Assembly: GCA_016185125.1 (NCBI GenBank) | Contig: JACPOC010000052.1 | Location: forward strand, 41,872 to 105,871 | DNA: 64,000 nt | Direction of reading: 5' to 3' | From: Bacteroidota bacterium | Lineage (GTDB): Bacteria; Bacteroidota; Bacteroidia; B-17B0; Aurantibacillaceae | In this document: in pieces, positions 1 through 64,000 of the stretch | Numbering within the stretch: the stretch's first letter is position 1 | Layout of the letters: each line of letters begins with the position of its first letter | Notes under the pieces: generated by a model | Databases searched by the model: none | The model's input: only the letters and a program-made list of their open reading frames with translations | What the model was told of the DNA's origin: nothing | Position numbers and translations under genes: made by a program

Positions 1-1118
<1,118 letters not shown>

Positions 1119-1175
1119 TTAAAATAAGGTGGCAAAGATACGAAATAATTGGCAGGTGTTTAGTAGATTAGCAAA

Positions 1176-2051
1176 GTGAAATTTCTACTCGTTTTAATAG
1201 CTTTTTCTGCAACCTGTTTTGCGCAAAAAAAAATCAGCGGATCAATTACAGATAATATCACCAAACAGCCTGTGCCATTTGTAAGCATTGGTGTTATTGG
1301 AAAATCTCTGGGAACCTTAAGTAACGAAGCCGGAGTATTTGAATTTACTGTTTTCGAAAATCAAAAGAATGACAGTATAAAAATTGCCGCCATTGGCTAC
1401 AAACCCTTGATTTTTTCGGTTTACGACTATTTGAAAGAGCCGCATAAAACAATTATCATGGAAAGTTTACCGGTAATTTTAGACGAAGTAACGGTTAAAT
1501 CAAAAAAAGTAAAATATAAAACTTTAGGAACTACAAAATATACCAAAAACAATTGCACAGGTTTTGTAGATGCCTCCGGAAACTGGAAGGGTTCAGAGGC
1601 TGCCATACTTGTTAAAAATAAAGACAATTGTTTATTTGAATCCTTTCAATTTTTTATTATTCAGAATAAATACGATGACTCGCTTTTGTTTCGGTTGAAT
1701 TTTTACCAACGCGTTTCCCCTCCTGCTAATACCCCCAAATGGTTAGGAGAAGATTGGGTGGGGCCAACCATTTTAAAAAAAGCAATTATTTTTAAAGTAG
1801 GAATTAAACAGGGAGAATTTATACTGCCCTTAAAGCAGTACAACATTCAAACCTCAAAAGATTTTTTTATAAGTCTTGAATGTTTAATGGATGAAATGGA
1901 AATTACCAAATTTTGCTATTCGGGCTCCATTGATGTTCAATCTTATTTTAAAGTTAAATCGTTTTCAAAATGGCATCGAACTCCCGGCAAAAACGGCAAG
2001 CCGGGGGGCGGAGGCGGCGATTTTAACGTAAAGGTTTCTTATGTGAAATAA
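1176..2051 (+). CDS. carboxypeptidase-like regulatory domain (CarbopepD_reg-like) protein, secreted
   Basis: Signal peptide then KKISGSITDNITKQPVPFVSIGVIGKSLGTLSNEAGVFEF, typical of Bacteroidota CarbopepD_reg_2 domains. Confidence 0.75.
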   Translation: MKFLLVLIAFSATCFAQKKISGSITDNITKQPVPFVSIGVIGKSLGTLSNEAGVFEFTVFENQKNDSIKIAAIGYKPLIFSVYDYLKEPHKTIIMESLPVILDEVTVKSKKVKYKTLGTTKYTKNNCTGFVDASGNWKGSEAAILVKNKDNCLFESFQFFIIQNKYDDSLLFRLNFYQRVSPPANTPKWLGEDWVGPTILKKAIIFKVGIKQGEFILPLKQYNIQTSKDFFISLECLMDEMEITKFCYSGSIDVQSYFKVKSFSKWHRTPGKNGKPGGGGGDFNVKVSYVK

Positions 2052-2070
2052 AGGTGTTTTACCTTTAAAC

Positions 2071-2430
2071 CTATTTCTTTAAAAAATTAACAATAAAACC
2101 CGCCGGACGACCCACAATTGCTCTTTCGCCATCAATAATAATAGGTCGCTCTATTAAAATGGGATGTTCACTTAAAATTTTTATCCATTGTGAATCTGAA
2201 ATTTTTTCACTCTTATATTTCTCGATAAATAAAGGTTCAGTTTTTCTAACGATATCAATAGGCTTGCACTGCAACTTCACAATTAATTCTTTTAACTCTT
2301 TTTTAGTGGGTGGATCTTTAAGATACTCCCTTATGGTAAAATCGCATTTATTTTCTTCGAGAAGACCTTTAGCTGCGCGACACTTGGAACAACGGGAATT
2401 ATAATAGATAATCATAAAAAATTTATTCAA
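2071..2430 (-). CDS. ArsC/Spx-family (arsenate reductase-like) protein
   Basis: IIYYNSRCSKCRAAKGLLEENKCDFTIREYLKDPPTKKELKELI...ILIERPIIIDGERAIVGRP. Confidence 0.85.
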   Translation of the reverse strand: MNKFFMIIYYNSRCSKCRAAKGLLEENKCDFTIREYLKDPPTKKELKELIVKLQCKPIDIVRKTEPLFIEKYKSEKISDSQWIKILSEHPILIERPIIIDGERAIVGRPAGFIVNFLKK

Positions 2431-2442
2431 TGTTTTATATAT

Positions 2443-2670
2443 TTATAATTCGCGCATTTGCAAAAACATGTCGTTAAAGCGCTTGCGTGTAGTTTCAATA
2501 AATTCACCGGTAATTTTAGCTTTCAGATTATCAACACTTTTAACATCGCTAACCAAAAACTTAAAAATCTGCTCCATAGGGCCGGCCTCAAATTTCACCA
2601 TGTATTTATCGTTCATGTGAAAAATACTGATGGTCATACTTTCATGCGGTATCGAATCAACTATCCTCAT
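2443..2670 (-). CDS. conserved hypothetical protein
   Basis: 75-aa ORF overlapping the upstream gene by 14 nt in the same orientation. Confidence 0.6.
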   Translation of the reverse strand: MRIVDSIPHESMTISIFHMNDKYMVKFEAGPMEQIFKFLVSDVKSVDNLKAKITGEFIETTRKRFNDMFLQMREL

Positions 2671-3109
2671 CTTTTTTCATTCCTTTTTTAAAATTAAGCA
2701 GGTTTTTCATCACCCCCCAAGGGCTCATATTTTTATCATTATCCTCATGTATGCGGCTTTGAATGGCATGAGCAAGCAATACAAAATGCTTTTTACCGCT
2801 GCGGTTTAAAACTTCTTCGGCCTTATCATCGCCATTAATTATATTCGCGCAGGCCGCCCAGTCATAAGCCTTTGCATCAATCAAAAATTTAAAGGCCTTT
2901 TCATCATCCCAAATAGCATTAACAAAAGCGGCCAAAACAAAATGTTTATTTTCCATTAAAAATTTAAAGGCCATTTTATCATCGCGCACAGCATCAAAAA
3001 CTGCCAGCAATTCTCTGTACCCGTTATTCATTAACCAGTTAAAACCCGAAGTGTCTCTTAAAGCATGGCGCGTTAACTGATCAATGGCATGGGTTGAATA
3101 ATGTTTCAT
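2657..3109 (-). CDS. hypothetical protein with internal ~25-30 aa repeats
   Basis: Repeated motif xxxLAxFxxAxxDDxxAFKFL in the translation. Confidence 0.65.
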   Translation of the reverse strand: MKHYSTHAIDQLTRHALRDTSGFNWLMNNGYRELLAVFDAVRDDKMAFKFLMENKHFVLAAFVNAIWDDEKAFKFLIDAKAYDWAACANIINGDDKAEEVLNRSGKKHFVLLAHAIQSRIHEDNDKNMSPWGVMKNLLNFKKGMKKDEDS

Positions 3110-3186
3110 GTACTCAAAGATATTAGTTTTAAAGTTATCCTATTTAAAAATGTTAATCAACGCATATTTTTTTATACTTTCGGCTC

Positions 3187-3888
3187 ATGCGAAACTGGCC
3201 AATTATTCTCCTCTTCTTATCTTTTTTAAGCTGTACTCACGAAGATAAAACTAACAATGAATTTTATTCTGAAGAAACCGTATATGGCAAAATGGATACT
3301 CTTAAAATTGGAGATCAAATTTATAATTATCGTACCTCCAACGATACCAATACCCTTTTTAAAAAATTAAATTTACCGGATAGCACCGACAACATTTTTG
3401 TTGATAATTGCAAAGAGTTTGTTACCAGAAAAGCCGACAGTCTTTTTTTTAAATGCGATAACGGTAAAATTATTAAACTTGTAAATGACCGCGGTGAAGA
3501 TTACACCGTGTTTTTATTTGTAGAATATAACCATGATATAAATTATTATGTTGTGAATCAATATCAAATGGAGAGTCAGAATTTTATTTTAATTAATAAG
3601 ATTACCGGGGAGCCCTTAAAAGCCATCAGTTACCCAGTAGTATCGCCAAATGCCAATTATTTTGTTTGTGCCAACTCTGATCTTGAAGCAGGTTTCGACG
3701 TAAATGGAATTGAGATCTATAGAAAGAAAAATAAAGCCTACCAATTGGCAGGCTTAAGAGAATTTAAAGATTGGGGGCCAGATCAGTTGAAGTGGAAGAA
3801 CGACACAACCCTGATTATAAAAGGCTTGCAACGAAGCGGCGAGGCCAATAAATTTGTTAAAGTTTACAAAGAAATATATTTCAAATAA
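3187..3888 (+). CDS. hypothetical lipoprotein
   Basis: N-terminal lipobox-like MRNWPIILLFLSFLSC. Confidence 0.65.
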   Translation: MRNWPIILLFLSFLSCTHEDKTNNEFYSEETVYGKMDTLKIGDQIYNYRTSNDTNTLFKKLNLPDSTDNIFVDNCKEFVTRKADSLFFKCDNGKIIKLVNDRGEDYTVFLFVEYNHDINYYVVNQYQMESQNFILINKITGEPLKAISYPVVSPNANYFVCANSDLEAGFDVNGIEIYRKKNKAYQLAGLREFKDWGPDQLKWKNDTTLIIKGLQRSGEANKFVKVYKEIYFK

Positions 3889-4047
3889 ATCCTATCGGCT
3901 AAAAACCGTATCTTCGAATTGCTCTAAATCTCCAAAATAAATGAACCAACTTGCACTGCACTTAAACCGGGCTTTTTTTAATAAAAACCTATCTCATCAA
4001 ATTTTATTTGTTTACGTGTTGTTCTTTTTATTGAGTATTAGCAGACA

Positions 4048-4782
4048 CTAAGCTTTTACTTCTTTCCAGCCGGTAATGTCGCGTATAACTACCGATGCGC
4101 AGGTTAATCCGAAAGCCGCTGGCAAATAGGAGATTGTTCCGTAAGCTGATTTTTTGAATTTACTTCCATCCGTTCGCATTATTGAATATTTTGCCGGAAG
4201 TTCATCACTGAATACCGATTTAATTCCTTTGTAAATATTCATGTAACGTAACCTTTTTCTAACGTATTGCGCCATGGGGCAAATTCGTGTTTTGCTAATA
4301 TCCACCACTTGTATTTTTGTAGGATCCATCTTCCCCCCTGCTCCCATGCTTGAAATAATACGTTGATTATTGTAATAAGCTGTTTGCAACAAATATAATT
4401 TTGGAGAAATACTATCAATCGCATCTATCACATAGGTAAATTTCTGAGTCAAAAAATCTTTCATGTCATCCGGATTTTTAAATTCTTCTATCACATCCAA
4501 ACTTATTTCCGGATTTATTAATTTGATTCGTTCGCCCATTAATTTAGCTTTGTTCATTCCATGAGTGGTAACAAGGGCTTGTAACTGTCTGTTACGATTG
4601 GTAGGATCCACCGTATCTCCATCAATGATAGTCATTTTACCAACACCGGAGCGGGCAATAGCCTCGGCTGCGTAAGAGCCCACGCCACCCAAACCAACAA
4701 TTAATACGTGCGCGTTATTGAGTTTTTCCAAACCTTTTTGTCCTACTAATAAGGACGTTCGTTCCATCCAGCTTGTATCCAT
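4048..4782 (-). CDS. tcdA: tRNA threonylcarbamoyladenosine dehydratase / ThiF-family E1-like
   Basis: RTSLLVGQKGLEKLNNAHVLIVGLGGVGSYAAEAIARSGVGKMTIIDGDTVDPTNRNRQ. Confidence 0.9.
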   Translation of the reverse strand: MDTSWMERTSLLVGQKGLEKLNNAHVLIVGLGGVGSYAAEAIARSGVGKMTIIDGDTVDPTNRNRQLQALVTTHGMNKAKLMGERIKLINPEISLDVIEEFKNPDDMKDFLTQKFTYVIDAIDSISPKLYLLQTAYYNNQRIISSMGAGGKMDPTKIQVVDISKTRICPMAQYVRKRLRYMNIYKGIKSVFSDELPAKYSIMRTDGSKFKKSAYGTISYLPAAFGLTCASVVIRDITGWKEVKA

Positions 4783-5429
4783 TACTTTTTTATTTTAAAA
4801 ATTGTTTCAAAATTACTTTGCACCTGCAGCTTTAAGATCTCTTCGTCCACACCTAAAATTTCTGAAGCTTTTCGGTAAATATATTTTATAGAAATATCTG
4901 AATCATCCGTTTCAAGAAAAAAATTTTTGCGTCCAATATTCTTCAATGTTTTTTCGGCGTTTGATTGATACCCTAACAACGCTTTTCCAAACGAAAAATA
5001 ACAACCATTATCTCTTAATACCCTGGCAATGTTTTCGTTGCTGTTAAATCCGTGAATGATGACCGGAACTTCGTTATTGTTAAGGTTAAGGCAATTTACT
5101 AATTCGTTAAATGCCTTAACACAATGAATAATTAAAGGTTTTTTGTACTTATTGGCAATTTTGATCTGTTCAACAAACGCCTTGTGCTGAAGCTCAAAAT
5201 TTACTTTACTTAACTTGTCAAGGCCACATTCTCCTATGGCAATGCAACGTTTCTCATCAGCAATAATTTCCAGTTTTTTTATGTAATCTTCGTAAGTAAA
5301 TTCATCAATGTACCAAGGATGCAAACCATAAGAATAATAATTTGGCTTATCGGTAGAATCGATATTCAGATTTACCACTTCAATAGCGGCATCATACAAT
5401 TGTAAATGCGTATGTGTGTTAATAAACAG
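4782..5429 (-). CDS. TatD family metal-dependent hydrolase (start upstream of the ORF-track start, non-ATG)
   Basis: GLHPWYIDE..., CIAIGECGLDKL, PLIIHC, VIIHGF motifs; the metal-binding HxH (FINTHTH) is in frame upstream of the track start (codons within 5405-5426), with only CTG (5429) or ATT available before an in-frame stop. Confidence 0.8.
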   Translation of the reverse strand: MFINTHTHLQLYDAAIEVVNLNIDSTDKPNYYSYGLHPWYIDEFTYEDYIKKLEIIADEKRCIAIGECGLDKLSKVNFELQHKAFVEQIKIANKYKKPLIIHCVKAFNELVNCLNLNNNEVPVIIHGFNSNENIARVLRDNGCYFSFGKALLGYQSNAEKTLKNIGRKNFFLETDDSDISIKYIYRKASEILGVDEEILKLQVQSNFETIFKIKK

Positions 5430-5501
5430 AATTAAATATTACAAAGGTGAACTATATCTTTAAGCATCAATAATAGTAATTTAACAAGCTTTATTTATAA
5501 A

Positions 5502-6920
5502 ATGAATACTATAAATTATAACAATGCAACGTCAATAACATTTGATGATCTTAAAAAAATAGTGGGGGATGAGTATATTTCTAGTGATAAAGATCAACTC
5601 CAAAAATATGGAAAAGATGAAACAGAAGATCTGATCTATCTTGCAGATGTTGTAGTGAAACCTCAAACAGTTGAGCAGGTTTCAGCCATTGCAAAAATTT
5701 GTAACGCTAATAAAATTCCTCTTACAACCCGCGGAGCCGGCACAGGCCTTAGCGGAGCGGCTCTTCCCATAAAAGGCGGGGTTTTGCTGAGTATGGAAAA
5801 ATTCAATAAGATCTTACACATTGATGAAAGAAACTTACAGGCAACAGTTGAGCCAGGCGTTATTAATTATATTTTTCAAGAAGAAGTAAAAAAACTTGGA
5901 TTGTTTTATCCTCCCGATCCTGCAAGCTGGGGAAGTTGCAGCCTTGGCGGAAATATCGCGCACAGCAGCGGGGGTCCTAAAGCTGTTAAATACGGAACAA
6001 CACGCGATTATGTATTGAACCTTGAAGTTGTGTTAGCCAATGGGGATATTATGTGGACCGGCGCCAACACACTTAAATACTCAACCGGTTATAACCTCAC
6101 GCATCTAATGGTGGGCAGCGAAGGTACTTTGGGAATAGTTACTAAAATAGTTTTTAAACTGATTCCTCTTCCCAAACATGATTTGCTGATGCTTGTGCCT
6201 TTTAAAAATGCAGAGGACGCCTGTAATGCAGTAGGACAGGTTTTCAGGGCTGGTATTACTCCCAGCGCTATGGAATTTATGGAACGCGATGCCATTGATT
6301 GGAGTATTAAGCATGCAGGAGAGGTGAATTTTGTAATAAAACCCGAATGGCAGGCTTTATTGCTTATTGAAGTGGATGGAAATAATATGGATGTATTGAT
6401 GCAGGATTGCGAAGTAATAAGCTCTGTAATGCAAAACCATAACAGCGATGAAATACTTTTTGCAGATAGTGCAGAACAAAAAAATGCTCTCTGGAAGATC
6501 AGGAGAAAAGTGGGTGAAGCAGTAAAAAGTAACAGCGTATATAAAGAGGAAGACACTGTAGTTCCAAGAGCGGAGCTTCCAAAATTGCTCCACGGTGTTA
6601 AAGCTATTGGTAAAAAATATGGATTTAATTCTGTTTGCTACGGTCACGCAGGTGACGGCAACCTTCATGTTAATATTATTAAGGGAGATTTAAGCGATGA
6701 TGCCTGGAACAATGACCTTCCGAAAGGAATCAAAGAGATATTTGAATTGTGTAAAGCATTAGGGGGAACTATTAGCGGTGAACATGGCATTGGCTTAGTT
6801 CAAAAAGATTTTCTTTCAATAGTTTTTCCTCCACATCAACTCGAGTTAATGCGAAACATTAAAAAAGTTTTCGATCCTAACTATATTTTAAATCCCGGAA
6901 AGATTTTTGACGAGTGTTAA
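5502..6920 (+). CDS. FAD-linked oxidase (GlcD/D-lactate dehydrogenase-like)
   Basis: TTRGAGTGLSGAALPIKGGVLLSMEKFNKIL; GTTRDYVLNLEVVLANG; C-terminal GHAGDGNLHVN, GTISGEHGIGLVQK. Confidence 0.92.
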   Translation: MNTINYNNATSITFDDLKKIVGDEYISSDKDQLQKYGKDETEDLIYLADVVVKPQTVEQVSAIAKICNANKIPLTTRGAGTGLSGAALPIKGGVLLSMEKFNKILHIDERNLQATVEPGVINYIFQEEVKKLGLFYPPDPASWGSCSLGGNIAHSSGGPKAVKYGTTRDYVLNLEVVLANGDIMWTGANTLKYSTGYNLTHLMVGSEGTLGIVTKIVFKLIPLPKHDLLMLVPFKNAEDACNAVGQVFRAGITPSAMEFMERDAIDWSIKHAGEVNFVIKPEWQALLLIEVDGNNMDVLMQDCEVISSVMQNHNSDEILFADSAEQKNALWKIRRKVGEAVKSNSVYKEEDTVVPRAELPKLLHGVKAIGKKYGFNSVCYGHAGDGNLHVNIIKGDLSDDAWNNDLPKGIKEIFELCKALGGTISGEHGIGLVQKDFLSIVFPPHQLELMRNIKKVFDPNYILNPGKIFDEC

Positions 6921-6993
6921 AAATTTACAAAATTATTTTTCATTTGAATCACAAGCCAAATAACCCTTTACATTTACATCAAATTAATCTTTT

Positions 6994-7704
6994 ATGAAGG
7001 TTCTGTCAAAATGCCTCTATTCAGTGTGTTTTTTGATTCTTGTTTCCATCCTCTCCCATTTTTTAATTCCCCAAAACAAAAGCAGCGCTATCGTTGAATC
7101 ACGCCTTCGCGATTCCTCGGAGTATGCAAACTATCAAAAAGATGTGCTTAGTGCGCATACCAAAAAAATCAATTTAAAAATTGCTGAGGAACTTCAACAG
7201 ATCCATTCTTCATTCAATGCTAATTTAGCATTACTGGAAGCAACCATTCAAACGTATGGATGCAATTCTGCCGAAGTGAAAAATGTAAGTGATATGAAAT
7301 TTTATCAGGACTCCATTAACCTTGCAAAAGTTGAACAGATTCTGAATAAATACGGCTGGCTGGGTTCTGAACAGATTGGCGCGCAAAATAATTACACTTT
7401 GTTTACCACTATACAGAACGCGGATTTTGAAACACAGGAAAAATATATACCACTAATGGAAAGAGCCGTGAAGTCTGGAACCTTGGAACCCCTTAATTTC
7501 GCGAACCTTATTGACAGAAAAACTTTAGTACAACGCGGGCAACAAATCTTCGGCACACAAATAAATGGAAACTGGCAAACCGGAGAATACAAATTTGCTC
7601 CAATTGCGGATAAAAAGCATGTGAACGAACGGCGTAAAGAGATTGGATTAAGTAAACTGGAAGAATACGCTGCTCAGCAAAAGGTTCAATATAATCCCTC
7701 GTAA
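6994..7704 (+). CDS. hypothetical protein, DUF6624-like
   Basis: YGWLGSEQIGAQNNYTLFTTIQNADFETQEKYIPLMERAVKSGTL...RGQQIFGTQ...RRKEIGLSKLEEY pattern. Confidence 0.6.
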   Translation: MKVLSKCLYSVCFLILVSILSHFLIPQNKSSAIVESRLRDSSEYANYQKDVLSAHTKKINLKIAEELQQIHSSFNANLALLEATIQTYGCNSAEVKNVSDMKFYQDSINLAKVEQILNKYGWLGSEQIGAQNNYTLFTTIQNADFETQEKYIPLMERAVKSGTLEPLNFANLIDRKTLVQRGQQIFGTQINGNWQTGEYKFAPIADKKHVNERRKEIGLSKLEEYAAQQKVQYNPS

Positions 7705-7923
7705 GAATTCATTTTAATTCTAAAGGATTATTCTAAACTAATAACTCGTTAGCAACTTTAAAACGCGCTTTCAGCAAAAGCTTTAAATTTAATCTTATAA
7801 ATCACCCCCAAACATGTTATTGCAAAAAATCAAATGGATGGCTGTAGGCAAACACGAGCTTTCCATTACTGATAATTTTAGGAGAAACTTCTAAATGTAT
7901 TTTTGAGAGTATCGACAAATAAA

Positions 7924-7953
7924 AAAACCGCTCCATTTAATGAAACGGTTTTT
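7924..7953 (-). terminator. Rho-independent-like terminator 3' of hpf
   Basis: AAAACCG...CGGTTTTT inverted repeat flanked by A/T runs. Confidence 0.55.
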
Positions 7954-7969
7954 AATAAAAATCATCTGC

Positions 7970-8269
7970 TTAAATTTGCAATAATTTTTCTTTATGCTTT
8001 TTTAGTTGCGTTTTTAAAGCTTCGCAAACAAGATCGGTGGCTTCTTCAAAAGTAGCACACTGCTTTTTCGCGAAAAACTCATGGCCTTTACAAAGCATTT
8101 TAATTTCAGCAATTTTATTTTCACTGGTGTTGCTTTTATCCAGCTTTAAAATAATATCACTCGAAATTACTCCATCGTAATAGGTAGTTAATTTGGTTAC
8201 TTTTTCTTTCGCGAAATCTAAAAGTTTACCATCTGCGGTAAAGTGTACTGATTGGATGTTGATTGTCAT
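7970..8269 (-). CDS. hpf: ribosome hibernation promoting factor (HPF/RaiA family)
   Basis: MTINIQSVHFTADGKLLDFAKEKVTKLTTYYDGVISSDIILKLD, typical short HPF. Confidence 0.9.
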   Translation of the reverse strand: MTINIQSVHFTADGKLLDFAKEKVTKLTTYYDGVISSDIILKLDKSNTSENKIAEIKMLCKGHEFFAKKQCATFEEATDLVCEALKTQLKKHKEKLLQI

Positions 8270-8292
8270 AATTATTCCTCCTTATTTTGTTT

Positions 8293-9186
8293 TTAATTGC
8301 CCGATCTTGGATGGGCTTGTTTATATGTTTTTTTTAATTTTTCTATTGTATTATGCGTGTAAATTTGAGTTGCCGAAAGATTAGCGTGTCCTAATAATTC
8401 TTTTACCGCGTTTATATCCGCACCGTTATTTAGTAAATGTGTAGCGAAAGTATGCCTAAGTACATGCGGACTTTTTTTCTTATTTGTAGAAACTGAACCC
8501 AGTACATTTTTTACTATTTTACTAACCAAAGTAACATTCACCGTTTTATTTTTCAGATCTACAAGTAAAAAAGGATTCGTGAGATTTAGCCTTTTCTTTT
8601 CTTCTAAATAAACCGAAAAACTCCGCTTAAGTTCAAGACTAAAAGGTATTAATCGTTCTTTATCCCGTTTGCCTAAAACTTTCAATTGCAAATTAAAAAG
8701 ATCAACGTCGGTAACTTTTAAACCTAATAACTCTGCTCTTCGAACACCCGTTTGGTATAAAATATCAATAATTAGTTTATCTCTTAAACCCTCAAATCCC
8801 TGGGCAAACACATAATTTTCAAAAATGCTTTCAGTTTGACTTTCATCCATAAAAACCGCCAGTCGTTTCGGTGTTTTTGGACCCTGAATTTTTGACGCGG
8901 GATTGGAGGATACCAATTGATTTCTGTGCAAATATTTATAATAAGATTTTAAAGAACTTAATTTTCTATTTACACTTCTTGGCTTTAGCCCCTTTTCCAT
9001 TAAAGAAGAAATAAAACCCCGAATGTGCGCAGAATTAACTTGGGATGCTGGTATCTCACCAACCTCACATTCTATATGCTTAAAAAATTGTTCCAGATCG
9101 TTTTGGTAGCTTGTTGTAGTTAAAACGCTACTCCTTTTTTGCAGGTTGAGACAAGAAAGAAATTCATATACCGAATTATCAACCAT
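8293..9186 (-). CDS. xerC: tyrosine recombinase XerC
   Basis: HVLRHTFATHLLNNGADINAVKELLGHANLSATQIYTH catalytic region; beside bS21 and HPF genes. Confidence 0.9.
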   Translation of the reverse strand: MVDNSVYEFLSCLNLQKRSSVLTTTSYQNDLEQFFKHIECEVGEIPASQVNSAHIRGFISSLMEKGLKPRSVNRKLSSLKSYYKYLHRNQLVSSNPASKIQGPKTPKRLAVFMDESQTESIFENYVFAQGFEGLRDKLIIDILYQTGVRRAELLGLKVTDVDLFNLQLKVLGKRDKERLIPFSLELKRSFSVYLEEKKRLNLTNPFLLVDLKNKTVNVTLVSKIVKNVLGSVSTNKKKSPHVLRHTFATHLLNNGADINAVKELLGHANLSATQIYTHNTIEKLKKTYKQAHPRSGN

Positions 9187-9269
9187 ATAAAATAAAAATT
9201 CCTAACCTAAATTTACACAATTCAGATCAGGAATGCAATATAAAAAAATAAAATTTTTACTAAGGAATG

Positions 9270-9464
9270 TTAATCCAAAGCGCCAATTTGCATTTTTTGC
9301 TTATAAACCGCTTTAATTTTAGTTTCGCGAATGCGTATAGAAGGCTTTGTGAACTTTTGGCGCTCGCGAAGTTGTTTTACAACACCGGTTTTTTCAAATT
9401 TTTTCTTGTACTTTTTAAGCGCTTTCTCAATGGTGTCGCCTTCTTTGATTTGAACTATTAACAT
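9270..9464 (-). CDS. rpsU: 30S ribosomal protein bS21
   Basis: MLIVQIKEGDTIEKALKKYKKKFEKTGVVKQLRERQKFTKPSIRIRE; internal M at 9464 is the likely start. Confidence 0.93.
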   Translation of the reverse strand: MLIVQIKEGDTIEKALKKYKKKFEKTGVVKQLRERQKFTKPSIRIRETKIKAVYKQKMQIGALD

Positions 9465-9578
9465 GTTTTGTTTTTGTGTTTTTAAAATTCGAGGCGCAAA
9501 TATACATATATTATTCTTAAATAACCAAAAAATGGGGGTCAAAAAGCCGAAAAATCCCTGTATTGTTTACCTTTAGGC

Positions 9579-10604
9579 ATGATAAAACCAAAAAGCACGC
9601 TCATGCGCAAAGATACCTTTCCTAAATTTAAGGCTTTATTAAAAAAATCCCAAAATGTGGTAATTGTGACTCATTGGAGTCCTGATGGGGACGCCATGGG
9701 AAGCAGCCTTGGTCTTTATCATTACTTAAAATCGCTCAAAAAAACGGTTACAGTGGTTGTTCCTAACGACTACCCTGATTTTTTGGAGTGGCTTCCCGGA
9801 AATAAACACGTTTTAGTTTTCGAAAAAGATTCTGCAAAAGTTAACAAATTGTTAGCAAAAGCCCACATTATTTTTACCCTTGATTTTAATACATTAAAAC
9901 GAATTGAAAAATTAGGAATTGAAATTGAAAAAGCTGTGGCGCCAAAAATTATCATCGACCATCACCAGCAACCCGATAATTATGCCTCGCTTTATTTTCA
10001 CGATGTAAATGCCTGCAGTACGTGTGAATTAATATATGATTTTATTGAAGGCTTAGGCGGAAAAAAACTAATTGATAAAAAAATTGCAAGTTGTTTATAT
10101 GTGGGAATAATGACCGACACTGGTTCTTTCCGTTACCCGAGCGTAAATTCAAAAACACATTTAATAATTTCTGAACTTTTAAAAACGGGAATTATGCCAA
10201 GTGATATCCACTCCGCTATTTACGATACTTACAGCGAATCAAGAATGCGTTTACTCGGCTACGCTTTAAGTAAAAAAATGACAATAATTGAAGGTTTGCC
10301 CGTAGCTTTTATTTCATTTACAGAAGCCGAATTAAAAGAATTTGGTTATAAAAAAGGAGATACGGAAGGAATAGTGAATTATCCCTTTGCTATTAAAGGA
10401 ATAAAAGTTTGCGCTCTCTTTAACGAAGGCGAAGGAGGAATTAAATTATCATTTAGAAGTAAAGGAAATATTGACGTAAATACTTTTGCGAGAAATTATT
10501 TTAACGGAGGAGGGCACATTAACGCTGCCGGAGGAAAAACCTACGATAGTCTTGAAAAAACGGTAGAAAAATTTGTTTCTTTGGCTCATGAACTGGTAAA
10601 ATAA
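9579..10604 (+). CDS. DHH/DHHA1 family phosphoesterase (NrnA-like)
   Basis: VVIVTHWSPDGDAMGSSLGLYHYL, IIIDHHQQPDNYA, GIMTDTGSFRYPSV, GGGHINAAGG. Confidence 0.9.
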   Translation: MIKPKSTLMRKDTFPKFKALLKKSQNVVIVTHWSPDGDAMGSSLGLYHYLKSLKKTVTVVVPNDYPDFLEWLPGNKHVLVFEKDSAKVNKLLAKAHIIFTLDFNTLKRIEKLGIEIEKAVAPKIIIDHHQQPDNYASLYFHDVNACSTCELIYDFIEGLGGKKLIDKKIASCLYVGIMTDTGSFRYPSVNSKTHLIISELLKTGIMPSDIHSAIYDTYSESRMRLLGYALSKKMTIIEGLPVAFISFTEAELKEFGYKKGDTEGIVNYPFAIKGIKVCALFNEGEGGIKLSFRSKGNIDVNTFARNYFNGGGHINAAGGKTYDSLEKTVEKFVSLAHELVK

Positions 10605-11113
10605 TGTTAAGAATATTTTCAAAATATTTTGCAAAAACGGCAGTTGAAAAAAACAGTTTTAACCGACAAAAACAATTTTTAAACTGGGATAAAATTGAAA
10701 AAATTGCCTTGATTCTTGATAACTCAGCCCCTATCAACAAAAATGAAATTGATAAATTTATTGACCAAACTAATAAATATGCCGATGTTTATTTTCTGGA
10801 ACTGAATTTAAAAAAATCTACATTCGGCGACTGGATCTGTTTCACAAAAAAAGATGCTGATTTTTTAAACCTGCCAAAATCTCACGTAGAATCCTCAATA
10901 AAAAACAAACAATATCAATTGGTTATAAATGTTACAGAAAAGTATTCTGATTTTGCAGCTGTCATCACTTCACAAATGCACCCTTCGTTTTCCTGTGGCA
11001 ATAATAATTTATATGGAGAAGCAGACCTGGTGATTGAAAATAAAAACTCACTTAATATCATAAACTATTTAAAAGAAGTTCAAAAGTATCTCCAAATGAT
11101 TAAAACAAAGTAA
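10604..11113 (+). CDS. conserved hypothetical protein
   Basis: 169-aa ORF translationally coupled to the DHH gene (TAATG overlap). Confidence 0.7.
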   Translation: MLRIFSKYFAKTAVEKNSFNRQKQFLNWDKIEKIALILDNSAPINKNEIDKFIDQTNKYADVYFLELNLKKSTFGDWICFTKKDADFLNLPKSHVESSIKNKQYQLVINVTEKYSDFAAVITSQMHPSFSCGNNNLYGEADLVIENKNSLNIINYLKEVQKYLQMIKTK

Positions 11114-11208
11114 TTATTTAGCGGGTTCGGCTTTGCTTGATTAGCTAAAAAAGCACAAATCCAACAGCGCATCTTTTTATTTTTTATTATCTTCAACCAA
11201 TTATTTTT

Positions 11209-13020
11209 ATGGGAAATTATATTTTTTTAGGCTTGGTAATTGCCTCCTTTTTCGGACTTAGTAAACTATTTGCTAAAGCGGGGATTGAAAGCTGGAAAGG
11301 CTGGGTGCCATTTTACAACTTCTATTGCCTTTCCAAATTATTAAATAAACCCTGGTGGTGGTGCTTAATAATGGCCGTGCCCGGGGTTAATATTTTAATG
11401 TACGGAGTTTACGGTTTTAATGTAGCAAGGGCATTTAACAAACCTTCCAACTCCGATCTTTTATTTGCATCATTGCTTCCGTATATTTTCTTTGTAAAAA
11501 TTGGATTAGACCCTACGGCAAAATTTGTTGGTCTTGAAAGATATAAAATTGAACCTATTAAATTTATTAAAAACTGGGCCGACCCCATCATTTTTGCAGT
11601 AATAGCCGCAAGTATTATTCGAGGTTATTTTATCGAAGCCTTTACCATTCCCACATCTTCACTCGAAAAAAGTTTAATGGTGGGCGATTTCTTATTCGTA
11701 AATAAATTTGCTTACGGCCCAAAAATTCCTCAAACACCATTATCGTTTCCTTTTGCGCATCACACGCTTCCATTAAGCGAAACAAAAAAATCGTATTTAG
11801 AATGGATAAAGCTTCCCTACTTCCGGTTGCCGGGCTTTGGCACAGTAAAAAATAATCAAATTGTTGTATTCAATTATCCCGATGGAGATACGGTTTTACA
11901 AAGCGAACAAAACATGAGTTATTACGCACTGAAGCGCTACTTTGCTCAGATTCTTGAAAATGAAGATTTACGCTCAGGACAAAAACTACAAACCAAATCA
12001 TATTACGCTGCCAAAACAAACGAATTAATCAATAATGAAGATGCCGTTAATCTTATAAACGGAAAACGAATGGGCAAAATTATAGCTCGTCCGGTTGATA
12101 AACGTGAGCATTACGTAAAACGTTGCGTAGGTATTGCCGGAGATAATTTTCAAATTAAGGATGGCGAAATTTACATTAATGATAAAAAACAAGAAATGCC
12201 TGCCAACGCGCAACATAATTATTACGTAAAGTGTAAAAGCAGAGTGTTCGGCGAAGAAATAAACCTGCCTAATGGCCAGCCTTCTCTCAGCAATCTTACT
12301 GCATTAGATTCTTTAGATATTTATGTAACGGAAGTTGGCATTGCGGCCATAGCAAAAGATACAGTGGTGTACCGTTTAAATATGCCGGCACATGTGGCAG
12401 CAAGGGTTAAAAATATGGCGGATGTAATTTCAATTGAAAGAAAAATTGATAAAAAAAACGATATTGATAATTCAGTTTTTCCTCACAATGCATCGTATGC
12501 ATGGAACAATGATAATTTTGGTCCGCTGCAAATACCAAGAGAAGGTTTAACCCTTCCTATTGATACGCATAATGTTTGTTTGTATGAAAAGATAATGAAC
12601 ACTTACGATGACGGAATTCATCAGGTAACAAAACAAGGCTCACAGGTTTTATTCGACGGCAAACCCATTACAAGCTATACCTTTAAACAAAATTATTATT
12701 TTATGATGGGCGATAACCGTCATAATAGCGCGGATAGCCGCAGCTGGGGCTTTGTTCCTTTCGATCATATTGTAGGTTCTCCGTTTTTTGTATGGTTTAG
12801 TATGAAGTATTCCGAAAATAATCCTGTAAGCGGAAAGTCGGCAGTTAAATCTTTGACTAAAAACAGCAAAGAAGGAAAATTCAGATGGGAACGTTTTTTA
12901 TGTTATGTAAAAGATGGTAATTTACATTCAGTTAAAATTCCATTTATTTTAATTGTACTTGCAATCTGGGGCTTCAATAAATGGAATCACCGACGCAAAT
13001 TAAAAGCTGGAAAAATTTAA
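11209..13020 (+). CDS. lepB: signal peptidase I, large Bacteroidota-type
   Basis: [61 protein letters not shown]. Confidence 0.92.
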
Positions 13021-13891
13021 AAAATATTACACACCTATTCGTCATGCAAAATGGTTTGCCAGCGGCGCTGTTGCCTTGCTTATTTTTATTTTGCTCCGGG
13101 TTTTTGTATTTGACATTGTAAAAATAAACTCGCAAGACATGTTATCCACCTACGGAGTGGGTTCAACGTTTCTTATAAAAAAATTGGCGAACCATTATCA
13201 AACTAATGATTTTGTTTACTACACGTTCCCTTCAATAGATTCAACAATAAATGGCACCCGTTGCTTACAGCGGATAATAGGACTTCCGGGAGATACCATT
13301 GAAATAAAACAAAAACTTTTGTACATAAATAATTTTTTAATTACGGATATGCCGGATCTTAAACATAATTATTTTATTAAAAGTAAAATTAAACTGGATA
13401 CAGTTTTTAAAACGCGCTATAATTTGATTGAAGGCGGGCAAATATCTGAAAACCTTGATTATAGTTTTTCATTAACTGCTTTGGAAGCGGATGTCCTTAA
13501 AAAAGATTCGTTAATAGTAAAGGTAACTATGAAAACAGAGTTAAAAGATGCATTTGACGAAACACTGTTCCCTTATTCGCATCATTTTAACTGGAACATG
13601 GATAACTATGGCAAACTCTATATCCCGAAAAGAAATGACACACTTACATTAGATTCAATCAATATTTATTTATACGCAAACCTTATCATTACCTACGAAG
13701 GCAATGATTTAAAAATAAAAAACGACAGTATTTTTATCAATCAACAATATTCAAAGAAGTACGCCGTTCAAAAAAATTATTATTTCGTTATGGGAGATAA
13801 TAGGGATAACTCCAATGATTCACGCATGTGCGGCTTTATACCTGAAGAGTATATTAAAGGCAAAGTGATATCTGTTTTAAGAAAAAAGTAA
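13007..13891 (+). CDS. second signal peptidase I (S26 family); N-terminus ambiguous
   Basis: INSQDML...[18 protein letters not shown]...[30 protein letters not shown]-terminal TM segment [19 protein letters not shown] extends upstream of the ORF-track TTG start with no ATG in frame. Confidence 0.8.
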
Positions 13892-13892
13892 A

Positions 13893-14528
13893 ATGAACGT
13901 TCTGCTCAGCACCGCTTATTGGCCCAACTTATATTATTTCTATTACATATTTAATGCAGATACTATAACTATAGAGCAGCAGGATCACTACATAAAACAA
14001 AGTTATAGAAACAGAACGCGCATTTTAACCGCTAACGGCAGCTTAGATTTAACAATTCCCATAAAAAAAACCGCGCATAAAGAATTAGTTTCAGAGCTTC
14101 AAATTTCATACAGCGATCAATGGCAAACCAAACACTGGCGCGCAATTACCAGTGCCTACAAAAATTCCCCTTACTTCGATTTTTTTGAGGATGATATTAA
14201 AAAAATGTATACAACTGATTATGAATATTTAATCGACTACAATCTTGAACAGTTAAAAATAATATTCGGACTTTTAAGAATTAAAAAAGAAATAATTCTT
14301 AGTACAGAGTATATAAAAGAACCTGAAAATACGATTGATCTTAGAGAACACATTCATCCAAAAAAAACATTTTCGAAAGATGGCCCTGATAACTTTTTAC
14401 TGAAATCTTATTATCAAACGTTCGAGAGCAAATTCGGATTCACTCCCAACCTCAGCATACTTGATCTTGTTTTAAATAAAGGTCTTGATACCTTACATTA
14501 TTTCCCTAAAGAAACTTTAACGTTATAA
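13893..14528 (+). CDS. WbqC-like family protein
   Basis: MNVLLSTAYWPNLYYFYYIFNADTITIEQQDHYIKQSYRNRTRILTANGSLDLTIPI; follows lepB. Confidence 0.8.
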   Translation: MNVLLSTAYWPNLYYFYYIFNADTITIEQQDHYIKQSYRNRTRILTANGSLDLTIPIKKTAHKELVSELQISYSDQWQTKHWRAITSAYKNSPYFDFFEDDIKKMYTTDYEYLIDYNLEQLKIIFGLLRIKKEIILSTEYIKEPENTIDLREHIHPKKTFSKDGPDNFLLKSYYQTFESKFGFTPNLSILDLVLNKGLDTLHYFPKETLTL

Positions 14529-15532
14529 GCCCCTTTATTACCGGAATTAAACACCGTTTCGTAAATAGATATCATGATCATGCCCGAGGTTTTTGCAGTA
14601 CCACTGAATTTTGCCCCGGCCTTTAAATTTTCGGTAGAAGCTTCTCCAATTTTATAAACTAACTGACCATAAGTGGGATATCCACCTGAAGAATATTCGC
14701 CTACTTCTCCACCTGAACTATACGGTTTTGTAAATTCGGCAGCTCCTTCTGCCTTGCTGCTTCCATCGGGTTTATATTTAGAGTTGCTTAAACTTGCAAG
14801 AGTTACCTCGCCATTGGCAGTGATGTTGAATCGCTGCCCTGCTTTTACGGTAACACCTGTTTTAAGCCAACCGCCATTCGTATTTCCGGAAATATGTTTG
14901 GAGGCCGGCACTTTAAAAGAAAACTCACCTTTTCCGGGCTCCACGGCAACAGAAATATCAACACTTTTAATCTTTTCTTTAGGCACAGATAGGTTTCCGT
15001 ATTCTGTTTTTATATCCATCTTGGCAAAATTATAGGTGCCGCCCATTGTATAATTATTATCCATGGTTAAAATATCTTCAATAGGAGCATCGTAATTTAA
15101 ATTACCTGAAGCTTTAATTTCTGACAAAGCATTATCAATGGTAAATTCTCCTGAGTAAGTTGACTCCTCTGAAATATTTTTCGGATCATTATAAAATTCA
15201 TTAATTGCCGGGATAGCTTTAATGCCAAGTTTAACAAGATCGTTATAAGCGCTTTTACGAGTATCTTCATTATTACTGGTTGAAAGTATCTTCAAATGAG
15301 TTTTAGCTTTTTCATTGGTGGTATTATCTTTTCCTAATCCTACTTCAATATGACTGATTTTACCAACAGGTATTATTAATTTGCCGTAAGCGGTAATTAA
15401 TTCTATGTCATTGATGGTAGTGGTGCCTTTAATAATGTTTCCATCTAAAAGATCAAGGCTAACATCGGCCAGCTTTTGTGCAGACATATTAATTACCGAA
15501 AACGCTACCAATGCAAAAATTACTTTCTTCAT
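14498..15532 (-). CDS. secreted hypothetical protein with PA-IL/lectin-like beta region
   Basis: Signal peptide; GGWLKTGVTVKAGQRFNITANGEVTLASLSNSKYKPDGSS...TSGMIMISIYETVFN. Confidence 0.55.
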   Translation of the reverse strand: MKKVIFALVAFSVINMSAQKLADVSLDLLDGNIIKGTTTINDIELITAYGKLIIPVGKISHIEVGLGKDNTTNEKAKTHLKILSTSNNEDTRKSAYNDLVKLGIKAIPAINEFYNDPKNISEESTYSGEFTIDNALSEIKASGNLNYDAPIEDILTMDNNYTMGGTYNFAKMDIKTEYGNLSVPKEKIKSVDISVAVEPGKGEFSFKVPASKHISGNTNGGWLKTGVTVKAGQRFNITANGEVTLASLSNSKYKPDGSSKAEGAAEFTKPYSSGGEVGEYSSGGYPTYGQLVYKIGEASTENLKAGAKFSGTAKTSGMIMISIYETVFNSGNKGAYNVKVSLGK

Positions 15533-15556
15533 GATGTTGAAATTTTATTAAAAAGA

Positions 15557-16462
15557 TTATATCCCCAAAGTTCCGCTCAACATAGTAACATCAGTAGTAG
15601 AAGTAGAATCTATTGGTTTAATGGCTATAACCGGAACCTTGCTCAGGTGAATAACCTGCTGTGCATAAGGTCCCAGAAAAAAACCGCTAAGTTCCGCGTC
15701 CTGATCGGTCATTATTACTAAAAGATCAGCATCAATTTTTTGCGTATAATCAACGGTGGCCGTGGCTCGGTTTTTTACATTATTTAAAACGTCAGAACTA
15801 AAGCTTACACCTTTTTCCTTTGCCAGTTTTTCAATTTGATGAATAATTAATTCTATAGAAGGTTTTTCATGCTCTTCGCCCTGGCTCAATAAAGCAAGTG
15901 CGCAAACCTGAGCATTGAATTTTTTAGCCATCTCTAAAGTATAATTAACTTTTTGACGGGTGTGGGCACTCGTATCAATTGGCAACAAGATTTTATTATA
16001 ACCTTCATGCAGTGCCTCGCTGCTCATAGCCATAGTAGGACAATGAGATTTAGTAAGTACTTTAAGCGCGTTGCTTCCAATTACTAATTCTTCAAGCGGT
16101 GAGTATCCATGCGTTCCCATTACAATTAAGGATGCGTCAATTTCTTTAGCCACATTAACAATTTCATTACTTGGGTTGCCGGTTTTAATTATAAATTCAA
16201 TTTTAACATCATGCTCCAATTTAAACTCTTCCGCCAACTGTGCCAGTTTTTGTTCTGCTTTATTTTCAATATCATTATTGGCTGTAAATTGCATCAACGG
16301 AACGAACATATTTTGCGCCATGTACTGCGCGTTAATTACATGAAGTAAGTACACATCGCCCTTTGACAGCTTGGCAATATAAGCACCGTGCCTGATAGCA
16401 AGTTCGGAAGTTTCACTGAAATCAACAGGAATTAAAATTTTAGAAGAATTAAAATGAATCAT
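15557..16462 (-). CDS. universal stress protein (tandem UspA)
   Basis: KILIPVDFSETSELAIRHGAYIAK...LIVMGTHGYSPLEELVIGSNALKVL and a second UspA half. Confidence 0.9.
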   Translation of the reverse strand: MIHFNSSKILIPVDFSETSELAIRHGAYIAKLSKGDVYLLHVINAQYMAQNMFVPLMQFTANNDIENKAEQKLAQLAEEFKLEHDVKIEFIIKTGNPSNEIVNVAKEIDASLIVMGTHGYSPLEELVIGSNALKVLTKSHCPTMAMSSEALHEGYNKILLPIDTSAHTRQKVNYTLEMAKKFNAQVCALALLSQGEEHEKPSIELIIHQIEKLAKEKGVSFSSDVLNNVKNRATATVDYTQKIDADLLVIMTDQDAELSGFFLGPYAQQVIHLSKVPVIAIKPIDSTSTTDVTMLSGTLGI

Positions 16463-16525
16463 ATTTATTGAAGATTAATTATTATTTGAATAATTAAATA
16501 TAATAAAAACTTAAAGACGAAATAA

Positions 16526-18220
16526 TTAAACCGCTAATTTCTTATAGCGAGGGCGTTTAGGTTCAACATTTCCTAAGCGCTTCTTTCTGTTTTCTTCGTA
16601 TTCGCTGTACCCCCCTTCAAAATAAACAACACTGCTGTCGCCTTCAAAAGCCAAAATATGCGTACAAACCCTGTCTAAGAACCACCTGTCGTGACTGATA
16701 ATTACCGCGCAACCGGCAAAGTTTTCCAGACCTTCCTCCAGCGCACGAAGCGTGTTTACATCCAAATCGTTGGTAGGCTCATCGAGTAATAAAACATTCC
16801 CCTCTTCCTTTAAAGCCATAGCAAGATGCAAACGGTTACGCTCTCCACCGGAAAGCACACTCACCTTTTTACCCTGATCGCTGCCTGCAAAATTAAATTT
16901 AGAAATATAAGCACGCGAATTCATTGGCTTTCCTCCCAAAATCAAATTATCCAGGCCACCGCTGATAACATCATACACGGTTTTATTAGCCTCTAATTCT
17001 TTATGATTCTGATCCACATAACTGATCTTAACTGTTGGCCCAACCTTGAACGAACCACTATTTGGATTTTCTTCACCCATAATCATACGAAATAAAGTAG
17101 TTTTACCTGCACCGTTAGGCCCTATAATTCCTACAATTCCTGCAGGCGGTAATTTAAAATTTAAATGCTCGTATAATAACCGATCGCCAAATCCTTTACT
17201 TACCTCAATGGCTTCAATTACTTCAGAACCAAGCCGCGGACCGTTAGGAATAAAAATCTCCAGGTTGTCTTCTTTTGCTTTGGTATCTTCCCCTAACATT
17301 TTTTCGTAATTGCCTAAACGCGCTTTTTGTTTAACCCCACGGCCTTTTACGCCTTGACGCACCCATTGTAATTCGCGCGCTAATATTTTTTGACGTTTAC
17401 TTTCAGTTTTTTCTTCCTGCTTTAAACGCGCGCCTTTTTGCTCGAGCCAGCTGCTGTAATTACCTTTCCAAGGAATGCCTTCGCCCCTGTCTAACTCCAA
17501 AATCCATCCTGCAACATTATCAAGGAAATATCTGTCGTGGGTTACTGCAATAATGGTTCCCTTGTACTGTTGCAAATGTTGTTCCAGCCAATCAACACTT
17601 TCAGCATCCAGGTGATTGGTTGGCTCATCTAATAATAAAATATCCGGCTCTTGTAATAACAAACGGCAAAGAGCAACCCGGCGTCTTTCTCCTCCAGATA
17701 ACACTTTTATGAGAGTATCGCTTTCCGGACAACGCAAGGCATCCATCGAACGCTCCAAACGGTTATCGAGATTCCAAAGATCGTGTTGATCAATCTGCTC
17801 CTGAAGCGCCGCTTGACGATTGATGAGTTTATCCATTTTATCAGGATCGTTCAAAATCTCTTCGTCGCCAAATTTATTATTAACCTCTTCAAATTCGTTT
17901 AAAACATCCATGTGCTTTTGTACCCCTTCGCGCACTACTTCAATCACCGTTTTATTTTCATCCAGTTTTGGCTCTTGCTCCAGCATACCAATGGAATAGC
18001 CGGGCGATTGATGTATTTCCCCAATATAATCTTTATCCATTCCCGCAATTATGCGCAGTAGAGTAGATTTACCGGAACCATTTAAACCTAAAACGCCTAT
18101 TTTGGCGCCGTAATAAAATGAAATATAAATATCCTTAAGTACCTGCTTTTGAGGCGGATGAATTTTTGAAACGTTAACCATACTGAATATGATTTGGCGT
18201 CCTTCGGGTGTGGTAGACAT
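16526..18220 (-). CDS. ettA: energy-dependent translational throttle protein EttA (ABC-F)
   Basis: Two ABC domains; LDEPTNHLDAESVDWLEQHLQQYKGTIIAVTHDRYFLDNVAGWILELDRGEGIPWKGNYSSWLEQK. Confidence 0.95.
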   Translation of the reverse strand: MSTTPEGRQIIFSMVNVSKIHPPQKQVLKDIYISFYYGAKIGVLGLNGSGKSTLLRIIAGMDKDYIGEIHQSPGYSIGMLEQEPKLDENKTVIEVVREGVQKHMDVLNEFEEVNNKFGDEEILNDPDKMDKLINRQAALQEQIDQHDLWNLDNRLERSMDALRCPESDTLIKVLSGGERRRVALCRLLLQEPDILLLDEPTNHLDAESVDWLEQHLQQYKGTIIAVTHDRYFLDNVAGWILELDRGEGIPWKGNYSSWLEQKGARLKQEEKTESKRQKILARELQWVRQGVKGRGVKQKARLGNYEKMLGEDTKAKEDNLEIFIPNGPRLGSEVIEAIEVSKGFGDRLLYEHLNFKLPPAGIVGIIGPNGAGKTTLFRMIMGEENPNSGSFKVGPTVKISYVDQNHKELEANKTVYDVISGGLDNLILGGKPMNSRAYISKFNFAGSDQGKKVSVLSGGERNRLHLAMALKEEGNVLLLDEPTNDLDVNTLRALEEGLENFAGCAVIISHDRWFLDRVCTHILAFEGDSSVVYFEGGYSEYEENRKKRLGNVEPKRPRYKKLAV

Positions 18221-18356
18221 GATTTTAAATTTAAGGTAACGAAGTTAACGAATGTTTAAAGAAATAAAAAACTTTAAGCTTAAATCCAATTTTATGACTT
18301 AAGAAATCCTTGCCACTATGCTTCATCAACGCGGGAAATTACGCGAAAGAAGGAAT

Positions 18357-18677
18357 TTAATCTTTTTTCCAAAGCGAGAAATACAATTTGATATCGCGGT
18401 AACAAATAAGTTTTATTTTTTCCACTTCAAAGTTTTCACTCCGGAATAAACCTTTCGAGTTAAGATTATCTTCCTTAATACCTGAGCCGTTCAAGCTAAG
18501 CTGAAACAGCTTTCCCTTCCCATCGACTGCTTCCATAAAAAGCGTAATTTTTTCAGAAAAAGATTCGTACTCTATTTTATAATAGAGATTGTTAATATTA
18601 ATTTTGGATGGAAGTACAAGTGTAACATCATCCTTATCGGTTAAATCAATAATTATTCTGTTGAAAATAGTATACAC
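18357..18677 (-). CDS. hypothetical protein
   Basis: 106-aa ORF. Confidence 0.5.
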   Translation of the reverse strand: MYTIFNRIIIDLTDKDDVTLVLPSKININNLYYKIEYESFSEKITLFMEAVDGKGKLFQLSLNGSGIKEDNLNSKGLFRSENFEVEKIKLICYRDIKLYFSLWKKD

Positions 18678-18926
18678 ACTTTAAAATAAGCAAAAAAAGT
18701 ACCAGTTTTAGTCATGAAGTATTCCGCCGATATTTTACCAAACTATTTACCAAGCTGAGAAAGTGGTAGAAATTATGGGATAAATTGTAGAAAATCTTTC
18801 CCTTCAATGAGTTAACTCTACAAAAAGTAACCCGAGGGGTTAGGAACTAAAAGGGATAAATAAATTCCTGCCCCTTAGTTGGCACGAAATTTTTAGTCAG
18901 TTTAACATAACCAATTAAAAAAAATT

Positions 18927-19337
18927 ATGAAAAAATTAATTATTGTTTTTATTACCTTGCTGTTTGCACAGGCAAATACCATTATGGCTCAGAAACCTGG
19001 CGTTGTGGTTAGTAAAAAAGAAGGGTGGCATAAAATAGGCGAAGTTAAAGCAAATTTTAAAATGGAGAAAGAATCCATTGTTGTTATTGGTGCCGATAAA
19101 TTCAAAGCTGTTAAATTAATGGTGAAAGAAGCTCCTATTAACATCTTGGCCATGCAAGTGTTTTATGAAGGCGGAACTTCTGATGAGATTAAAGTTGAGA
19201 ATGAGGTTAAAGCCGGAGAAACCACAAAGGACTTTAATGTAAAAGAAATAGCTATTAAAAAGGTTTCATTTACATACAAAACCCAACCTAACTCAAAACA
19301 TGATAGAGCGCATGTTGAACTCTGGGGATTGAAATAA
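18927..19337 (+). CDS. secreted hypothetical protein (DUF2541-like)
   Basis: Signal peptide, then WHKIGEVKANFKMEKESIVVIGADKFKAVKLMVKEAPINI...; followed by a strong terminator. Confidence 0.6.
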   Translation: MKKLIIVFITLLFAQANTIMAQKPGVVVSKKEGWHKIGEVKANFKMEKESIVVIGADKFKAVKLMVKEAPINILAMQVFYEGGTSDEIKVENEVKAGETTKDFNVKEIAIKKVSFTYKTQPNSKHDRAHVELWGLK

Positions 19338-19355
19338 ATTTTAAAACCAAAAAAA

Positions 19356-19388
19356 AACCGGTTCAAAAGCGAACCGGTTTTTTTTTTG
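19356..19388 (+). terminator. Rho-independent terminator
   Basis: AACCGGTTC-AAAAGC-GAACCGGTT perfect stem then T-run. Confidence 0.9.
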
Positions 19389-19623
19389 CCTTTTTAAGGT
19401 TTTGGGTGAATTGTGCCACACAATTATCAATGTTTTTTAAAATTTAAATTTTCATAATCTGTATTCCGGTCAAAATCTCTTCAATCACTAATTTGTGAGA
19501 TTTGATAATTATTCATCGCAAATATTAAGTCAAAATTGAAACTTTGAGCCTGCAAAATAATCTTTAACAATCTTTTGAGGAGTAAATTTAAACGCTTATT
19601 TATAAAATCATTATATTTATATC

Positions 19624-21075
19624 TTGGCCTCCTACTCCATAAGCAAATCTTCTTTCCTTAAATTTGAACAATGCTCTAAAGCGTTTTTTCTTTATAAAAA
19701 ACACCCTTATTTAAGAGATAAATTATCCATTGATAAAAGGCTAACGTTTAAACGCGGTAACGATGTTGGTTTTTTTGCGCAAAAGCTTTTCCCCGGAGGT
19801 ATTGATGTTTCGGTGGAAACAAAAAACGCAACTCAGGCCTATGAACTTACTCAAAAATTAATAGAAAGTAAACAAAGCGTTATTTACGAAGCCACTTTTA
19901 TTTTTAAGGAAGTGCTGATAATGGCGGATATTCTTCACTATGAAAACGGCCGTTATTTTGCGTACGAAGTAAAAAGTTCCATTAAAGTTTCTGAAGTTTA
20001 TTTGCGGGATGCCTGCCTTCAATACTACGTTTTAAAAAACAGTTTGCCGGGCTTTGAAGATCTTTTTTTAACCACCTTAAATGCCGATTACATTCTGGAA
20101 GGCGAGATTGACCCTAGAAAATTATTTAAAAAACGCAGTGTTAAAAAAGAGGCGGAAAAAAATTTCGGATATTTTGAGGATAAAATTAAAGATGCTTCAC
20201 TTCTTATAGAAATGAATGCTATCCCAAATATCAGTGTTGGCAAACATTGTTTTAAACCATACCCATGCGATTTTTTTGATACTTGCTGGAAAGATATTGC
20301 AAACGAAGAAAGCATTTTTAATCTTCCTTTTATTAATAAAGATAAACTGTTTGAATGGCACGAAGCAGGAATTAAAAACGTTTCTGAGATTAAAGATGAA
20401 TGGATAGAAAAGCCCGGCCATTTAAAAATAAAAAATTCTTTTGTCAATAAAAGTGCCATTATAAATCGTCAAAAAATTTCAGAGTTGCTGGCCACTTTGC
20501 AGGAACCTCTGGCAGCCGTTGATATGGAAATTTGGTCGGCGGCCATACCCCAATTAGCCGGAACAAAACCCTTTCAACAAATTCCTTTTCTATTTTGCGT
20601 AAGCGATGGCTATAAGGAAAATTATTTTTTATCAGAACATTTTACCGATGAACGCGAAAAATTTGCACAAGAACTTATTGCGCAAACAGAAAAATACAAC
20701 ACCTTATTGGTGTACGATAAAACAATGGAAGAGTTGGCTATTAATGGCTTAAAATCTTATTGTTCAGAGTATGCTCTGGAACTGGAAAAGGTAAAAGAAA
20801 AGCTTGTAGACGTATTTGATATTTTTAGGGATTTGCATTACTATGATCCAAAATTCAAAAATAATTTTTCTCTTAAAACGCTAAGCGAGGTTTTTAACAC
20901 AGGGGTTACCTATTCTGATATTCAATCCGGACTAGAAGCTATGAATCAATTTGAAGTACTGCGAAATGAACCAGAGGGAATTGAGAAGCAGAGGTTGCGG
21001 CAAAATTTAATTGATTATTGTATGAATGACGCCACAGCCACTCTAAAACTTGTAGAATATCTTAAAAAACTTTAA
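19624..21075 (+). CDS. DUF2779-like protein (RecB-like PD-(D/E)XK region)
   Basis: SISKSSFLKFEQCSKAFFLYKKHP...RGNDVGFFAQKLFPGGIDV; C-terminal YCMNDATATLKLVEYL; TTG start. Confidence 0.75.
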   Translation: MASYSISKSSFLKFEQCSKAFFLYKKHPYLRDKLSIDKRLTFKRGNDVGFFAQKLFPGGIDVSVETKNATQAYELTQKLIESKQSVIYEATFIFKEVLIMADILHYENGRYFAYEVKSSIKVSEVYLRDACLQYYVLKNSLPGFEDLFLTTLNADYILEGEIDPRKLFKKRSVKKEAEKNFGYFEDKIKDASLLIEMNAIPNISVGKHCFKPYPCDFFDTCWKDIANEESIFNLPFINKDKLFEWHEAGIKNVSEIKDEWIEKPGHLKIKNSFVNKSAIINRQKISELLATLQEPLAAVDMEIWSAAIPQLAGTKPFQQIPFLFCVSDGYKENYFLSEHFTDEREKFAQELIAQTEKYNTLLVYDKTMEELAINGLKSYCSEYALELEKVKEKLVDVFDIFRDLHYYDPKFKNNFSLKTLSEVFNTGVTYSDIQSGLEAMNQFEVLRNEPEGIEKQRLRQNLIDYCMNDATATLKLVEYLKKL

Positions 21076-21129
21076 ACTAAAAACCCCCAACCAAACGCTG
21101 AGGGCTTTTAATTTCTATAACACTAAAAA

Positions 21130-21402
21130 TTAGTGTTTTTTTCCACCTTTTGAGTGAGAAGCTATTGAATCAGCTACACGAGCAGAATCAGCAGCATGGG
21201 CAGCAGCAGCAGCAGTTGCTTCAGCAGCATGAGCGGCTTCAGCTTCAGCAGCAGCAATTGAATCTTGCTTAGTTTTTTCTACAGCAGCAATTGAATCCGC
21301 TTTTTCTTTTTCGCGTTTTTCAATTTCTTCTTTTGATGGACCACAAGCTACAAAACCAGCAGTTAAAGCTGCAATAGCTACAATTGATAATACTTTTTTC
21401 AT
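21130..21402 (-). CDS. Ala-rich lipoprotein with DSIAA repeats
   Basis: MKKVLSIVAIAALTAGFVACGPSKEEIEKREKEKADSIAAVEKTKQDSIAAAEAEAAHAAEATAAAAAH. Confidence 0.65.
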   Translation of the reverse strand: MKKVLSIVAIAALTAGFVACGPSKEEIEKREKEKADSIAAVEKTKQDSIAAAEAEAAHAAEATAAAAAHAADSARVADSIASHSKGGKKH

Positions 21403-21556
21403 TTGTTGTCTTTTTTTATTAGGGTTAAATTCAGGCGCAAAAATAGGGGTTTTTCTTACACATTTACAAAAATTGTGAAAAAAAACAATAATTTTTCAAC
21501 AATTCACTCATAACTTCCCTCTCGGCTCGTTATAAACTTTAAATTTAACCCTGATT

Positions 21557-22591
21557 ATGTACAAATTTCTTAAGCTTCTGCTCTTTAGGTTCAACCCTGA
21601 GAAAGCGCATCATTTAACCCTATCTTTGTTAAAATCTGTTAATTTTTTACCCGGGGGCAAATTTCTCCTAAATCAACTTTATGGGAATAACCATCCAAAG
21701 CTTGTAAGAACCGTATTTGGCCTCCATTTTAAAAACCCCGTAGGTTTAGCTGCCGGACTAGATAAGGATGCCATTGCATTTGAAGAATTGGGATCATTAG
21801 GTTTTGGTTTTATCGAAGTGGGAACAGTTACACCAAAACCTCAATTGGGTAATGAAAAACCGCGGTTATTTCGATTAATAAAAGAGGAAGCAATTATTAA
21901 CCGCATGGGCTTTAATAATAAAGGGGCAGAATCTGCAGCGCAACATTTAAAAAAACGGAAAAATAAAACACTGATCATTGGTGGAAACATCGGAAAAAAC
22001 AAACTTACACCCAATGAAAACGCAACCCAGGATTATATCAATGGTTTTAATACACTTTTTGATCATGTAGATTATTTTGTGGTCAATGTATCTTCGCCCA
22101 ACACGCCCAATCTGCGCGATTTACAGGAAAAAGAACCCTTAACTAAACTGCTGAATACGTTACAAGATTTAAATAAAACAAAATCTGTAAAAAAACCCAT
22201 CCTTCTAAAAATTGCTCCTGATCTTACCAATAGCCAATTGGACGATATTATTGAAATTATAAACACTACTCAAATTGCAGGAGTTATTGCTACCAACACA
22301 ACTATTTTGCGGGAAGGGTTAAGTGTGTCAAAAGATGCTCTCGAAAAAATCGGCGCGGGAGGATTAAGCGGTAAACCTTTAGCGCAAAGAAGTACAGAGG
22401 TGATAAAGTATTTAAAACAAAAATCAGGCAATGCTTTTCCCATAATTGGAGTGGGAGGAATTCACTCGGCTAAAGATGCATTGGAGAAATTGGACGCAGG
22501 CGCCGACCTGATACAACTTTATACAGGTTTTATTTATAAAGGTCCGAAATTAATTAAAGAAATTAATGATGCTTTGCTTGCTGTAAAATAA
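21557..22591 (+). CDS. pyrD: quinone-dependent dihydroorotate dehydrogenase
   Basis: [37 protein letters not shown]...NRMGFNNKG...[13 protein letters not shown]. Confidence 0.95.
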
Positions 22592-22645
22592 GAAATAAGT
22601 TTATAAATATTCAGTAGCTTTTAATACTAAATTTGTTTATACTAT

Positions 22646-23503
22646 ATGATTAGAATTACAGAATGTCCGCGCGATGCCATGCAAGGTATTAAAAAACAAA
22701 TACCAACCGAATTAAAAGCGGGCTATATTAACCAGCTTCTTAAAGTGGGTTTTGATACAATTGATTTTGGAAGTTTTGTATCACCCAAAACTATTCCTCA
22801 GATGCAGGATACAGCGCAGGTATTAAAGCTTCTTGATTTGTCAAAAACAGGTTCTAAATTACTGGCCATAGTAGCTAATCTACGGGGCGCTCAGGACGCT
22901 TGTGCTTTTGATGAGATTGCTTATTTGGGGTTTCCATTTTCAATTTCAGAAACTTTTCAGAAAAAAAATGCTAATTCAACAATTGAAGAATCTCTTAAGC
23001 GTGTAGAAGAAATACAGGCACTTTGCATTAAGCATAATAAAAAACTAGTGGTATATATTTCCATGGCATTCGGCAATCCATACAATGATGCCTGGAGCTC
23101 TGAACTTGTAATTGGCTGGTGCCGGAAATTACGTCAGCTGGGCATCAGCTATATGCCTCTTGCCGATACCATTGGCTGTTCTACCCCCGAAAATATTACT
23201 GAACTTTTTACCGAATTAATTCCCGAATTAAGCTCAGTTCAATTTGGTGCTCACCTTCATTCAACCAAAGAAACTACTTATCAAAAAATTGAAGCGGCGT
23301 ACGAAAGCGGTTGCCGGCATTTTGATGTGGCTATTCATGGATTTGGAGGTTGCCCCATGGCAAAAGACGAACTTACCGGAAATTTGGCTACCGAAGACCT
23401 CGAATCATTCGCCAAAAAAAATAACATTCCGCTTAATTTAAAAGAATCTGAATTAATTAAATGCTACGAAAGCAGCTGGAAGATTTTTAATAATTATCAT
23501 TAA
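22646..23503 (+). CDS. hydroxymethylglutaryl-CoA lyase
   Basis: ITECPRDAMQGIKKQIPTELKAGYINQLLKVGFDTIDFGSFVSPK...LADTIGCSTP...GGCPMAKDELTGNLATE. Confidence 0.92.
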   Translation: MIRITECPRDAMQGIKKQIPTELKAGYINQLLKVGFDTIDFGSFVSPKTIPQMQDTAQVLKLLDLSKTGSKLLAIVANLRGAQDACAFDEIAYLGFPFSISETFQKKNANSTIEESLKRVEEIQALCIKHNKKLVVYISMAFGNPYNDAWSSELVIGWCRKLRQLGISYMPLADTIGCSTPENITELFTELIPELSSVQFGAHLHSTKETTYQKIEAAYESGCRHFDVAIHGFGGCPMAKDELTGNLATEDLESFAKKNNIPLNLKESELIKCYESSWKIFNNYH

Positions 23504-23684
23504 TTTTTTCTCAACAAGCATTAATTTATGTCAAGTTTTTTAGGGTAAATATTTACTCAAAATACAACTATGCCCCTTGGTATAAATATTGCTAAAATTA
23601 GTTTAAAGTGGTACTTGTTATTACATAAAAGGTTATACATTATTGCTTATCCAAAAAACAAACAAAACATTAAAAATCAGTTAT

Positions 23685-23849
23685 ATGAAAACTACAGGAA
23701 ATAACACCAGCAAAGCTAATAAACCGGGGAATTCCAAAAAAAATCGTCCTGAAATAAGAGATGACATGGATAGCCGTCAGAGTAAAGAAGAAGGATACAA
23801 GGGAGATAAAAGTAAAAAAGGAGATAAAAAGAAAAAAGAAAAAAAATAA
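23685..23849 (+). CDS. small Lys/Asp/Ser-rich protein
   Basis: MKTTGNNTSKANKPGNSKKNRPEIRDDMDSRQSKEEGYKGDKSKKGDKKKKEKK from ATG 23685. Confidence 0.5.
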   Translation: MKTTGNNTSKANKPGNSKKNRPEIRDDMDSRQSKEEGYKGDKSKKGDKKKKEKK

Positions 23850-23864
23850 TACCGTACATTTTTT

Positions 23865-24419
23865 ATGAAGATAGCTATCGTAATTGGAAGCACGCGCCCA
23901 AATCGTAAAGGTGAAGAAGTAGCGCAATGGGTATTTCAGCACGCTAAAAAAAGAAGTGAGGCAGAGTTTGAAATAGTAGATATTAAAGAGTTTTCTTTAC
24001 CTCTGTTGGATGAACCTGAATTACCGGCCACCGGAAAATATTCTAAACAACATACTAAAGATTGGTCTGCAAAAATCAATTCTTTTGATGCTTATATTTT
24101 TGTTACGCCTGAATATAACCACAGTACTTCAGGTGCCTTAAAAAACGCAATTGACTTTTTATATAACGAGTGGGTAAATAAGAGTGCAGGATTTGTGGGA
24201 TATGGCGCAGAAGGTGCCTCCAGGGCAATAGAGCATTTACGACAAATTATGGCTACGCTTCAGGTTGCCGATGTACGCGCCCAGGTTTCATTGTCTCTGC
24301 AAAAAGATTTTGAAAATAATAAAATTAAAACTTCCAATCATCACGAGAAATCTTTAAACCAATTAATTGATCAGTTGATTGCATGGGGAAGCGCACTAAA
24401 AACGTTACATACAAAATAA
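23865..24419 (+). CDS. NADPH-dependent FMN reductase
   Basis: IAIVIGSTRPNRKGEEVAQWVFQHA...FVTPEYNHSTSGALKNAIDFLYNEW. Confidence 0.92.
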   Translation: MKIAIVIGSTRPNRKGEEVAQWVFQHAKKRSEAEFEIVDIKEFSLPLLDEPELPATGKYSKQHTKDWSAKINSFDAYIFVTPEYNHSTSGALKNAIDFLYNEWVNKSAGFVGYGAEGASRAIEHLRQIMATLQVADVRAQVSLSLQKDFENNKIKTSNHHEKSLNQLIDQLIAWGSALKTLHTK

Positions 24420-24431
24420 TTTTTTTGTATC

Positions 24432-25421
24432 TTATTTGTGATTTCCGGCATTTGGTGCTTGTATGCCTGATCCAAAATGTAGTTCATAATTTTTAAACAC
24501 TCTAAGTTCATCATATAAACCCTGAAGTATAAAATCATTTAAAAGCCTTGCCCCTCCTTCCACTATAACACTTACAATATTCATTTCGTACAGCTTTTCT
24601 GAAATTTGAACTAACACATTTTTCGAAAAATCAATACGGATAAAATGCAAATGCTCCTTTACTTCTGATTTTTGTTCATTAAAAATGATTGTCTTGGCCT
24701 CGCTATTATAAATATTAAAAGTAAGGGGTACTTCCAGAATTCTATCAATAAAAATTCTTATCGGATTATTTCCTTTTACCAATCGGGTGGTTAAGCGCGG
24801 GTTATCGTGAAGTACCGTGTTTTTACCAACCATAATTGCCATTTCCTCCGAACGCATTTTATGAACTGCCAATAAATGATCAGAAGTACTGATCATATTT
24901 TCTTCGCGATTTTCGGGTACAGGCCATCTGCTGATAAAACCATCCGCCGTTTGCGCCCATTTTAAAATATAATAGGGTCGCTTTTTTTGATGATATGTAA
25001 AAAAACGTTTATTCAATTCTGCTCCCTGCTCTCCCAAAACATCTTTTACAACTTCAGTTCCGGCAGCACGTAATTTTTCTATTCCTTTCCCGGCAACTAA
25101 GGGATTAGGATCTGTATTGCAAATCACTACCTTTTTAAATCCTTTTTCAATGATAAGATCTGTACAAGGCGGAGTTTTTCCAAAGTGAGTACAAGGTTCA
25201 AGAGTAACATACAAAATGCAGTCAGCGGGATTAATTTCGGGGTTAAGTGCGTTAATGGCGTTTACCTCGGCGTGTGCTTGGCCGAATTGTTGATGATATC
25301 CTGAAGAAACTACTTCTCCATTTTTAACGATTACGCAACCCACCATTGGATTGGGGGAAACATTTCCAATTCCTTTATTAGCAAGGTTAATAGCCCGCAT
25401 CATATAAAACTCCTGATCCAT
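24432..25421 (-). CDS. ribD: riboflavin biosynthesis protein RibD
   Basis: MVGCVIVKNGEVVSSGYHQQFGQAHAEVNAIN...YVTLEPCTHFGKTPPCTDLII. Confidence 0.93.
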   Translation of the reverse strand: MDQEFYMMRAINLANKGIGNVSPNPMVGCVIVKNGEVVSSGYHQQFGQAHAEVNAINALNPEINPADCILYVTLEPCTHFGKTPPCTDLIIEKGFKKVVICNTDPNPLVAGKGIEKLRAAGTEVVKDVLGEQGAELNKRFFTYHQKKRPYYILKWAQTADGFISRWPVPENREENMISTSDHLLAVHKMRSEEMAIMVGKNTVLHDNPRLTTRLVKGNNPIRIFIDRILEVPLTFNIYNSEAKTIIFNEQKSEVKEHLHFIRIDFSKNVLVQISEKLYEMNIVSVIVEGGARLLNDFILQGLYDELRVFKNYELHFGSGIQAPNAGNHK

Positions 25422-25564
25422 GTCTTGCTTGAATTTACTGAAATTCCCGCAAATTTAAAAATGTTTCTCCTCTTGCGCCGTTATTTTTGAAAAGTGATTT
25501 TTTTTTTCGATGTTTGTTAATATGTTATTCCGTAAAGAAATGAATTAAATATATTTTTAAGACG

Positions 25565-25828
25565 ATGGAAAAAATTGATTGGATTGTTGGATGCCATGCG
25601 AGTTATTTGTACGCCAATCCTAAAGTACGATTAATCTCATCGGACAAATCAGGGACTCTCGCAGTATTAAACGACCCTGTTCCTGTGGTTACTTTGAATC
25701 TAAGTATTCAATTAGTCCTGAAAAAGGTAGCCTTCGAAAACTTAAAGGTGTGGATGAAGCATATGCCTTTGTGGAATTTTGGGATGTAAAAGACTCTTTA
25801 AATGAAACCGATTTTTCATTATCTTTAT
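25565..25828 (+). pseudogene. short CDS possibly interrupted by a -1 frameshift
   Basis: Frame 1 MEKIDWIVGCHASYLYANPKVRLISSDKSG...; the -1 frame continues RDSRSIKRPCSCGYFESKYSISPEKGSLRKLKGVDEAYAFVEFWDVKDSLNETDFSLSL*. Confidence 0.35.
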
Positions 25829-25847
25829 AGCTCAATTTTTTGTACCC

Positions 25848-27191
25848 ATGTTTGATAATTTACAGGATAAACTCGACCGCGCTCTTAAAACATTAAAAGG
25901 GCAAGGAAAAATTACAGAAATTAACGTTGCCGAAACTTTAAAAGAAGTTCGTAAAGCATTATTGGACGCTGACGTTAACTATAAAGTTGCTAAAACTTTT
26001 ACCGATACCGTTAAAGAAAAAGCACTCGGCCAAAACGTACTTACGGTTGTTTCTCCGGGTCAGTTATTAGTTAAGATAACGCACGATGAACTTGCTCAGT
26101 TAATGGGCGGAACCAAAGAAGATATTTATCTGGGAGGAAACCCAACCATTATTTTAATGAGTGGTTTGCAAGGTTCAGGTAAAACAACTTTTACCGGAAA
26201 ACTTGCCAATTATTTAAAAACTAAAAAGGGAAAAAATCCTTTAATGGTAGCTTGCGACGTGTATCGTCCTGCGGCTATCGATCAACTGCATGTTTTAGGC
26301 CAGCAAATTGGCATTGAAGTATTCAGTAATAAAGAAGAAAAAAATCCTATTAAAATTGCTCAAGCCGCTATTAAACAGGCAAAAGAAAATGGTAACAGTG
26401 TTGTTTTAATTGATACCGCCGGACGCTTAGCTGTGGATGAGGTAATGATGAAGGAAATTGCTGATTTAAAAACAGCAGTGCAACCCAATGAAATACTTTT
26501 TGTGGTGGATAGTATGACGGGGCAGGATGCCGTAAACACCGCAAAAGCCTTTAACGACCGCTTAAATTTTGATGGGGTTATTCTTACCAAATTGGATGGA
26601 GACACCCGTGGCGGTGCCGCTCTTTCAATTAAAAGTGTTGTAAATAAACCTATCAAATTTATTGGTACCGGCGAAAAAATGGAAGCGCTTGATGTTTTCT
26701 ATCCCGAAAGGATGGCCGACAGAATTTTAGGAATGGGGGATGTTGTTACTTTAGTAGAACGCGCGCAGGAACAGTTTGATGAAGAAGAAGCAAGGAAATT
26801 AAGCAAGAAAATAGCAAATAATAAATTTGATTTTAATGACTTTCTGAATCAGTTACAGCAAATTAAAAAAATGGGTAATGTTAAAGATCTGGTGGGAATG
26901 ATACCGGGTGTTGGCAAGGCTGTAAAAGATATGGACATTGATGAAAACGCCTTTAAAGGTATTGAAGCCATTATTTTTAGCATGACTCCCGACGAGCGCG
27001 GCAAACCTGAACTTATTAATGGATCGCGCAGACAACGAATTGCAAAAGGCAGCGGACAAGGAGTGCAGGAAGTAAACAAATTGTTAAAGCAATTTGAAGA
27101 CACGCGTAAAATGATGCGTATGATGAACGATAAAAATGCAATGGCTAAATTAATGCGCAACATGCCAAAAGGCATGATGGGGCCTAAGTAG
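25848..27191 (+). CDS. ffh: signal recognition particle protein Ffh
   Basis: ILMSGLQGSGKTTFTGKLANYLK...LIDTAGRLAVDEVMM; M-rich C-terminus. Confidence 0.97.
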   Translation: MFDNLQDKLDRALKTLKGQGKITEINVAETLKEVRKALLDADVNYKVAKTFTDTVKEKALGQNVLTVVSPGQLLVKITHDELAQLMGGTKEDIYLGGNPTIILMSGLQGSGKTTFTGKLANYLKTKKGKNPLMVACDVYRPAAIDQLHVLGQQIGIEVFSNKEEKNPIKIAQAAIKQAKENGNSVVLIDTAGRLAVDEVMMKEIADLKTAVQPNEILFVVDSMTGQDAVNTAKAFNDRLNFDGVILTKLDGDTRGGAALSIKSVVNKPIKFIGTGEKMEALDVFYPERMADRILGMGDVVTLVERAQEQFDEEEARKLSKKIANNKFDFNDFLNQLQQIKKMGNVKDLVGMIPGVGKAVKDMDIDENAFKGIEAIIFSMTPDERGKPELINGSRRQRIAKGSGQGVQEVNKLLKQFEDTRKMMRMMNDKNAMAKLMRNMPKGMMGPK

Positions 27192-27200
27192 CAGTACAAA

Positions 27201-27226
27201 TAGCCACGAATTACACTAATTTCACG
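27201..27226. repeat. left terminal repeat of GxxExxY element
   Basis: TAGCCACGAATTACACTAATTTCACG; imperfect inverted counterpart at 27693-27708, near-identical sequence (inverted) at 37315-37335. Confidence 0.7.
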
Positions 27227-27248
27227 AAAAAAAAATATTGTCACAAAT

Positions 27249-27668
27249 TTGGAGAACGATCTGATAATAAATGAACCTTCTGATGTATATGGATTAAATA
27301 ATTTAATCTATAAAGATGAAGCTTATGATGTTATATCTTGCTGTTTTGAAGTTCATAAAACTTTAGGGAAGGGTTTTTTAGAAGCAGTGTATAAAGATGC
27401 CCTGATTCATGAGTTTAACTTAAAGAAGATACCTTTTAAGCGGGAACAAAAGTTTGAAATTTCATATAAGGATATTATTCTTCCACATTATTACTGTGCG
27501 GATTTTATTCTTTATAATAAAATTGTTCTGGAGATCAAAGCGCAACAAGACGTTATAGATCAACATTACAAACAGGTTATTAATTATCTTGCTGTTTCAA
27601 AATTAAAACTCGGATTGCTGGTAAATTTTGGTGAACCGAGTCTGAAATTCAAACGAATTGTGCTTTAG
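27249..27668 (+). CDS. GxxExxY family protein
   Basis: CCFEVHKTLGKGFLEAVYKDALIHEFNLKKIPFKREQKFEISYKDIILPHYYCADFILYNKIVLEIKA; TTG start. Confidence 0.85.
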   Translation: MENDLIINEPSDVYGLNNLIYKDEAYDVISCCFEVHKTLGKGFLEAVYKDALIHEFNLKKIPFKREQKFEISYKDIILPHYYCADFILYNKIVLEIKAQQDVIDQHYKQVINYLAVSKLKLGLLVNFGEPSLKFKRIVL

Positions 27669-27708
27669 TGTAATTTAAAATTAGTGGGATTTGTGAAATT
27701 AGTGGCTA
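27669..27708. repeat. right terminal repeat of GxxExxY element
   Basis: TGTAATTTAAAATTAGTGGGATTTGTGAAATTAGTGGCTA, inverted relative to 27201-27226. Confidence 0.7.
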
Positions 27709-27709
27709 T

Positions 27710-28591
27710 ATGACTCTTATCGACGGAAAAAAAATATCGCTGCAACTTCAAGATGAAATTGCAATAGAAGTAAAGCAACTGATTGCTGAAGGAAAAAAAC
27801 AACCTCATTTAGCTGCCGTTTTGGTTGGTAACGACGGTGGAAGTGAAACCTATGTTGCAGCAAAAATAAAAGCCTGCGAACGTGTGGGTTTTAAATCTAC
27901 ATTTATTCGTCACCCCGAACATGTTACCGAAGATAAACTATTAACCACTGTACACGAATTGAACACCAACCCTGATGTTGACGGATTTATTGTACAGCTT
28001 CCTTTACCAAGGCATATTAACGAACACAAAATTATTGAAGCCATTTTGCCAAGCAAAGATGTTGATGGTTTTCATCCCATAAATGTTGGAAGAATGGTGC
28101 TGAATTTACCTTGTTACGTGAGTGCAACTCCTTATGGCATTGTACACTTGCTTCGTAAATATGAAATAGAAACCAGCGGAAAGCATTGCGTGGTGGTTGG
28201 TCGCAGTCACATTGTAGGTTCGCCCATGAGTATATTAATGGCTAAAAATACTTTATTAGGAAATTGTACCGTGACCCTTTGCCATAGCAAAACACAGAAT
28301 CTTCAATCCTATACCAAAACAGCCGATATTTTAATTTGCGCATTGGGCAGTCCTGATTTTATTACCGTGGATATGGTTAAAGAAGGCGCTGTAGTAATTG
28401 ATGTAGGCACCACACGCGTTGCCAGCCTTGAATCAAAAACAGGCTATAAATTAAAGGGCGATGTTAAATTTGATGAAGTTGCACCAAAATGCAGTTATAT
28501 TACTCCGGTTCCGGGTGGCGTAGGCCCTATGACCATTGCCAGTTTAATTAAGAATACTTTGCTTGCCGCTAAAAAAGAGATCTATAAATAA
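27710..28591 (+). CDS. folD: bifunctional methylenetetrahydrofolate dehydrogenase/cyclohydrolase
   Basis: [22 protein letters not shown]...[12 protein letters not shown]...[17 protein letters not shown]...[15 protein letters not shown]. Confidence 0.96.
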
Positions 28592-28592
28592 T

Positions 28593-29825
28593 TTACTTTT
28601 TCATATCCTTTAATATTCTTAATGAAAAAAGGAAAAGTAAAAACGAAGCTAAGGCAATACACACCCACATAAACCACGGTTTTTCCCATATTTTTTTAGG
28701 CTTTACACTAATAGGTTCAGATGTAATTACCGGCATTTGCTTTAGTTCACTAACCTCAAGCGTAGGAACAAATTGCGTGATATGATTTTTAAAATTGTCG
28801 ATATCATAAACAGGCTGATTTAATTTTTTATTTCCTGCAAATAAAAAGTATTTAGCTCCTTTTTTAAAATCAGCAACAAGATAGGTTTGCAATTGTCCAA
28901 ATTCCACTTTTTCAAAAACCAAAGGTGGATTATCCTCATTGCTGATCTCAATTTTAAATTCCTTTTCCCTGAAAGCTGAAAGATCAAAACTATTATTCTC
29001 GCTGGAATTTAATTCAAAATCAAGAACTGTTTCTTTGTAATATTGCTCTTGGTGTTTTACTATTCTTGAACGTTCTACAATTATTTTTGCCTGTCGCTTA
29101 TAAAAATTAGGCGATTTGACTTTAAAGGTAATTCTGTTGATTATTGTTTTATCCAAAAATTTTACAATAGCGCTGCTTGTCTTTTTTTCTAAATTTGTTG
29201 TATAGTCAAAAATAACAGGCTCTACAAGATTTATTCTGCCGGCACTAATAGCACCTTCAAAATACCCAGCCTTTAAAATATTAAGCGGTAAAGTGCCCAA
29301 ATCATTTATTTCAATTTTTATAAATTTATAATTTACGGGAGGGAATCCTAAGGTTCTGTATGCATTTACCAATTTCTCATCGTAAAGATTATATAATAAT
29401 ATGTGATCACTCACCGAAAACCATTGTTTTTTATCATCGCTTCCAACAATATTGCAGAACTTAACAGCATCAGAATTAGCAGTGCATAAAACTATATTTT
29501 GAATAGATTTTTTTTGTGGATTAGTAATGGTCAAATTGGTAAACCGGCCTTTCCCTACTTCTTTATCTATTACTTCATACTCTTTAAATTTAACGGATGA
29601 ATAATTGAATGATTCATTTACAAGAAAATAAGGGATCTCAGTCCTATTTATATCATAGATCCTTACATCATTAAACACAGTATTAGCTATACTCTTTAAT
29701 TCGGGAGATATTGATAATGCCTGCATTCCATCCTGCTTTGCGGTAATGGACAAACTATGAGTAAAGGTTTGAGCGGAAAACGTTATGTACGAAAAGAAAA
29801 GTAGGTTAATCAGCTTTATTTTCAT
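28593..29825 (-). CDS. DUF3999-like membrane-anchored protein
   Basis: Signal peptide, C-terminal TM helix; paired with DUF2339-like gene. Confidence 0.65.
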   Translation of the reverse strand: MKIKLINLLFFSYITFSAQTFTHSLSITAKQDGMQALSISPELKSIANTVFNDVRIYDINRTEIPYFLVNESFNYSSVKFKEYEVIDKEVGKGRFTNLTITNPQKKSIQNIVLCTANSDAVKFCNIVGSDDKKQWFSVSDHILLYNLYDEKLVNAYRTLGFPPVNYKFIKIEINDLGTLPLNILKAGYFEGAISAGRINLVEPVIFDYTTNLEKKTSSAIVKFLDKTIINRITFKVKSPNFYKRQAKIIVERSRIVKHQEQYYKETVLDFELNSSENNSFDLSAFREKEFKIEISNEDNPPLVFEKVEFGQLQTYLVADFKKGAKYFLFAGNKKLNQPVYDIDNFKNHITQFVPTLEVSELKQMPVITSEPISVKPKKIWEKPWFMWVCIALASFLLFLFSLRILKDMKK

Positions 29826-32280
29826 GGTCTGTAATATTATTGTTAAGAGATTCTTCGCTTAAGATCAGAGCTTTAATTTTTTGATACATGAAGGACATAA
29901 TTAATAAAACAACACCCAAAATTATAAAGGCTATTATTTTACCTGCTTCACTAACATTATTTATATCATAAATAAATAACTTTAATAAGGTTAAGGCCAA
30001 TAATAACAATGCCATAATGCGCAATTGTTTTAACTGAAGTTTAATTCCTGAACTCAAAAACACAAAAGCTATAACGCCCCATAAAATAGGCAAGGCAATT
30101 TTAATAACTTGGGTGTGCATATAATCATAAATATCATTAACAATATAATAATCATCAACCCGCCCAAATGAATTTAATTTAAGCAATAGGCTATTGAGAA
30201 TAGCTTCATTACTAAGTATATAAATAGCACATACGCCACCTATCCATAATAAGGTGGATTTTGCAGCAATAATAAAATTATTGTTTTTTACTGCAACTTT
30301 GATCAATATCAATACATGTAACGCAATGGCAATAAGTGCTGGAAAATGCACTGCATAACTGAAATAACTTTGATGCTCTGCCCTGCACCGCTCTTTCAAT
30401 TCGTCGTAAGGAGCAATGGAATAAATGAAAACATAATATAAAATATTAATGCAAAGCAAGATGAAAGAAGTCAGATTGTTTGCGGGAGAATATTTTGACA
30501 CTAATACAATTCCTAACACAGATGTGAAAACAATATGATAAAATGCGGATATTCCAATTACCGAATTAGTAGAGTAAATATAAAAAGAACTTTGCTGATG
30601 GATTTCTAAAAAACCGGCAACGTATAAAATAAAAATTGCGGCTATTTTTAAAATTAGTCCGTGTATTTTAGGACTGATAGTTGACTGAAGCGTTTCATCG
30701 CCTTCTTCTTTTTTTAATAAAACAACACTTACAAATAAAAAGAAAGAACTGAGAATACCGGTTACAAAACCTTTGTTTAACACCGGCTTAAGACCATCCG
30801 TGTCATAAGCGTAAATACTCGACCAATCCATAAGCAAACTAAAGAGCATTAATAAACTAATTACCAACGAAGCCAGTTTAAAAGCTTTTAATTTAGAAAC
30901 TTGAGACAACCAAATGAGCAATGCAACTTCCGCACCCCAGAATAAAGTAATGTAATTCCCTTTCAATTGAACAGGAGCAGCTAATGTAACAAAAGTGAGG
31001 GTAAGACCGATTAATAAATAAACCAATTTTTTATCTGCCTTAAATACTCTGAACAACGCGAATGCAAGCATAAAATTAAATAAGGCCATCACAATAGTGT
31101 AAACTCCCTTTAATTCCCCGTGCCATTGGTTTAATATTAACATGCCGGTTCCGTAAAAAACAAACGTGTTGCTGATTAAAATAATTAATTCTATATATGA
31201 AAACTGACGGCGTTCTTTAATGTTGTTGATTACGTTCATTAAAACGAAAACAATATAAAATACAATTCCAAAAAGAAAAGCACCTTTATACGGAGCAAAA
31301 CTTTCATTAATTACACGTGTTCCTAACCATGCCGAATAAAGAATGACCGTAAAAACATACGTGAGAATATTTATGAGATTCCATTTTTTAATATAAGCCA
31401 AAGCCAACATGCCAATGTCTAAAATCAATATGTAAGAAAATAACACCTGATAATTGCCTCCTCCGGTACTTATCATAAATGGAACGGCAAATCCACCGAT
31501 AATTGATAAAGCAGCCAGCTCAATTCTATCGTAAGCAACCGAAATAAATACGCTGAATGCAGTTATAACTAACATCATTATAAAAGCTACAGTTTGGCTG
31601 AACAAATGATATTCCTGAAACCCGATTCCTATTGTAAAATAGAAAATAGCAATTGCCCCCGCAACTAATACCGAACTAAAAGGTTTAAAAGATAATCTTA
31701 ATTTATGCGCAAAAACCATAACAATGCTTCCGCATAATACACCAATTCCCACCCTGCCCGTTTCGTTTATCCATTCTTGATCAATAGCGTATTTTACAAA
31801 AAAAGCAATACCCAGAACTAAAATTGTTATTGCAATTTTGCTTAACAAATTTTCACCAATAAATTTTTCCAAATCCGGATTGCGCTCTTTAAATCTTTGC
31901 CAAAAAGATGGCTGCGTAGGTTGAGTTAATGGCTTGTTAACATTTATAGTCGTATTATCATTTACAGGCTGATAAACTCGTTCCGGTTCCTCTTTTTTAT
32001 TCTCAATAATAAAAGGCGGTATCTTTTCATTTTTATCAATAATTTTATCTTCCTCCTTTACTACTATCGGCGGAACAATTTCCTTTTCAGGAACAACTTT
32101 AATTATAGGTTTAACTGCCCCTTCCTTCAACTGCGCACCTGCTTGGTAACGCTGAAAGGAATCGCTTAGTTCTTTTTGCAGATGATAAATATGGTTATGA
32201 AGTTTTTTAAATTTTGCATTGTAAGTTGAATGAAAATAAATCATCAAAACAATCAAAACAAGCAATAAAAATATTTCCAT
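29806..32280 (-). CDS. DUF2339-like polytopic membrane protein
   Basis: 824 aa, many TM segments; FWQRFKERNPDLEKFIGENLLSKIAITILVLGIAFFVKYAIDQEWINETGRVGIGVLCG. Confidence 0.85.
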   Translation of the reverse strand: MEIFLLLVLIVLMIYFHSTYNAKFKKLHNHIYHLQKELSDSFQRYQAGAQLKEGAVKPIIKVVPEKEIVPPIVVKEEDKIIDKNEKIPPFIIENKKEEPERVYQPVNDNTTINVNKPLTQPTQPSFWQRFKERNPDLEKFIGENLLSKIAITILVLGIAFFVKYAIDQEWINETGRVGIGVLCGSIVMVFAHKLRLSFKPFSSVLVAGAIAIFYFTIGIGFQEYHLFSQTVAFIMMLVITAFSVFISVAYDRIELAALSIIGGFAVPFMISTGGGNYQVLFSYILILDIGMLALAYIKKWNLINILTYVFTVILYSAWLGTRVINESFAPYKGAFLFGIVFYIVFVLMNVINNIKERRQFSYIELIILISNTFVFYGTGMLILNQWHGELKGVYTIVMALFNFMLAFALFRVFKADKKLVYLLIGLTLTFVTLAAPVQLKGNYITLFWGAEVALLIWLSQVSKLKAFKLASLVISLLMLFSLLMDWSSIYAYDTDGLKPVLNKGFVTGILSSFFLFVSVVLLKKEEGDETLQSTISPKIHGLILKIAAIFILYVAGFLEIHQQSSFYIYSTNSVIGISAFYHIVFTSVLGIVLVSKYSPANNLTSFILLCINILYYVFIYSIAPYDELKERCRAEHQSYFSYAVHFPALIAIALHVLILIKVAVKNNNFIIAAKSTLLWIGGVCAIYILSNEAILNSLLLKLNSFGRVDDYYIVNDIYDYMHTQVIKIALPILWGVIAFVFLSSGIKLQLKQLRIMALLLLALTLLKLFIYDINNVSEAGKIIAFIILGVVLLIMSFMYQKIKALILSEESLNNNITDHENKAD

Positions 32281-32512
32281 AATGGCATTTTAGCATTTAA
32301 ATATACAATACTTTAATTAAAGTATATATAAATTCATACAACTTGGTTAAAGAAATTTTTGAAAGATTTATACAATTCCTTTACCGTTAAAAATTATTAT
32401 TTACTTCTCATCATTTAAAAACATTTCACAATCAACTTTATCCCTATCTTTAGTTGCTATCCTTCTTAAAGAAAATATTTCAATTGCATTCGATTCAATT
32501 AAAGCCAATCGT

Positions 32513-33694
32513 TTGCGCGCGCTCATCACCATGCTTATTATCAGTATTGGCATTATGGCTCTCGTTGGGATTTTATCAGCTATAGATGCAATTAAAAGCG
32601 GCATCAATAATAATTTCACCAGCATGGGCGCTAATACGTTTACCATTCGTAATGCTGAAGTAAATATTCGGGTAGGTCGAAAAGGCCGAAAAGCAAAAGC
32701 TTATGAGTCTATCACTTATCAGGAGGCTTTACGTTTTAAAAAAGAATTTACTTTTCCTGTGGTTACTTCTGTTTCAACATTAGCGAGTTGGAATGCCCGA
32801 ATAAAATATGCGAACAAAAAAACAAATCCTAATATTCAGGTTTTTGGAAGCGATGAAAATTATATCTCCACCGCCGGTTACGAACTTGAAAGTGGAAGGA
32901 ACTTCAACATTAGTGAAATTAACAGCGGCACCAATCTGATTATTCTTGGCAAGGAAATCGTTGTTGATCTTTTTGGTAAAAAAATGGATCCAATTGACCA
33001 AACCATTAAAATAGGTGCCTCGCGCTACAAAGTTATTGGCGTTTTAAAAACCAAAGGAAATGGCGCGGGTTTTGGCGGAGATAAAGTCTGCATTATTCCC
33101 CTTACTAACGCACGGCAGTATTTTGGCAAACCGGATATGACATTTACGATAAACGTTCTAACCAAAAACAGTTTACTTTTAGATATAATTTTAAATGAAG
33201 CCAAAGGTACTTTCAGAAAAATTAGAAAAATTCCTAACGGTTACAACGATGATTTCGACATTATTAAATCCGATAATTTGGCCACCTTGCTTATTGGTAA
33301 TTTGCAAAAAGTAACAGCCGGCGCAACCATTATCGGACTCATCACTTTATTAGGCGCTGCCATTGGCCTAATGAACATTATGCTGGTAAGTGTTACCGAA
33401 AGAACACGCGAAATAGGCGTTCGTAAAGCCATGGGCGCAACCCAAAAAGCAATTAAAAATCAATTTCTTATTGAAAGCGTTGTTATTTGCGTGCTGGGAG
33501 GATTGTTCGGAATTTTACTGGGGATAATGATGGGCAATGCAATTAGTTTTGCCTTGGAAACCGGCTTTTTCGTTCCATGGTTTTGGATTGTTACGGGTGT
33601 CATCATTTGTATTGTAGTTGGTTTACTCAGTGGCTATATTCCTGCCAAAAGAGCTTCACAACTCGACCCAATTGAAAGCTTAAGGTTTGAATAA
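32513..33694 (+). CDS. MacB-like ABC transporter permease (true N-terminus probably upstream)
   Basis: ALITMLIISIGIMALVGILSAIDAIKSGI...GLMNIMLVSVTERTREIGVRKAMGATQ...YIPAKRASQLDPIESLRFE; LLKENISIAFDSIKANRLR is in frame upstream from 32462. Confidence 0.9.
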   Translation: MRALITMLIISIGIMALVGILSAIDAIKSGINNNFTSMGANTFTIRNAEVNIRVGRKGRKAKAYESITYQEALRFKKEFTFPVVTSVSTLASWNARIKYANKKTNPNIQVFGSDENYISTAGYELESGRNFNISEINSGTNLIILGKEIVVDLFGKKMDPIDQTIKIGASRYKVIGVLKTKGNGAGFGGDKVCIIPLTNARQYFGKPDMTFTINVLTKNSLLLDIILNEAKGTFRKIRKIPNGYNDDFDIIKSDNLATLLIGNLQKVTAGATIIGLITLLGAAIGLMNIMLVSVTERTREIGVRKAMGATQKAIKNQFLIESVVICVLGGLFGILLGIMMGNAISFALETGFFVPWFWIVTGVIICIVVGLLSGYIPAKRASQLDPIESLRFE

Positions 33695-34726
33695 TTACTT
33701 ATGGCTTTTAAAATATTCATCTGTTCTTATTATAGCGTTTGTTCTGATGTTCATGTAAAACAAACTGATGTCTCCCAAATGATAACTCTTCATAATTCTT
33801 AAACCCTGCGCTTTTTTAGGCTTATGCACCCATAACAAATTCCCATGCACTTGGGCATCGCAAACATTGTCTATAATACGGAATTTTTTAGAGGTAATCC
33901 CGCCTTTATTCAGTAACGCAGACGCATAAACTGTATCATTTTTCATGGTTAATGGATTTACACATGGAACACCTTTATATCTTTCAATTTGTGATTTTGT
34001 TTTTGTATTCCAGGCAAAAGTATTCCAGGTTATATAACATCCTGTTTGCCTTTCGTCATTGGAAACCGATAAATTTTTTAAATCTTCTTTTTGAAAAGGA
34101 ATTCCAATTGGGTAAGCAGCAATTAATTTCCCCTGAAGTTCAGTACCGTCAAAAAAATCTTTAAGCAATTGCACCACATGCCTGGCTCCTTGACTGTGGC
34201 CTACTAAGATAATTGGTCTTCCTTCATTCCAAAACTTTAAATACTGTTCAAAAGCTTTCTTAACATCGCTGTACGCAATATCCAATGCCGGCTTTCCTCT
34301 TCCTTCGTCAAAAAACGCTTTTAATACCGCTTGCCGATAACGCGGTGCGTAAACTCTGCCCGCGGCATTGAACGCGCTAGCTTGATGTAAAACACTAAAC
34401 TCATTTTTTTTATTTACTTTTTTATCAGATACATCAGCATTCCATTTAGAACCGCTTGCATATAATGTAGGATGAACATAAAACACATCTGCCTTTGCAT
34501 TTTTTTGATTTTCAGGTACCGAACAATTGGCAGGAACTGAATCGGCCACATCGTGAAGCCAAGGCAACGCAATCCAGTTCATTTCATTTGTATAATCGGG
34601 AGCGGCGGGGCTTTTTGTTTTTTCGAACATCCTGTAAGGACGGCAAGAACTAAGAAGAAGCAGGTTTAGCAGAAGAAGAAGAGTGGCCTTACATTTTTTG
34701 CAGGATAAGATTCTATTGATTTTCAT
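33695..34726 (-). CDS. DUF3089-like alpha/beta hydrolase lipoprotein
   Basis: Lipobox LLLLSSC; ADVFYVHPTLYASGSKWNADVSD; RPIILVGHSQGARHVVQLLKDFFDG. Confidence 0.85.
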   Translation of the reverse strand: MKINRILSCKKCKATLLLLLNLLLLSSCRPYRMFEKTKSPAAPDYTNEMNWIALPWLHDVADSVPANCSVPENQKNAKADVFYVHPTLYASGSKWNADVSDKKVNKKNEFSVLHQASAFNAAGRVYAPRYRQAVLKAFFDEGRGKPALDIAYSDVKKAFEQYLKFWNEGRPIILVGHSQGARHVVQLLKDFFDGTELQGKLIAAYPIGIPFQKEDLKNLSVSNDERQTGCYITWNTFAWNTKTKSQIERYKGVPCVNPLTMKNDTVYASALLNKGGITSKKFRIIDNVCDAQVHGNLLWVHKPKKAQGLRIMKSYHLGDISLFYMNIRTNAIIRTDEYFKSHK

Positions 34727-34925
34727 AAAAAAGTACGATACTAATAACTTTTAAACATAATAAAAATTCCATACATCCGGCTTACAGGTTTACAACATTT
34801 TTACCGGGAAGTGATAACCGATTTAATAATAAAAATTACTAATAGCAGTAAAAATTTGGGCAATAATTAATTTAATTTTCTTTAATTTCAACCCTCATTC
34901 TGTAGAAATTAAATAAGATAATTAA

Positions 34926-36467
34926 ATGGACAATAAAATAAAAATATTAGAACAAAAGCAAGCCGATGCACTTTTGGGCGGAGGGCAAAAACGTATTGAC
35001 GCACAACACAAAAAAGGCAAACTAACGGCTCGCGAACGTATTCATTTTTTAATGGACGAAGGTTCCTTTGAAGAAATAGGAATGCTGGTACAGCATCGCA
35101 GCAACGATTTTGGTTTAGATAAAGAAAAATATCTTGGCGATGGTGTGGTAACGGGCTACGGTACAATTTCCGGCCGCTTAGTGTATGTTTTTTCACAGGA
35201 TTTTACCGTGTTTGGCGGAAGTTTAAGCGAAACCCACGCAGAAAAAATTTGTAAAGTAATGGATCTTGCAATGAAAAACGGCGCGCCTTTTATTGGACTT
35301 AACGACAGTGGTGGTGCCCGCATTCAGGAAGGTGTTGTTTCTTTAGGAGGTTATGCTGATATTTTTTACCGCAATGTAAGAAGCAGCGGAGTTATTCCAC
35401 AACTATCAGCCATTATGGGGCCTTGTGCGGGTGGCGCAGTATATAGCCCGGCAATGACTGATTTTATTTTAATGGTGGAAAACACAAGCTATATGTTTGT
35501 AACAGGTCCCAATGTTGTAAAAACTGTAACACACGAAGAAGTTACCAGCGAAGAATTAGGAGGCGCGCATACACACGCAACCAAAAGTGGCGTTACACAT
35601 TTTGCATGCGCCAATGAAATTGAAACCATTAACCATCTTAAACAATTACTGAGTTATATGCCCCAGAATTGCGAAGAAGAGTCGCCTGCATTGCCGTATG
35701 AAGCAGGTAATGAGTTAAGAGAAGAATTGAATTCCATCATTCCCGAAAATGCTAATCAGCCGTATGACATCAGAGAAGTGATTGAAAGCGTAATTGACTC
35801 TGAATCATTTTTAGAAGTACATAAACTTTTTGCAGAAAACATTGTAGTTGGCTTTGCGCGCCTTGCCGGCAGAAGCATTGGTATTGTTGCCAATCAGCCC
35901 GCAGTGCTTGCAGGAGTTTTAGATATACATTCCTCTACTAAAGCAGCGCGTTTTGTGCGCTTCTGCGATTCATTTAATATTCCTTTATTGGTATTTGAAG
36001 ATGTTCCCGGTTTTTTACCAGGAACCGATCAGGAATGGAACGCCATTATAACTAACGGAGCCAAATTATTATATGCGTTTAGCGAAGCTACCGTACCAAG
36101 AATAACCGTAATTACACGCAAGGCTTACGGCGGAGCTTATGACGTGATGAACAGTAAGCATATTGGAGCAGACATGAACTATGCCTGGCCTTGCGCCGAA
36201 ATTGCAGTAATGGGAGCTAAAGGCGCGGCTGAAATTATTTTTAAAGGTGAGATCTCAAGCGCGGAAGATAAAAACGCTAAATGGAAAGAAAAAGAATTGG
36301 AATATCAAACCATGTTTGCTAATCCTTATCGGGCTGCTGAAAGAGGTTTTGTAGATGAAGTAATAAAGCCATCTGAAACCCGTGTGAAATTAATAAAAGC
36401 GTTTAAAATGCTTGAAAATAAGGTGGACAAACTTCCTAAGAAAAAACACGGCAATATCCCATTATAA
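34926..36467 (+). CDS. acyl-CoA (propionyl/methylmalonyl-type) carboxylase beta subunit
   Basis: [28 protein letters not shown]...[19 protein letters not shown]...[28 protein letters not shown]. Confidence 0.95.
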
Positions 36468-36469
36468 AT

Positions 36470-37204
36470 ATGCTAAGCGGAGGAATTTTATTACTATTAA
36501 CTGTTTTATTAGGCCTGCTGGCACTCATTTCTGTCATTTTCAGTATTGTTTATTTTGCAAATGGCAATAGAAATAAATTTATTTGGCTCGCGGTGTTTAT
36601 TATTTCTTTAGCCGGGATGATTGTGAGCATTTATTTTCTGGCGGCTAAAATATCCAACAGAGCAAAACATTTTGCCGAAACGTTAAACAACCGTTATGCC
36701 AAAGAAGTGAATGTTAACAGCAATGCTAATTATAACTTTGCCGATAGTATTGATTCTGAGCAATTGCATTATCTTAAATCTATTGAGCCGGCCGAATTTA
36801 AAAATAAAATTCCTGAGCAGTTTTATAATTATCTCGGCTTCGCAGATTATTACCGCCTTCCGCTTAAATATCCCTTTTCGTTGCATTGCGAAGAAGGCCT
36901 TGCAAATGCATCCTTATACAATGAACAAAAAGTTCAATTATTTAACGTGAATGATAACGGCGAAGAAAATTGTTCTCTCAATAATATTTCAGAATTTGCT
37001 TTTGATGAAACTATTTTTATAGCAAAGCTCCTTAAAAAAGATGCTGTAACGCACAATAACCTTTATTGCATTTATTACTTTACCGGGGGAAAAACAGAAC
37101 AATTTAAATCCCTGCATGAAGTTAAACTACGAGCCAAAGAACTTAACTTTACCGTACCCATAAAGCTTACTTCATGTGCAGAGTACTATGAATTGCTGAA
37201 ATAG
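36470..37204 (+). CDS. hypothetical membrane protein
   Basis: Two N-terminal TM segments; adjacent to the carboxylase gene. Confidence 0.6.
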   Translation: MLSGGILLLLTVLLGLLALISVIFSIVYFANGNRNKFIWLAVFIISLAGMIVSIYFLAAKISNRAKHFAETLNNRYAKEVNVNSNANYNFADSIDSEQLHYLKSIEPAEFKNKIPEQFYNYLGFADYYRLPLKYPFSLHCEEGLANASLYNEQKVQLFNVNDNGEENCSLNNISEFAFDETIFIAKLLKKDAVTHNNLYCIYYFTGGKTEQFKSLHEVKLRAKELNFTVPIKLTSCAEYYELLK

Positions 37205-37223
37205 CTTTTTAATCAAAAGAATT

Positions 37224-37244
37224 CCTCGAAGCTCTGCTTCGGGG
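37224..37244. repeat. REP-like hairpin 1
   Basis: CCTCGAAGC-TCT-GCTTCGGGG. Confidence 0.6.
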
Positions 37245-37260
37245 TTTGTGTTGTTATTGA

Positions 37261-37335
37261 GCCACGAATTGTCACAAATTAGAAAAATTAAATAGATTGT
37301 AGGTTTGGCTTAGGGAAATTAGTGTAATTAGTGGC
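37261..37335. mobile_element. MITE-like palindromic element, related to the GxxExxY-flanking repeats
   Basis: GCCACGAATTGTCACAAATTAG ... GAAATTAGTGTAATTAGTGGC; reverse complement of the right arm (GCCACTAATTACACTAATTTC) matches 27203-27223 at 20/21. Confidence 0.6.
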
Positions 37336-37341
37336 AAGATA

Positions 37342-37361
37342 CCTCGCAGCTATGCTGCGGG
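37342..37361. repeat. REP-like hairpin 2
   Basis: CCTCGCAGC-TAT-GCTGCGGG. Confidence 0.6.
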
Positions 37362-37365
37362 TTAT

Positions 37366-38280
37366 TCATTGTTTCTTATTGTTTCTGGGATGATAACTCA
37401 AAATATTATCTCTCAGAAATTGCGTATCAATGTGGGTGTAAATTTCGGTGGTGGTGATGCTTTCATGGCCAAGCATTTCCTGCACTGCTCTCAGATCAGC
37501 ACCTCCTTCTACCAAATGCGTGGCAAAAGAATGCCGTAAAGTATGCGGACTTAAAACTTTATTGATTCCCGCTTTTTGAGCCAGATCTTTAATAATATAA
37601 AACACCATTATGCGCGAAAGTTTTGCGCCTCTACGGTTAAGATAAACAACATCTTCGTTGCCTTTTTTAATGGCCAGATGAGTTCTTAAATTATTAAGAT
37701 AATTATTTATAAGATTTTTTGCACTTGCTCCTATAGGAATAAGCCGCTCTTTACTGCCCTTCCCTTCTACCTTTATATAATCTTCTTTTAAATGTAGGTT
37801 GCTGATTTTAAGATTTACCAATTCACTCACCCGCAAGCCGCAACTGTAAAGTGTTTCCAATAAACTAATGTTGCGTTCTCCTTCGGGAGTGCTTCTGTCA
37901 ATACACGCCATCATCGCGTCAATCTCCGAAACATCTAAAACAACAGGTAGTTTTCGGGTTATTTTTGGAGTTACTAAAAGTTCGGCCGGGCTATCTTTCA
38001 TATCATTTTCAATTACAAGAAATTTATAAAAGGTTTTTATGCCTGAAACAATGCGGGCTTGCGTTGTTGCTGAAAAATTTAGCGAAGCAATCCATTCAGT
38101 AAACTGAGATAATTGCTTATAACTAAATTTATCCGGCGATTGATTTGCCAAAAATAATATTGAAAACGCTTCCAGTTTTTTAATATCATCTGTATAAGCT
38201 TCAACAGAGTTTTTAGACAGTGATTTTTCCAATAATAAATACTGTTTAAATCGAGTATAGTATGTAATCCAGCTGTACAT
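37366..38280 (-). CDS. xerD: tyrosine recombinase XerD
   Basis: SPHTLRHSFATHLVEGGADLRAVQEMLGHESITTTEIYTHID. Confidence 0.92.
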   Translation of the reverse strand: MYSWITYYTRFKQYLLLEKSLSKNSVEAYTDDIKKLEAFSILFLANQSPDKFSYKQLSQFTEWIASLNFSATTQARIVSGIKTFYKFLVIENDMKDSPAELLVTPKITRKLPVVLDVSEIDAMMACIDRSTPEGERNISLLETLYSCGLRVSELVNLKISNLHLKEDYIKVEGKGSKERLIPIGASAKNLINNYLNNLRTHLAIKKGNEDVVYLNRRGAKLSRIMVFYIIKDLAQKAGINKVLSPHTLRHSFATHLVEGGADLRAVQEMLGHESITTTEIYTHIDTQFLRDNILSYHPRNNKKQ

Positions 38281-38359
38281 TAAAATTTATAGAGAAGCCT
38301 TTTTATTAATTTAGAATGATAAAAATAAAATTATTAAAAATAACACGTATTTTCACATT

Positions 38360-38776
38360 ATGAAGTTAGCGATAATTAACGGCCCCAATTTAAACCTTTT
38401 AGGAAAGCGTGAAAAGGATATTTATGGAAGCATAAGTTTTGAAGACAATTTTAAAGAGCTCCAAAAAAAATTTCCAACAATTGAATTATCCTATTATCAA
38501 AGTAATGTTGAAGGAGAATTAGTTAATAAGCTTCATGAAATTGGTTTTACTTACGATGGCATTATTTTAAACGCCGGGGCTTACACGCACACCTCAATAG
38601 CTATAGCCGATGCAATTGCCGCAATTAAAACTTCTGTTATAGAAGTACACATTAGTAATATTTTTGCGCGGGAAGATTTTAGACATACTTCTTATTTAGG
38701 AGCTAAGTGTATGGGAAGCATTAGTGGTTTTGGTTTAAAGAGTTATGAGCTGGCAATAAAAGTTTTTAGTATTTAG
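38360..38776 (+). CDS. aroQ: 3-dehydroquinate dehydratase type II
   Basis: MKLAIINGPNLNLLGKREKDIYG...ILNAGAYTHTSIAIADAI...VEVHISNIFAREDFRHTSY. Confidence 0.96.
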   Translation: MKLAIINGPNLNLLGKREKDIYGSISFEDNFKELQKKFPTIELSYYQSNVEGELVNKLHEIGFTYDGIILNAGAYTHTSIAIADAIAAIKTSVIEVHISNIFAREDFRHTSYLGAKCMGSISGFGLKSYELAIKVFSI

Positions 38777-38832
38777 TGTTTAGTTTTGAGTGTTTAGTTT
38801 TTTAATATTAAAAACTTAAAACTGCTTAAAAA

Positions 38833-39456
38833 CTAATTTAAAACCTCTAAACTTCCCAAGCCTTCGCGCACAACAACAATCTCTGGTCCGCTGCAATCAA
38901 TTACTGTTGAAGGATAAATATTGCCAAAGCCGCCGTCAATTACCATATCTACTTCTTTTTGATATTGGCGGTGAATAACCTCAGGGTCTGAAAAATATTC
39001 CAGAATATCATCACTGTTATCGTGCAAACTTGTTGAGATGATGGGGTTGCCTAAAGCTTCTACAATTTCTCTGCAAATAAAATTTAGCGGCACACGAATA
39101 CCAATGGTTTTTCTATCTTGCTTAAGCAATTTAGGAACATTGTTGTTGGCCTCTAAAATAAAAGTATAAGGCCCCGGCAACGCTTTTTTCATAATACGAA
39201 AAACATTATTTGGAATAGCCTTTGTATATTCTGAAAGGTGACTGAGGTTACTGCACACAAAAGAAAAATTAGCCTTTTCGGGCTTAATGCCTTTTAATTT
39301 GCAAATGCGTTCAATGGCCTTTGGGCTTGTTATATCGCCCCCCAAAGCATACACGGTATCAGTAGGGTATATAATAACCCCGCCGTTTTTTAAACATTTT
39401 ACAACTTGGTCAATTGTTTGAGATGAAATTTTAGATTCGTTTAAATAAAGTAGCAT
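38833..39456 (-). CDS. L-threonylcarbamoyladenylate synthase (Sua5/YciO/YrdC)
   Basis: GGVIIYPTDTVYALGGDITSPKAIERICKLKGIKPEKANFSFVC...PGPYTFILEAN. Confidence 0.93.
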   Translation of the reverse strand: MLLYLNESKISSQTIDQVVKCLKNGGVIIYPTDTVYALGGDITSPKAIERICKLKGIKPEKANFSFVCSNLSHLSEYTKAIPNNVFRIMKKALPGPYTFILEANNNVPKLLKQDRKTIGIRVPLNFICREIVEALGNPIISTSLHDNSDDILEYFSDPEVIHRQYQKEVDMVIDGGFGNIYPSTVIDCSGPEIVVVREGLGSLEVLN

Positions 39457-39551
39457 GCGCGAATTTATGAAGAAAACCGCTGATTAACCTACCCATAATT
39501 ACCTAAGGCTCTTTAAATATGAAGCAAAAAAATATATATTTTTAACAATTG

Positions 39552-39582
39552 TTTGTTTTTTAAAACAAATTTTTTATATTCG
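39552..39582 (+). promoter_or_regulatory. putative Bacteroidota promoter
   Basis: TTTG - 19 bp - TATATTCG, approximating TTTG/TAnnTTTG. Confidence 0.4.
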
Positions 39583-39586
39583 TTGT

Positions 39587-39673
39587 ATGATTATGCCAAT
39601 CTCTTTTATATCAATACATGCAAAAGCCCCTGCAACGCTTGCGGCTGTAGAGAGAGAGAGAGAGAGAGACTAA
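39587..39673 (+). CDS. 28-aa mini-ORF, possible leader peptide
   Basis: MIMPISFISIHAKAPATLAAVERERERD*; tail encoded by (AG)10; terminator follows 26 nt later. Confidence 0.4.
   Translation: MIMPISFISIHAKAPATLAAVERERERD
39649..39668. repeat. (AG)10 dinucleotide repeat
   Basis: Direct reading. Confidence 0.95.
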
Positions 39674-39699
39674 CAATACATTATTTAAATTATTATTTG

Positions 39700-39735
39700 C
39701 CCGTAACGTTATAAAAAGCGTGTACGGGTTTTTTT
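39700..39735 (+). terminator. terminator-like hairpin
   Basis: CCCGTA-ACG...CGT-g-TACGGG followed by T7. Confidence 0.7.
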
Positions 39736-39756
39736 ATGCTTTAAAATTAAAAACAT

Positions 39757-39977
39757 GTCGTTATGTTTTAAAAACAAGACGTTAATTATTGAAAACAAGA
39801 CGTTAATTATGGATGACAAGACCTTATGTTTTAAAAACAAGACGTTAAAATTGAAAACAAGAGCTTATGTTTTAGAAACAAGACGTTATGTTTTGAAAAC
39901 AAGACATTAAAATTGAAAACAAGAGCTTATGTTTTAAAAACAAGACGTTAATTATTGATGACAAGACGTTAAAAACT
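39757..39977 (+). repeat. tandem array A, ~11 units of 20-21 bp
   Basis: Units begin at 39757, 39778, 39799, 39820, 39841, 39861, 39882, 39903, 39923, 39944 and 39965; e.g. GACGTTAATTATTGAAAACAA / GAGCTTATGTTTTAAAAACAA / GACGTTAAAATTGAAAACAA. Confidence 0.95.
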
Positions 39978-40011
39978 AATCATTAAAAACTAAAATTAAA
40001 AACTAAAAGTT

Positions 40012-40416
40012 ATGGCCAGAAAAACAGTAAGAGTAAAAATACCCCGGGGCAATGCCGATGATATGATAGATTTAATAAAACATGTATTAAAGCATGATAA
40101 AGACCTTGGCAAAAACAGCCTGTTAGATAAGGTAGATGTAACCGCGCTTACCGCGTTGTTAAAAGCAGCAGAGCCCGAGCGCGAAAAAGCAAAAGAACTG
40201 GAAGCCGCCGCGCAGGGTTTTAACCAAAGTGCCAAAAACCATTTGGGCATAAACCGCGACCAAAGCATTAACACACCCAATACAGGCCTATACCACATAA
40301 CACAGGTGCGCGATACTTTGCTTAAAAAACTAAAAGGGGTTGAAGAAAAACTTGGCGAATACGGCTTTAACGTTGCCATTGGCAGTGCTAAAGGCCGGAG
40401 CAAAAAAACTAAATAA
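40012..40416 (+). CDS. uncharacterised small protein
   Basis: MARKTVRVKIPRGNADDMIDLIKHVLKHDKDLGKNSLLDKVDVTALTALLK...NHLGINRDQSINTPNTGLYHITQVRDTLLKKLKGVEEKLGEYGFNVAIGSAKGRSKKTK; preceded by tandem array A. Confidence 0.8.
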   Translation: MARKTVRVKIPRGNADDMIDLIKHVLKHDKDLGKNSLLDKVDVTALTALLKAAEPEREKAKELEAAAQGFNQSAKNHLGINRDQSINTPNTGLYHITQVRDTLLKKLKGVEEKLGEYGFNVAIGSAKGRSKKTK

Positions 40417-40625
40417 TACAATTGTAACAAAACAGAAATAATAAACAAACACTATTTAACTGCAAGGCAGTGTAAATAAAAAGCAAACAAAACGGCTTAA
40501 TAGGTTTTGAAAAAAATAATTATATTTAATCTTGTAAAATAATAAAACAATTTTTTTACAACGGGAGCTGAGCAAGGTAGGCATAGGAGCTTTCCCAAAC
40601 CCGTAAAAACAGAAAATCAAAGGAT

Positions 40626-41102
40626 ATGAAAAAGATAATTTTAGCATTACTTGTTACGACAGGATTATATTCTAAAGCAACCAACCTTTCAAATTCAAGC
40701 AGGAATAATCATGAATCTTTACAAACTAATTCCATAACACAATGCGAGCTTAGCTTTAAAGGAAATCCGAATGAAGTTTCAGCAGTAATAACGAAAACTA
40801 TTACTTATTCTTATAAAACAGGCGACGCCCTCAACTGTAACAATGAAGGCAGCCGTTGTAAAGTAACAGTAACCATAGTATATAGAACCTTACCAGGTTT
40901 GCCTTCAAACTTTACTCCACCAACCGGAAGCTTAACAGGCCTGTTTAGAACTAGTGAATTTTCCGGCGGCACTGCCTATTTTCCTGAAGCATATATGAGC
41001 ATAAGCCAAACAAAGCTAGGTTATGGAGTATATATTCCAAAACAATTTGCTGTTTGGTCAGAATCTGATAATGCATATTTATTTTATTACACACCAAATT
41101 GA
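40626..41102 (+). CDS. secreted hypothetical protein
   Basis: Signal peptide MKKIILALLVTTGLYSKA; terminator follows. Confidence 0.55.
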   Translation: MKKIILALLVTTGLYSKATNLSNSSRNNHESLQTNSITQCELSFKGNPNEVSAVITKTITYSYKTGDALNCNNEGSRCKVTVTIVYRTLPGLPSNFTPPTGSLTGLFRTSEFSGGTAYFPEAYMSISQTKLGYGVYIPKQFAVWSESDNAYLFYYTPN

Positions 41103-41109
41103 TAAACAG

Positions 41110-41149
41110 TTAAAGCACTAATCTTAATTACATTAGATTAGTGCTTTAA
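41110..41149. terminator. 15-bp perfect stem-loop terminator
   Basis: TTAAAGCACTAATCT - 10 nt - AGATTAGTGCTTTAA, then ATTTT. Confidence 0.8.
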
Positions 41150-41160
41150 TTTTATAAGCT

Positions 41161-41808
41161 ATGTTTACTCGAATATTTTCCTTTATTTTTATCTTTTTCA
41201 CAGCGTGTACGCTTTTACCTTCCCCAAATAAAGCTTCAAGAAAAGATACTTTATCAACAAATTCAAATTTTAATACTATTCAAAGAGTATTAGATAGTTT
41301 ACAGAACTTGGGAGCTAAACCAAAGGTTACAATAAGTACAGTTACAGATAGTGTAGTCGTAAGTAAATCTTCAATTAGTTACGTTAAAGAAATTAATTCT
41401 TTGGTACTGGATTCTTTAATTACAAATTCCAAAAAAAAATATACGCTCATTCATTGTTGGGCCTCATGGTGTTTGCCCTGTAAAAAAGAATTACCTGAAA
41501 TGATTAAGAGAGAGGGTACATTTAATAACACAAGTTTTATTTATATAAGTTTAGAAGTTAATACATTATCTCAACAAAGTGTAATTGATAATTATTTAAC
41601 ATCCATAAATTTTACGAGCGCAAATTACATTGTAGAAAATAAGGATGAAAGGATTGACTTGAAAAACTTAAATGCTATCAATTTGATTAAAAATTTTAAA
41701 AAAGATTACAATGGTAGTATCCCTTTTAATTTATTAATTGAGAACAATAATAAGCGTTTAGTTACCTTTTCAAATACTTTTATGGATTTAAGTAAAAAAT
41801 TAAATTAA
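41161..41808 (+). CDS. TlpA-like thioredoxin-fold lipoprotein
   Basis: Lipobox FFTAC; YTLIHCWASWCLPCKKELPEMIKREG. Confidence 0.85.
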   Translation: MFTRIFSFIFIFFTACTLLPSPNKASRKDTLSTNSNFNTIQRVLDSLQNLGAKPKVTISTVTDSVVVSKSSISYVKEINSLVLDSLITNSKKKYTLIHCWASWCLPCKKELPEMIKREGTFNNTSFIYISLEVNTLSQQSVIDNYLTSINFTSANYIVENKDERIDLKNLNAINLIKNFKKDYNGSIPFNLLIENNNKRLVTFSNTFMDLSKKLN

Positions 41809-41809
41809 A

Positions 41810-41841
41810 GTTTAAACTTAATCTTTACTATTAAGTTAAAC
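41810..41841. terminator. stem-loop 3' of TlpA-like gene
   Basis: GTTTAAACTTAAT-ctttact-ATTAAGTTAAAC with one bulged A. Confidence 0.5.
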
Positions 41842-41930
41842 ACTTTACAATTTGATCAACTACTGTTTAAGAAGAAATATTATTTTCGTTTAGATGCAAT
41901 AATATGATTAAATTTACTAAAAAAACACAC

Positions 41931-41944
41931 CATGAAATTTCATG
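41931..41944. promoter_or_regulatory. 14-bp perfect palindrome, possible operator
   Basis: CATGAAATTTCATG 39 bp upstream of the OMP ATG at 41983. Confidence 0.3.
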
Positions 41945-41982
41945 AGGATCTTTTTACTGAAATAGGATTATAGCTTGTTTAA

Positions 41983-44723
41983 ATGCTGAAAACTAAACTT
42001 ACACTACTTTTTTTTTTGCAAGTGCTATTTTATTTGGTCAATCCATCAAGCTGTCCGGAAACGTAAAAGACACTTTAGCTAAACAACCGCTTCCTAACGC
42101 CTTGCTCATGGCTATTAAATTTACCGACAGCACATTGGTTAATTTTACAAGAAGCAATAACGAAGGTATATTTAAACCCATTACTTTGCCAAAGGACACC
42201 TACATAGTTATCCTTTCGCATCCTTCTTATAATGATAAAACGTATTTATTAGTGCCCTCAAAAAATGACACGCTGTTTAATTTTAAAAATGTAAAGCTCG
42301 CTGAAAAATCAGTTGAGTTAAATGAAGTTGAGGTAATTGCCTACAAAGAAAAAATGTATTATAAAGGCGATACCCTGCAATTTACCGCTGATTCATTTAA
42401 GGTTAAGCCTGATGCAACAGTAGAAGACCTTTTAAAAAAATTGCCGGGAATAAAAGTTGACGCTGACGGAAAAATTACAATACAAGGAAAAGTAGTAGAT
42501 CAGGTGTTGGTGGATGGCGATGAATTTTTTGGAACAGACCCTACTATTGCCACAAAAAATTTGAATGCCAATACAGTAGAAACAGTGCAAGTGTTTGATA
42601 AAAAAAATGAAAATACAGAAAACGGAGGCGATGAAACGGTAAAGGTGGTAAACCTGAAATTAAAAGATGATGCTAAAAAAGGATATTTCGGTAAATTATC
42701 CGGCGCGAGCGATTTTAAAAAATTTTATGAAAACGAAATGATGCTTAACAAATTTAAAAACAACAGAAAGTTTTCGGTATTTGGTTTATTTGCCAACACA
42801 CCCAAGCAAGCCTTTGCATGGAGGGATGCCAACCAATTGGGATTAAGCAATGAAGGCGGCGGAAATTTTGATTCAGAAACCAACAGCTGGACTTCCAATA
42901 ACAATAGTGTTTCCGGGGTGCCACAAACATTTAAATCAGGTTTTTATTTTAACGATAAATTTGGGAAGAATACCAAGATTAATTCTGATTATACTTTTAG
43001 CCAAAATAAATTGCTAACCGGTTCACAAACAAATACGCAATTTTTTTTACAAGATACCAGCTATACAAATGCTCAGGTTGTGAGTAAGCAATCCTATAAC
43101 CAAAGCCATAACTTTGCACTAAAATTAAATCAAAAACTAGATTCTCTGACGGAACTAACTATTAAGCCAAAACTAACGTATAATAATTCCAAATCTACCA
43201 ACACTCAAAATGACGATTTTATATCACAAAGCGGTGAACTGACCAGACAAACAACTATTTTAAACACGAGTGCTTCAGAAACGATGAATGCTTCGTTGCA
43301 GATGAAACTCAGTAAAAACTTCATGAAGAAAGATCGTAACCTTACTGTTAACTATCAGCCCTCGTATTATATTTCCTGGGGAGCTGCCAATTTAAATACT
43401 GCATTTAAATATTATAAAAATCAAAATACAGATTCTTCTATATTTCAAAAAAAGGAAACTTTCAGTAATAAATCTGAACAAAACGGTAATATTACTTATA
43501 CTGAACCATGGACTAAAAAATTTAGAACTGAAACTGTTTATGGCATCTCCTATAATCAAAACAAAAGCAACAGAAAAACCCTTGATTTTAACGGATTGGG
43601 ATACGACCTTATTAATACCGCGCAATCTAACGACTTTAGAAATACCCGCGTTACTCAACGCATAGGTAACAAATTTATTTATGATGTTAAAAAGTATAAA
43701 ATAGGTGTTGGCGTTAATTATCGCAACATACTTCAGCAAAATATTAATGTAAGTACCTCGCAAACATTAAGCACCACCTTTCATAACGTTTTGCCGTTTG
43801 CCAATATTAACTTTCGAATTAATCAAGGCTCTAATTTATCGGCTCGTTATACTACAAACGCGCAGCAACCCAATCTTCAGCAATTACAGCCAATAACCGA
43901 TAATACAGACCCAAACAGAATAATTATTGGAAATCCTGATCTTAAGCCGCAGTTCACTAATAATTTTTCGCTTGATTATTATTTTTACAAAGGCCTAAGC
44001 GATGTTGATTTTTTTACAGGCGCGCAATACAATAATGTTTCTAACGAAATAAGTGAAAAAACCATTTTTGATTTGTACGGAAAATCTATTACCACTCCTG
44101 TTAATGTAAATGGCAATTATTTTGGCAACCTTTGGTGTGGCGGCGGATTTCCCGTTTTAAAAAGATGGATGAAACTTTCTTACAATTTTAGCGGAAGCAT
44201 AAACAACAATGTGGCTTTTGTTAATGAACAACAAAACGTAACTCAATTAATTGGATTAAATCCAAGTATTGGTTTTGAAAAAAAAATCAGTGATGTTTTT
44301 CAAATAGAATTAGGCGGCAATTATAATTACAATATTCCTAAGCAAACTATTAGTTTACAATCTAACAAACCCTATTATACTTATGGAATAACCGCAAACG
44401 CTTGGGCCAAACTTCCCAACAATATCAGAATTGCAGCCGACTGCCAATATACTAATAACGGTAACCGATCTAACGGTTATAATATTGACTATTTTATTTT
44501 AAATACTCAGCTTAGTAAGGCATTTTTCAAAGCAAAAAACTTTATAGTATCCGCTGAAGCTTATGATATTTTAAACCAAAACATTAATAATCAACGTACA
44601 ATTTCAGCCAATAAAATTATTGACTCTAAAACGCAGATTATTAAAAGATATTTTTTGTTGCGCTTGGTTTACAAATTTACCAATCAAAAAGAAAAAGAAG
44701 TAGAGGAGGATGAAGATGATTAA
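41983..44723 (+). CDS. TonB-dependent receptor-like outer membrane beta-barrel protein, frame interrupted at T10 in the signal peptide
   Basis: VEVIAYKEKMYYKGDTLQFTADSFKVKPDATVEDLLKKLPGIKVDADGKITIQGKVVDQVLVDGDEFFGTDPTIATKNLNA (plug-like) plus beta-rich C-terminus; ATG 41983 starts MLKTKLTLLFFF, which joins ASAILFGQSIKLSGNVKDTLAKQPLPNALLM only after a 1-nt correction. Confidence 0.85.
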
Positions 44724-45432
44724 AACTTTGTTTGCTTTTTTATTGATTACACTTTCACTTCAAACGCAAGCTCAAATACGTTCAGGACGGATAACTTTTG
44801 AACGTAAAACCAATTTATTTAAAAAATTTAAGGGAGAAGACGATGTCTCGCAATGGCTTAAGGAAGAAGATAAAATAAAAGTAGATTATTTTGAATTAAC
44901 TTTTAACGATACCTGTTCCTTATTTAAACCACAGGAAAGTGATTTAAGAGAAAAGATGGAATGGGCAACCGCTAAAAATATTGTTTACCAAAATTTAAAT
45001 ACCAATAAACGTTATTTAATTAAAAATTTTTGGGGAGAAGAACTTCATCTTACCGACAGTTTATTTAAAAGAAAGTGGAAGATAACCCAAAGCTCGCGCA
45101 AAATAGCCGGCTATAATTGCCGCAAAGCTATTTGGCAGGCTAATGATTCTACAAAAATTTATGCCTGGTTTAGTTACGACATTGTTCCCTCTTTAGGGCC
45201 GGAAAGTTTTAATGGCTTACCCGGCACAATTCTTGGCCTGGCTACAGAAGATGGCGGTGTTATTTATTTCGCAAAAAAGTTAGAAATTTTAGAACCTGTT
45301 ACTGCAACTTTTATTCCGCCCAAGAAGAAAAAAACATACACCGTACCCGAATTAAAAGCTGAAATAAAAAAACGTTACGGAAAAGAAAAATGGTTTAAGG
45401 GTTTATTAGAAAGCCACTTTGGTATTTGGTAA
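44710..45432 (+). CDS. GLPGLI family protein
   Basis: GPESFNGLPGTILGLATEDGGVIYFAKKLE; overlaps the end of the OMP gene. Confidence 0.88.
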   Translation: MKMIKTLFAFLLITLSLQTQAQIRSGRITFERKTNLFKKFKGEDDVSQWLKEEDKIKVDYFELTFNDTCSLFKPQESDLREKMEWATAKNIVYQNLNTNKRYLIKNFWGEELHLTDSLFKRKWKITQSSRKIAGYNCRKAIWQANDSTKIYAWFSYDIVPSLGPESFNGLPGTILGLATEDGGVIYFAKKLEILEPVTATFIPPKKKKTYTVPELKAEIKKRYGKEKWFKGLLESHFGIW

Positions 45433-45552
45433 TTTAAAATTTAAGAAATAATACCAAATGAATTTATGATTTAGACTAAAAATACTAAGTAATTTTTTAT
45501 CAAAACGATTTTTAAAAATTGCTGCATAGCATTGCCTACAAAAATAAAACCA

Positions 45553-46050
45553 TTACTGCTTGGTACTAATAAAAGCCTTAAAGGTTAAAAGATGTTCTTG
45601 TGTGGTAAAATAATCTACCTCGTTGGTAATAAGCATGTGCAACATTAGGTTTGGACTATAAGAGTGCAAAAAATGATTAAACACTTTTCTTCTTATATAA
45701 AAAGCTAAAATAATATCCTCGGCTATTATATCTGTGTTTTGCAAATAGTTTTTTCCTTGGCTATCTACAATTTTATTTGAAACAAAATTTTCAATATTGG
45801 TATCAATAATATTTTCTACCGTATTATTAACAAGCGCTTGTAAAAGTTGGCGGTTAGTTTCCGTGCCCAATTTAACTAAATCGCTTTCGGGCATTTTGGC
45901 CAAAGGCTTCATCATTGGAAGATCTAATTCGCGGGCAAAACGAATGCCCACCAGTGTAAATTCGCTTAAATGATTTTTTAAAATAAAGGCCGCGTAAAGT
46001 GGCAAGTGCGTAAATTTAAAAACCTCGGACTTGGGTATATGTTTTAACAT
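45553..46050 (-). CDS. stand-alone RsbR-N-like sensor domain protein
   Basis: ESDLVKLGTETNRQLLQALVNNTVENIIDTNIENF...AFYIRRKVFNHFLHSYSPNLMLHMLITNEVDYFTTQEHLLTFKAFISTKQ* with no output domain. Confidence 0.5.
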   Translation of the reverse strand: MLKHIPKSEVFKFTHLPLYAAFILKNHLSEFTLVGIRFARELDLPMMKPLAKMPESDLVKLGTETNRQLLQALVNNTVENIIDTNIENFVSNKIVDSQGKNYLQNTDIIAEDIILAFYIRRKVFNHFLHSYSPNLMLHMLITNEVDYFTTQEHLLTFKAFISTKQ

Positions 46051-46241
46051 AGGGGTAAAATAATAATTAAAATTATAAAAATATTTAATGCCAAATAAAT
46101 TTTTGTGTACATAAATGAAAAAAAAAATAACGATTATATTACAGGAGGGCTATTTTCCTATCTATTGTAGGGGCAAGGTTAAATAATAAAAAAAACCGCC
46201 CTTTGCAGATGCGGCTTGTAAGTTTTTTGTAAAAAGTAAAC

Positions 46242-46586
46242 TTAATTAACAGTTGCCGCTTTAGGCCCCAAAATACTATCGTTTAGGCCGCTTACTATTA
46301 ATACCCTAAACCAATATGTAAGGCCGCTTTGCAAATTAGTTATAACCGCGCTATTGGTTATGCCGCGCGCGGCTTCTTTAAAAATGGGGGTTTCTCCATC
46401 ATGAAACTGCCATATATAAACCGACTTCATGCTCTTTTTACATTTTAATTCTACCACGCCCCTATCATCGGGCACTATTACTTCAAAATCAAATTGCGTG
46501 CGAACCGATCGTTTTCTTATCTCAAAAGTGCTTTTAGCAATAGTGTTTTCATCGCCTTGGGCTACTTTTTCAACATAATGCGCCAA
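46242..46586 (-). CDS. fibronectin type III-like small protein
   Basis: VYIWQFHDGETPIFKEAARGITNSAVITNLQSGLTYWFRVLIVSG; preceded by tandem array B. Confidence 0.65.
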   Translation of the reverse strand: MAHYVEKVAQGDENTIAKSTFEIRKRSVRTQFDFEVIVPDDRGVVELKCKKSMKSVYIWQFHDGETPIFKEAARGITNSAVITNLQSGLTYWFRVLIVSGLNDSILGPKAATVN

Positions 46587-46600
46587 TTCTATATTAATTT

Positions 46601-46885
46601 AGATTCTTCCGTCAAAATTTAGATTGTTCCGTCACGGTTTAGATTGTTCCGTCACGATTTAGATTGTTCCGTCACGATTTAGATTGTTCCGTCACGATTT
46701 AGATTGATCCGTCAAAATTTAGATTCTTCCGTCACGATTTAGATTGATCCGTCAAAATTTAGATTCTTCCGTCACGATTTAGATTGTTCCGTCACGATTT
46801 AGATTGTTCCGTCACGATTTAGATTCTTCCGTCACGATTTAGATTGTTCCGTCACGATTTAGATTGATCCGTCACGATTTAGATT
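46601..46885 (-). repeat. tandem array B, 14 exact 20-bp units plus 5 bp
   Basis: AGATTGTTCCGTCACGATTT and variants, in register from 46601 to 46880. Confidence 0.98.
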
Positions 46886-46920
46886 TGCGCATTTATAAAT
46901 AAACTAAGCGAATCAATTTA

Positions 46921-47946
46921 TTATTGCAAAGATTTCAAAACTTTCACTATTCTTTCCAACATTTCATCCGTAAAATCAAGATGGGTTACAAAACGAATAG
47001 TTTGCTTGCCAAAAGCGGCAATTTTTATATTTTCCGCAGCTAATTTTTTTTCAAACTCTTCGCCCGTAAACTTTTCTTTGTTTAAATTGAAAATAATGAT
47101 ATTTGTATAAACAGGTAAAATAGATTCAACGTATGAAAGTTTTTTCAATTCACCTTCAATCAATTTTGCTTTTAAGTGGTCTTCTTTTAAACGGCCAATG
47201 TTATTTTTAAGCGCGTACAATCCGGCAGCGGCTAAAAATCCGGCCTGCCGCATTCCTCCTCCAAAAACCTTGCGCAGTTTTCTGGCCCTCTTAACATGAT
47301 TTTTTGTACCTAACAATAAGGAGCCTACCGGGGCGCCCAATCCTTTTGAAAGACAAATGGAAATAGTATCAAAATATTTTCCTGTTTCCAAAGCGCTATC
47401 TTTTGTTTCAGCTAATGCGTTAAATAAACGCGCGCCATCCAAGTGCAATGCCAAGCCTTTTAATTTGCAAAGCTTACTGATTGGCTTTATCTGCTCTAAC
47501 GTATAATAACTTCCCCCTGCTCTGTTTACAGTGTTTTCAAGAGATACTAATGAAGTACGTGTTAACCAATCTAAATCAGGATTAATTAAAGGTTCAATTA
47601 ATTCCGCTGACAACCGGCCTTCATCGCCGTTAACTAACTTTGCTTGTACCCCGGAGTTAAAAGAAATGCCGCCACCTTCATAATTATAAATATGCGAATT
47701 AACATCGCAGATTAATTCATCACCCGGTTGGGTATGCAGTTTAATAGCAATTTGATTAGTCATTGTTCCGCTCGGGCAATATAGGGCAGCTTCTTTTCCA
47801 AAAAGTTCAGCGGCGTATTTTTCCAATTCATTTATTGATGGGTCTTCATTAAATACATCATCACCAACAGGAGTATGCATCATAAAATCCAACATGCCTT
47901 TACTGGGACGCGTTACAGTATCGCTTCGTAAATCAACAATTTCCAT
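46921..47946 (-). CDS. ltaE: threonine aldolase family protein
   Basis: IVDLRSDTVTRPSKGMLDFMMHTPVGDDVFNEDPSINELEKYAAELFGKEAALYCPSGTMTNQIA. Confidence 0.93.
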   Translation of the reverse strand: MEIVDLRSDTVTRPSKGMLDFMMHTPVGDDVFNEDPSINELEKYAAELFGKEAALYCPSGTMTNQIAIKLHTQPGDELICDVNSHIYNYEGGGISFNSGVQAKLVNGDEGRLSAELIEPLINPDLDWLTRTSLVSLENTVNRAGGSYYTLEQIKPISKLCKLKGLALHLDGARLFNALAETKDSALETGKYFDTISICLSKGLGAPVGSLLLGTKNHVKRARKLRKVFGGGMRQAGFLAAAGLYALKNNIGRLKEDHLKAKLIEGELKKLSYVESILPVYTNIIIFNLNKEKFTGEEFEKKLAAENIKIAAFGKQTIRFVTHLDFTDEMLERIVKVLKSLQ

Positions 47947-49943
47947 TAGTAATTCTTAAGCTTAATTAATTTTTCTTTAAACCTTTCTTTAGGCAAGAAA
48001 TTTATTTCAAGATCAGCGTTCATTGGAACGGGGGTATCAAGACTACCTTCGCGCATTACCGGCGCATCCAAATATTCGAAACAATTTTCTGTGATTAACG
48101 AAGCAATCTCCCCTCCTATTCCCCCGGTTAAAGTATCTTCATGCAATACAATTACTCTTCCTGTTTTTTTAACTGAAGTATAAATAGCTTCAATATCCAA
48201 TGGGGCAAGAGTTCTCAAATCAATTAGATCGGCTTTTAAATCCGCATTTTCCTTCAATGCTTCTAAAGCCCAATGCACACCTAAACCATAGGTAACAATG
48301 GTTAATTCGTTACCTTCTTTCACTAACCTTGCTTTGCCAAAAGGAATTGTATAATATTCATCAGCTACATCTTCACTAATACTTCTGTAAAGTCCTTTAT
48401 GCTCAAAAAACATAACGGGATTAGGATCTTCAAAAGAAGCAAGCAATAATCCTTTTGCATCCGATGGAAAAGCGGGATACGCTATTTTTAATCCGGGAGT
48501 TTTAAAGAACCAAGCTTCGTTGCTTTGGCTATGAAAGGGGCCTGCCGCAACGCCCGCACCTGTGGGCATACGAACAACCACATCTGCATTTTGCTCCCAA
48601 CGATAATAGCTTTTTGCCAAATTATTTACAATTTGTGTCATTCCTTCACTTACAAAATCGGCAAATTGCATTTCTACCATTGCTTTATATCCGTTAATGG
48701 ACAATCCAAAGCCGGCTCCAAGAATTGCGCTTTCGCATAGAGGAGTATTTCGCACGCGGGCTTTACCAAACTCTTCCACAAAACCATCCGTAATTTTAAA
48801 TACACCGCCATACTCTGCAATGTCCTGGCCCATTAACACCAAATTTTTATGTTTTTGCATGGCAAGGCGCAAACCGTTACTAATTGCATCAATTAAACGC
48901 ATATTGGTTTTACTGCCCAAAGCATCGCTTACAGGCAATGTGAATGGTTTAAAAAGTTCGCTGATTTCTTTTTGCGTATCAGGAGGCGGTAATTGTTCTG
49001 CAAATGCAGTTTCCAATCCGCTTTCAATTTCTTTTTTAATTTCGCTTCGTTTTGTTTCAATCATTTCCTCTGTAAGAACTCCTTCGGCAATTAAAAATTT
49101 TTCGAAGGTATTCACCGGATCTTTTCTTCCCCACACATCAAACAATTCTTTTGGAACATATTTGGTTCCGCTCGCTTCTTCGTGGCCCCGCATACGAAAA
49201 GTAACACACTCTAAAATAACCGGTCGTGGGTTTTCACGAATACTTTCAGCCAAATTTTTTACGGTTTCATAAACTTTTAAAATATTATTTCCATCTATGC
49301 TGACACCCTCAATACCATAACCAATTGCTTTATCGGCAAAAGATTTGCACCGAAACTGCTCATTGCTTGGCGTACTTAAACCATAGCCATTGTTTTCAAT
49401 TACAAAAATTACAGGGAGATCCCAAACCGCAGCCGTGTTAATGCTTTCATGGAAATCGCCTTCACTTGCTCCGCCATCACCGCTAAAAACAACTGTTACT
49501 TTTTTATCTTCCTTAATTTTATTTGCCAGAGCAATGCCATCGGCAACACCTAACTGCGGACCAAGATGTGAAATCATTCCTACAATTTTGTATTCTTGTG
49601 TTCCGAAGTGGAAGGAACGGTCGCGGCCTTTTGTAAAACCTCCGGGCTTGCCCTGAAACTGTGAAAACAAACGGTTGAGTGGAATTTGCCTTGTGGTGAA
49701 TATACCAAGATTACGATGCATGGGCAAAATATATTCATCGGCGTATAAAGCGGATGCAACCCCAACCGAAATTGCTTCCTGGCCTATTCCGCTAAACCAT
49801 TTGGCAATTCGTCCCTGACGAAGAAGAAGCAACATTTTCTCTTCAATCATCCGTGGCTTTAAAATGTTGTAATATAATTTAAGTAATGTATCGTCCTTAT
49901 GCTTTTTACGATCAAACTTAACGGGCATCTCGGCTGTTATCAT
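47946..49943 (-). CDS. fused 2-oxoacid (branched-chain-type) dehydrogenase E1 alpha/beta
   Basis: GDGGASEGDFHESINTAAVWDLPVIFVIENNGYGLSTP (alpha) and MGQDIAEYGGVFKITDGFVEEFGKARVRNTPLCESAILGAGFGLS (beta) in one ORF. Confidence 0.93.
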   Translation of the reverse strand: MITAEMPVKFDRKKHKDDTLLKLYYNILKPRMIEEKMLLLLRQGRIAKWFSGIGQEAISVGVASALYADEYILPMHRNLGIFTTRQIPLNRLFSQFQGKPGGFTKGRDRSFHFGTQEYKIVGMISHLGPQLGVADGIALANKIKEDKKVTVVFSGDGGASEGDFHESINTAAVWDLPVIFVIENNGYGLSTPSNEQFRCKSFADKAIGYGIEGVSIDGNNILKVYETVKNLAESIRENPRPVILECVTFRMRGHEEASGTKYVPKELFDVWGRKDPVNTFEKFLIAEGVLTEEMIETKRSEIKKEIESGLETAFAEQLPPPDTQKEISELFKPFTLPVSDALGSKTNMRLIDAISNGLRLAMQKHKNLVLMGQDIAEYGGVFKITDGFVEEFGKARVRNTPLCESAILGAGFGLSINGYKAMVEMQFADFVSEGMTQIVNNLAKSYYRWEQNADVVVRMPTGAGVAAGPFHSQSNEAWFFKTPGLKIAYPAFPSDAKGLLLASFEDPNPVMFFEHKGLYRSISEDVADEYYTIPFGKARLVKEGNELTIVTYGLGVHWALEALKENADLKADLIDLRTLAPLDIEAIYTSVKKTGRVIVLHEDTLTGGIGGEIASLITENCFEYLDAPVMREGSLDTPVPMNADLEINFLPKERFKEKLIKLKNY

Positions 49944-49964
49944 CTTTTTTATTTTTTATAAGGA

Positions 49965-50663
49965 TCAAGATCCCTTACTCTTCTTATTTATTAAAACTGT
50001 AAATCCAAAACCTATATTAAACCAAGTCATGTAATAATTATTTTTCTTCCCATTAATCTCTTCGAATTGGTTAAAGCGCGGTGCTTTGGGATCAAAATGG
50101 CTAAAAAGGGTAGTATATGAAAGTATAATGGATAAACTCATGGTTTGCTTTTCATCTACTATAAAATTAACAGACATTTCAGGCTGGACATAAGGCGAAA
50201 TAAATTTTGTGAATCCATAAGGTCTGTTTAATTTATTTGTATCGGCATTTACGTTGGTATAATTTAATTGTAGTAAACCGGCATTGAGGGAATAGCTCAT
50301 ATAACCTGTTGGTGAAAAAAACTTATCTGTACCTAATTTAATAAACCCCGCATGTTGCGCAATTCTTGTATTATAAGGGATACTAGCATTGAAATATTTA
50401 AATTTTAAAAACTTATTATTTTGAAAATATGAATTCTGATAACCCATCCCTACAAAAAAATTACCGGCAATTCTAATATTCACACTTAAATTTGTTTCGT
50501 ATACGCCTGCGAAACACGTTCTGAACATCTGACTGCTAACGGTTCGCGGAATACCAATATTTCCTCTGATTGTTACAAGGGCGTTTTGCTTATTTGCAAA
50601 GTTATCCTGTCCCAGAAATGTTATGGCTAACAACAAACAAAAGATTGATAAAAACTTCCTCAT
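49965..50663 (-). CDS. secreted/outer-membrane hypothetical protein
   Basis: Signal peptide; aromatic beta-strand-rich sequence. Confidence 0.55.
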   Translation of the reverse strand: MRKFLSIFCLLLAITFLGQDNFANKQNALVTIRGNIGIPRTVSSQMFRTCFAGVYETNLSVNIRIAGNFFVGMGYQNSYFQNNKFLKFKYFNASIPYNTRIAQHAGFIKLGTDKFFSPTGYMSYSLNAGLLQLNYTNVNADTNKLNRPYGFTKFISPYVQPEMSVNFIVDEKQTMSLSIILSYTTLFSHFDPKAPRFNQFEEINGKKNNYYMTWFNIGFGFTVLINKKSKGS

Positions 50664-50897
50664 TTATAGTTTAAATATAAAGGTTTAAATTCAAACAAAA
50701 ACCAGTGTTTTTAGTATTTTTATAACATGATAAAGGGCTTTTTACCAGCGTTGGTTCTAATATTTTTACAACAATAGATTTACATCCCTTTTAAAATAAG
50801 TCGCAAAACTTTTCGGATTCACAGATTTAAACTTCAAAATTTTGAAAAGTACAAAGATTTTTAATTTTTTCTCGTAAATCGGCGGTTAATATAAAAG

Positions 50898-51860
50898 TTA
50901 AAAGCAAACAGAAATACTGCAGCGTCCCCAGCCATGATCAACACCGGTAACAAACTCTTTGGTTATATAAGTTCGTGCATATTCAAGATTTAAACGCTTA
51001 TAGTTTAAAATAACGCTGAAGTAAGAAAAGAAAACACCTCTGGAAATGTTTTTTGCCTCAATTTCATAAATACTCGAACTGAATGGCCCGCCTTGCATGG
51101 TGGCGTTATAACCTACTATTTTAGCTTTGGCTTTAGCGGTAAAAAATAACTGAAATTTCTTTTCAGAAGTATTCTTTACAAAGCCCAAATGTTTAAAATA
51201 GGAATTCATTTTGCCCAAACGCAAATGTAATCCGCCGCCGACATCATCATACAAAGTTCCTGCTCTACCATCAGCAAAACCAATTAATTCAATGTTTTTA
51301 TGGGAGAAAATAGCTTGCTCAAATAAAGCTGAATAATTTATAACAACATCATTATTTAATTGGTTTTCCCAACCTAACGGCGCTATGTTCAGTAATGCTT
51401 TATGAATTGCTTTTTGTTCATCTTCGCATCTGGCACATTTTCCAATCACCCCAAGATCCAGTTCCGTAGTTAATCGTCGTTTTTTTACCGGATCAATGGA
51501 AGCTAAAAAATGACCCATCACAAAAGTTCCCGTATAGGGTCTTTCCAATCTGTTCAAAGTATCAAAGCGAATGCTGATGGGAGTAAAACAATCTTGCTCA
51601 AACCTTAAGCCATAATAATTTTGTGCTTGTTTGTTTAAACGAATCAACGGTTTTGAAAATGGAGATTTGCGCATGAATGGCATAACTAATTCTACCATTA
51701 TCCCTTGTGTATAATATCTGTCTGTAGCACTGAAAAAATCGTTTTCGTAAATAAAACGGAAGTAGCGGTTGTTTTTTACAAGCCCCTGATTTAAAGAATC
51801 TGATTGGGCTTTGGTTAAGAAGCATACAACTGAAAAAAGAAAAAGAGTGCATATTTTCAT
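50898..51860 (-). CDS. lipid A deacylase LpxR-like (DUF2219) protein
   Basis: RYFRFIYENDFFSATDRYYTQGIMVELVMPF...RPYTGTFVMGHFLAS; internal M at 51860 precedes the signal peptide. Confidence 0.75.
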   Translation of the reverse strand: MKICTLFLFSVVCFLTKAQSDSLNQGLVKNNRYFRFIYENDFFSATDRYYTQGIMVELVMPFMRKSPFSKPLIRLNKQAQNYYGLRFEQDCFTPISIRFDTLNRLERPYTGTFVMGHFLASIDPVKKRRLTTELDLGVIGKCARCEDEQKAIHKALLNIAPLGWENQLNNDVVINYSALFEQAIFSHKNIELIGFADGRAGTLYDDVGGGLHLRLGKMNSYFKHLGFVKNTSEKKFQLFFTAKAKAKIVGYNATMQGGPFSSSIYEIEAKNISRGVFFSYFSVILNYKRLNLEYARTYITKEFVTGVDHGWGRCSISVCF

Positions 51861-51861
51861 G

Positions 51862-53316
51862 TTAATTGTTTTGATAATAACGAAGGTAATTTGTTCGCCA
51901 TGTTTTATTTGCAAGAGCATTATATCTTTCAAGCACCGGCTTATCGTCAGTATTAATAACATCCAAAGACACCAATTTATCATTAATTTTATAAGGAATT
52001 TCCGTTGCAGATTCTTCAGAATTAATTGAAACATTTTTACATACAAATATGATATTCCTGTAATTTTCATCTTTAGAAAGTGAACAGAGAGTAACATTAA
52101 ATCCTGATCGTATTAAAGTATTATATAAAACAGAAGTTCCAAGACCAAGTTTTTCATTTGTGTAGCCGTGCCAATTTATGTACATCACCGATCCGTTTTT
52201 CAAATTTCTTTTGATTTGTGTTAAACTTTCAATCGTAATTACATGTCCGGGTTGTTCTTCCGCTTTAAAAACATCAAATAAAATTAGATCAAATTTTTTG
52301 TCGCAATGGTTAAGATAATAACGGGCGTCTTCGCAAACGGTTTTAATCTTTTTATCAAGAAAAAAATATTTTTCAGAAGCCTCAATGATGCGCTCATCAA
52401 ACTCCACACCTGTTACATCGTAATTTTTTTCAGTTAGCAAGTTAGCTGTTAAACCTCCTCCCAAGCCTAAAACTAAAGCCTGTTTTGGTTTTTGAGAATA
52501 AGAAACTAATGTGTCAAACAAACTCACATAGCCTGACACCGATCGCCTGGTTACTAAATCCATTTCAGTTTGAATAATGTTGTTTATTTTTAGTAGACGA
52601 ATTTGTCGTTTATTACTTACAAGATCTTTTACTTCCAAATGTCCTAAAATTCCATCCGAATTCATTATTGCGCTATTATTCAACAACGTAAACTGAAAAT
52701 TAAGGTAAATAAAACTGATGAAAAGCAAAAGTTGAGCCACTTTTAAAGTTTTGAAGCAAAAAAGCGTGCTTAAAAATAAAATACTTCCAAATAGTAACAA
52801 GGTATAACTTAAACCGATAACAGGAATAAGAAAAAATCCGCAGATAAAGGTTGCGAGAATCCCTCCAAGCGTTGAAATGGCATATACTGTTCCGCTTACT
52901 TTACCTGCGGAAGTTTTTTCGTGCGTTTGAAGTACAATAAACAAAGGAGAAGATGCGCCTAAAAAAAAGACAGGAAAAAAAATTAGAGCTATGGTACTTA
53001 AAATTACCGCCGGCATAAATCCTAAATAGGAAATGCGAGGCACTAAATAATACCCGATCAATGGCATTACCATTAAAAAAAGAGAAGCTGCTATAAGAAT
53101 ATAATATAGTTTTTTAGTAGGGTTATTTTTTGTGCTAATGTTAGAGCCGCCGAAGAAATAACCGGATGCAAGGGCGGCAAGTGTTATTCCCATAACCGAA
53201 GCCCAAACATAAAGACTGCTTCCGAAAATTGGAGCCAGTAATTTAGCGCCGCAAAGTTCTGCCGCCATAACAGCCGCTCCCTCTATAAAACTCAAAAATA
53301 AAAATTTACGCAGCAT
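51862..53316 (-). CDS. fused polytopic membrane / spermidine synthase-like protein
   Basis: Multiple TM segments then ALVLGLGGGLTANLLTEKNYDVTGVEFDERIIEASEKYF...CEDARYYL. Confidence 0.85.
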   Translation of the reverse strand: MLRKFLFLSFIEGAAVMAAELCGAKLLAPIFGSSLYVWASVMGITLAALASGYFFGGSNISTKNNPTKKLYYILIAASLFLMVMPLIGYYLVPRISYLGFMPAVILSTIALIFFPVFFLGASSPLFIVLQTHEKTSAGKVSGTVYAISTLGGILATFICGFFLIPVIGLSYTLLLFGSILFLSTLFCFKTLKVAQLLLFISFIYLNFQFTLLNNSAIMNSDGILGHLEVKDLVSNKRQIRLLKINNIIQTEMDLVTRRSVSGYVSLFDTLVSYSQKPKQALVLGLGGGLTANLLTEKNYDVTGVEFDERIIEASEKYFFLDKKIKTVCEDARYYLNHCDKKFDLILFDVFKAEEQPGHVITIESLTQIKRNLKNGSVMYINWHGYTNEKLGLGTSVLYNTLIRSGFNVTLCSLSKDENYRNIIFVCKNVSINSEESATEIPYKINDKLVSLDVINTDDKPVLERYNALANKTWRTNYLRYYQNN

Positions 53317-53323
53317 AGAAAAT

Positions 53324-54103
53324 CTAATTTACAATTCCTAAAGCAATTAATATTCCCATAAACAACATAAAAGTGCCAACAAACCATTTAAAAAAACGCA
53401 TACTTGTTTTCTTAAATAATTTATTACCTAGAAAAGCGCCCGTCCACGCAGATAGAACTGCTAAAGCCAATAAATAAAAATTGGTTTCATTTTCTTTTAA
53501 AACAGACATGTTGCCATAAAGTGAAATGCGCACCACATCCACCATGCAGGCCACCATAACACCGGTAGCAATAAAAGCAGGTTTTTGAAGATTTAACCTT
53601 AATAAAAAAGCGCTTCGCAAAGCTCCCTGATGACCGGTTAATCCTCCAAAAAAACCGCTTAATAATCCACCCGGAATCAAATACTTTTTATTAAAAGATA
53701 TTTCTGAAAGTTGTTTGGAAAGTTCCACCAAGGCGAAAATAATAATAAGCAATCCAATAATTAAACCGGACCAGGTTATATTAAACTTGTGGCCATATAA
53801 CAGATAGGAACTAACAACTCCATTAGATGTACTTAAAAAATTTAATAAAAAAGCTCCGGCAAAAGCCGCAATTACAGAAGCAATACCAAAACTTTTTACC
53901 ACATTCCAATTAATATTTTTAAAAACTAAACCCAGCTTAAAAATAATATTTAAAAAATGTACAGAAGCTGTAAGCGCTATGGCAACAGGCAATGGATAAT
54001 AGATAGCGAAAACAGGCAAAAGGATGGTTCCTAATCCAAATCCAGAAAAAAATGTGAGGAAAGAAGCAATTAAAGCTGTTATGGCTATTAAGGCGTAAAT
54101 CAC
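53324..54103 (-). CDS. TauE/SafE family membrane protein
   Basis: FFSGFGLGTILLPVFAIYYPLPVAIALTASVHFLNIIFKLGL; GGLLSGFFGGLTGHQGALRSAFL. Confidence 0.88.
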   Translation of the reverse strand: MIYALIAITALIASFLTFFSGFGLGTILLPVFAIYYPLPVAIALTASVHFLNIIFKLGLVFKNINWNVVKSFGIASVIAAFAGAFLLNFLSTSNGVVSSYLLYGHKFNITWSGLIIGLLIIIFALVELSKQLSEISFNKKYLIPGGLLSGFFGGLTGHQGALRSAFLLRLNLQKPAFIATGVMVACMVDVVRISLYGNMSVLKENETNFYLLALAVLSAWTGAFLGNKLFKKTSMRFFKWFVGTFMLFMGILIALGIVN

Positions 54104-54108
54104 AAGTT

Positions 54109-54948
54109 TTAAGAATGATATTCCATCAATCCTTCAATAGGCGAACGGATGATATTTCCTATTTCATATCCGTGGTTGGAGGCAGTTTCTTTTAATAGGT
54201 CTTTATAGTAAAATCCAATTGAACCAACTGAATGTACTTTATATTTTTTTGACGAAGTATATTTATTTATCTGATGAACAAAAAAAGAATTAAAACATAC
54301 TTTGATCAATTCTTTTATAAAAGGATGCTCAAGATGAAGATTTATAAAACTATTGATGGAAGCAAGATAACGGCTGGGCATTGCGTTTTTATAAACCCCG
54401 CTTAGTATTGCCTCGCGGTTGTAGCCTGCGTCTTCAAATGCTGATCTTAAATCATTAGGTAAGGTTTCCTCAAAAAAGTGTTTGATAAAATATTTTCCAA
54501 TTTGGGCACCACTTCCATAATCACCCCATAAATATCCAAAAGAAGGAACGTTCTCCGTTATTTTTTCTCCATCAAACAAACAACTATTACTTCCTGTTCC
54601 TAAAATGCAAGCAATGCCCGGTTTATTTTTACAAACAGCCCTGGCCGAAGCCAAAAGATCATGCGCTACAAATATTTCACCAATTTCAATTGCAGAGCTT
54701 AAACATTCCTTAATCATGGCGCAATTTTCGTTTGTAGAACAGCCTGCTCCGTAATAATAAAGTTCATCAATTTGTTCCAAGCCAATTAAATGTGGTTTTA
54801 AGCCCGCTATAAGTTCAGGAATAATTTGCTCTCTGGTTTGAAAATACGGATTGAAACCATTTGTTTTAATTTCCTTAATAAGAGTAGATCCCTTCATTAA
54901 CACCCAGTCTGTTTTGGTAGAGCCACTATCTGCTATTAGAGTATACAT
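54109..54948 (-). CDS. BadF/BadG-family ATPase / N-acetylglucosamine kinase-like
   Basis: LIADSGSTKTDWVLMKGSTLIKEIKTNGFNPYF...ILGTGSNSCLFDG...GYLWGDYGSGAQIGK. Confidence 0.88.
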   Translation of the reverse strand: MYTLIADSGSTKTDWVLMKGSTLIKEIKTNGFNPYFQTREQIIPELIAGLKPHLIGLEQIDELYYYGAGCSTNENCAMIKECLSSAIEIGEIFVAHDLLASARAVCKNKPGIACILGTGSNSCLFDGEKITENVPSFGYLWGDYGSGAQIGKYFIKHFFEETLPNDLRSAFEDAGYNREAILSGVYKNAMPSRYLASINSFINLHLEHPFIKELIKVCFNSFFVHQINKYTSSKKYKVHSVGSIGFYYKDLLKETASNHGYEIGNIIRSPIEGLMEYHS

Positions 54949-54984
54949 GCGCTGTTGAAAGTATCGAATATATTTAAAATAAAA

Positions 54985-55008
54985 AAACCGCCCGAAAGCG
55001 GTTTTAAA
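54985..55008 (-). terminator. rpsP terminator
   Basis: AAACCGC-CCGAAA-GCGGTTTT. Confidence 0.75.
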
Positions 55009-55025
55009 CGTGTTATGATTTTTAA

Positions 55026-55559
55026 TTAACCGTTAGTCTCATCGGTTGAAGCCGGAGTTTCTGCGTTTTCAGATTTTTCGGTAGTTTCAACTTCAGGAGC
55101 AGGAGTGTTTTTAGCAAGTACTTTAGCAGCATTTGCTTCTTTTCTTGCAGTTTCAGCCTTAAAACGATCGTTGATCATCTTTTTAGCATCTGAACTTAAA
55201 CGCTCTTTTTTACCGCTAACTTTTCCTTCTTTATCTTCTAACCATTTATTGAACTTTTGCTCAACCTGCGCTTCTGTTAAAGCACCTTTTGCAACACCGC
55301 CTAATAAATGTTTTTTCATCATTACACCTTTGTAAGATAGGATAGCTCTGCAGGTATCTGTAGGCTGTGCCCCTTTATTCAACCAGCCTAAAGCCGCGTC
55401 GAAGTTAATGTCTATAGTTGCCGGGTTAGTGTTAGGGTTATAAACGCCTAATTTCTCAATGAATTTTCCATCACGAGGTGCACGACCATCGGAAACTACT
55501 ACGTGAAAGAAAGCTGAATCTTTCTTACCGTGTCTTTGTAGTCTAATCTTTACTGCCAT
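55026..55559 (-). CDS. rpsP: 30S ribosomal protein bS16
   Basis: [54 protein letters not shown]. Confidence 0.96.
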
Positions 55560-55683
55560 TTTTTTATATTTTTAGAATTCGAGGGGCAAATATACGCAAT
55601 TAAACTGTTTATAGCAAAAAAACCGCCTATTATCTTGCTAAATTTAAGAAAAACCATACATTTGTGCTATTAAATAAATCCCT

Positions 55684-56511
55684 ATGCAAGTTAAAGAAAG
55701 AGGCATTATTCTTATTCCCATTGATTTTACAAAACAATCCTTATTAGCTGTAAAGCAGTCCTATAACTTAGCAAAATACACCCATTCTAAGCTGGTTTTA
55801 TTGCATGTTTATGAAAAAACGGGTGAAGAAAGTTACGAAGCTCTTAATACTTTAACCAAGCAAACCGAGCAGGAAAGCGGTGTTCCTACCGAATTTATGA
55901 ATGTTAAAGGGGATATTTATGCCGAAACCGACCGCGTGGCTGAAGATATTAAAGCAACTTTAATAATTGCTGGACTTGAAAGCCACATGAAATTCCGTAA
56001 CATTATGGGTTCAAGCGCCAGTAAATTAATTCGTAAAGCGCCTTGTCCTGTAATTACTATTCGAGGAAGCGAACACCGTGATGGCATTGAAAACATTTTA
56101 CTCCCCTTGGACCTAAGTGATACAACTCGCGAAAAAGTGGATGCCGCAGTTCAATTTGCACAGTATTTTGGCGCAAGTGTACGTATTTTGGGAGTATTTA
56201 GCCCTAAGGATGCTAATTACGAAAATAAACTTTTGGCTTATACTCACCAGGTAAAGCAATTTATAAAAGGTAAGGGAATTTCATGTACTAATAAATCTAT
56301 TCCCGCCGATAACGTTGCTGAAACGGTAGTGGAATACGCCAATAAAATTGAAACGGATCTGATTATGATCATGAACAAGCCAACATTAAGCGTTGGGGAA
56401 TTTTTTGGAGGAACTGATACTCAGAAAATAGTAGACATCAGTAATATTCCGGTAATGACGGTTCAGCCAATAAAACGTGAAAGCGTTACGCACTTCGGCA
56501 CTGGATTATAA
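55684..56511 (+). CDS. universal stress protein (tandem UspA)
   Basis: IILIPIDFTKQSLLAVKQSYNLAKYTHSKLVLLHV...IMGSSASKLIRKAPCPVITI. Confidence 0.9.
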   Translation: MQVKERGIILIPIDFTKQSLLAVKQSYNLAKYTHSKLVLLHVYEKTGEESYEALNTLTKQTEQESGVPTEFMNVKGDIYAETDRVAEDIKATLIIAGLESHMKFRNIMGSSASKLIRKAPCPVITIRGSEHRDGIENILLPLDLSDTTREKVDAAVQFAQYFGASVRILGVFSPKDANYENKLLAYTHQVKQFIKGKGISCTNKSIPADNVAETVVEYANKIETDLIMIMNKPTLSVGEFFGGTDTQKIVDISNIPVMTVQPIKRESVTHFGTGL

Positions 56512-56535
56512 AATTTATTTTATTAATAATATAAG

Positions 56536-56566
56536 AAAAGCGCTTCAATGCGCTTTTTCTTTTTGC
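56536..56566 (+). terminator. terminator
   Basis: AAAAGCGC-TTCAAT-GCGCTTTTTCTTTTT. Confidence 0.8.
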
Positions 56567-56606
56567 TTTAATGAGGCATCAATCTTTTTGATTAAGTTTG
56601 AACAAA

Positions 56607-57737
56607 ATGCTTAAAATATTCATAATTGGCCCTGCATTTCCTCTACGTGGCGGCCCCGCGCAATTTAACGAAAACCTTTGCGCCGAACTTATTAAAGAAG
56701 GCCATAACGCTCAAATCATTTCTTATTCACTACAATATCCAAATTTTTTATTCCCGGGTTCATCACAATTCGAAAAAAGCGGACAAGCACCTAAGGATAT
56801 AAAAATTCATACACTAATAAATACGGTTAATCCGCTTAACTGGATAAAAGTGGCTTCTTTTATTAAAAAGGAAAAACCTGATTTTATTTTATTCCGATAC
56901 TGGTTGCCCTTTTTTGGCCCCTGTTTAGGAACTATTGCCAAACTCGTGAAATCAAAAATAAAAGTATTGGCTTTAACCGATAATATTATTCCGCATGAAA
57001 AAAGAATTGGAGATAAACCATTCACGAAATATTTCATAAATAATTGCGATGGATTTATTGCCATGAGTAAAACGGTGCTAAGCGATATTTCCAAATTCAC
57101 GTCTAATCCAAACAAAGTTTATTCGCCGCACCCTATGTACGAAACTTATGGTAAAGCAATTAGCCAACAAGAAGCGCGTACAAAATTAGGCCTGGCTGTA
57201 AATGATAAAATAATATTGTTTTTTGGTTTAATAAGACATTACAAGGGATTAGATATTCTATTGGAAGCAATGGCTGATCTGGAAATAAAAAAACTGAATA
57301 TTAAATTATTGATCGCCGGCGAATTTTACGAAGATAAACAGGCGTATTTTGATGTTATTGAAAAATATAATCTTAAAGAGCAAATAATACTTCACGATAA
57401 ATTTATTGCCAATGAAGATGTGCGTGATTATTTCTGCGCCAGTAACTTAGTGGCGCAAACCTATCGCAATGCCACTAACAGCGGCGTTACTATGGTAGGT
57501 TATTATTACGAAAAACCAATGCTGGTAACCAACGTGGGTGGATTATCGGAAATAATACCCAATAATAAATGTGGTTATGTTGTTGATTTATCAATTGCAA
57601 AAATTTCAGCAAAAATAATTGATTTTTTTAAAAATAACCGAGAAACTGAAATGTCCCTAAACGTAGCAACTGAAAAGAAAAAATACGAATGGAAAGAGTT
57701 TATTAACACCCTGTTAAAACTTTATAACATGTGTTAA
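56607..57737 (+). CDS. glycosyltransferase (GT4-like)
   Basis: MLKIFIIGPAFPLRGGPAQFNENLCAELIKEGH...LFFGLIRHYKGLDILLEAMADL...NSGVTMVGYYYEKPMLVTNVGGLSEII. Confidence 0.88.
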   Translation: MLKIFIIGPAFPLRGGPAQFNENLCAELIKEGHNAQIISYSLQYPNFLFPGSSQFEKSGQAPKDIKIHTLINTVNPLNWIKVASFIKKEKPDFILFRYWLPFFGPCLGTIAKLVKSKIKVLALTDNIIPHEKRIGDKPFTKYFINNCDGFIAMSKTVLSDISKFTSNPNKVYSPHPMYETYGKAISQQEARTKLGLAVNDKIILFFGLIRHYKGLDILLEAMADLEIKKLNIKLLIAGEFYEDKQAYFDVIEKYNLKEQIILHDKFIANEDVRDYFCASNLVAQTYRNATNSGVTMVGYYYEKPMLVTNVGGLSEIIPNNKCGYVVDLSIAKISAKIIDFFKNNRETEMSLNVATEKKKYEWKEFINTLLKLYNMC

Positions 57738-57935
57738 TAATTAGTTAAGAACACAACACTTTCGCAAAACCTTTACTGTCAGGCATTTCAGCCAAAAAAG
57801 TTAATTACTCGCATTTCTGTTAATAATAGAATTTATAGGCGTCGCAAAGCATTTGTATTTTAGTTTAATAGTTCAAAGGCCTGATTAACCCCCACCTACC
57901 GTGGCCCAAAAAGACTTTGACTTAAACTTATTCAA

Positions 57936-59186
57936 ATGGCGCTGCAAGTTAACGTTAACGATATATTATCACAGCTGTATCACCAAAGGCATGTGGTTGA
58001 ATTTTTATTTGCTAATCGCGAAAACATAACGGTTAACGAATTGTTATCGCGTGAAGATATTTCACAAGAACAATATCAAAAATTAAAATCATTAGATCTT
58101 ATTTATGAATACGAAAGTGTTGTTAGCCTTAACGACGCCGTGGTAGCCATGTTCGAAGATTTTATGGAAATTGGTGAAGTTACTCCCGGCTTCATTAACG
58201 ATTACATTAACGAATTAAAACGACACATTCGCTTTTATCAGGAAGTTCATGAACACAGGTTTTTACGCAGCATAAAAAAATATTTAAAGCGGATAAACAT
58301 TGCCCTTTCACGTGAAATTATAAAACTTCAAAAAAATGTAGATGATACTTACAAAAACGAAGCTAATTACAGGATAAAAATTCAGAAGCTGGAAGACTAT
58401 CGCGAAAAACGCGACACCATTATTGATTTCATTCACAAAACTGAAGAAATAATTACTGATACCCGGGGTTTATTTAATCTTACCAATGACCAGGAACTTT
58501 ACGGAATTGTAAACGCTTTAAAAGCCGGATTGATTGAAAATCTTGACTTTTTGATTGAAATACAAACAGATATTACGGATTACATCAACAAGATACAGTT
58601 TCAATTAGATGTTTATGTAAAGGCACAACGTTTAAAAGAAATAAAAGATCATGGCACCTTGCATTACCGCACTAATTTTAATGAAATTGTAAAAGCGATA
58701 AATCCACTGCGATTTAATGGAATAAAAGGTCCGCGTACCAAAATTGCAATAGACTATTTATTTACAGATGAAGGCCATGTGCTCTGTAAAAAAGTGGCAG
58801 AAAAATATAAGATCTCGCGTTTGATGATGCGAGGTATTGCAGGCAAGCTTCCTTCCAACTTTAAAGATCAGTTGATTGATCAGCAAATAAAATTAGATGT
58901 TGAAAAATTAGTGGAGCGTTTTTTAGATCAATCTAAATTAAATTTATTTGAATACCTTATTGATTACAAATTTCCAAAAGCAGTAGGTACTGTCACCTTC
59001 GAAGATAGGCTATCTATTTTTGTAGAAATAGCAATGGAATATCAAACGGTTATGGACTTTAAATACCGTTTAAATTATCATGATTATGAAGAATCGGGCA
59101 CAAAATTAAAAAAGAGATTAGGGTACACGGTTATATTACCATTGGAAAAAACTGAGAAAAAACAAAAGAAGGATAAAGCGGCATAA
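57936..59186 (+). CDS. MukF/MksF/JetA-like (kleisin-type) subunit
   Basis: 416 aa, helical, first gene of a three-gene cluster with a small MukE-like and a large SMC-like ORF. Confidence 0.6.
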   Translation: MALQVNVNDILSQLYHQRHVVEFLFANRENITVNELLSREDISQEQYQKLKSLDLIYEYESVVSLNDAVVAMFEDFMEIGEVTPGFINDYINELKRHIRFYQEVHEHRFLRSIKKYLKRINIALSREIIKLQKNVDDTYKNEANYRIKIQKLEDYREKRDTIIDFIHKTEEIITDTRGLFNLTNDQELYGIVNALKAGLIENLDFLIEIQTDITDYINKIQFQLDVYVKAQRLKEIKDHGTLHYRTNFNEIVKAINPLRFNGIKGPRTKIAIDYLFTDEGHVLCKKVAEKYKISRLMMRGIAGKLPSNFKDQLIDQQIKLDVEKLVERFLDQSKLNLFEYLIDYKFPKAVGTVTFEDRLSIFVEIAMEYQTVMDFKYRLNYHDYEESGTKLKKRLGYTVILPLEKTEKKQKKDKAA

Positions 59187-59199
59187 AAAAAGCTACAGA

Positions 59200-59265
59200 T
59201 TTCACAAATTACACAGATCATAATAAATCTGCGTTAACACGGCAATCATCGGCATAAAATTATTG
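59200..59265. repeat. degenerate dispersed repeat
   Basis: CTACAGATTTCACAAATTACACAGAT...AAATCTGCGTTAACACGGCAATCATCGGCATAAAA; resembles the common Bacteroidota 'CACAGATTTCACAGATTA' family. Confidence 0.35.
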
Positions 59266-59339
59266 AATTAAAAAATTATTGATTTTTAGAATTGTGTTAG
59301 CTCTAAAATTCCGGAAATATAAAAATATAAAAATAAGAG

Positions 59340-59948
59340 ATGGACGAATTAAATTATAATCTACCCAAGCAAACCCACGACATTTTCGCAATAATGGCGC
59401 GCGGGCACTTTATCAGTAGTAATGGAACAAAAGACGGCATGAATCGTTTATACGACATAATAAATAATACTGAAAATTTTGATCGCTTACAGGCTTACTT
59501 CAATGTGATTCGCTACAACATAGAACGCGGCAATAACTATTTTTATTTTTCCCGCTTAAACGAAGCAAATAGTTTAATAGAACAAAAACTGGAAACTTTT
59601 GAGCGTTATATTGATGTGATTGATCTTTTCGCAAGCATGGATAATAAAATTACTATCGGTTCGCGCTTTCGTCCAAGTGAAATTGCCGAAGAATGTAATG
59701 CTAACGTAAGACTAAAACAAAAGTTGCAAAAAATTCCAATGTACCGTTCAGAAACCTTGCTTAATAAAGTGCGTGATATTTGTAATTTAATGACAAGAGA
59801 TTCTTTCCTTGAATTGGAAGACGAACAATCTGAAAGTTATAAAGTATTAGATGCATATACTTATTTGCTAGACATGATCAATGCGATAAGTATTTACGAA
59901 GAAACAACAGGATTAGACAGTAATAGTAGTGGGATTATTTTAAACTAG
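59340..59948 (+). CDS. MukE/MksE/JetB-like subunit
   Basis: DIFAIMARGHFISSNGTKDGMNRLYDIINNTENFDRLQAYFNVIRYNIERGNNYFYFSR; position between kleisin-like and SMC-like genes. Confidence 0.65.
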   Translation: MDELNYNLPKQTHDIFAIMARGHFISSNGTKDGMNRLYDIINNTENFDRLQAYFNVIRYNIERGNNYFYFSRLNEANSLIEQKLETFERYIDVIDLFASMDNKITIGSRFRPSEIAEECNANVRLKQKLQKIPMYRSETLLNKVRDICNLMTRDSFLELEDEQSESYKVLDAYTYLLDMINAISIYEETTGLDSNSSGIILN

Positions 59949-60020
59949 TAAAAAGTGTTTTATGTTTAATTCTTAATAAAATTAAACCCTAAAAACTTAA
60001 AACTTAAAACTAAATTAAAG

Positions 60021-63000
60021 ATGGAAAACGTAAGGATATTAAACAGAATCGTACAAATAAATATTGCCAATGTAAAATACGCGGATATTGAATTGTGCGG
60101 TAATACATGCTTTGTAGGTACAAATAATTTTGGAAAAACATCGTTACAACGAGCTATCCTGTTCTTTTATAGTGCAAACAGCAGAGGTTTAGGTATTGCT
60201 AACTCCCAAAAAAGTTTTGAAGAACACTATTTCAGATTTGAAAATTCATATCTGATATATGAAATTGCTACGGAAGACAAACCTTTCTTTGTAATGGTTT
60301 ACCGTCACAATAAATTAGTATTTCGTTTTGTGGACGCAGGTTATAATCCTGACTTTTTCCTCAATAATAACGATGAGGCGATGAAGATCAAAGAAGTAAT
60401 TGCCAACTTAGAAAAACGCGATATTTATGTTTCCAATCAGATAGATACTTTTGAAAGATACCGTAATATTATTTTTGGTACCGAAACAGACAAACAACTT
60501 TCAAAATTCTTTTTACTTAAAGGAAATGAAAAATACCAGAACATTCCCAAATCAATTACCAATGTATTTCTTTCATCCAAAAGCAGCATTGATTCTCGAT
60601 TTATAAAAGATTTTATTGCTAATTCCCTCACAACAGAAAACTCAAGTATTAAGCTGGAACAGGTAGAGCGGCAGTTGCGTCAGTTTAATGAAAAATACAC
60701 CGACATTGAAACTTATGTAAAAAAAGAAACTTCACAACTTATTGAATTAATAGATAAAAAATTCGATCAGGTGCACATGCTGAAAGGTGCCCAGATGGAA
60801 ATGGCCGATAAACTAGGAAGCAGCCTTCGTTTCGCTGAATCACAAAACGAAGCCATTAGAGAAGCAGCTAAAAAGAAGGATGAAGAACTTGAGCTTCTTA
60901 CAAGCGAGCATGAATATCAAAAGGAAAGCATTGAAAGCAAACAAAATGATGTACGCGAAGAAATTGGTTATTACGATCGCACTATTCGCGAAGCAAATAA
61001 AAAATTAAAAGAATACAAGGAAAAAAATATTGACGAAGCAGTTGAAAAAAATGCGGAGCGCGAAAAATTACAAGTAGAATTAAATATTGCCCGCAGAGAA
61101 TATGAAAGTTTAACAAGTAACGTAGCAAGCATAGAGCAAAAGTATTCTTCCTTGATCGAGAATTTACGAAATGACAAAACGGCTTACATCAATAAAATAA
61201 ATTCGCGCACCGGAGAAATTTTTAATCATTATAACGAATTACAATTACTACAGAAAAACGAATTTAATAAGCGCGATGCGGAGTTAAAGCAAAAACGCGA
61301 AGAAGCCTCCAGCGAACTGAATGCCGAAGTGACATCCAAACAAATTGAATTTAATCAGCTAAAAAGTGATGAAAAAGTAATTCGAAGTACACGTTTTTAT
61401 GAACAAGAGATAAAAGCGCTGGAGAATGAACTCGCTGAACTCAGAGCCGTAAGCTATAAAAACAAAAGCGAACGTGCAATCAAACAAAACATGATCCAAA
61501 CCATTCAGCGCGAATGGGAATCTCTTGAAACACGCTTGAAAACGTCGTTAAACAACAGAGTTAATCAAACTAATAACGAGATCATCAAATTAAAAAACGA
61601 GATCAAGGAAATTGAGTCTAAATTAAACGTTCAGCATGATGCCTTCTATGGCTTCTTAGAAAAAAACGTAAAGGACTGGCAAAACACCATTGGTAAAGTA
61701 GTAAACGAAAAATTACTATTCAGAACAGATATTACTCCTCAAAAGAGCGAAGAAACAGCAAATTCACTTTATGGAATAAGTTTAAATCTTGAAAATGTTG
61801 AAGTAGTTTCAAAAACGCTTGAAGAATATCAATTTGAAAAAAACGAGCGCCTTGCGCAGATTCGTGATCTGGAAGAAGCTTTAAATCAGTTTCAAACCGC
61901 AAACAATGAAGAAAAAATGCTGGCCGCCGATAAGTTCGGAAAGCAATTAGGGGAGTTGAAAGAAGATGTAAAAGTGTTAACTTACTCTTTGGAATTAGCC
62001 GACAAACGCGAGCAAAAATTAGGAATTGAATTTGAAGATTGGAAAAGCAAAGCAGGTTCTGAAGTGGAAGAATCGCTTACAGGTAATCGTCAAAAATTAA
62101 ACATAATTGAAGAAGAGCTTGCCATCTTAAATAAAAAGAAAAATCATTTATTGAATGATTTTAATACTCAATTTGACAGATTAAAAAGTTATAACGAAGA
62201 GCGTTTAACCGAATTGAAAGAGCGCCAGGAAACTGAAATCAGTGAACTAGAAGTTGAAAAGAAAAATCAGGTAAAAGAATTTGAAGCTAAAGAAGATGAA
62301 CTCACTAAAGAAAAAGATTCGAGTTTCAAAAGCAAAGGGGTTGATTCTAAATTACTGAAAGTTGTAGAAGGTCGTATGAAAGAACTTCAGGCCAATTTAA
62401 AAGACATTGAACAATACGCGCAAATAGTAAGTGATTATTTAAAAGATAAACGTGAAAAATTTGATCAGCTTCCCGACCTGATTCAAAAGAAAGATGAATT
62501 TGTAAAAAGCAACGCAGACTTTAGTGCGCAGTTGGAAGAAGCCACCCGTAAGTTTAATTTGAAGCAGATGGAGCTTAAAAAACAAAAACGTGCTTTTGAC
62601 GAAGAGCTTATTGAGTTTAATAACGGTGTAAATTTCTTCAGCAATAATTTTAGAGAAACTCCGGTATACAACAAATATTCTGATATAATTGAACGTGCAG
62701 AACCTAAGCGCACCAATTATAAGATCATGGATCTTTGTACGCAATTATTAAAAAATGATTCTCACTTTAATGAAGAGTACGGAGCATTTCAACGATATGT
62801 AAATGAGTTTGCGGGTAAGTTCCGAATGGATAATCACTTTAATTTCGTTATCCGAAACGATGCCTCGCAGGGAGAATATGAACGTTTCGCGCAAAATTTA
62901 AGATCGTTCATCAACGAAAATAAAATTGAAATGTCAATTGCCGAAACTGCCACGCAAATTGGTTTGGTTACGGATAGTATTGCGACCAAGGTAAAAGAAC

Positions 63001-63704
63001 TGAGTGGGCAAAAAGAAAAAATACAGCACATCATTGCATTAATTGCAGAAGACTTTAAGAAAGCCGAATTTGAAGAAAGTAAACTTATTGAGTTTATTAA
63101 AATTAAAATTGAAGAATCAGATAATAAAGTTTATAAACTTTTAAAACGTATTGAAGAATTTCGCGAAGAGCATGGTTTGGTTTATAACGAAGGATTATTT
63201 AATACTGATTTTGCAACAGGACAAAAACGTGAGATCAGCGGCCGTGCCGTTAAATTACTGGAGCAACTTCGTTCAGCTATTAAAGAACAAGAGCAGGAAG
63301 AAATTCGCTTACAGGATCTTTTTGAATTAAAGTTCAACATCAAAGAAGGAATGAATGAAACAGGATGGACTCATAAGATCGACAGTATTGGAAGTACCGG
63401 AACTGATATTCTTGTAAAAGCAATTATTTATATAACGTTGCTTCACGTATTCATTAAGGAATCTAGTCACCGCAGCAGCAAAGACTTTAAAGTGCATTGT
63501 ATCATTGATGAAGTGGGACAGATCTCTGCTCACTACCTTCGTGAGTTATTAAAGTTTGCCAAGAACAGAAACATTATGATGATCAACGGACTTCCGAATA
63601 AATCGGGATTGGAGAGTCATTATAAATACACTTATCAGTTCAGAAGAGAAGAAGGCGGTAACGTGCGTATCTTCCCAAGTATTATTACAGAGGTAGAAGC
63701 GTAA
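60021..63704 (+). CDS. MukB/MksB/JetC-like SMC ATPase
   Basis: Walker A GTNNFGKTSLQ, ~900-aa coiled coil, signature-like SIGSTGTDILVKAI, Walker B KVHCIIDEVGQI. Confidence 0.85.
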   Translation: MENVRILNRIVQINIANVKYADIELCGNTCFVGTNNFGKTSLQRAILFFYSANSRGLGIANSQKSFEEHYFRFENSYLIYEIATEDKPFFVMVYRHNKLVFRFVDAGYNPDFFLNNNDEAMKIKEVIANLEKRDIYVSNQIDTFERYRNIIFGTETDKQLSKFFLLKGNEKYQNIPKSITNVFLSSKSSIDSRFIKDFIANSLTTENSSIKLEQVERQLRQFNEKYTDIETYVKKETSQLIELIDKKFDQVHMLKGAQMEMADKLGSSLRFAESQNEAIREAAKKKDEELELLTSEHEYQKESIESKQNDVREEIGYYDRTIREANKKLKEYKEKNIDEAVEKNAEREKLQVELNIARREYESLTSNVASIEQKYSSLIENLRNDKTAYINKINSRTGEIFNHYNELQLLQKNEFNKRDAELKQKREEASSELNAEVTSKQIEFNQLKSDEKVIRSTRFYEQEIKALENELAELRAVSYKNKSERAIKQNMIQTIQREWESLETRLKTSLNNRVNQTNNEIIKLKNEIKEIESKLNVQHDAFYGFLEKNVKDWQNTIGKVVNEKLLFRTDITPQKSEETANSLYGISLNLENVEVVSKTLEEYQFEKNERLAQIRDLEEALNQFQTANNEEKMLAADKFGKQLGELKEDVKVLTYSLELADKREQKLGIEFEDWKSKAGSEVEESLTGNRQKLNIIEEELAILNKKKNHLLNDFNTQFDRLKSYNEERLTELKERQETEISELEVEKKNQVKEFEAKEDELTKEKDSSFKSKGVDSKLLKVVEGRMKELQANLKDIEQYAQIVSDYLKDKREKFDQLPDLIQKKDEFVKSNADFSAQLEEATRKFNLKQMELKKQKRAFDEELIEFNNGVNFFSNNFRETPVYNKYSDIIERAEPKRTNYKIMDLCTQLLKNDSHFNEEYGAFQRYVNEFAGKFRMDNHFNFVIRNDASQGEYERFAQNLRSFINENKIEMSIAETATQIGLVTDSIATKVKELSGQKEKIQHIIALIAEDFKKAEFEESKLIEFIKIKIEESDNKVYKLLKRIEEFREEHGLVYNEGLFNTDFATGQKREISGRAVKLLEQLRSAIKEQEQEEIRLQDLFELKFNIKEGMNETGWTHKIDSIGSTGTDILVKAIIYITLLHVFIKESSHRSSKDFKVHCIIDEVGQISAHYLRELLKFAKNRNIMMINGLPNKSGLESHYKYTYQFRREEGGNVRIFPSIITEVEA

Positions 63705-63724
63705 CTATTTTATTTAAAGAACCA

Positions 63725-63871
63725 TTGACCACAACTGCTTTCAATTATAAAATAATAACAAAATTTAAAGACCGCATCTCAACTGTGGAAGTTTGGGATA
63801 ATGGTATTTTCTATATTAAGCTGGAAGATAAAGTCATGGTTCAGCTCGAAGATAGCATGAACTGTATGTAG
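63725..63871 (+). CDS. 48-aa hypothetical ORF
   Basis: TTG-started MTTTAFNYKIITKFKDRISTVEVWDNGIFYIKLEDKVMVQLEDSMNCM*. Confidence 0.3.
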   Translation: MTTTAFNYKIITKFKDRISTVEVWDNGIFYIKLEDKVMVQLEDSMNCM

Positions 63872-64000
63872 TCAAACCAATCTGTACTTTTAAGCCTAAA
63901 TAACTTTGGACATTTTCTTTTTTAAAATTAGTTAATTTTTTTGATTTTTATTAGCAGTCGTAAAATTATTTCCAACTGCGGACTTTGGCTTTTTTAAGGA

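Follow-up and report, generated by a model that had tools for sequence, protein, structure and literature searches.

Plasmid iterons are direct repeats of 17-22 bp located at replication origins, and they carry a conserved motif that is bound by the Rep initiator. In ParR/parC-type centromeres, tandem repeats are located beside a partition gene. The BrickBuilt minisatellite-MITE of Porphyromonas gingivalis is an intergenic element with 23-nt units that is present in many copies and sometimes flanked by a terminator; its copies share one unit sequence, a leader, a tail and terminal inverted repeats, with no protein gene (PMC4596501). In lake Planctomycetota, intergenic tandem repeats of variable copy number were reported as hotspots of structural variants (deletions) (PMC9426551). 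These two are the nearest published elements; no description of 21-bp arrays paired with small genes was found in open-access text, and one may exist outside it.

The array analyzed here (array A) was found in a stretch of 64,000 nucleotides from a Bacteroidota bacterium (hereinafter referred to as the window), 5' of a gene for a small protein (family 1), and comparable arrays were found beside genes of two further families (families 2 and 4). Like iterons, these arrays consist of direct repeats spaced by roughly two turns of the helix; they adjoin a gene and are presumably contacted from one side, but the loci are chromosomal and multi-copy, lack a conserved motif, and encode proteins that are not Rep-like. 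No Rep domain was detected by Pfam in the array-linked proteins; a search of 72,556 plasmids gave no match except one restricted to an FN3 domain, and the loci were located on chromosomal contigs. With ParR/parC the loci share a tandem array and a small-protein gene in cis, but the array may be on the 3' side, up to 14 loci are present per genome, and the protein folds differ. No filament-forming NTPase (ParM/TubZ/ParA) was detected by Pfam among the five ORFs neighboring array A, and the neighbors at other loci were only looked over. BrickBuilt is likewise an intergenic tandem array in Bacteroidota, whereas here each locus has its own unit sequence, the unit is 21 bp long, and the array comes with a gene. 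CRISPR arrays also adjoin protein genes, but the units here are arranged head to tail, with no spacers or repeat/spacer alternation. The lake Planctomycetota repeats are intergenic, originate from a phylum in which some family-2 loci were found and possibly belong to the same class, although the accessible part of the report gives neither a unit length nor a gene linkage (PMC9426551). A known defence gene was considered and rejected, as the array-linked proteins matched nothing in PADLOC-DB; mobility on plasmids or phages was also rejected, with FN3-domain matches only and no full-length match.

The features identified around array A were as follows (window coordinates).

39540 to 40252, forward strand: segment duplicated at contig C43 (locus L002), 92% identity
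39552 to 39582, forward strand: Bacteroidota-type promoter-like element (TTTG, 19 nt, TATATTCG), 5' of the hairpin and array A
39700 to 39736, forward strand: terminator-like hairpin (CCCGTAACG..CGTGTACGGG, then TTTTTTT), directly 5' of array A
39757 to 39976, forward strand: array A, nine full 20-21-bp units of the GACGTTATGTTTTAAAAACAA type and partial ones, with a 62-bp higher-order repeat
40012 to 40416, forward strand: family-1 ORF, 134 aa, basic (pI 9.8)

Tandem Repeats Finder (TRF) assigned 10.8 copies of period 21 to positions 39747-39974 (score 191), and a better fit was obtained with 3.7 copies of period 62 (score 293, 82% matches, 0% indels). When the array was cut between ACAA and G, the full units were 21, 21, 21, 20, 21, 21, 20, 21 and 21 bp in length, accompanied by partial units, and the 62-bp higher-order pattern corresponded to 21+20+21. 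The best self-match lag was 21, with a match of 0.71 over 126 bp, which is far above chance, as none of 60 dinucleotide shuffles exceeded 0.48. The last unit ended near 39976, leaving 35 nt to the ATG at 40012. The first-pass annotation, made from the letters of the DNA, had counted about 11 units, each 20-21 bp long, between 39757 and 39977, and had noted three interleaved sub-types in which units 4-5-6 resembled units 7-8-9, and an end about 35 nt before this ATG, and all three descriptions agreed with these results.

The hairpin 5' of array A (CCCGTA..TACGGG-T7) was identical in the duplicate copy at L002; its loop of 10 exceeds the limit of the terminator scan, and it was hence absent from the scan's listing. 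In L002, the promoter-like element is retained with the sequence TATTTTCG. An (AG)10.5 microsatellite (39649-39669), 6 bp shorter in the L002 copy, lies downstream of this element and ahead of the hairpin. Short AT-rich repeats (AGTTTTT; TTAAAAACTAAAA) were found at gene ends in the window (38761-38802 and 39969-40008), and a similar repeat was found at L072:8892-8970. An Rfam search of the window gave no match, i.e., no known RNA.

The family-1 ORF had no match in Pfam, NCBIfam, PHROG or PADLOC. Two more copies were identified in this genome, one of which (L002) was 94% identical to the family-1 ORF over 84 residues and then broken, and the other (L003) was 36% identical. A 20-21-bp array was located directly 5' of all three copies; the unit type at L002 was that of array A, and the L003 unit (ACTTATACAACTATGTTTAAT) was unrelated. 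The segment duplicated between the window locus (L001) and L002 contained the promoter-like element, the hairpin, the array and the first 80 codons, and the copy number and unit order of the array differed between the duplicates. As array and gene start are shared in one segment, the duplicated unit comprised both array and gene. Outside this genome, family 1 was found neither in 86 more genomes from the same taxonomic family nor in about 296 genomes of the phylum or the species-level genome collection.

A second array in the window (array B) was located beside a truncated gene of family 2.

46242 to 46593, reverse strand: C-terminal (FN3-like) part of a family-2 gene, which lacks the N-terminal ~82 codons and is broken directly at array B
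46597 to 46885, reverse strand: array B, 14.4 units of 20 bp, sense CGTGACGGAACAATCTAAAT

Arrays A and B are objects of one kind, array B being in decay. The first-pass annotation had treated the two as the same kind of thing, which holds because both adjoin members of array-linked gene families; the GACG/A-tract layout that it ascribed to both arrays was not recovered, the similarity of their consensus sequences being no greater than in shuffled controls (p=0.72 for sense and p=0.37 for antisense). Full-length family-2 paralogues were present at five other loci of this genome (L005, L006, L007, L008 and L022), all preceded by an array. The L005 protein was 88% identical to the fragment beside array B, and the L005 array (CATTTTTATATCCATTAAAG) was unrelated to array B. 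Family-2 proteins are ~200 aa in length, with a helical N-terminus and an FN3 domain; the AlphaFold model (mean pLDDT 93.6) likewise predicted a helical N-terminal domain followed by an FN3 domain. The model matched only FN3 in the PDB, and the match to known families in Pfam-type searches was fn3 at the C-terminus only. An alignment-based search of 392 other Bacteroidota genomes detected family 2 in 5 of them, and within the genus it was present in 9 of 40 genomes, this one counted. It was further detected in MAGs labelled Bacteroidetes, Ignavibacteria, Verrucomicrobia, Planctomycetes and Acidobacteria, with up to 14 matches per genome in some Verrucomicrobia.

Sampling of this genome for more arrays yielded family 4, a protein of 168 aa (MPYSNLSAAIS...) whose model was all helical (pLDDT 89.7) and had no match in the PDB. 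Of 198 Bacteroidota genomes, 16 contained it, as did 7 of the 14 genomes that bear family 2 and were reached through the loci, most of these from other phyla. The family-4 array is located 3' of the gene. At 10 of 17 loci, the stop codon was separated from the array by an intrinsic terminator; since the terminator precedes it, the array lies outside the mRNA of that gene. By charge, family 1 was strongly basic and family 4 was mostly acidic. Comparison of families 1, 2 and 4 by hhalign revealed no significant homology, families 2 and 4 giving a weak signal (P=0.013, probability 3%).

For the gene-array association, the best self-match lag between 12 and 45 was determined at each locus in 800 bp on each side, so that each gene was its own control; lags of 20-22 or 40-44 were scored as positive, which are 8 of the 34 lags and correspond to about 24% by chance. 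In family 2, the 5' side was positive at 49 of 53 loci in the first set and the 3' side at 11 of 51, and in an independent second set, chosen by protein alone from genomes of several phyla, the respective values were 31/34 and 5/34. Taken together, the 21-bp periodicity was found 5' of the gene at 80 of 87 family-2 loci and 3' of it at 16 of 85. Family 4 showed the opposite polarity, with all loci positive on the 3' side (20/20 in the first set and 12/12 in the second, 32/32 in both) compared with 5/20, 4/12 and 9/32 on the 5' side. All three family-1 loci were positive on the 5' side. The family-2 loci negative on the 5' side were L033 (a 16-bp lag from an 8-bp repeat, and a weak 21), L082 and L099 (short upstream sequence), L096 (a 62-bp period, outside the lag range), L305 (a 42-bp signal on the 3' side), L269 and L303; at L101, the lag was 21 but below significance. 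These results show an association of gene and array on a family-specific side, 5' in families 1 and 2 and 3' in family 4, in five phyla or more.

In the 101 arrays that gave a clear signal, the fundamental period was 21 in 89, 22 in 8 and 20 in 4, and fine-fitted periods were mostly 20.95-21.05 over several hundred bp despite 25-45% divergence between units. The unit sequences shared no common motif, as unit similarity between 51 arrays was equal to the reverse-strand control; for 86 arrays, similarity between different genomes was 0.276 in both sense and antisense and slightly higher for pairs from the same genome (0.314). GC content ranged from 20 to 63% and purine content averaged about 0.5. 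Thus, the arrays had a fixed two-turn period, no shared unit sequence and no strand bias. Three pairs of loci combined related flanks with unrelated arrays: L028/L031 (83% identity on the gene side), L037/L043 (88% identity 5' of the array) and L014/L032 (72% identity on both sides). These comparisons show that the array sequence was replaced between paralogues whose flanks are conserved. Dyad symmetry per unit showed a weak mean excess (z 0.7, n=86), with few single arrays significant, and self-complementarity showed a small excess that was equal on both strands; both were strong in a few loci (CCTTGCAAGG, TCCTATATAGGA, TTACAAGCTTGTAA). Relative to column-scrambled controls, the folding of arrays gave a mean z of -2.4 in sense and -2.5 in antisense. 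In families 1 and 2, the array was often located 100-500 bp before the ATG, and no consistent promoter position relative to the arrays was found. The first-pass annotation had claimed that spacing is conserved while sequence drifts, which applied well beyond array A, and the search for arrays near homologues that it proposed was positive, far beyond the scope that it had set.

Arrays were also surveyed in 864 kb of this genome, of which the window is a part. A period of 21 or 20 was shown by most non-coding arrays (arrays A and B of the window, the second array of L072, L073, L074, L077, L150, L152 and L165), the exceptions being L067 with 51 bp and another array of L072 with 14 bp. The arrays outside the known loci mostly had no family-1, -2 or -4 gene nearby; L074, L077, L152 and L165 lacked any family gene, and L074 and L077 were located at convergent gene ends. 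A 325-bp sequence comprising an array and a tail was present at two places in the genome (L150:4387-4700 and L152:9290-9610) with 88% identity. At L073/L189, the array preceded a single-copy core gene, the orthologues of which had no array in 19 relatives. The 115-aa ORF at L073 was accordingly rejected as another array-linked family, being a single-copy core gene with an array in this genome only. Non-coding 21-bp arrays were not detected in samples of 800 kb from four genomes of the same genus that lack family 2, of 396 kb from genomes that have it (gene loci excluded) or of 400 kb from G119, which is more distant.

The tail of ~220 bp in L150/L152 contained runs of C and a CACCTATATAGGTA palindrome, and one of the two copies had no family-4 gene. 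A large array at L165:1975-2871 showed a 210-bp (10 x 21) higher-order repeat in 4.3 copies and was located between a gene encoding an integral membrane protein and a gene encoding a large secreted protein.

The combination of conserved length and differing sequence points to a DNA element with a constraint on spacing, not on sequence. We tentatively suggest, at somewhat less than even confidence, that array A exemplifies a widespread chromosomal element in two parts, a small-protein gene and a helically phased DNA platform. The DNA part consists of about 10-30 direct repeats of 21 bp, i.e., two helical turns, in the intergenic space beside the gene. The array would act as double-stranded DNA, and action at the DNA level is favored by the location of family-4 arrays beyond a terminator, the purine content of about 0.5 and the equal self-complementarity of both strands. 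It may provide a platform of equivalent putative sites, one per two turns and all on the same side of the helix, on which the neighboring small protein, or a host protein partner, would assemble cooperatively; the weak average dyad excess per unit would suit dimeric sites. Homogenisation within the array, by slippage or unequal exchange, could let the unit sequence drift while the phase is kept, and such free drift would produce a private unit sequence at each locus. In its working, the element might be most analogous to an iteron or a centromere-like array. Since near-identical proteins were found beside unrelated arrays, sequence-specific recognition by that protein is unlikely. The strongly basic character of family 1 is in favor of the platform, whereas the family-2 and family-4 models, in which no known DNA-binding fold is predicted, the mostly acidic family 4, the lone arrays without a family gene and the modest dyad signal are against it. 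A broader and still more tentative proposal is that the arrays constitute a phylum-spanning class in which only the repeat length and the position beside a small-protein gene are preserved and sequences are private, possibly a bacterial analogue of satellite or centromere arrays that would be recognized by helical phase or local homogeneity rather than by sequence. Several hypothetical-protein families, two of them spread over several phyla, are tied here to a defined DNA feature, giving them a first functional handle, and the arrays represent a clean case of DNA spacing apparently selected without sequence.

The main reason for not holding the platform with higher confidence is that the lone arrays are the best argument for an amplification process. 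The arrays in general could be functionless by-products of sequence-agnostic amplification in two-turn steps at these loci or in these genomes, which we regard as rather unlikely. Such a process would be consistent with the lone 21-bp arrays at L074, L077 and L073/L189, the array duplicated without a gene (L150/L152), the unconstrained unit sequence and the frequent non-coding deletions at intergenic tandem repeats in lake Planctomycetota genomes (PMC9426551). It leaves unexplained why the side is fixed in each family across at least five phyla, and why lone 21-bp arrays are absent from the 800 kb of same-genus genomes without family 2 and the 400 kb of G119. A simple prediction, in which the phase is changed and the sequence kept, separates the functional platform from a mutational by-product.

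The remaining explanations are all less probable. An upstream regulatory array, in which helically phased activator sites would tune or phase-vary expression of the small gene through their copy number, is in line with the 5' position in families 1 and 2 at the distances from the ATG given above and with the different copy number and order in L001 and L002; this reading is improbable in view of the missing shared activator motif and consistent promoter position and, in the case of family 4 but not of families 1 and 2, the 3' location beyond a terminator. Transcription of the array into ~21-nt units that act as guides, protein-binding or structured repeats is about as improbable: the somewhat better folding than in column-scrambled arrays, together with the promoter-like element and hairpin 5' of array A, would fit an RNA, but there was neither strand bias nor strand-specific similarity, terminators part family-4 genes from their arrays, and nothing in the window matched Rfam. 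Intrinsic curvature by A-tracts in ~21-bp phase, as read from array A in the first-pass annotation, is very improbable; array A is A-rich with a repeat of two turns, and the mean AA/TT phasing of 32 arrays was slightly positive (z 0.56), but the phasing of array A itself did not exceed that of scrambled units (p=0.20), and many arrays were GC-rich (up to 63%) or unphased. Coding heptad repeats (7 codons = 21 bp) are the least credible reading and already largely refuted, because 20- and 22-bp units and the 62-bp (21+20+21) pattern disrupt the frame, about three quarters of arrays lack a frame that stays open for more than 90% of the array, and no start sites were present; some arrays were open in one frame, which is expected of units without a stop codon. 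The platform thus remains the reading that we tentatively prefer.

Further observations were made at family-2 loci. A family-2 gene fragment at L105/L021 (contig C32:30098) was nearly identical to the C-terminus of L006, indicating that pieces of family-2 genes are scattered in the genome. In an Ignavibacteria MAG, a region downstream of a family-2 gene (L032:3728-5138) contained tandem ~216-bp repeats encoding short peptides with an ...ILGG motif (IEELSTLEMDSILGG), which resemble double-glycine leader peptides.

Follow-up and report, generated by a model that had tools for sequence, protein, structure and literature searches.

What is a tandem array of some fourteen 20-bp units doing directly beside a small fibronectin-like reading frame in a Bacteroidota bacterium? 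The stretch of DNA that contains both, 64,000 nucleotides long and analysed here in its entirety, is referred to below as the window, and the genome from which it comes as G000. We ask what the array is, what has become of the gene next to it, how often such arrays accompany genes of the same kind in other genomes, and which explanation fits the resulting pattern best.

The array and the truncated gene in the window

The locus comprises the following features:

46597..46885, no strand assigned: tandem array detected by TRF, 14.4 x 20 bp, with the unit AGATTGTTCCGTCACGATTT on the plus strand
46242..46586, minus strand: 5'-truncated remnant of a gene of the helical-bundle plus FN3 family, which retains the FN3 part and the last portion of the helical domain and has no ATG start
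46184..46220, minus strand: hairpin (CCGC..GCGG) and T run resembling a terminator, immediately downstream of the truncated ORF and read directly in the sequence

Both TRF and the sequence itself confirm the 14 x 20-bp array described in the initial annotation, with a period of 20, 14.4 copies, 91% matches, zero indels and a score of 480, as compared with a maximum of 85 in 20 order-1 Markov simulations of the window. Unit positions 6, 7, 15, 16 and 17 vary, and the remaining 15 are constant across 14 of 14 units. A related array is found elsewhere in the same genome (G000:C42:26351-27036), with 33-34 copies of the window unit and no FN3-type ORF alongside, and all six of the six unit variants of the window array are present in it. 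When the two arrays are pooled, giving 47 units, variation occurs at the identical five positions and 15 of 20 positions are unchanged. About one helical turn separates the two groups of variable positions in the window unit (6-7 and 15-17); such variability along a helical face is clear in this unit and its C42 relative and weak overall (combined p = 0.04), with these two strongest cases sharing ancestry. The possibility of a coding repeat can be ruled out, since the periods seen among the arrays include 20.0, 20.4, 20.7 and 21.6 bp, values that break the reading frame, and for the same reason the period is not a reading-frame effect. The earlier view of the array as non-coding and helically phased is supported. 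A search of the window against Rfam gave zero matches to structured-RNA families.

As for the ORF, the codon at 46586, previously taken for an ATG, is TTG, with an in-frame stop 12 nt upstream, and what had been described as a small fibronectin-like ORF is without the first 86 residues of a 200-aa paralogue. Namely, it corresponds to the C-terminal 114 aa of the 200-aa protein encoded at G000:C54, with 89% identity, and its nucleotide similarity to G000:C54 stops at window position 46597, which is precisely the array edge. Given the missing N-terminal residues and the homology breakpoint at the array edge, the ORF at 46242..46586 is a 5'-truncated gene remnant. What is more, the unit of the window array differs from the array unit of the remnant's closest intact paralogue. 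Most likely, the window locus represents a late stage, in which the gene of a gene-plus-array cassette (see below) has been cut at codon 87 and is abutted by an array; deletion, array insertion or exchange may have joined the two. None of the 18 relatives checked at the window locus has a 20-bp array there, and a clean empty site is not definable here, as gene content downstream of the adjacent aldolase varies from genome to genome.

The protein families and a second cassette in the window

In a profile search, paralogues of the FN3-type protein were found in the window's genome at C54, C42, C55, C22 and C5, and homologues in other Bacteroidota families. The distribution of the family is patchy, with 7-13 copies in some genomes and absence from most of the genus. 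An AlphaFold (AF2) model with a pLDDT of 93.5 predicts a helical bundle at the N terminus and an FN3 sandwich at the C terminus. Foldseek matches in the PDB are confined to the FN3 domain, and the helical domain alone gives zero PDB matches below E = 1. The Pfam model PF00041, with a cut-off of 25 bits, scores above it in two family members (30.2 and 32.6 bits) and under it in the window remnant, while PADLOC models of anti-phage defence gave zero matches at E <= 0.1. The idea that the helical part is a faster-diverging specificity domain was not supported (17 vs 19 across paralogue pairs, helical vs FN3), nor is the protein a consistently basic DNA-binding domain, the mean pI being 8.0 and the median for the helical domain 7.9. 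In one pair of paralogues (L114 and L115, both in G435), the FN3 halves are 95% identical, the helical halves 54% and the arrays unrelated, a pattern that suggests domain-wise recombination.

The window also contains a second array, next to a gene of a different family:

39746..39974, no strand assigned: second array, approximately 11 copies of a 20.76-bp unit, TTAAAAACAAGACGTTATGTT, with three units making up a period of 62
40012..40416, plus strand: intact ORF encoding a 134-aa protein (MARKTVRVK...) from a second small family, 37 bp downstream of its own array
39700..39735, plus strand: terminator-like hairpin and T run, directly 5' of the array at 39746 and found in both copies of the cassette

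This ORF and its array are duplicated jointly at G000:C43, with 92% identity over 715 bp (L146 as compared with the window copy at 40012). The hairpin is kept in the C43 duplicate although the upstream gene is divergent, and a short upstream RNA, if made, would end at this hairpin. Between the divergent upstream gene and the hairpin there is also a short (AG)n run (39649-39670). When compared with the FN3-type family, the 134-aa family showed no significant homology. A 124-aa family in G435 likewise has its own array, at one clear locus. A fourth family, of approximately 250 aa, consists of two tandem helical bundles, the halves of which are homologous to each other at E = 1.5e-10; the homology of its second half to the helical domain of the FN3-type family is suggestive at most (E = 0.003, probability 11%).

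Association of two-turn arrays with the families

How general is the arrangement seen in the window? We counted arrays at 54 loci of the FN3-type and 134-aa families, using a TRF threshold of 90 and one genome per species. An array lies within 700 bp 5' of the start in 42 of these loci, so that arrays of 20-21 bp 5' of homologues of the ORF, which the initial annotation had pointed to as the pattern to look for in other genomes, are indeed strongly associated with it. In total, the 36.4 kb on the 5' side contained 43 arrays, 39 of them with a two-turn period. The corresponding number was 5 for the 37.1 kb downstream of the genes, and 7 for the more distant flanks, which amounted to 303.6 kb. 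Three of the loci with no array (L099, L117 and L133) lie less than 500 bp from the upstream contig end, a place at which an array could have interrupted the assembly. Array-to-start distances in the FN3-type family are 40-600 bp. The leaders are rich in A, some being as short as 37-64 nt, which places the arrays in those cases upstream of or within the 5' UTR. In the tandem-bundle family, two-turn arrays are mostly found on the other side of the gene, 40-240 bp past the stop codon. Since array detection depends on TRF thresholds, two counts can be given for this family: at a threshold of 60, an array lies within 700 bp in 20 of 24 scored loci (15 downstream, 5 upstream), and at a threshold of 90 in 13 of 24 (10 downstream, 3 upstream). 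A clear 3' array at L286 is additional to these counts. In a literature search, chiefly of open-access papers, we found no published description of such a gene-array pattern. The pattern is widespread in Bacteroidota and apparently undescribed.

Averaged over 42 arrays, the period comes to 20.92 +/- 0.28 bp, i.e. two helical turns. The units themselves are private: only 13 of 2,415 pairs among 70 arrays have related unit sequences, and these are mostly recent duplicates or pairs of a gene-linked and a solo array within one genome. Unrelated arrays occur even with paralogues whose proteins are 79-80% identical, or with genes that share 78% DNA identity. At the same time, genes and arrays are duplicated jointly, the common stretch being 1,358 bp in L106/L107, from approximately 30 bp before the array through to the terminator, and 478 bp, comprising gene and array, in L108/L110; the two therefore travel as one cassette. 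In addition, members of a 61-bp repeat family (GAGAATCCGGTGGTCTAAGAAGCAGATTGCTTCGTCATA...) are found repeatedly downstream of cassette genes in G430, as seen at L109 and L106. Within arrays, higher-order periods of 42, 62, 63 and 84 together with mosaic units show repeated duplication. A universal dyad-symmetric operator was considered and rejected as not general, with 6 of 42 units at p < 0.05.

Are such arrays restricted to the vicinity of family genes? In a survey of 20-kb stretches, a small sample in which contigs were not random, 11 intergenic two-turn arrays were found in 800 kb of genomes bearing the FN3-type family and zero in 400 kb sampled from three genomes of the same genus that lack it; if the 11 were evenly spread, the chance of zero in that third would be (2/3)^11 = 0.012. 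Most of the 11 lack an adjacent gene of the family, and such solo arrays lie next to unrelated housekeeping genes or sit in convergent spacers. Three gene-linked units recur in solo form, namely the window unit at C42, the unit of L144 at C9 and the unit of L145 at C59 and C7; a short array of L145-like units also immediately adjoins the solo L144-type array (L166, G000:C9, 4727-4816). At L248 in G424, a decayed gene start beside a solo array resembles the gene at L129, and the unit resembles that of the L129 array, so that this solo array is probably the leftover of a decayed cassette.

Discussion

What could be the role of an array whose period is fixed and whose sequence is not? Our preferred reading, which we hold tentatively, is that these are mobile gene-plus-array cassettes in which the array acts as a phased docking platform, in the manner of a parC centromere or an iteron array. 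The array would be the cis half of a small mobile cassette, the other half being one gene that encodes a small helical-bundle protein. Each private tandem array would offer 8-26 sites, two helical turns apart, and a protein, most simply the cassette's own product, would bind one site per two turns. The bound copies, all on the same face of the DNA, would then assemble into an unbroken nucleoprotein structure, much like ParR on parC or Rep on iterons, and any intrinsic bend would add up in phase at this spacing. Private units would keep the paralogous cassettes of one chromosome from cross-talk, and where a gene decays, its array would persist as a solo array. In particular, the spacing is conserved and the sequence is not, and geometry therefore appears to matter, sites at two turns presenting the same DNA face. 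Private units and a placement on either side of the gene, moreover, fit a cis docking site better than part of a promoter, the 3' arrays of the tandem-bundle family implying that the array need not lie upstream of the start to play its role. That said, protein binding, the cassette's own product as the binder and a role of the resulting complex are what we infer from these patterns: the charge, domain-divergence and dyad tests gave no support for the product as the binder, and no DNA-binding fold was recognised in the cassette protein, for which Foldseek matched the FN3 domain only. Also, since paralogues of high protein identity have unrelated arrays, binding by the own product would need a fast change of specificity.

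It is instructive to compare the cassettes with known systems. The ParR protein of plasmid pSK41 binds 20-bp repeats with a specificity that sets incompatibility (PMC9426499), and ParR forms a superhelix with DNA wrapped round it (PMC5016525). Such type II partition systems, and that of pSK41 especially, are similar in that direct repeats with a period of about two turns adjoin the gene for a small binding protein, whose specificity differs between plasmids, and the tandem direct repeats (~10-20 bp) next to an operon that mark ParR-parC are present here. Unlike them, the cassettes appear to be chromosomal, have many paralogues per genome and 8-26 units, and carry an FN3 domain in the main family. 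ParR is, furthermore, an RHH protein, whereas the model here is a helical bundle plus FN3 with no match to an RHH family in Pfam, and no ParM motor was recognised beside the window arrays or at those cassette and solo-array loci for which ORFs were listed. Iterons are direct repeats of ~17-22 bp beside a gene, with helical-turn spacing and private to each replicon, and the arrays resemble them in all of these respects. They differ in having no Rep domain (no Rep family match in Pfam or NCBIfam), in being apparently chromosomal, in having far more units, in occurring as solo arrays away from replication genes and in lying on either side of the gene depending on the family. The cassettes sit among chromosomal genes, and a plasmid collection gave zero matches for the three proteins tried. 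Finally, some arrays recall CRISPR arrays in combining a conserved with a variable stretch (at L145, CAATTGCAAT plus a variable half); here, however, the unit is 20-21 bp in total, there is no CRISPR-type spacer diversity, and no cas-like gene was recognised in the neighbourhoods inspected.

Could the arrays instead be sites of recombination? On this account, a recombinase or transposase of the host or of another element would recognise the two-turn units and move or exchange the cassettes, with the protein as mere cargo. The patchy distribution and high copy numbers noted above, the occurrence of near-identical cassettes at different sites and the joining, in the window, of an array and a gene fragment of different origins would all be expected of it. 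So would a syntenic site occupied by different family members in two species (L100 at G399:C107 and L141 at G000:C32), where an intact gene faces a 256-bp 3' fragment with 98% identity to the C42 paralogue, as though cassettes were swapped in and out of fixed sites. We nevertheless consider this account unlikely, as neither a target-site duplication nor a terminal repeat was seen at the boundaries examined, the loci inspected showed no recurrent recombinase gene next to the arrays, and phage and plasmid collections gave zero matches for the proteins tried, on which count an origin from a phage or plasmid was also rejected. Equally improbable, in our view, is that the arrays are neutral minisatellites, generated by slippage and unequal crossing-over and tolerated in spacers of non-essential, horizontally spread genes. 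Intergenic minisatellites (VNTRs) do share with them tandem units, higher-order duplication and mosaic variants, many arrays are solo, and array turnover is faster than gene turnover. Yet a neutral process would hardly hold the period at two helical turns among sequences that share nothing, associate strictly with particular gene families, keep to a family-specific side of the gene, leave three genomes of the same genus that lack the FN3-type family with none in 400 kb, or preserve 15 of 20 positions in 47 units at two loci.

There is, lastly, the possibility of a cis-regulatory array, in which a host regulator or nucleoid protein on phased sites would set the expression of the adjacent gene and unit number would tune the output. 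The 5' location in the FN3-type family and the A-rich, in part very short leaders agree with this, whereas the mostly 3' location in the tandem-bundle family and the solo arrays beside housekeeping genes or in convergent spacers do not; what is more, regulation by a host factor would not call for every gene to have its own unit, and we regard this possibility as distinctly unlikely. The length-variable expression switch once proposed for the window ORF is not supported, as this ORF is without its own start codon and N-terminal domain, its array unit also occurs solo, and arrays are mostly 3' in the tandem-bundle family. A simple 5' expression switch is thus disfavoured.

Returning to the docking platform, one may take it a step further and ask whether the chromosomes of Bacteroidota contain a large and so far undescribed class of mobile two-part cassettes, built on a shared helical-bundle scaffold (FN3-fused, tandem-duplicated or stand-alone) and a private two-turn array recognised by the product. 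Each genome would then hold many mutually exclusive protein-DNA address systems, with solo arrays acting in trans. In this general form the proposal is doubtful. Even without a mechanism, the pattern accounts for contig breaks that recur in these genomes and places orphan gene families in a context open to testing. If, in addition, the arrays are private docking platforms, there would be a dozen or more independent protein-DNA recognition pairs per genome, on unfamiliar scaffolds. If true, this would amount to a natural laboratory for the diversification of binding specificity and a possible source of new orthogonal DNA-tethering parts.
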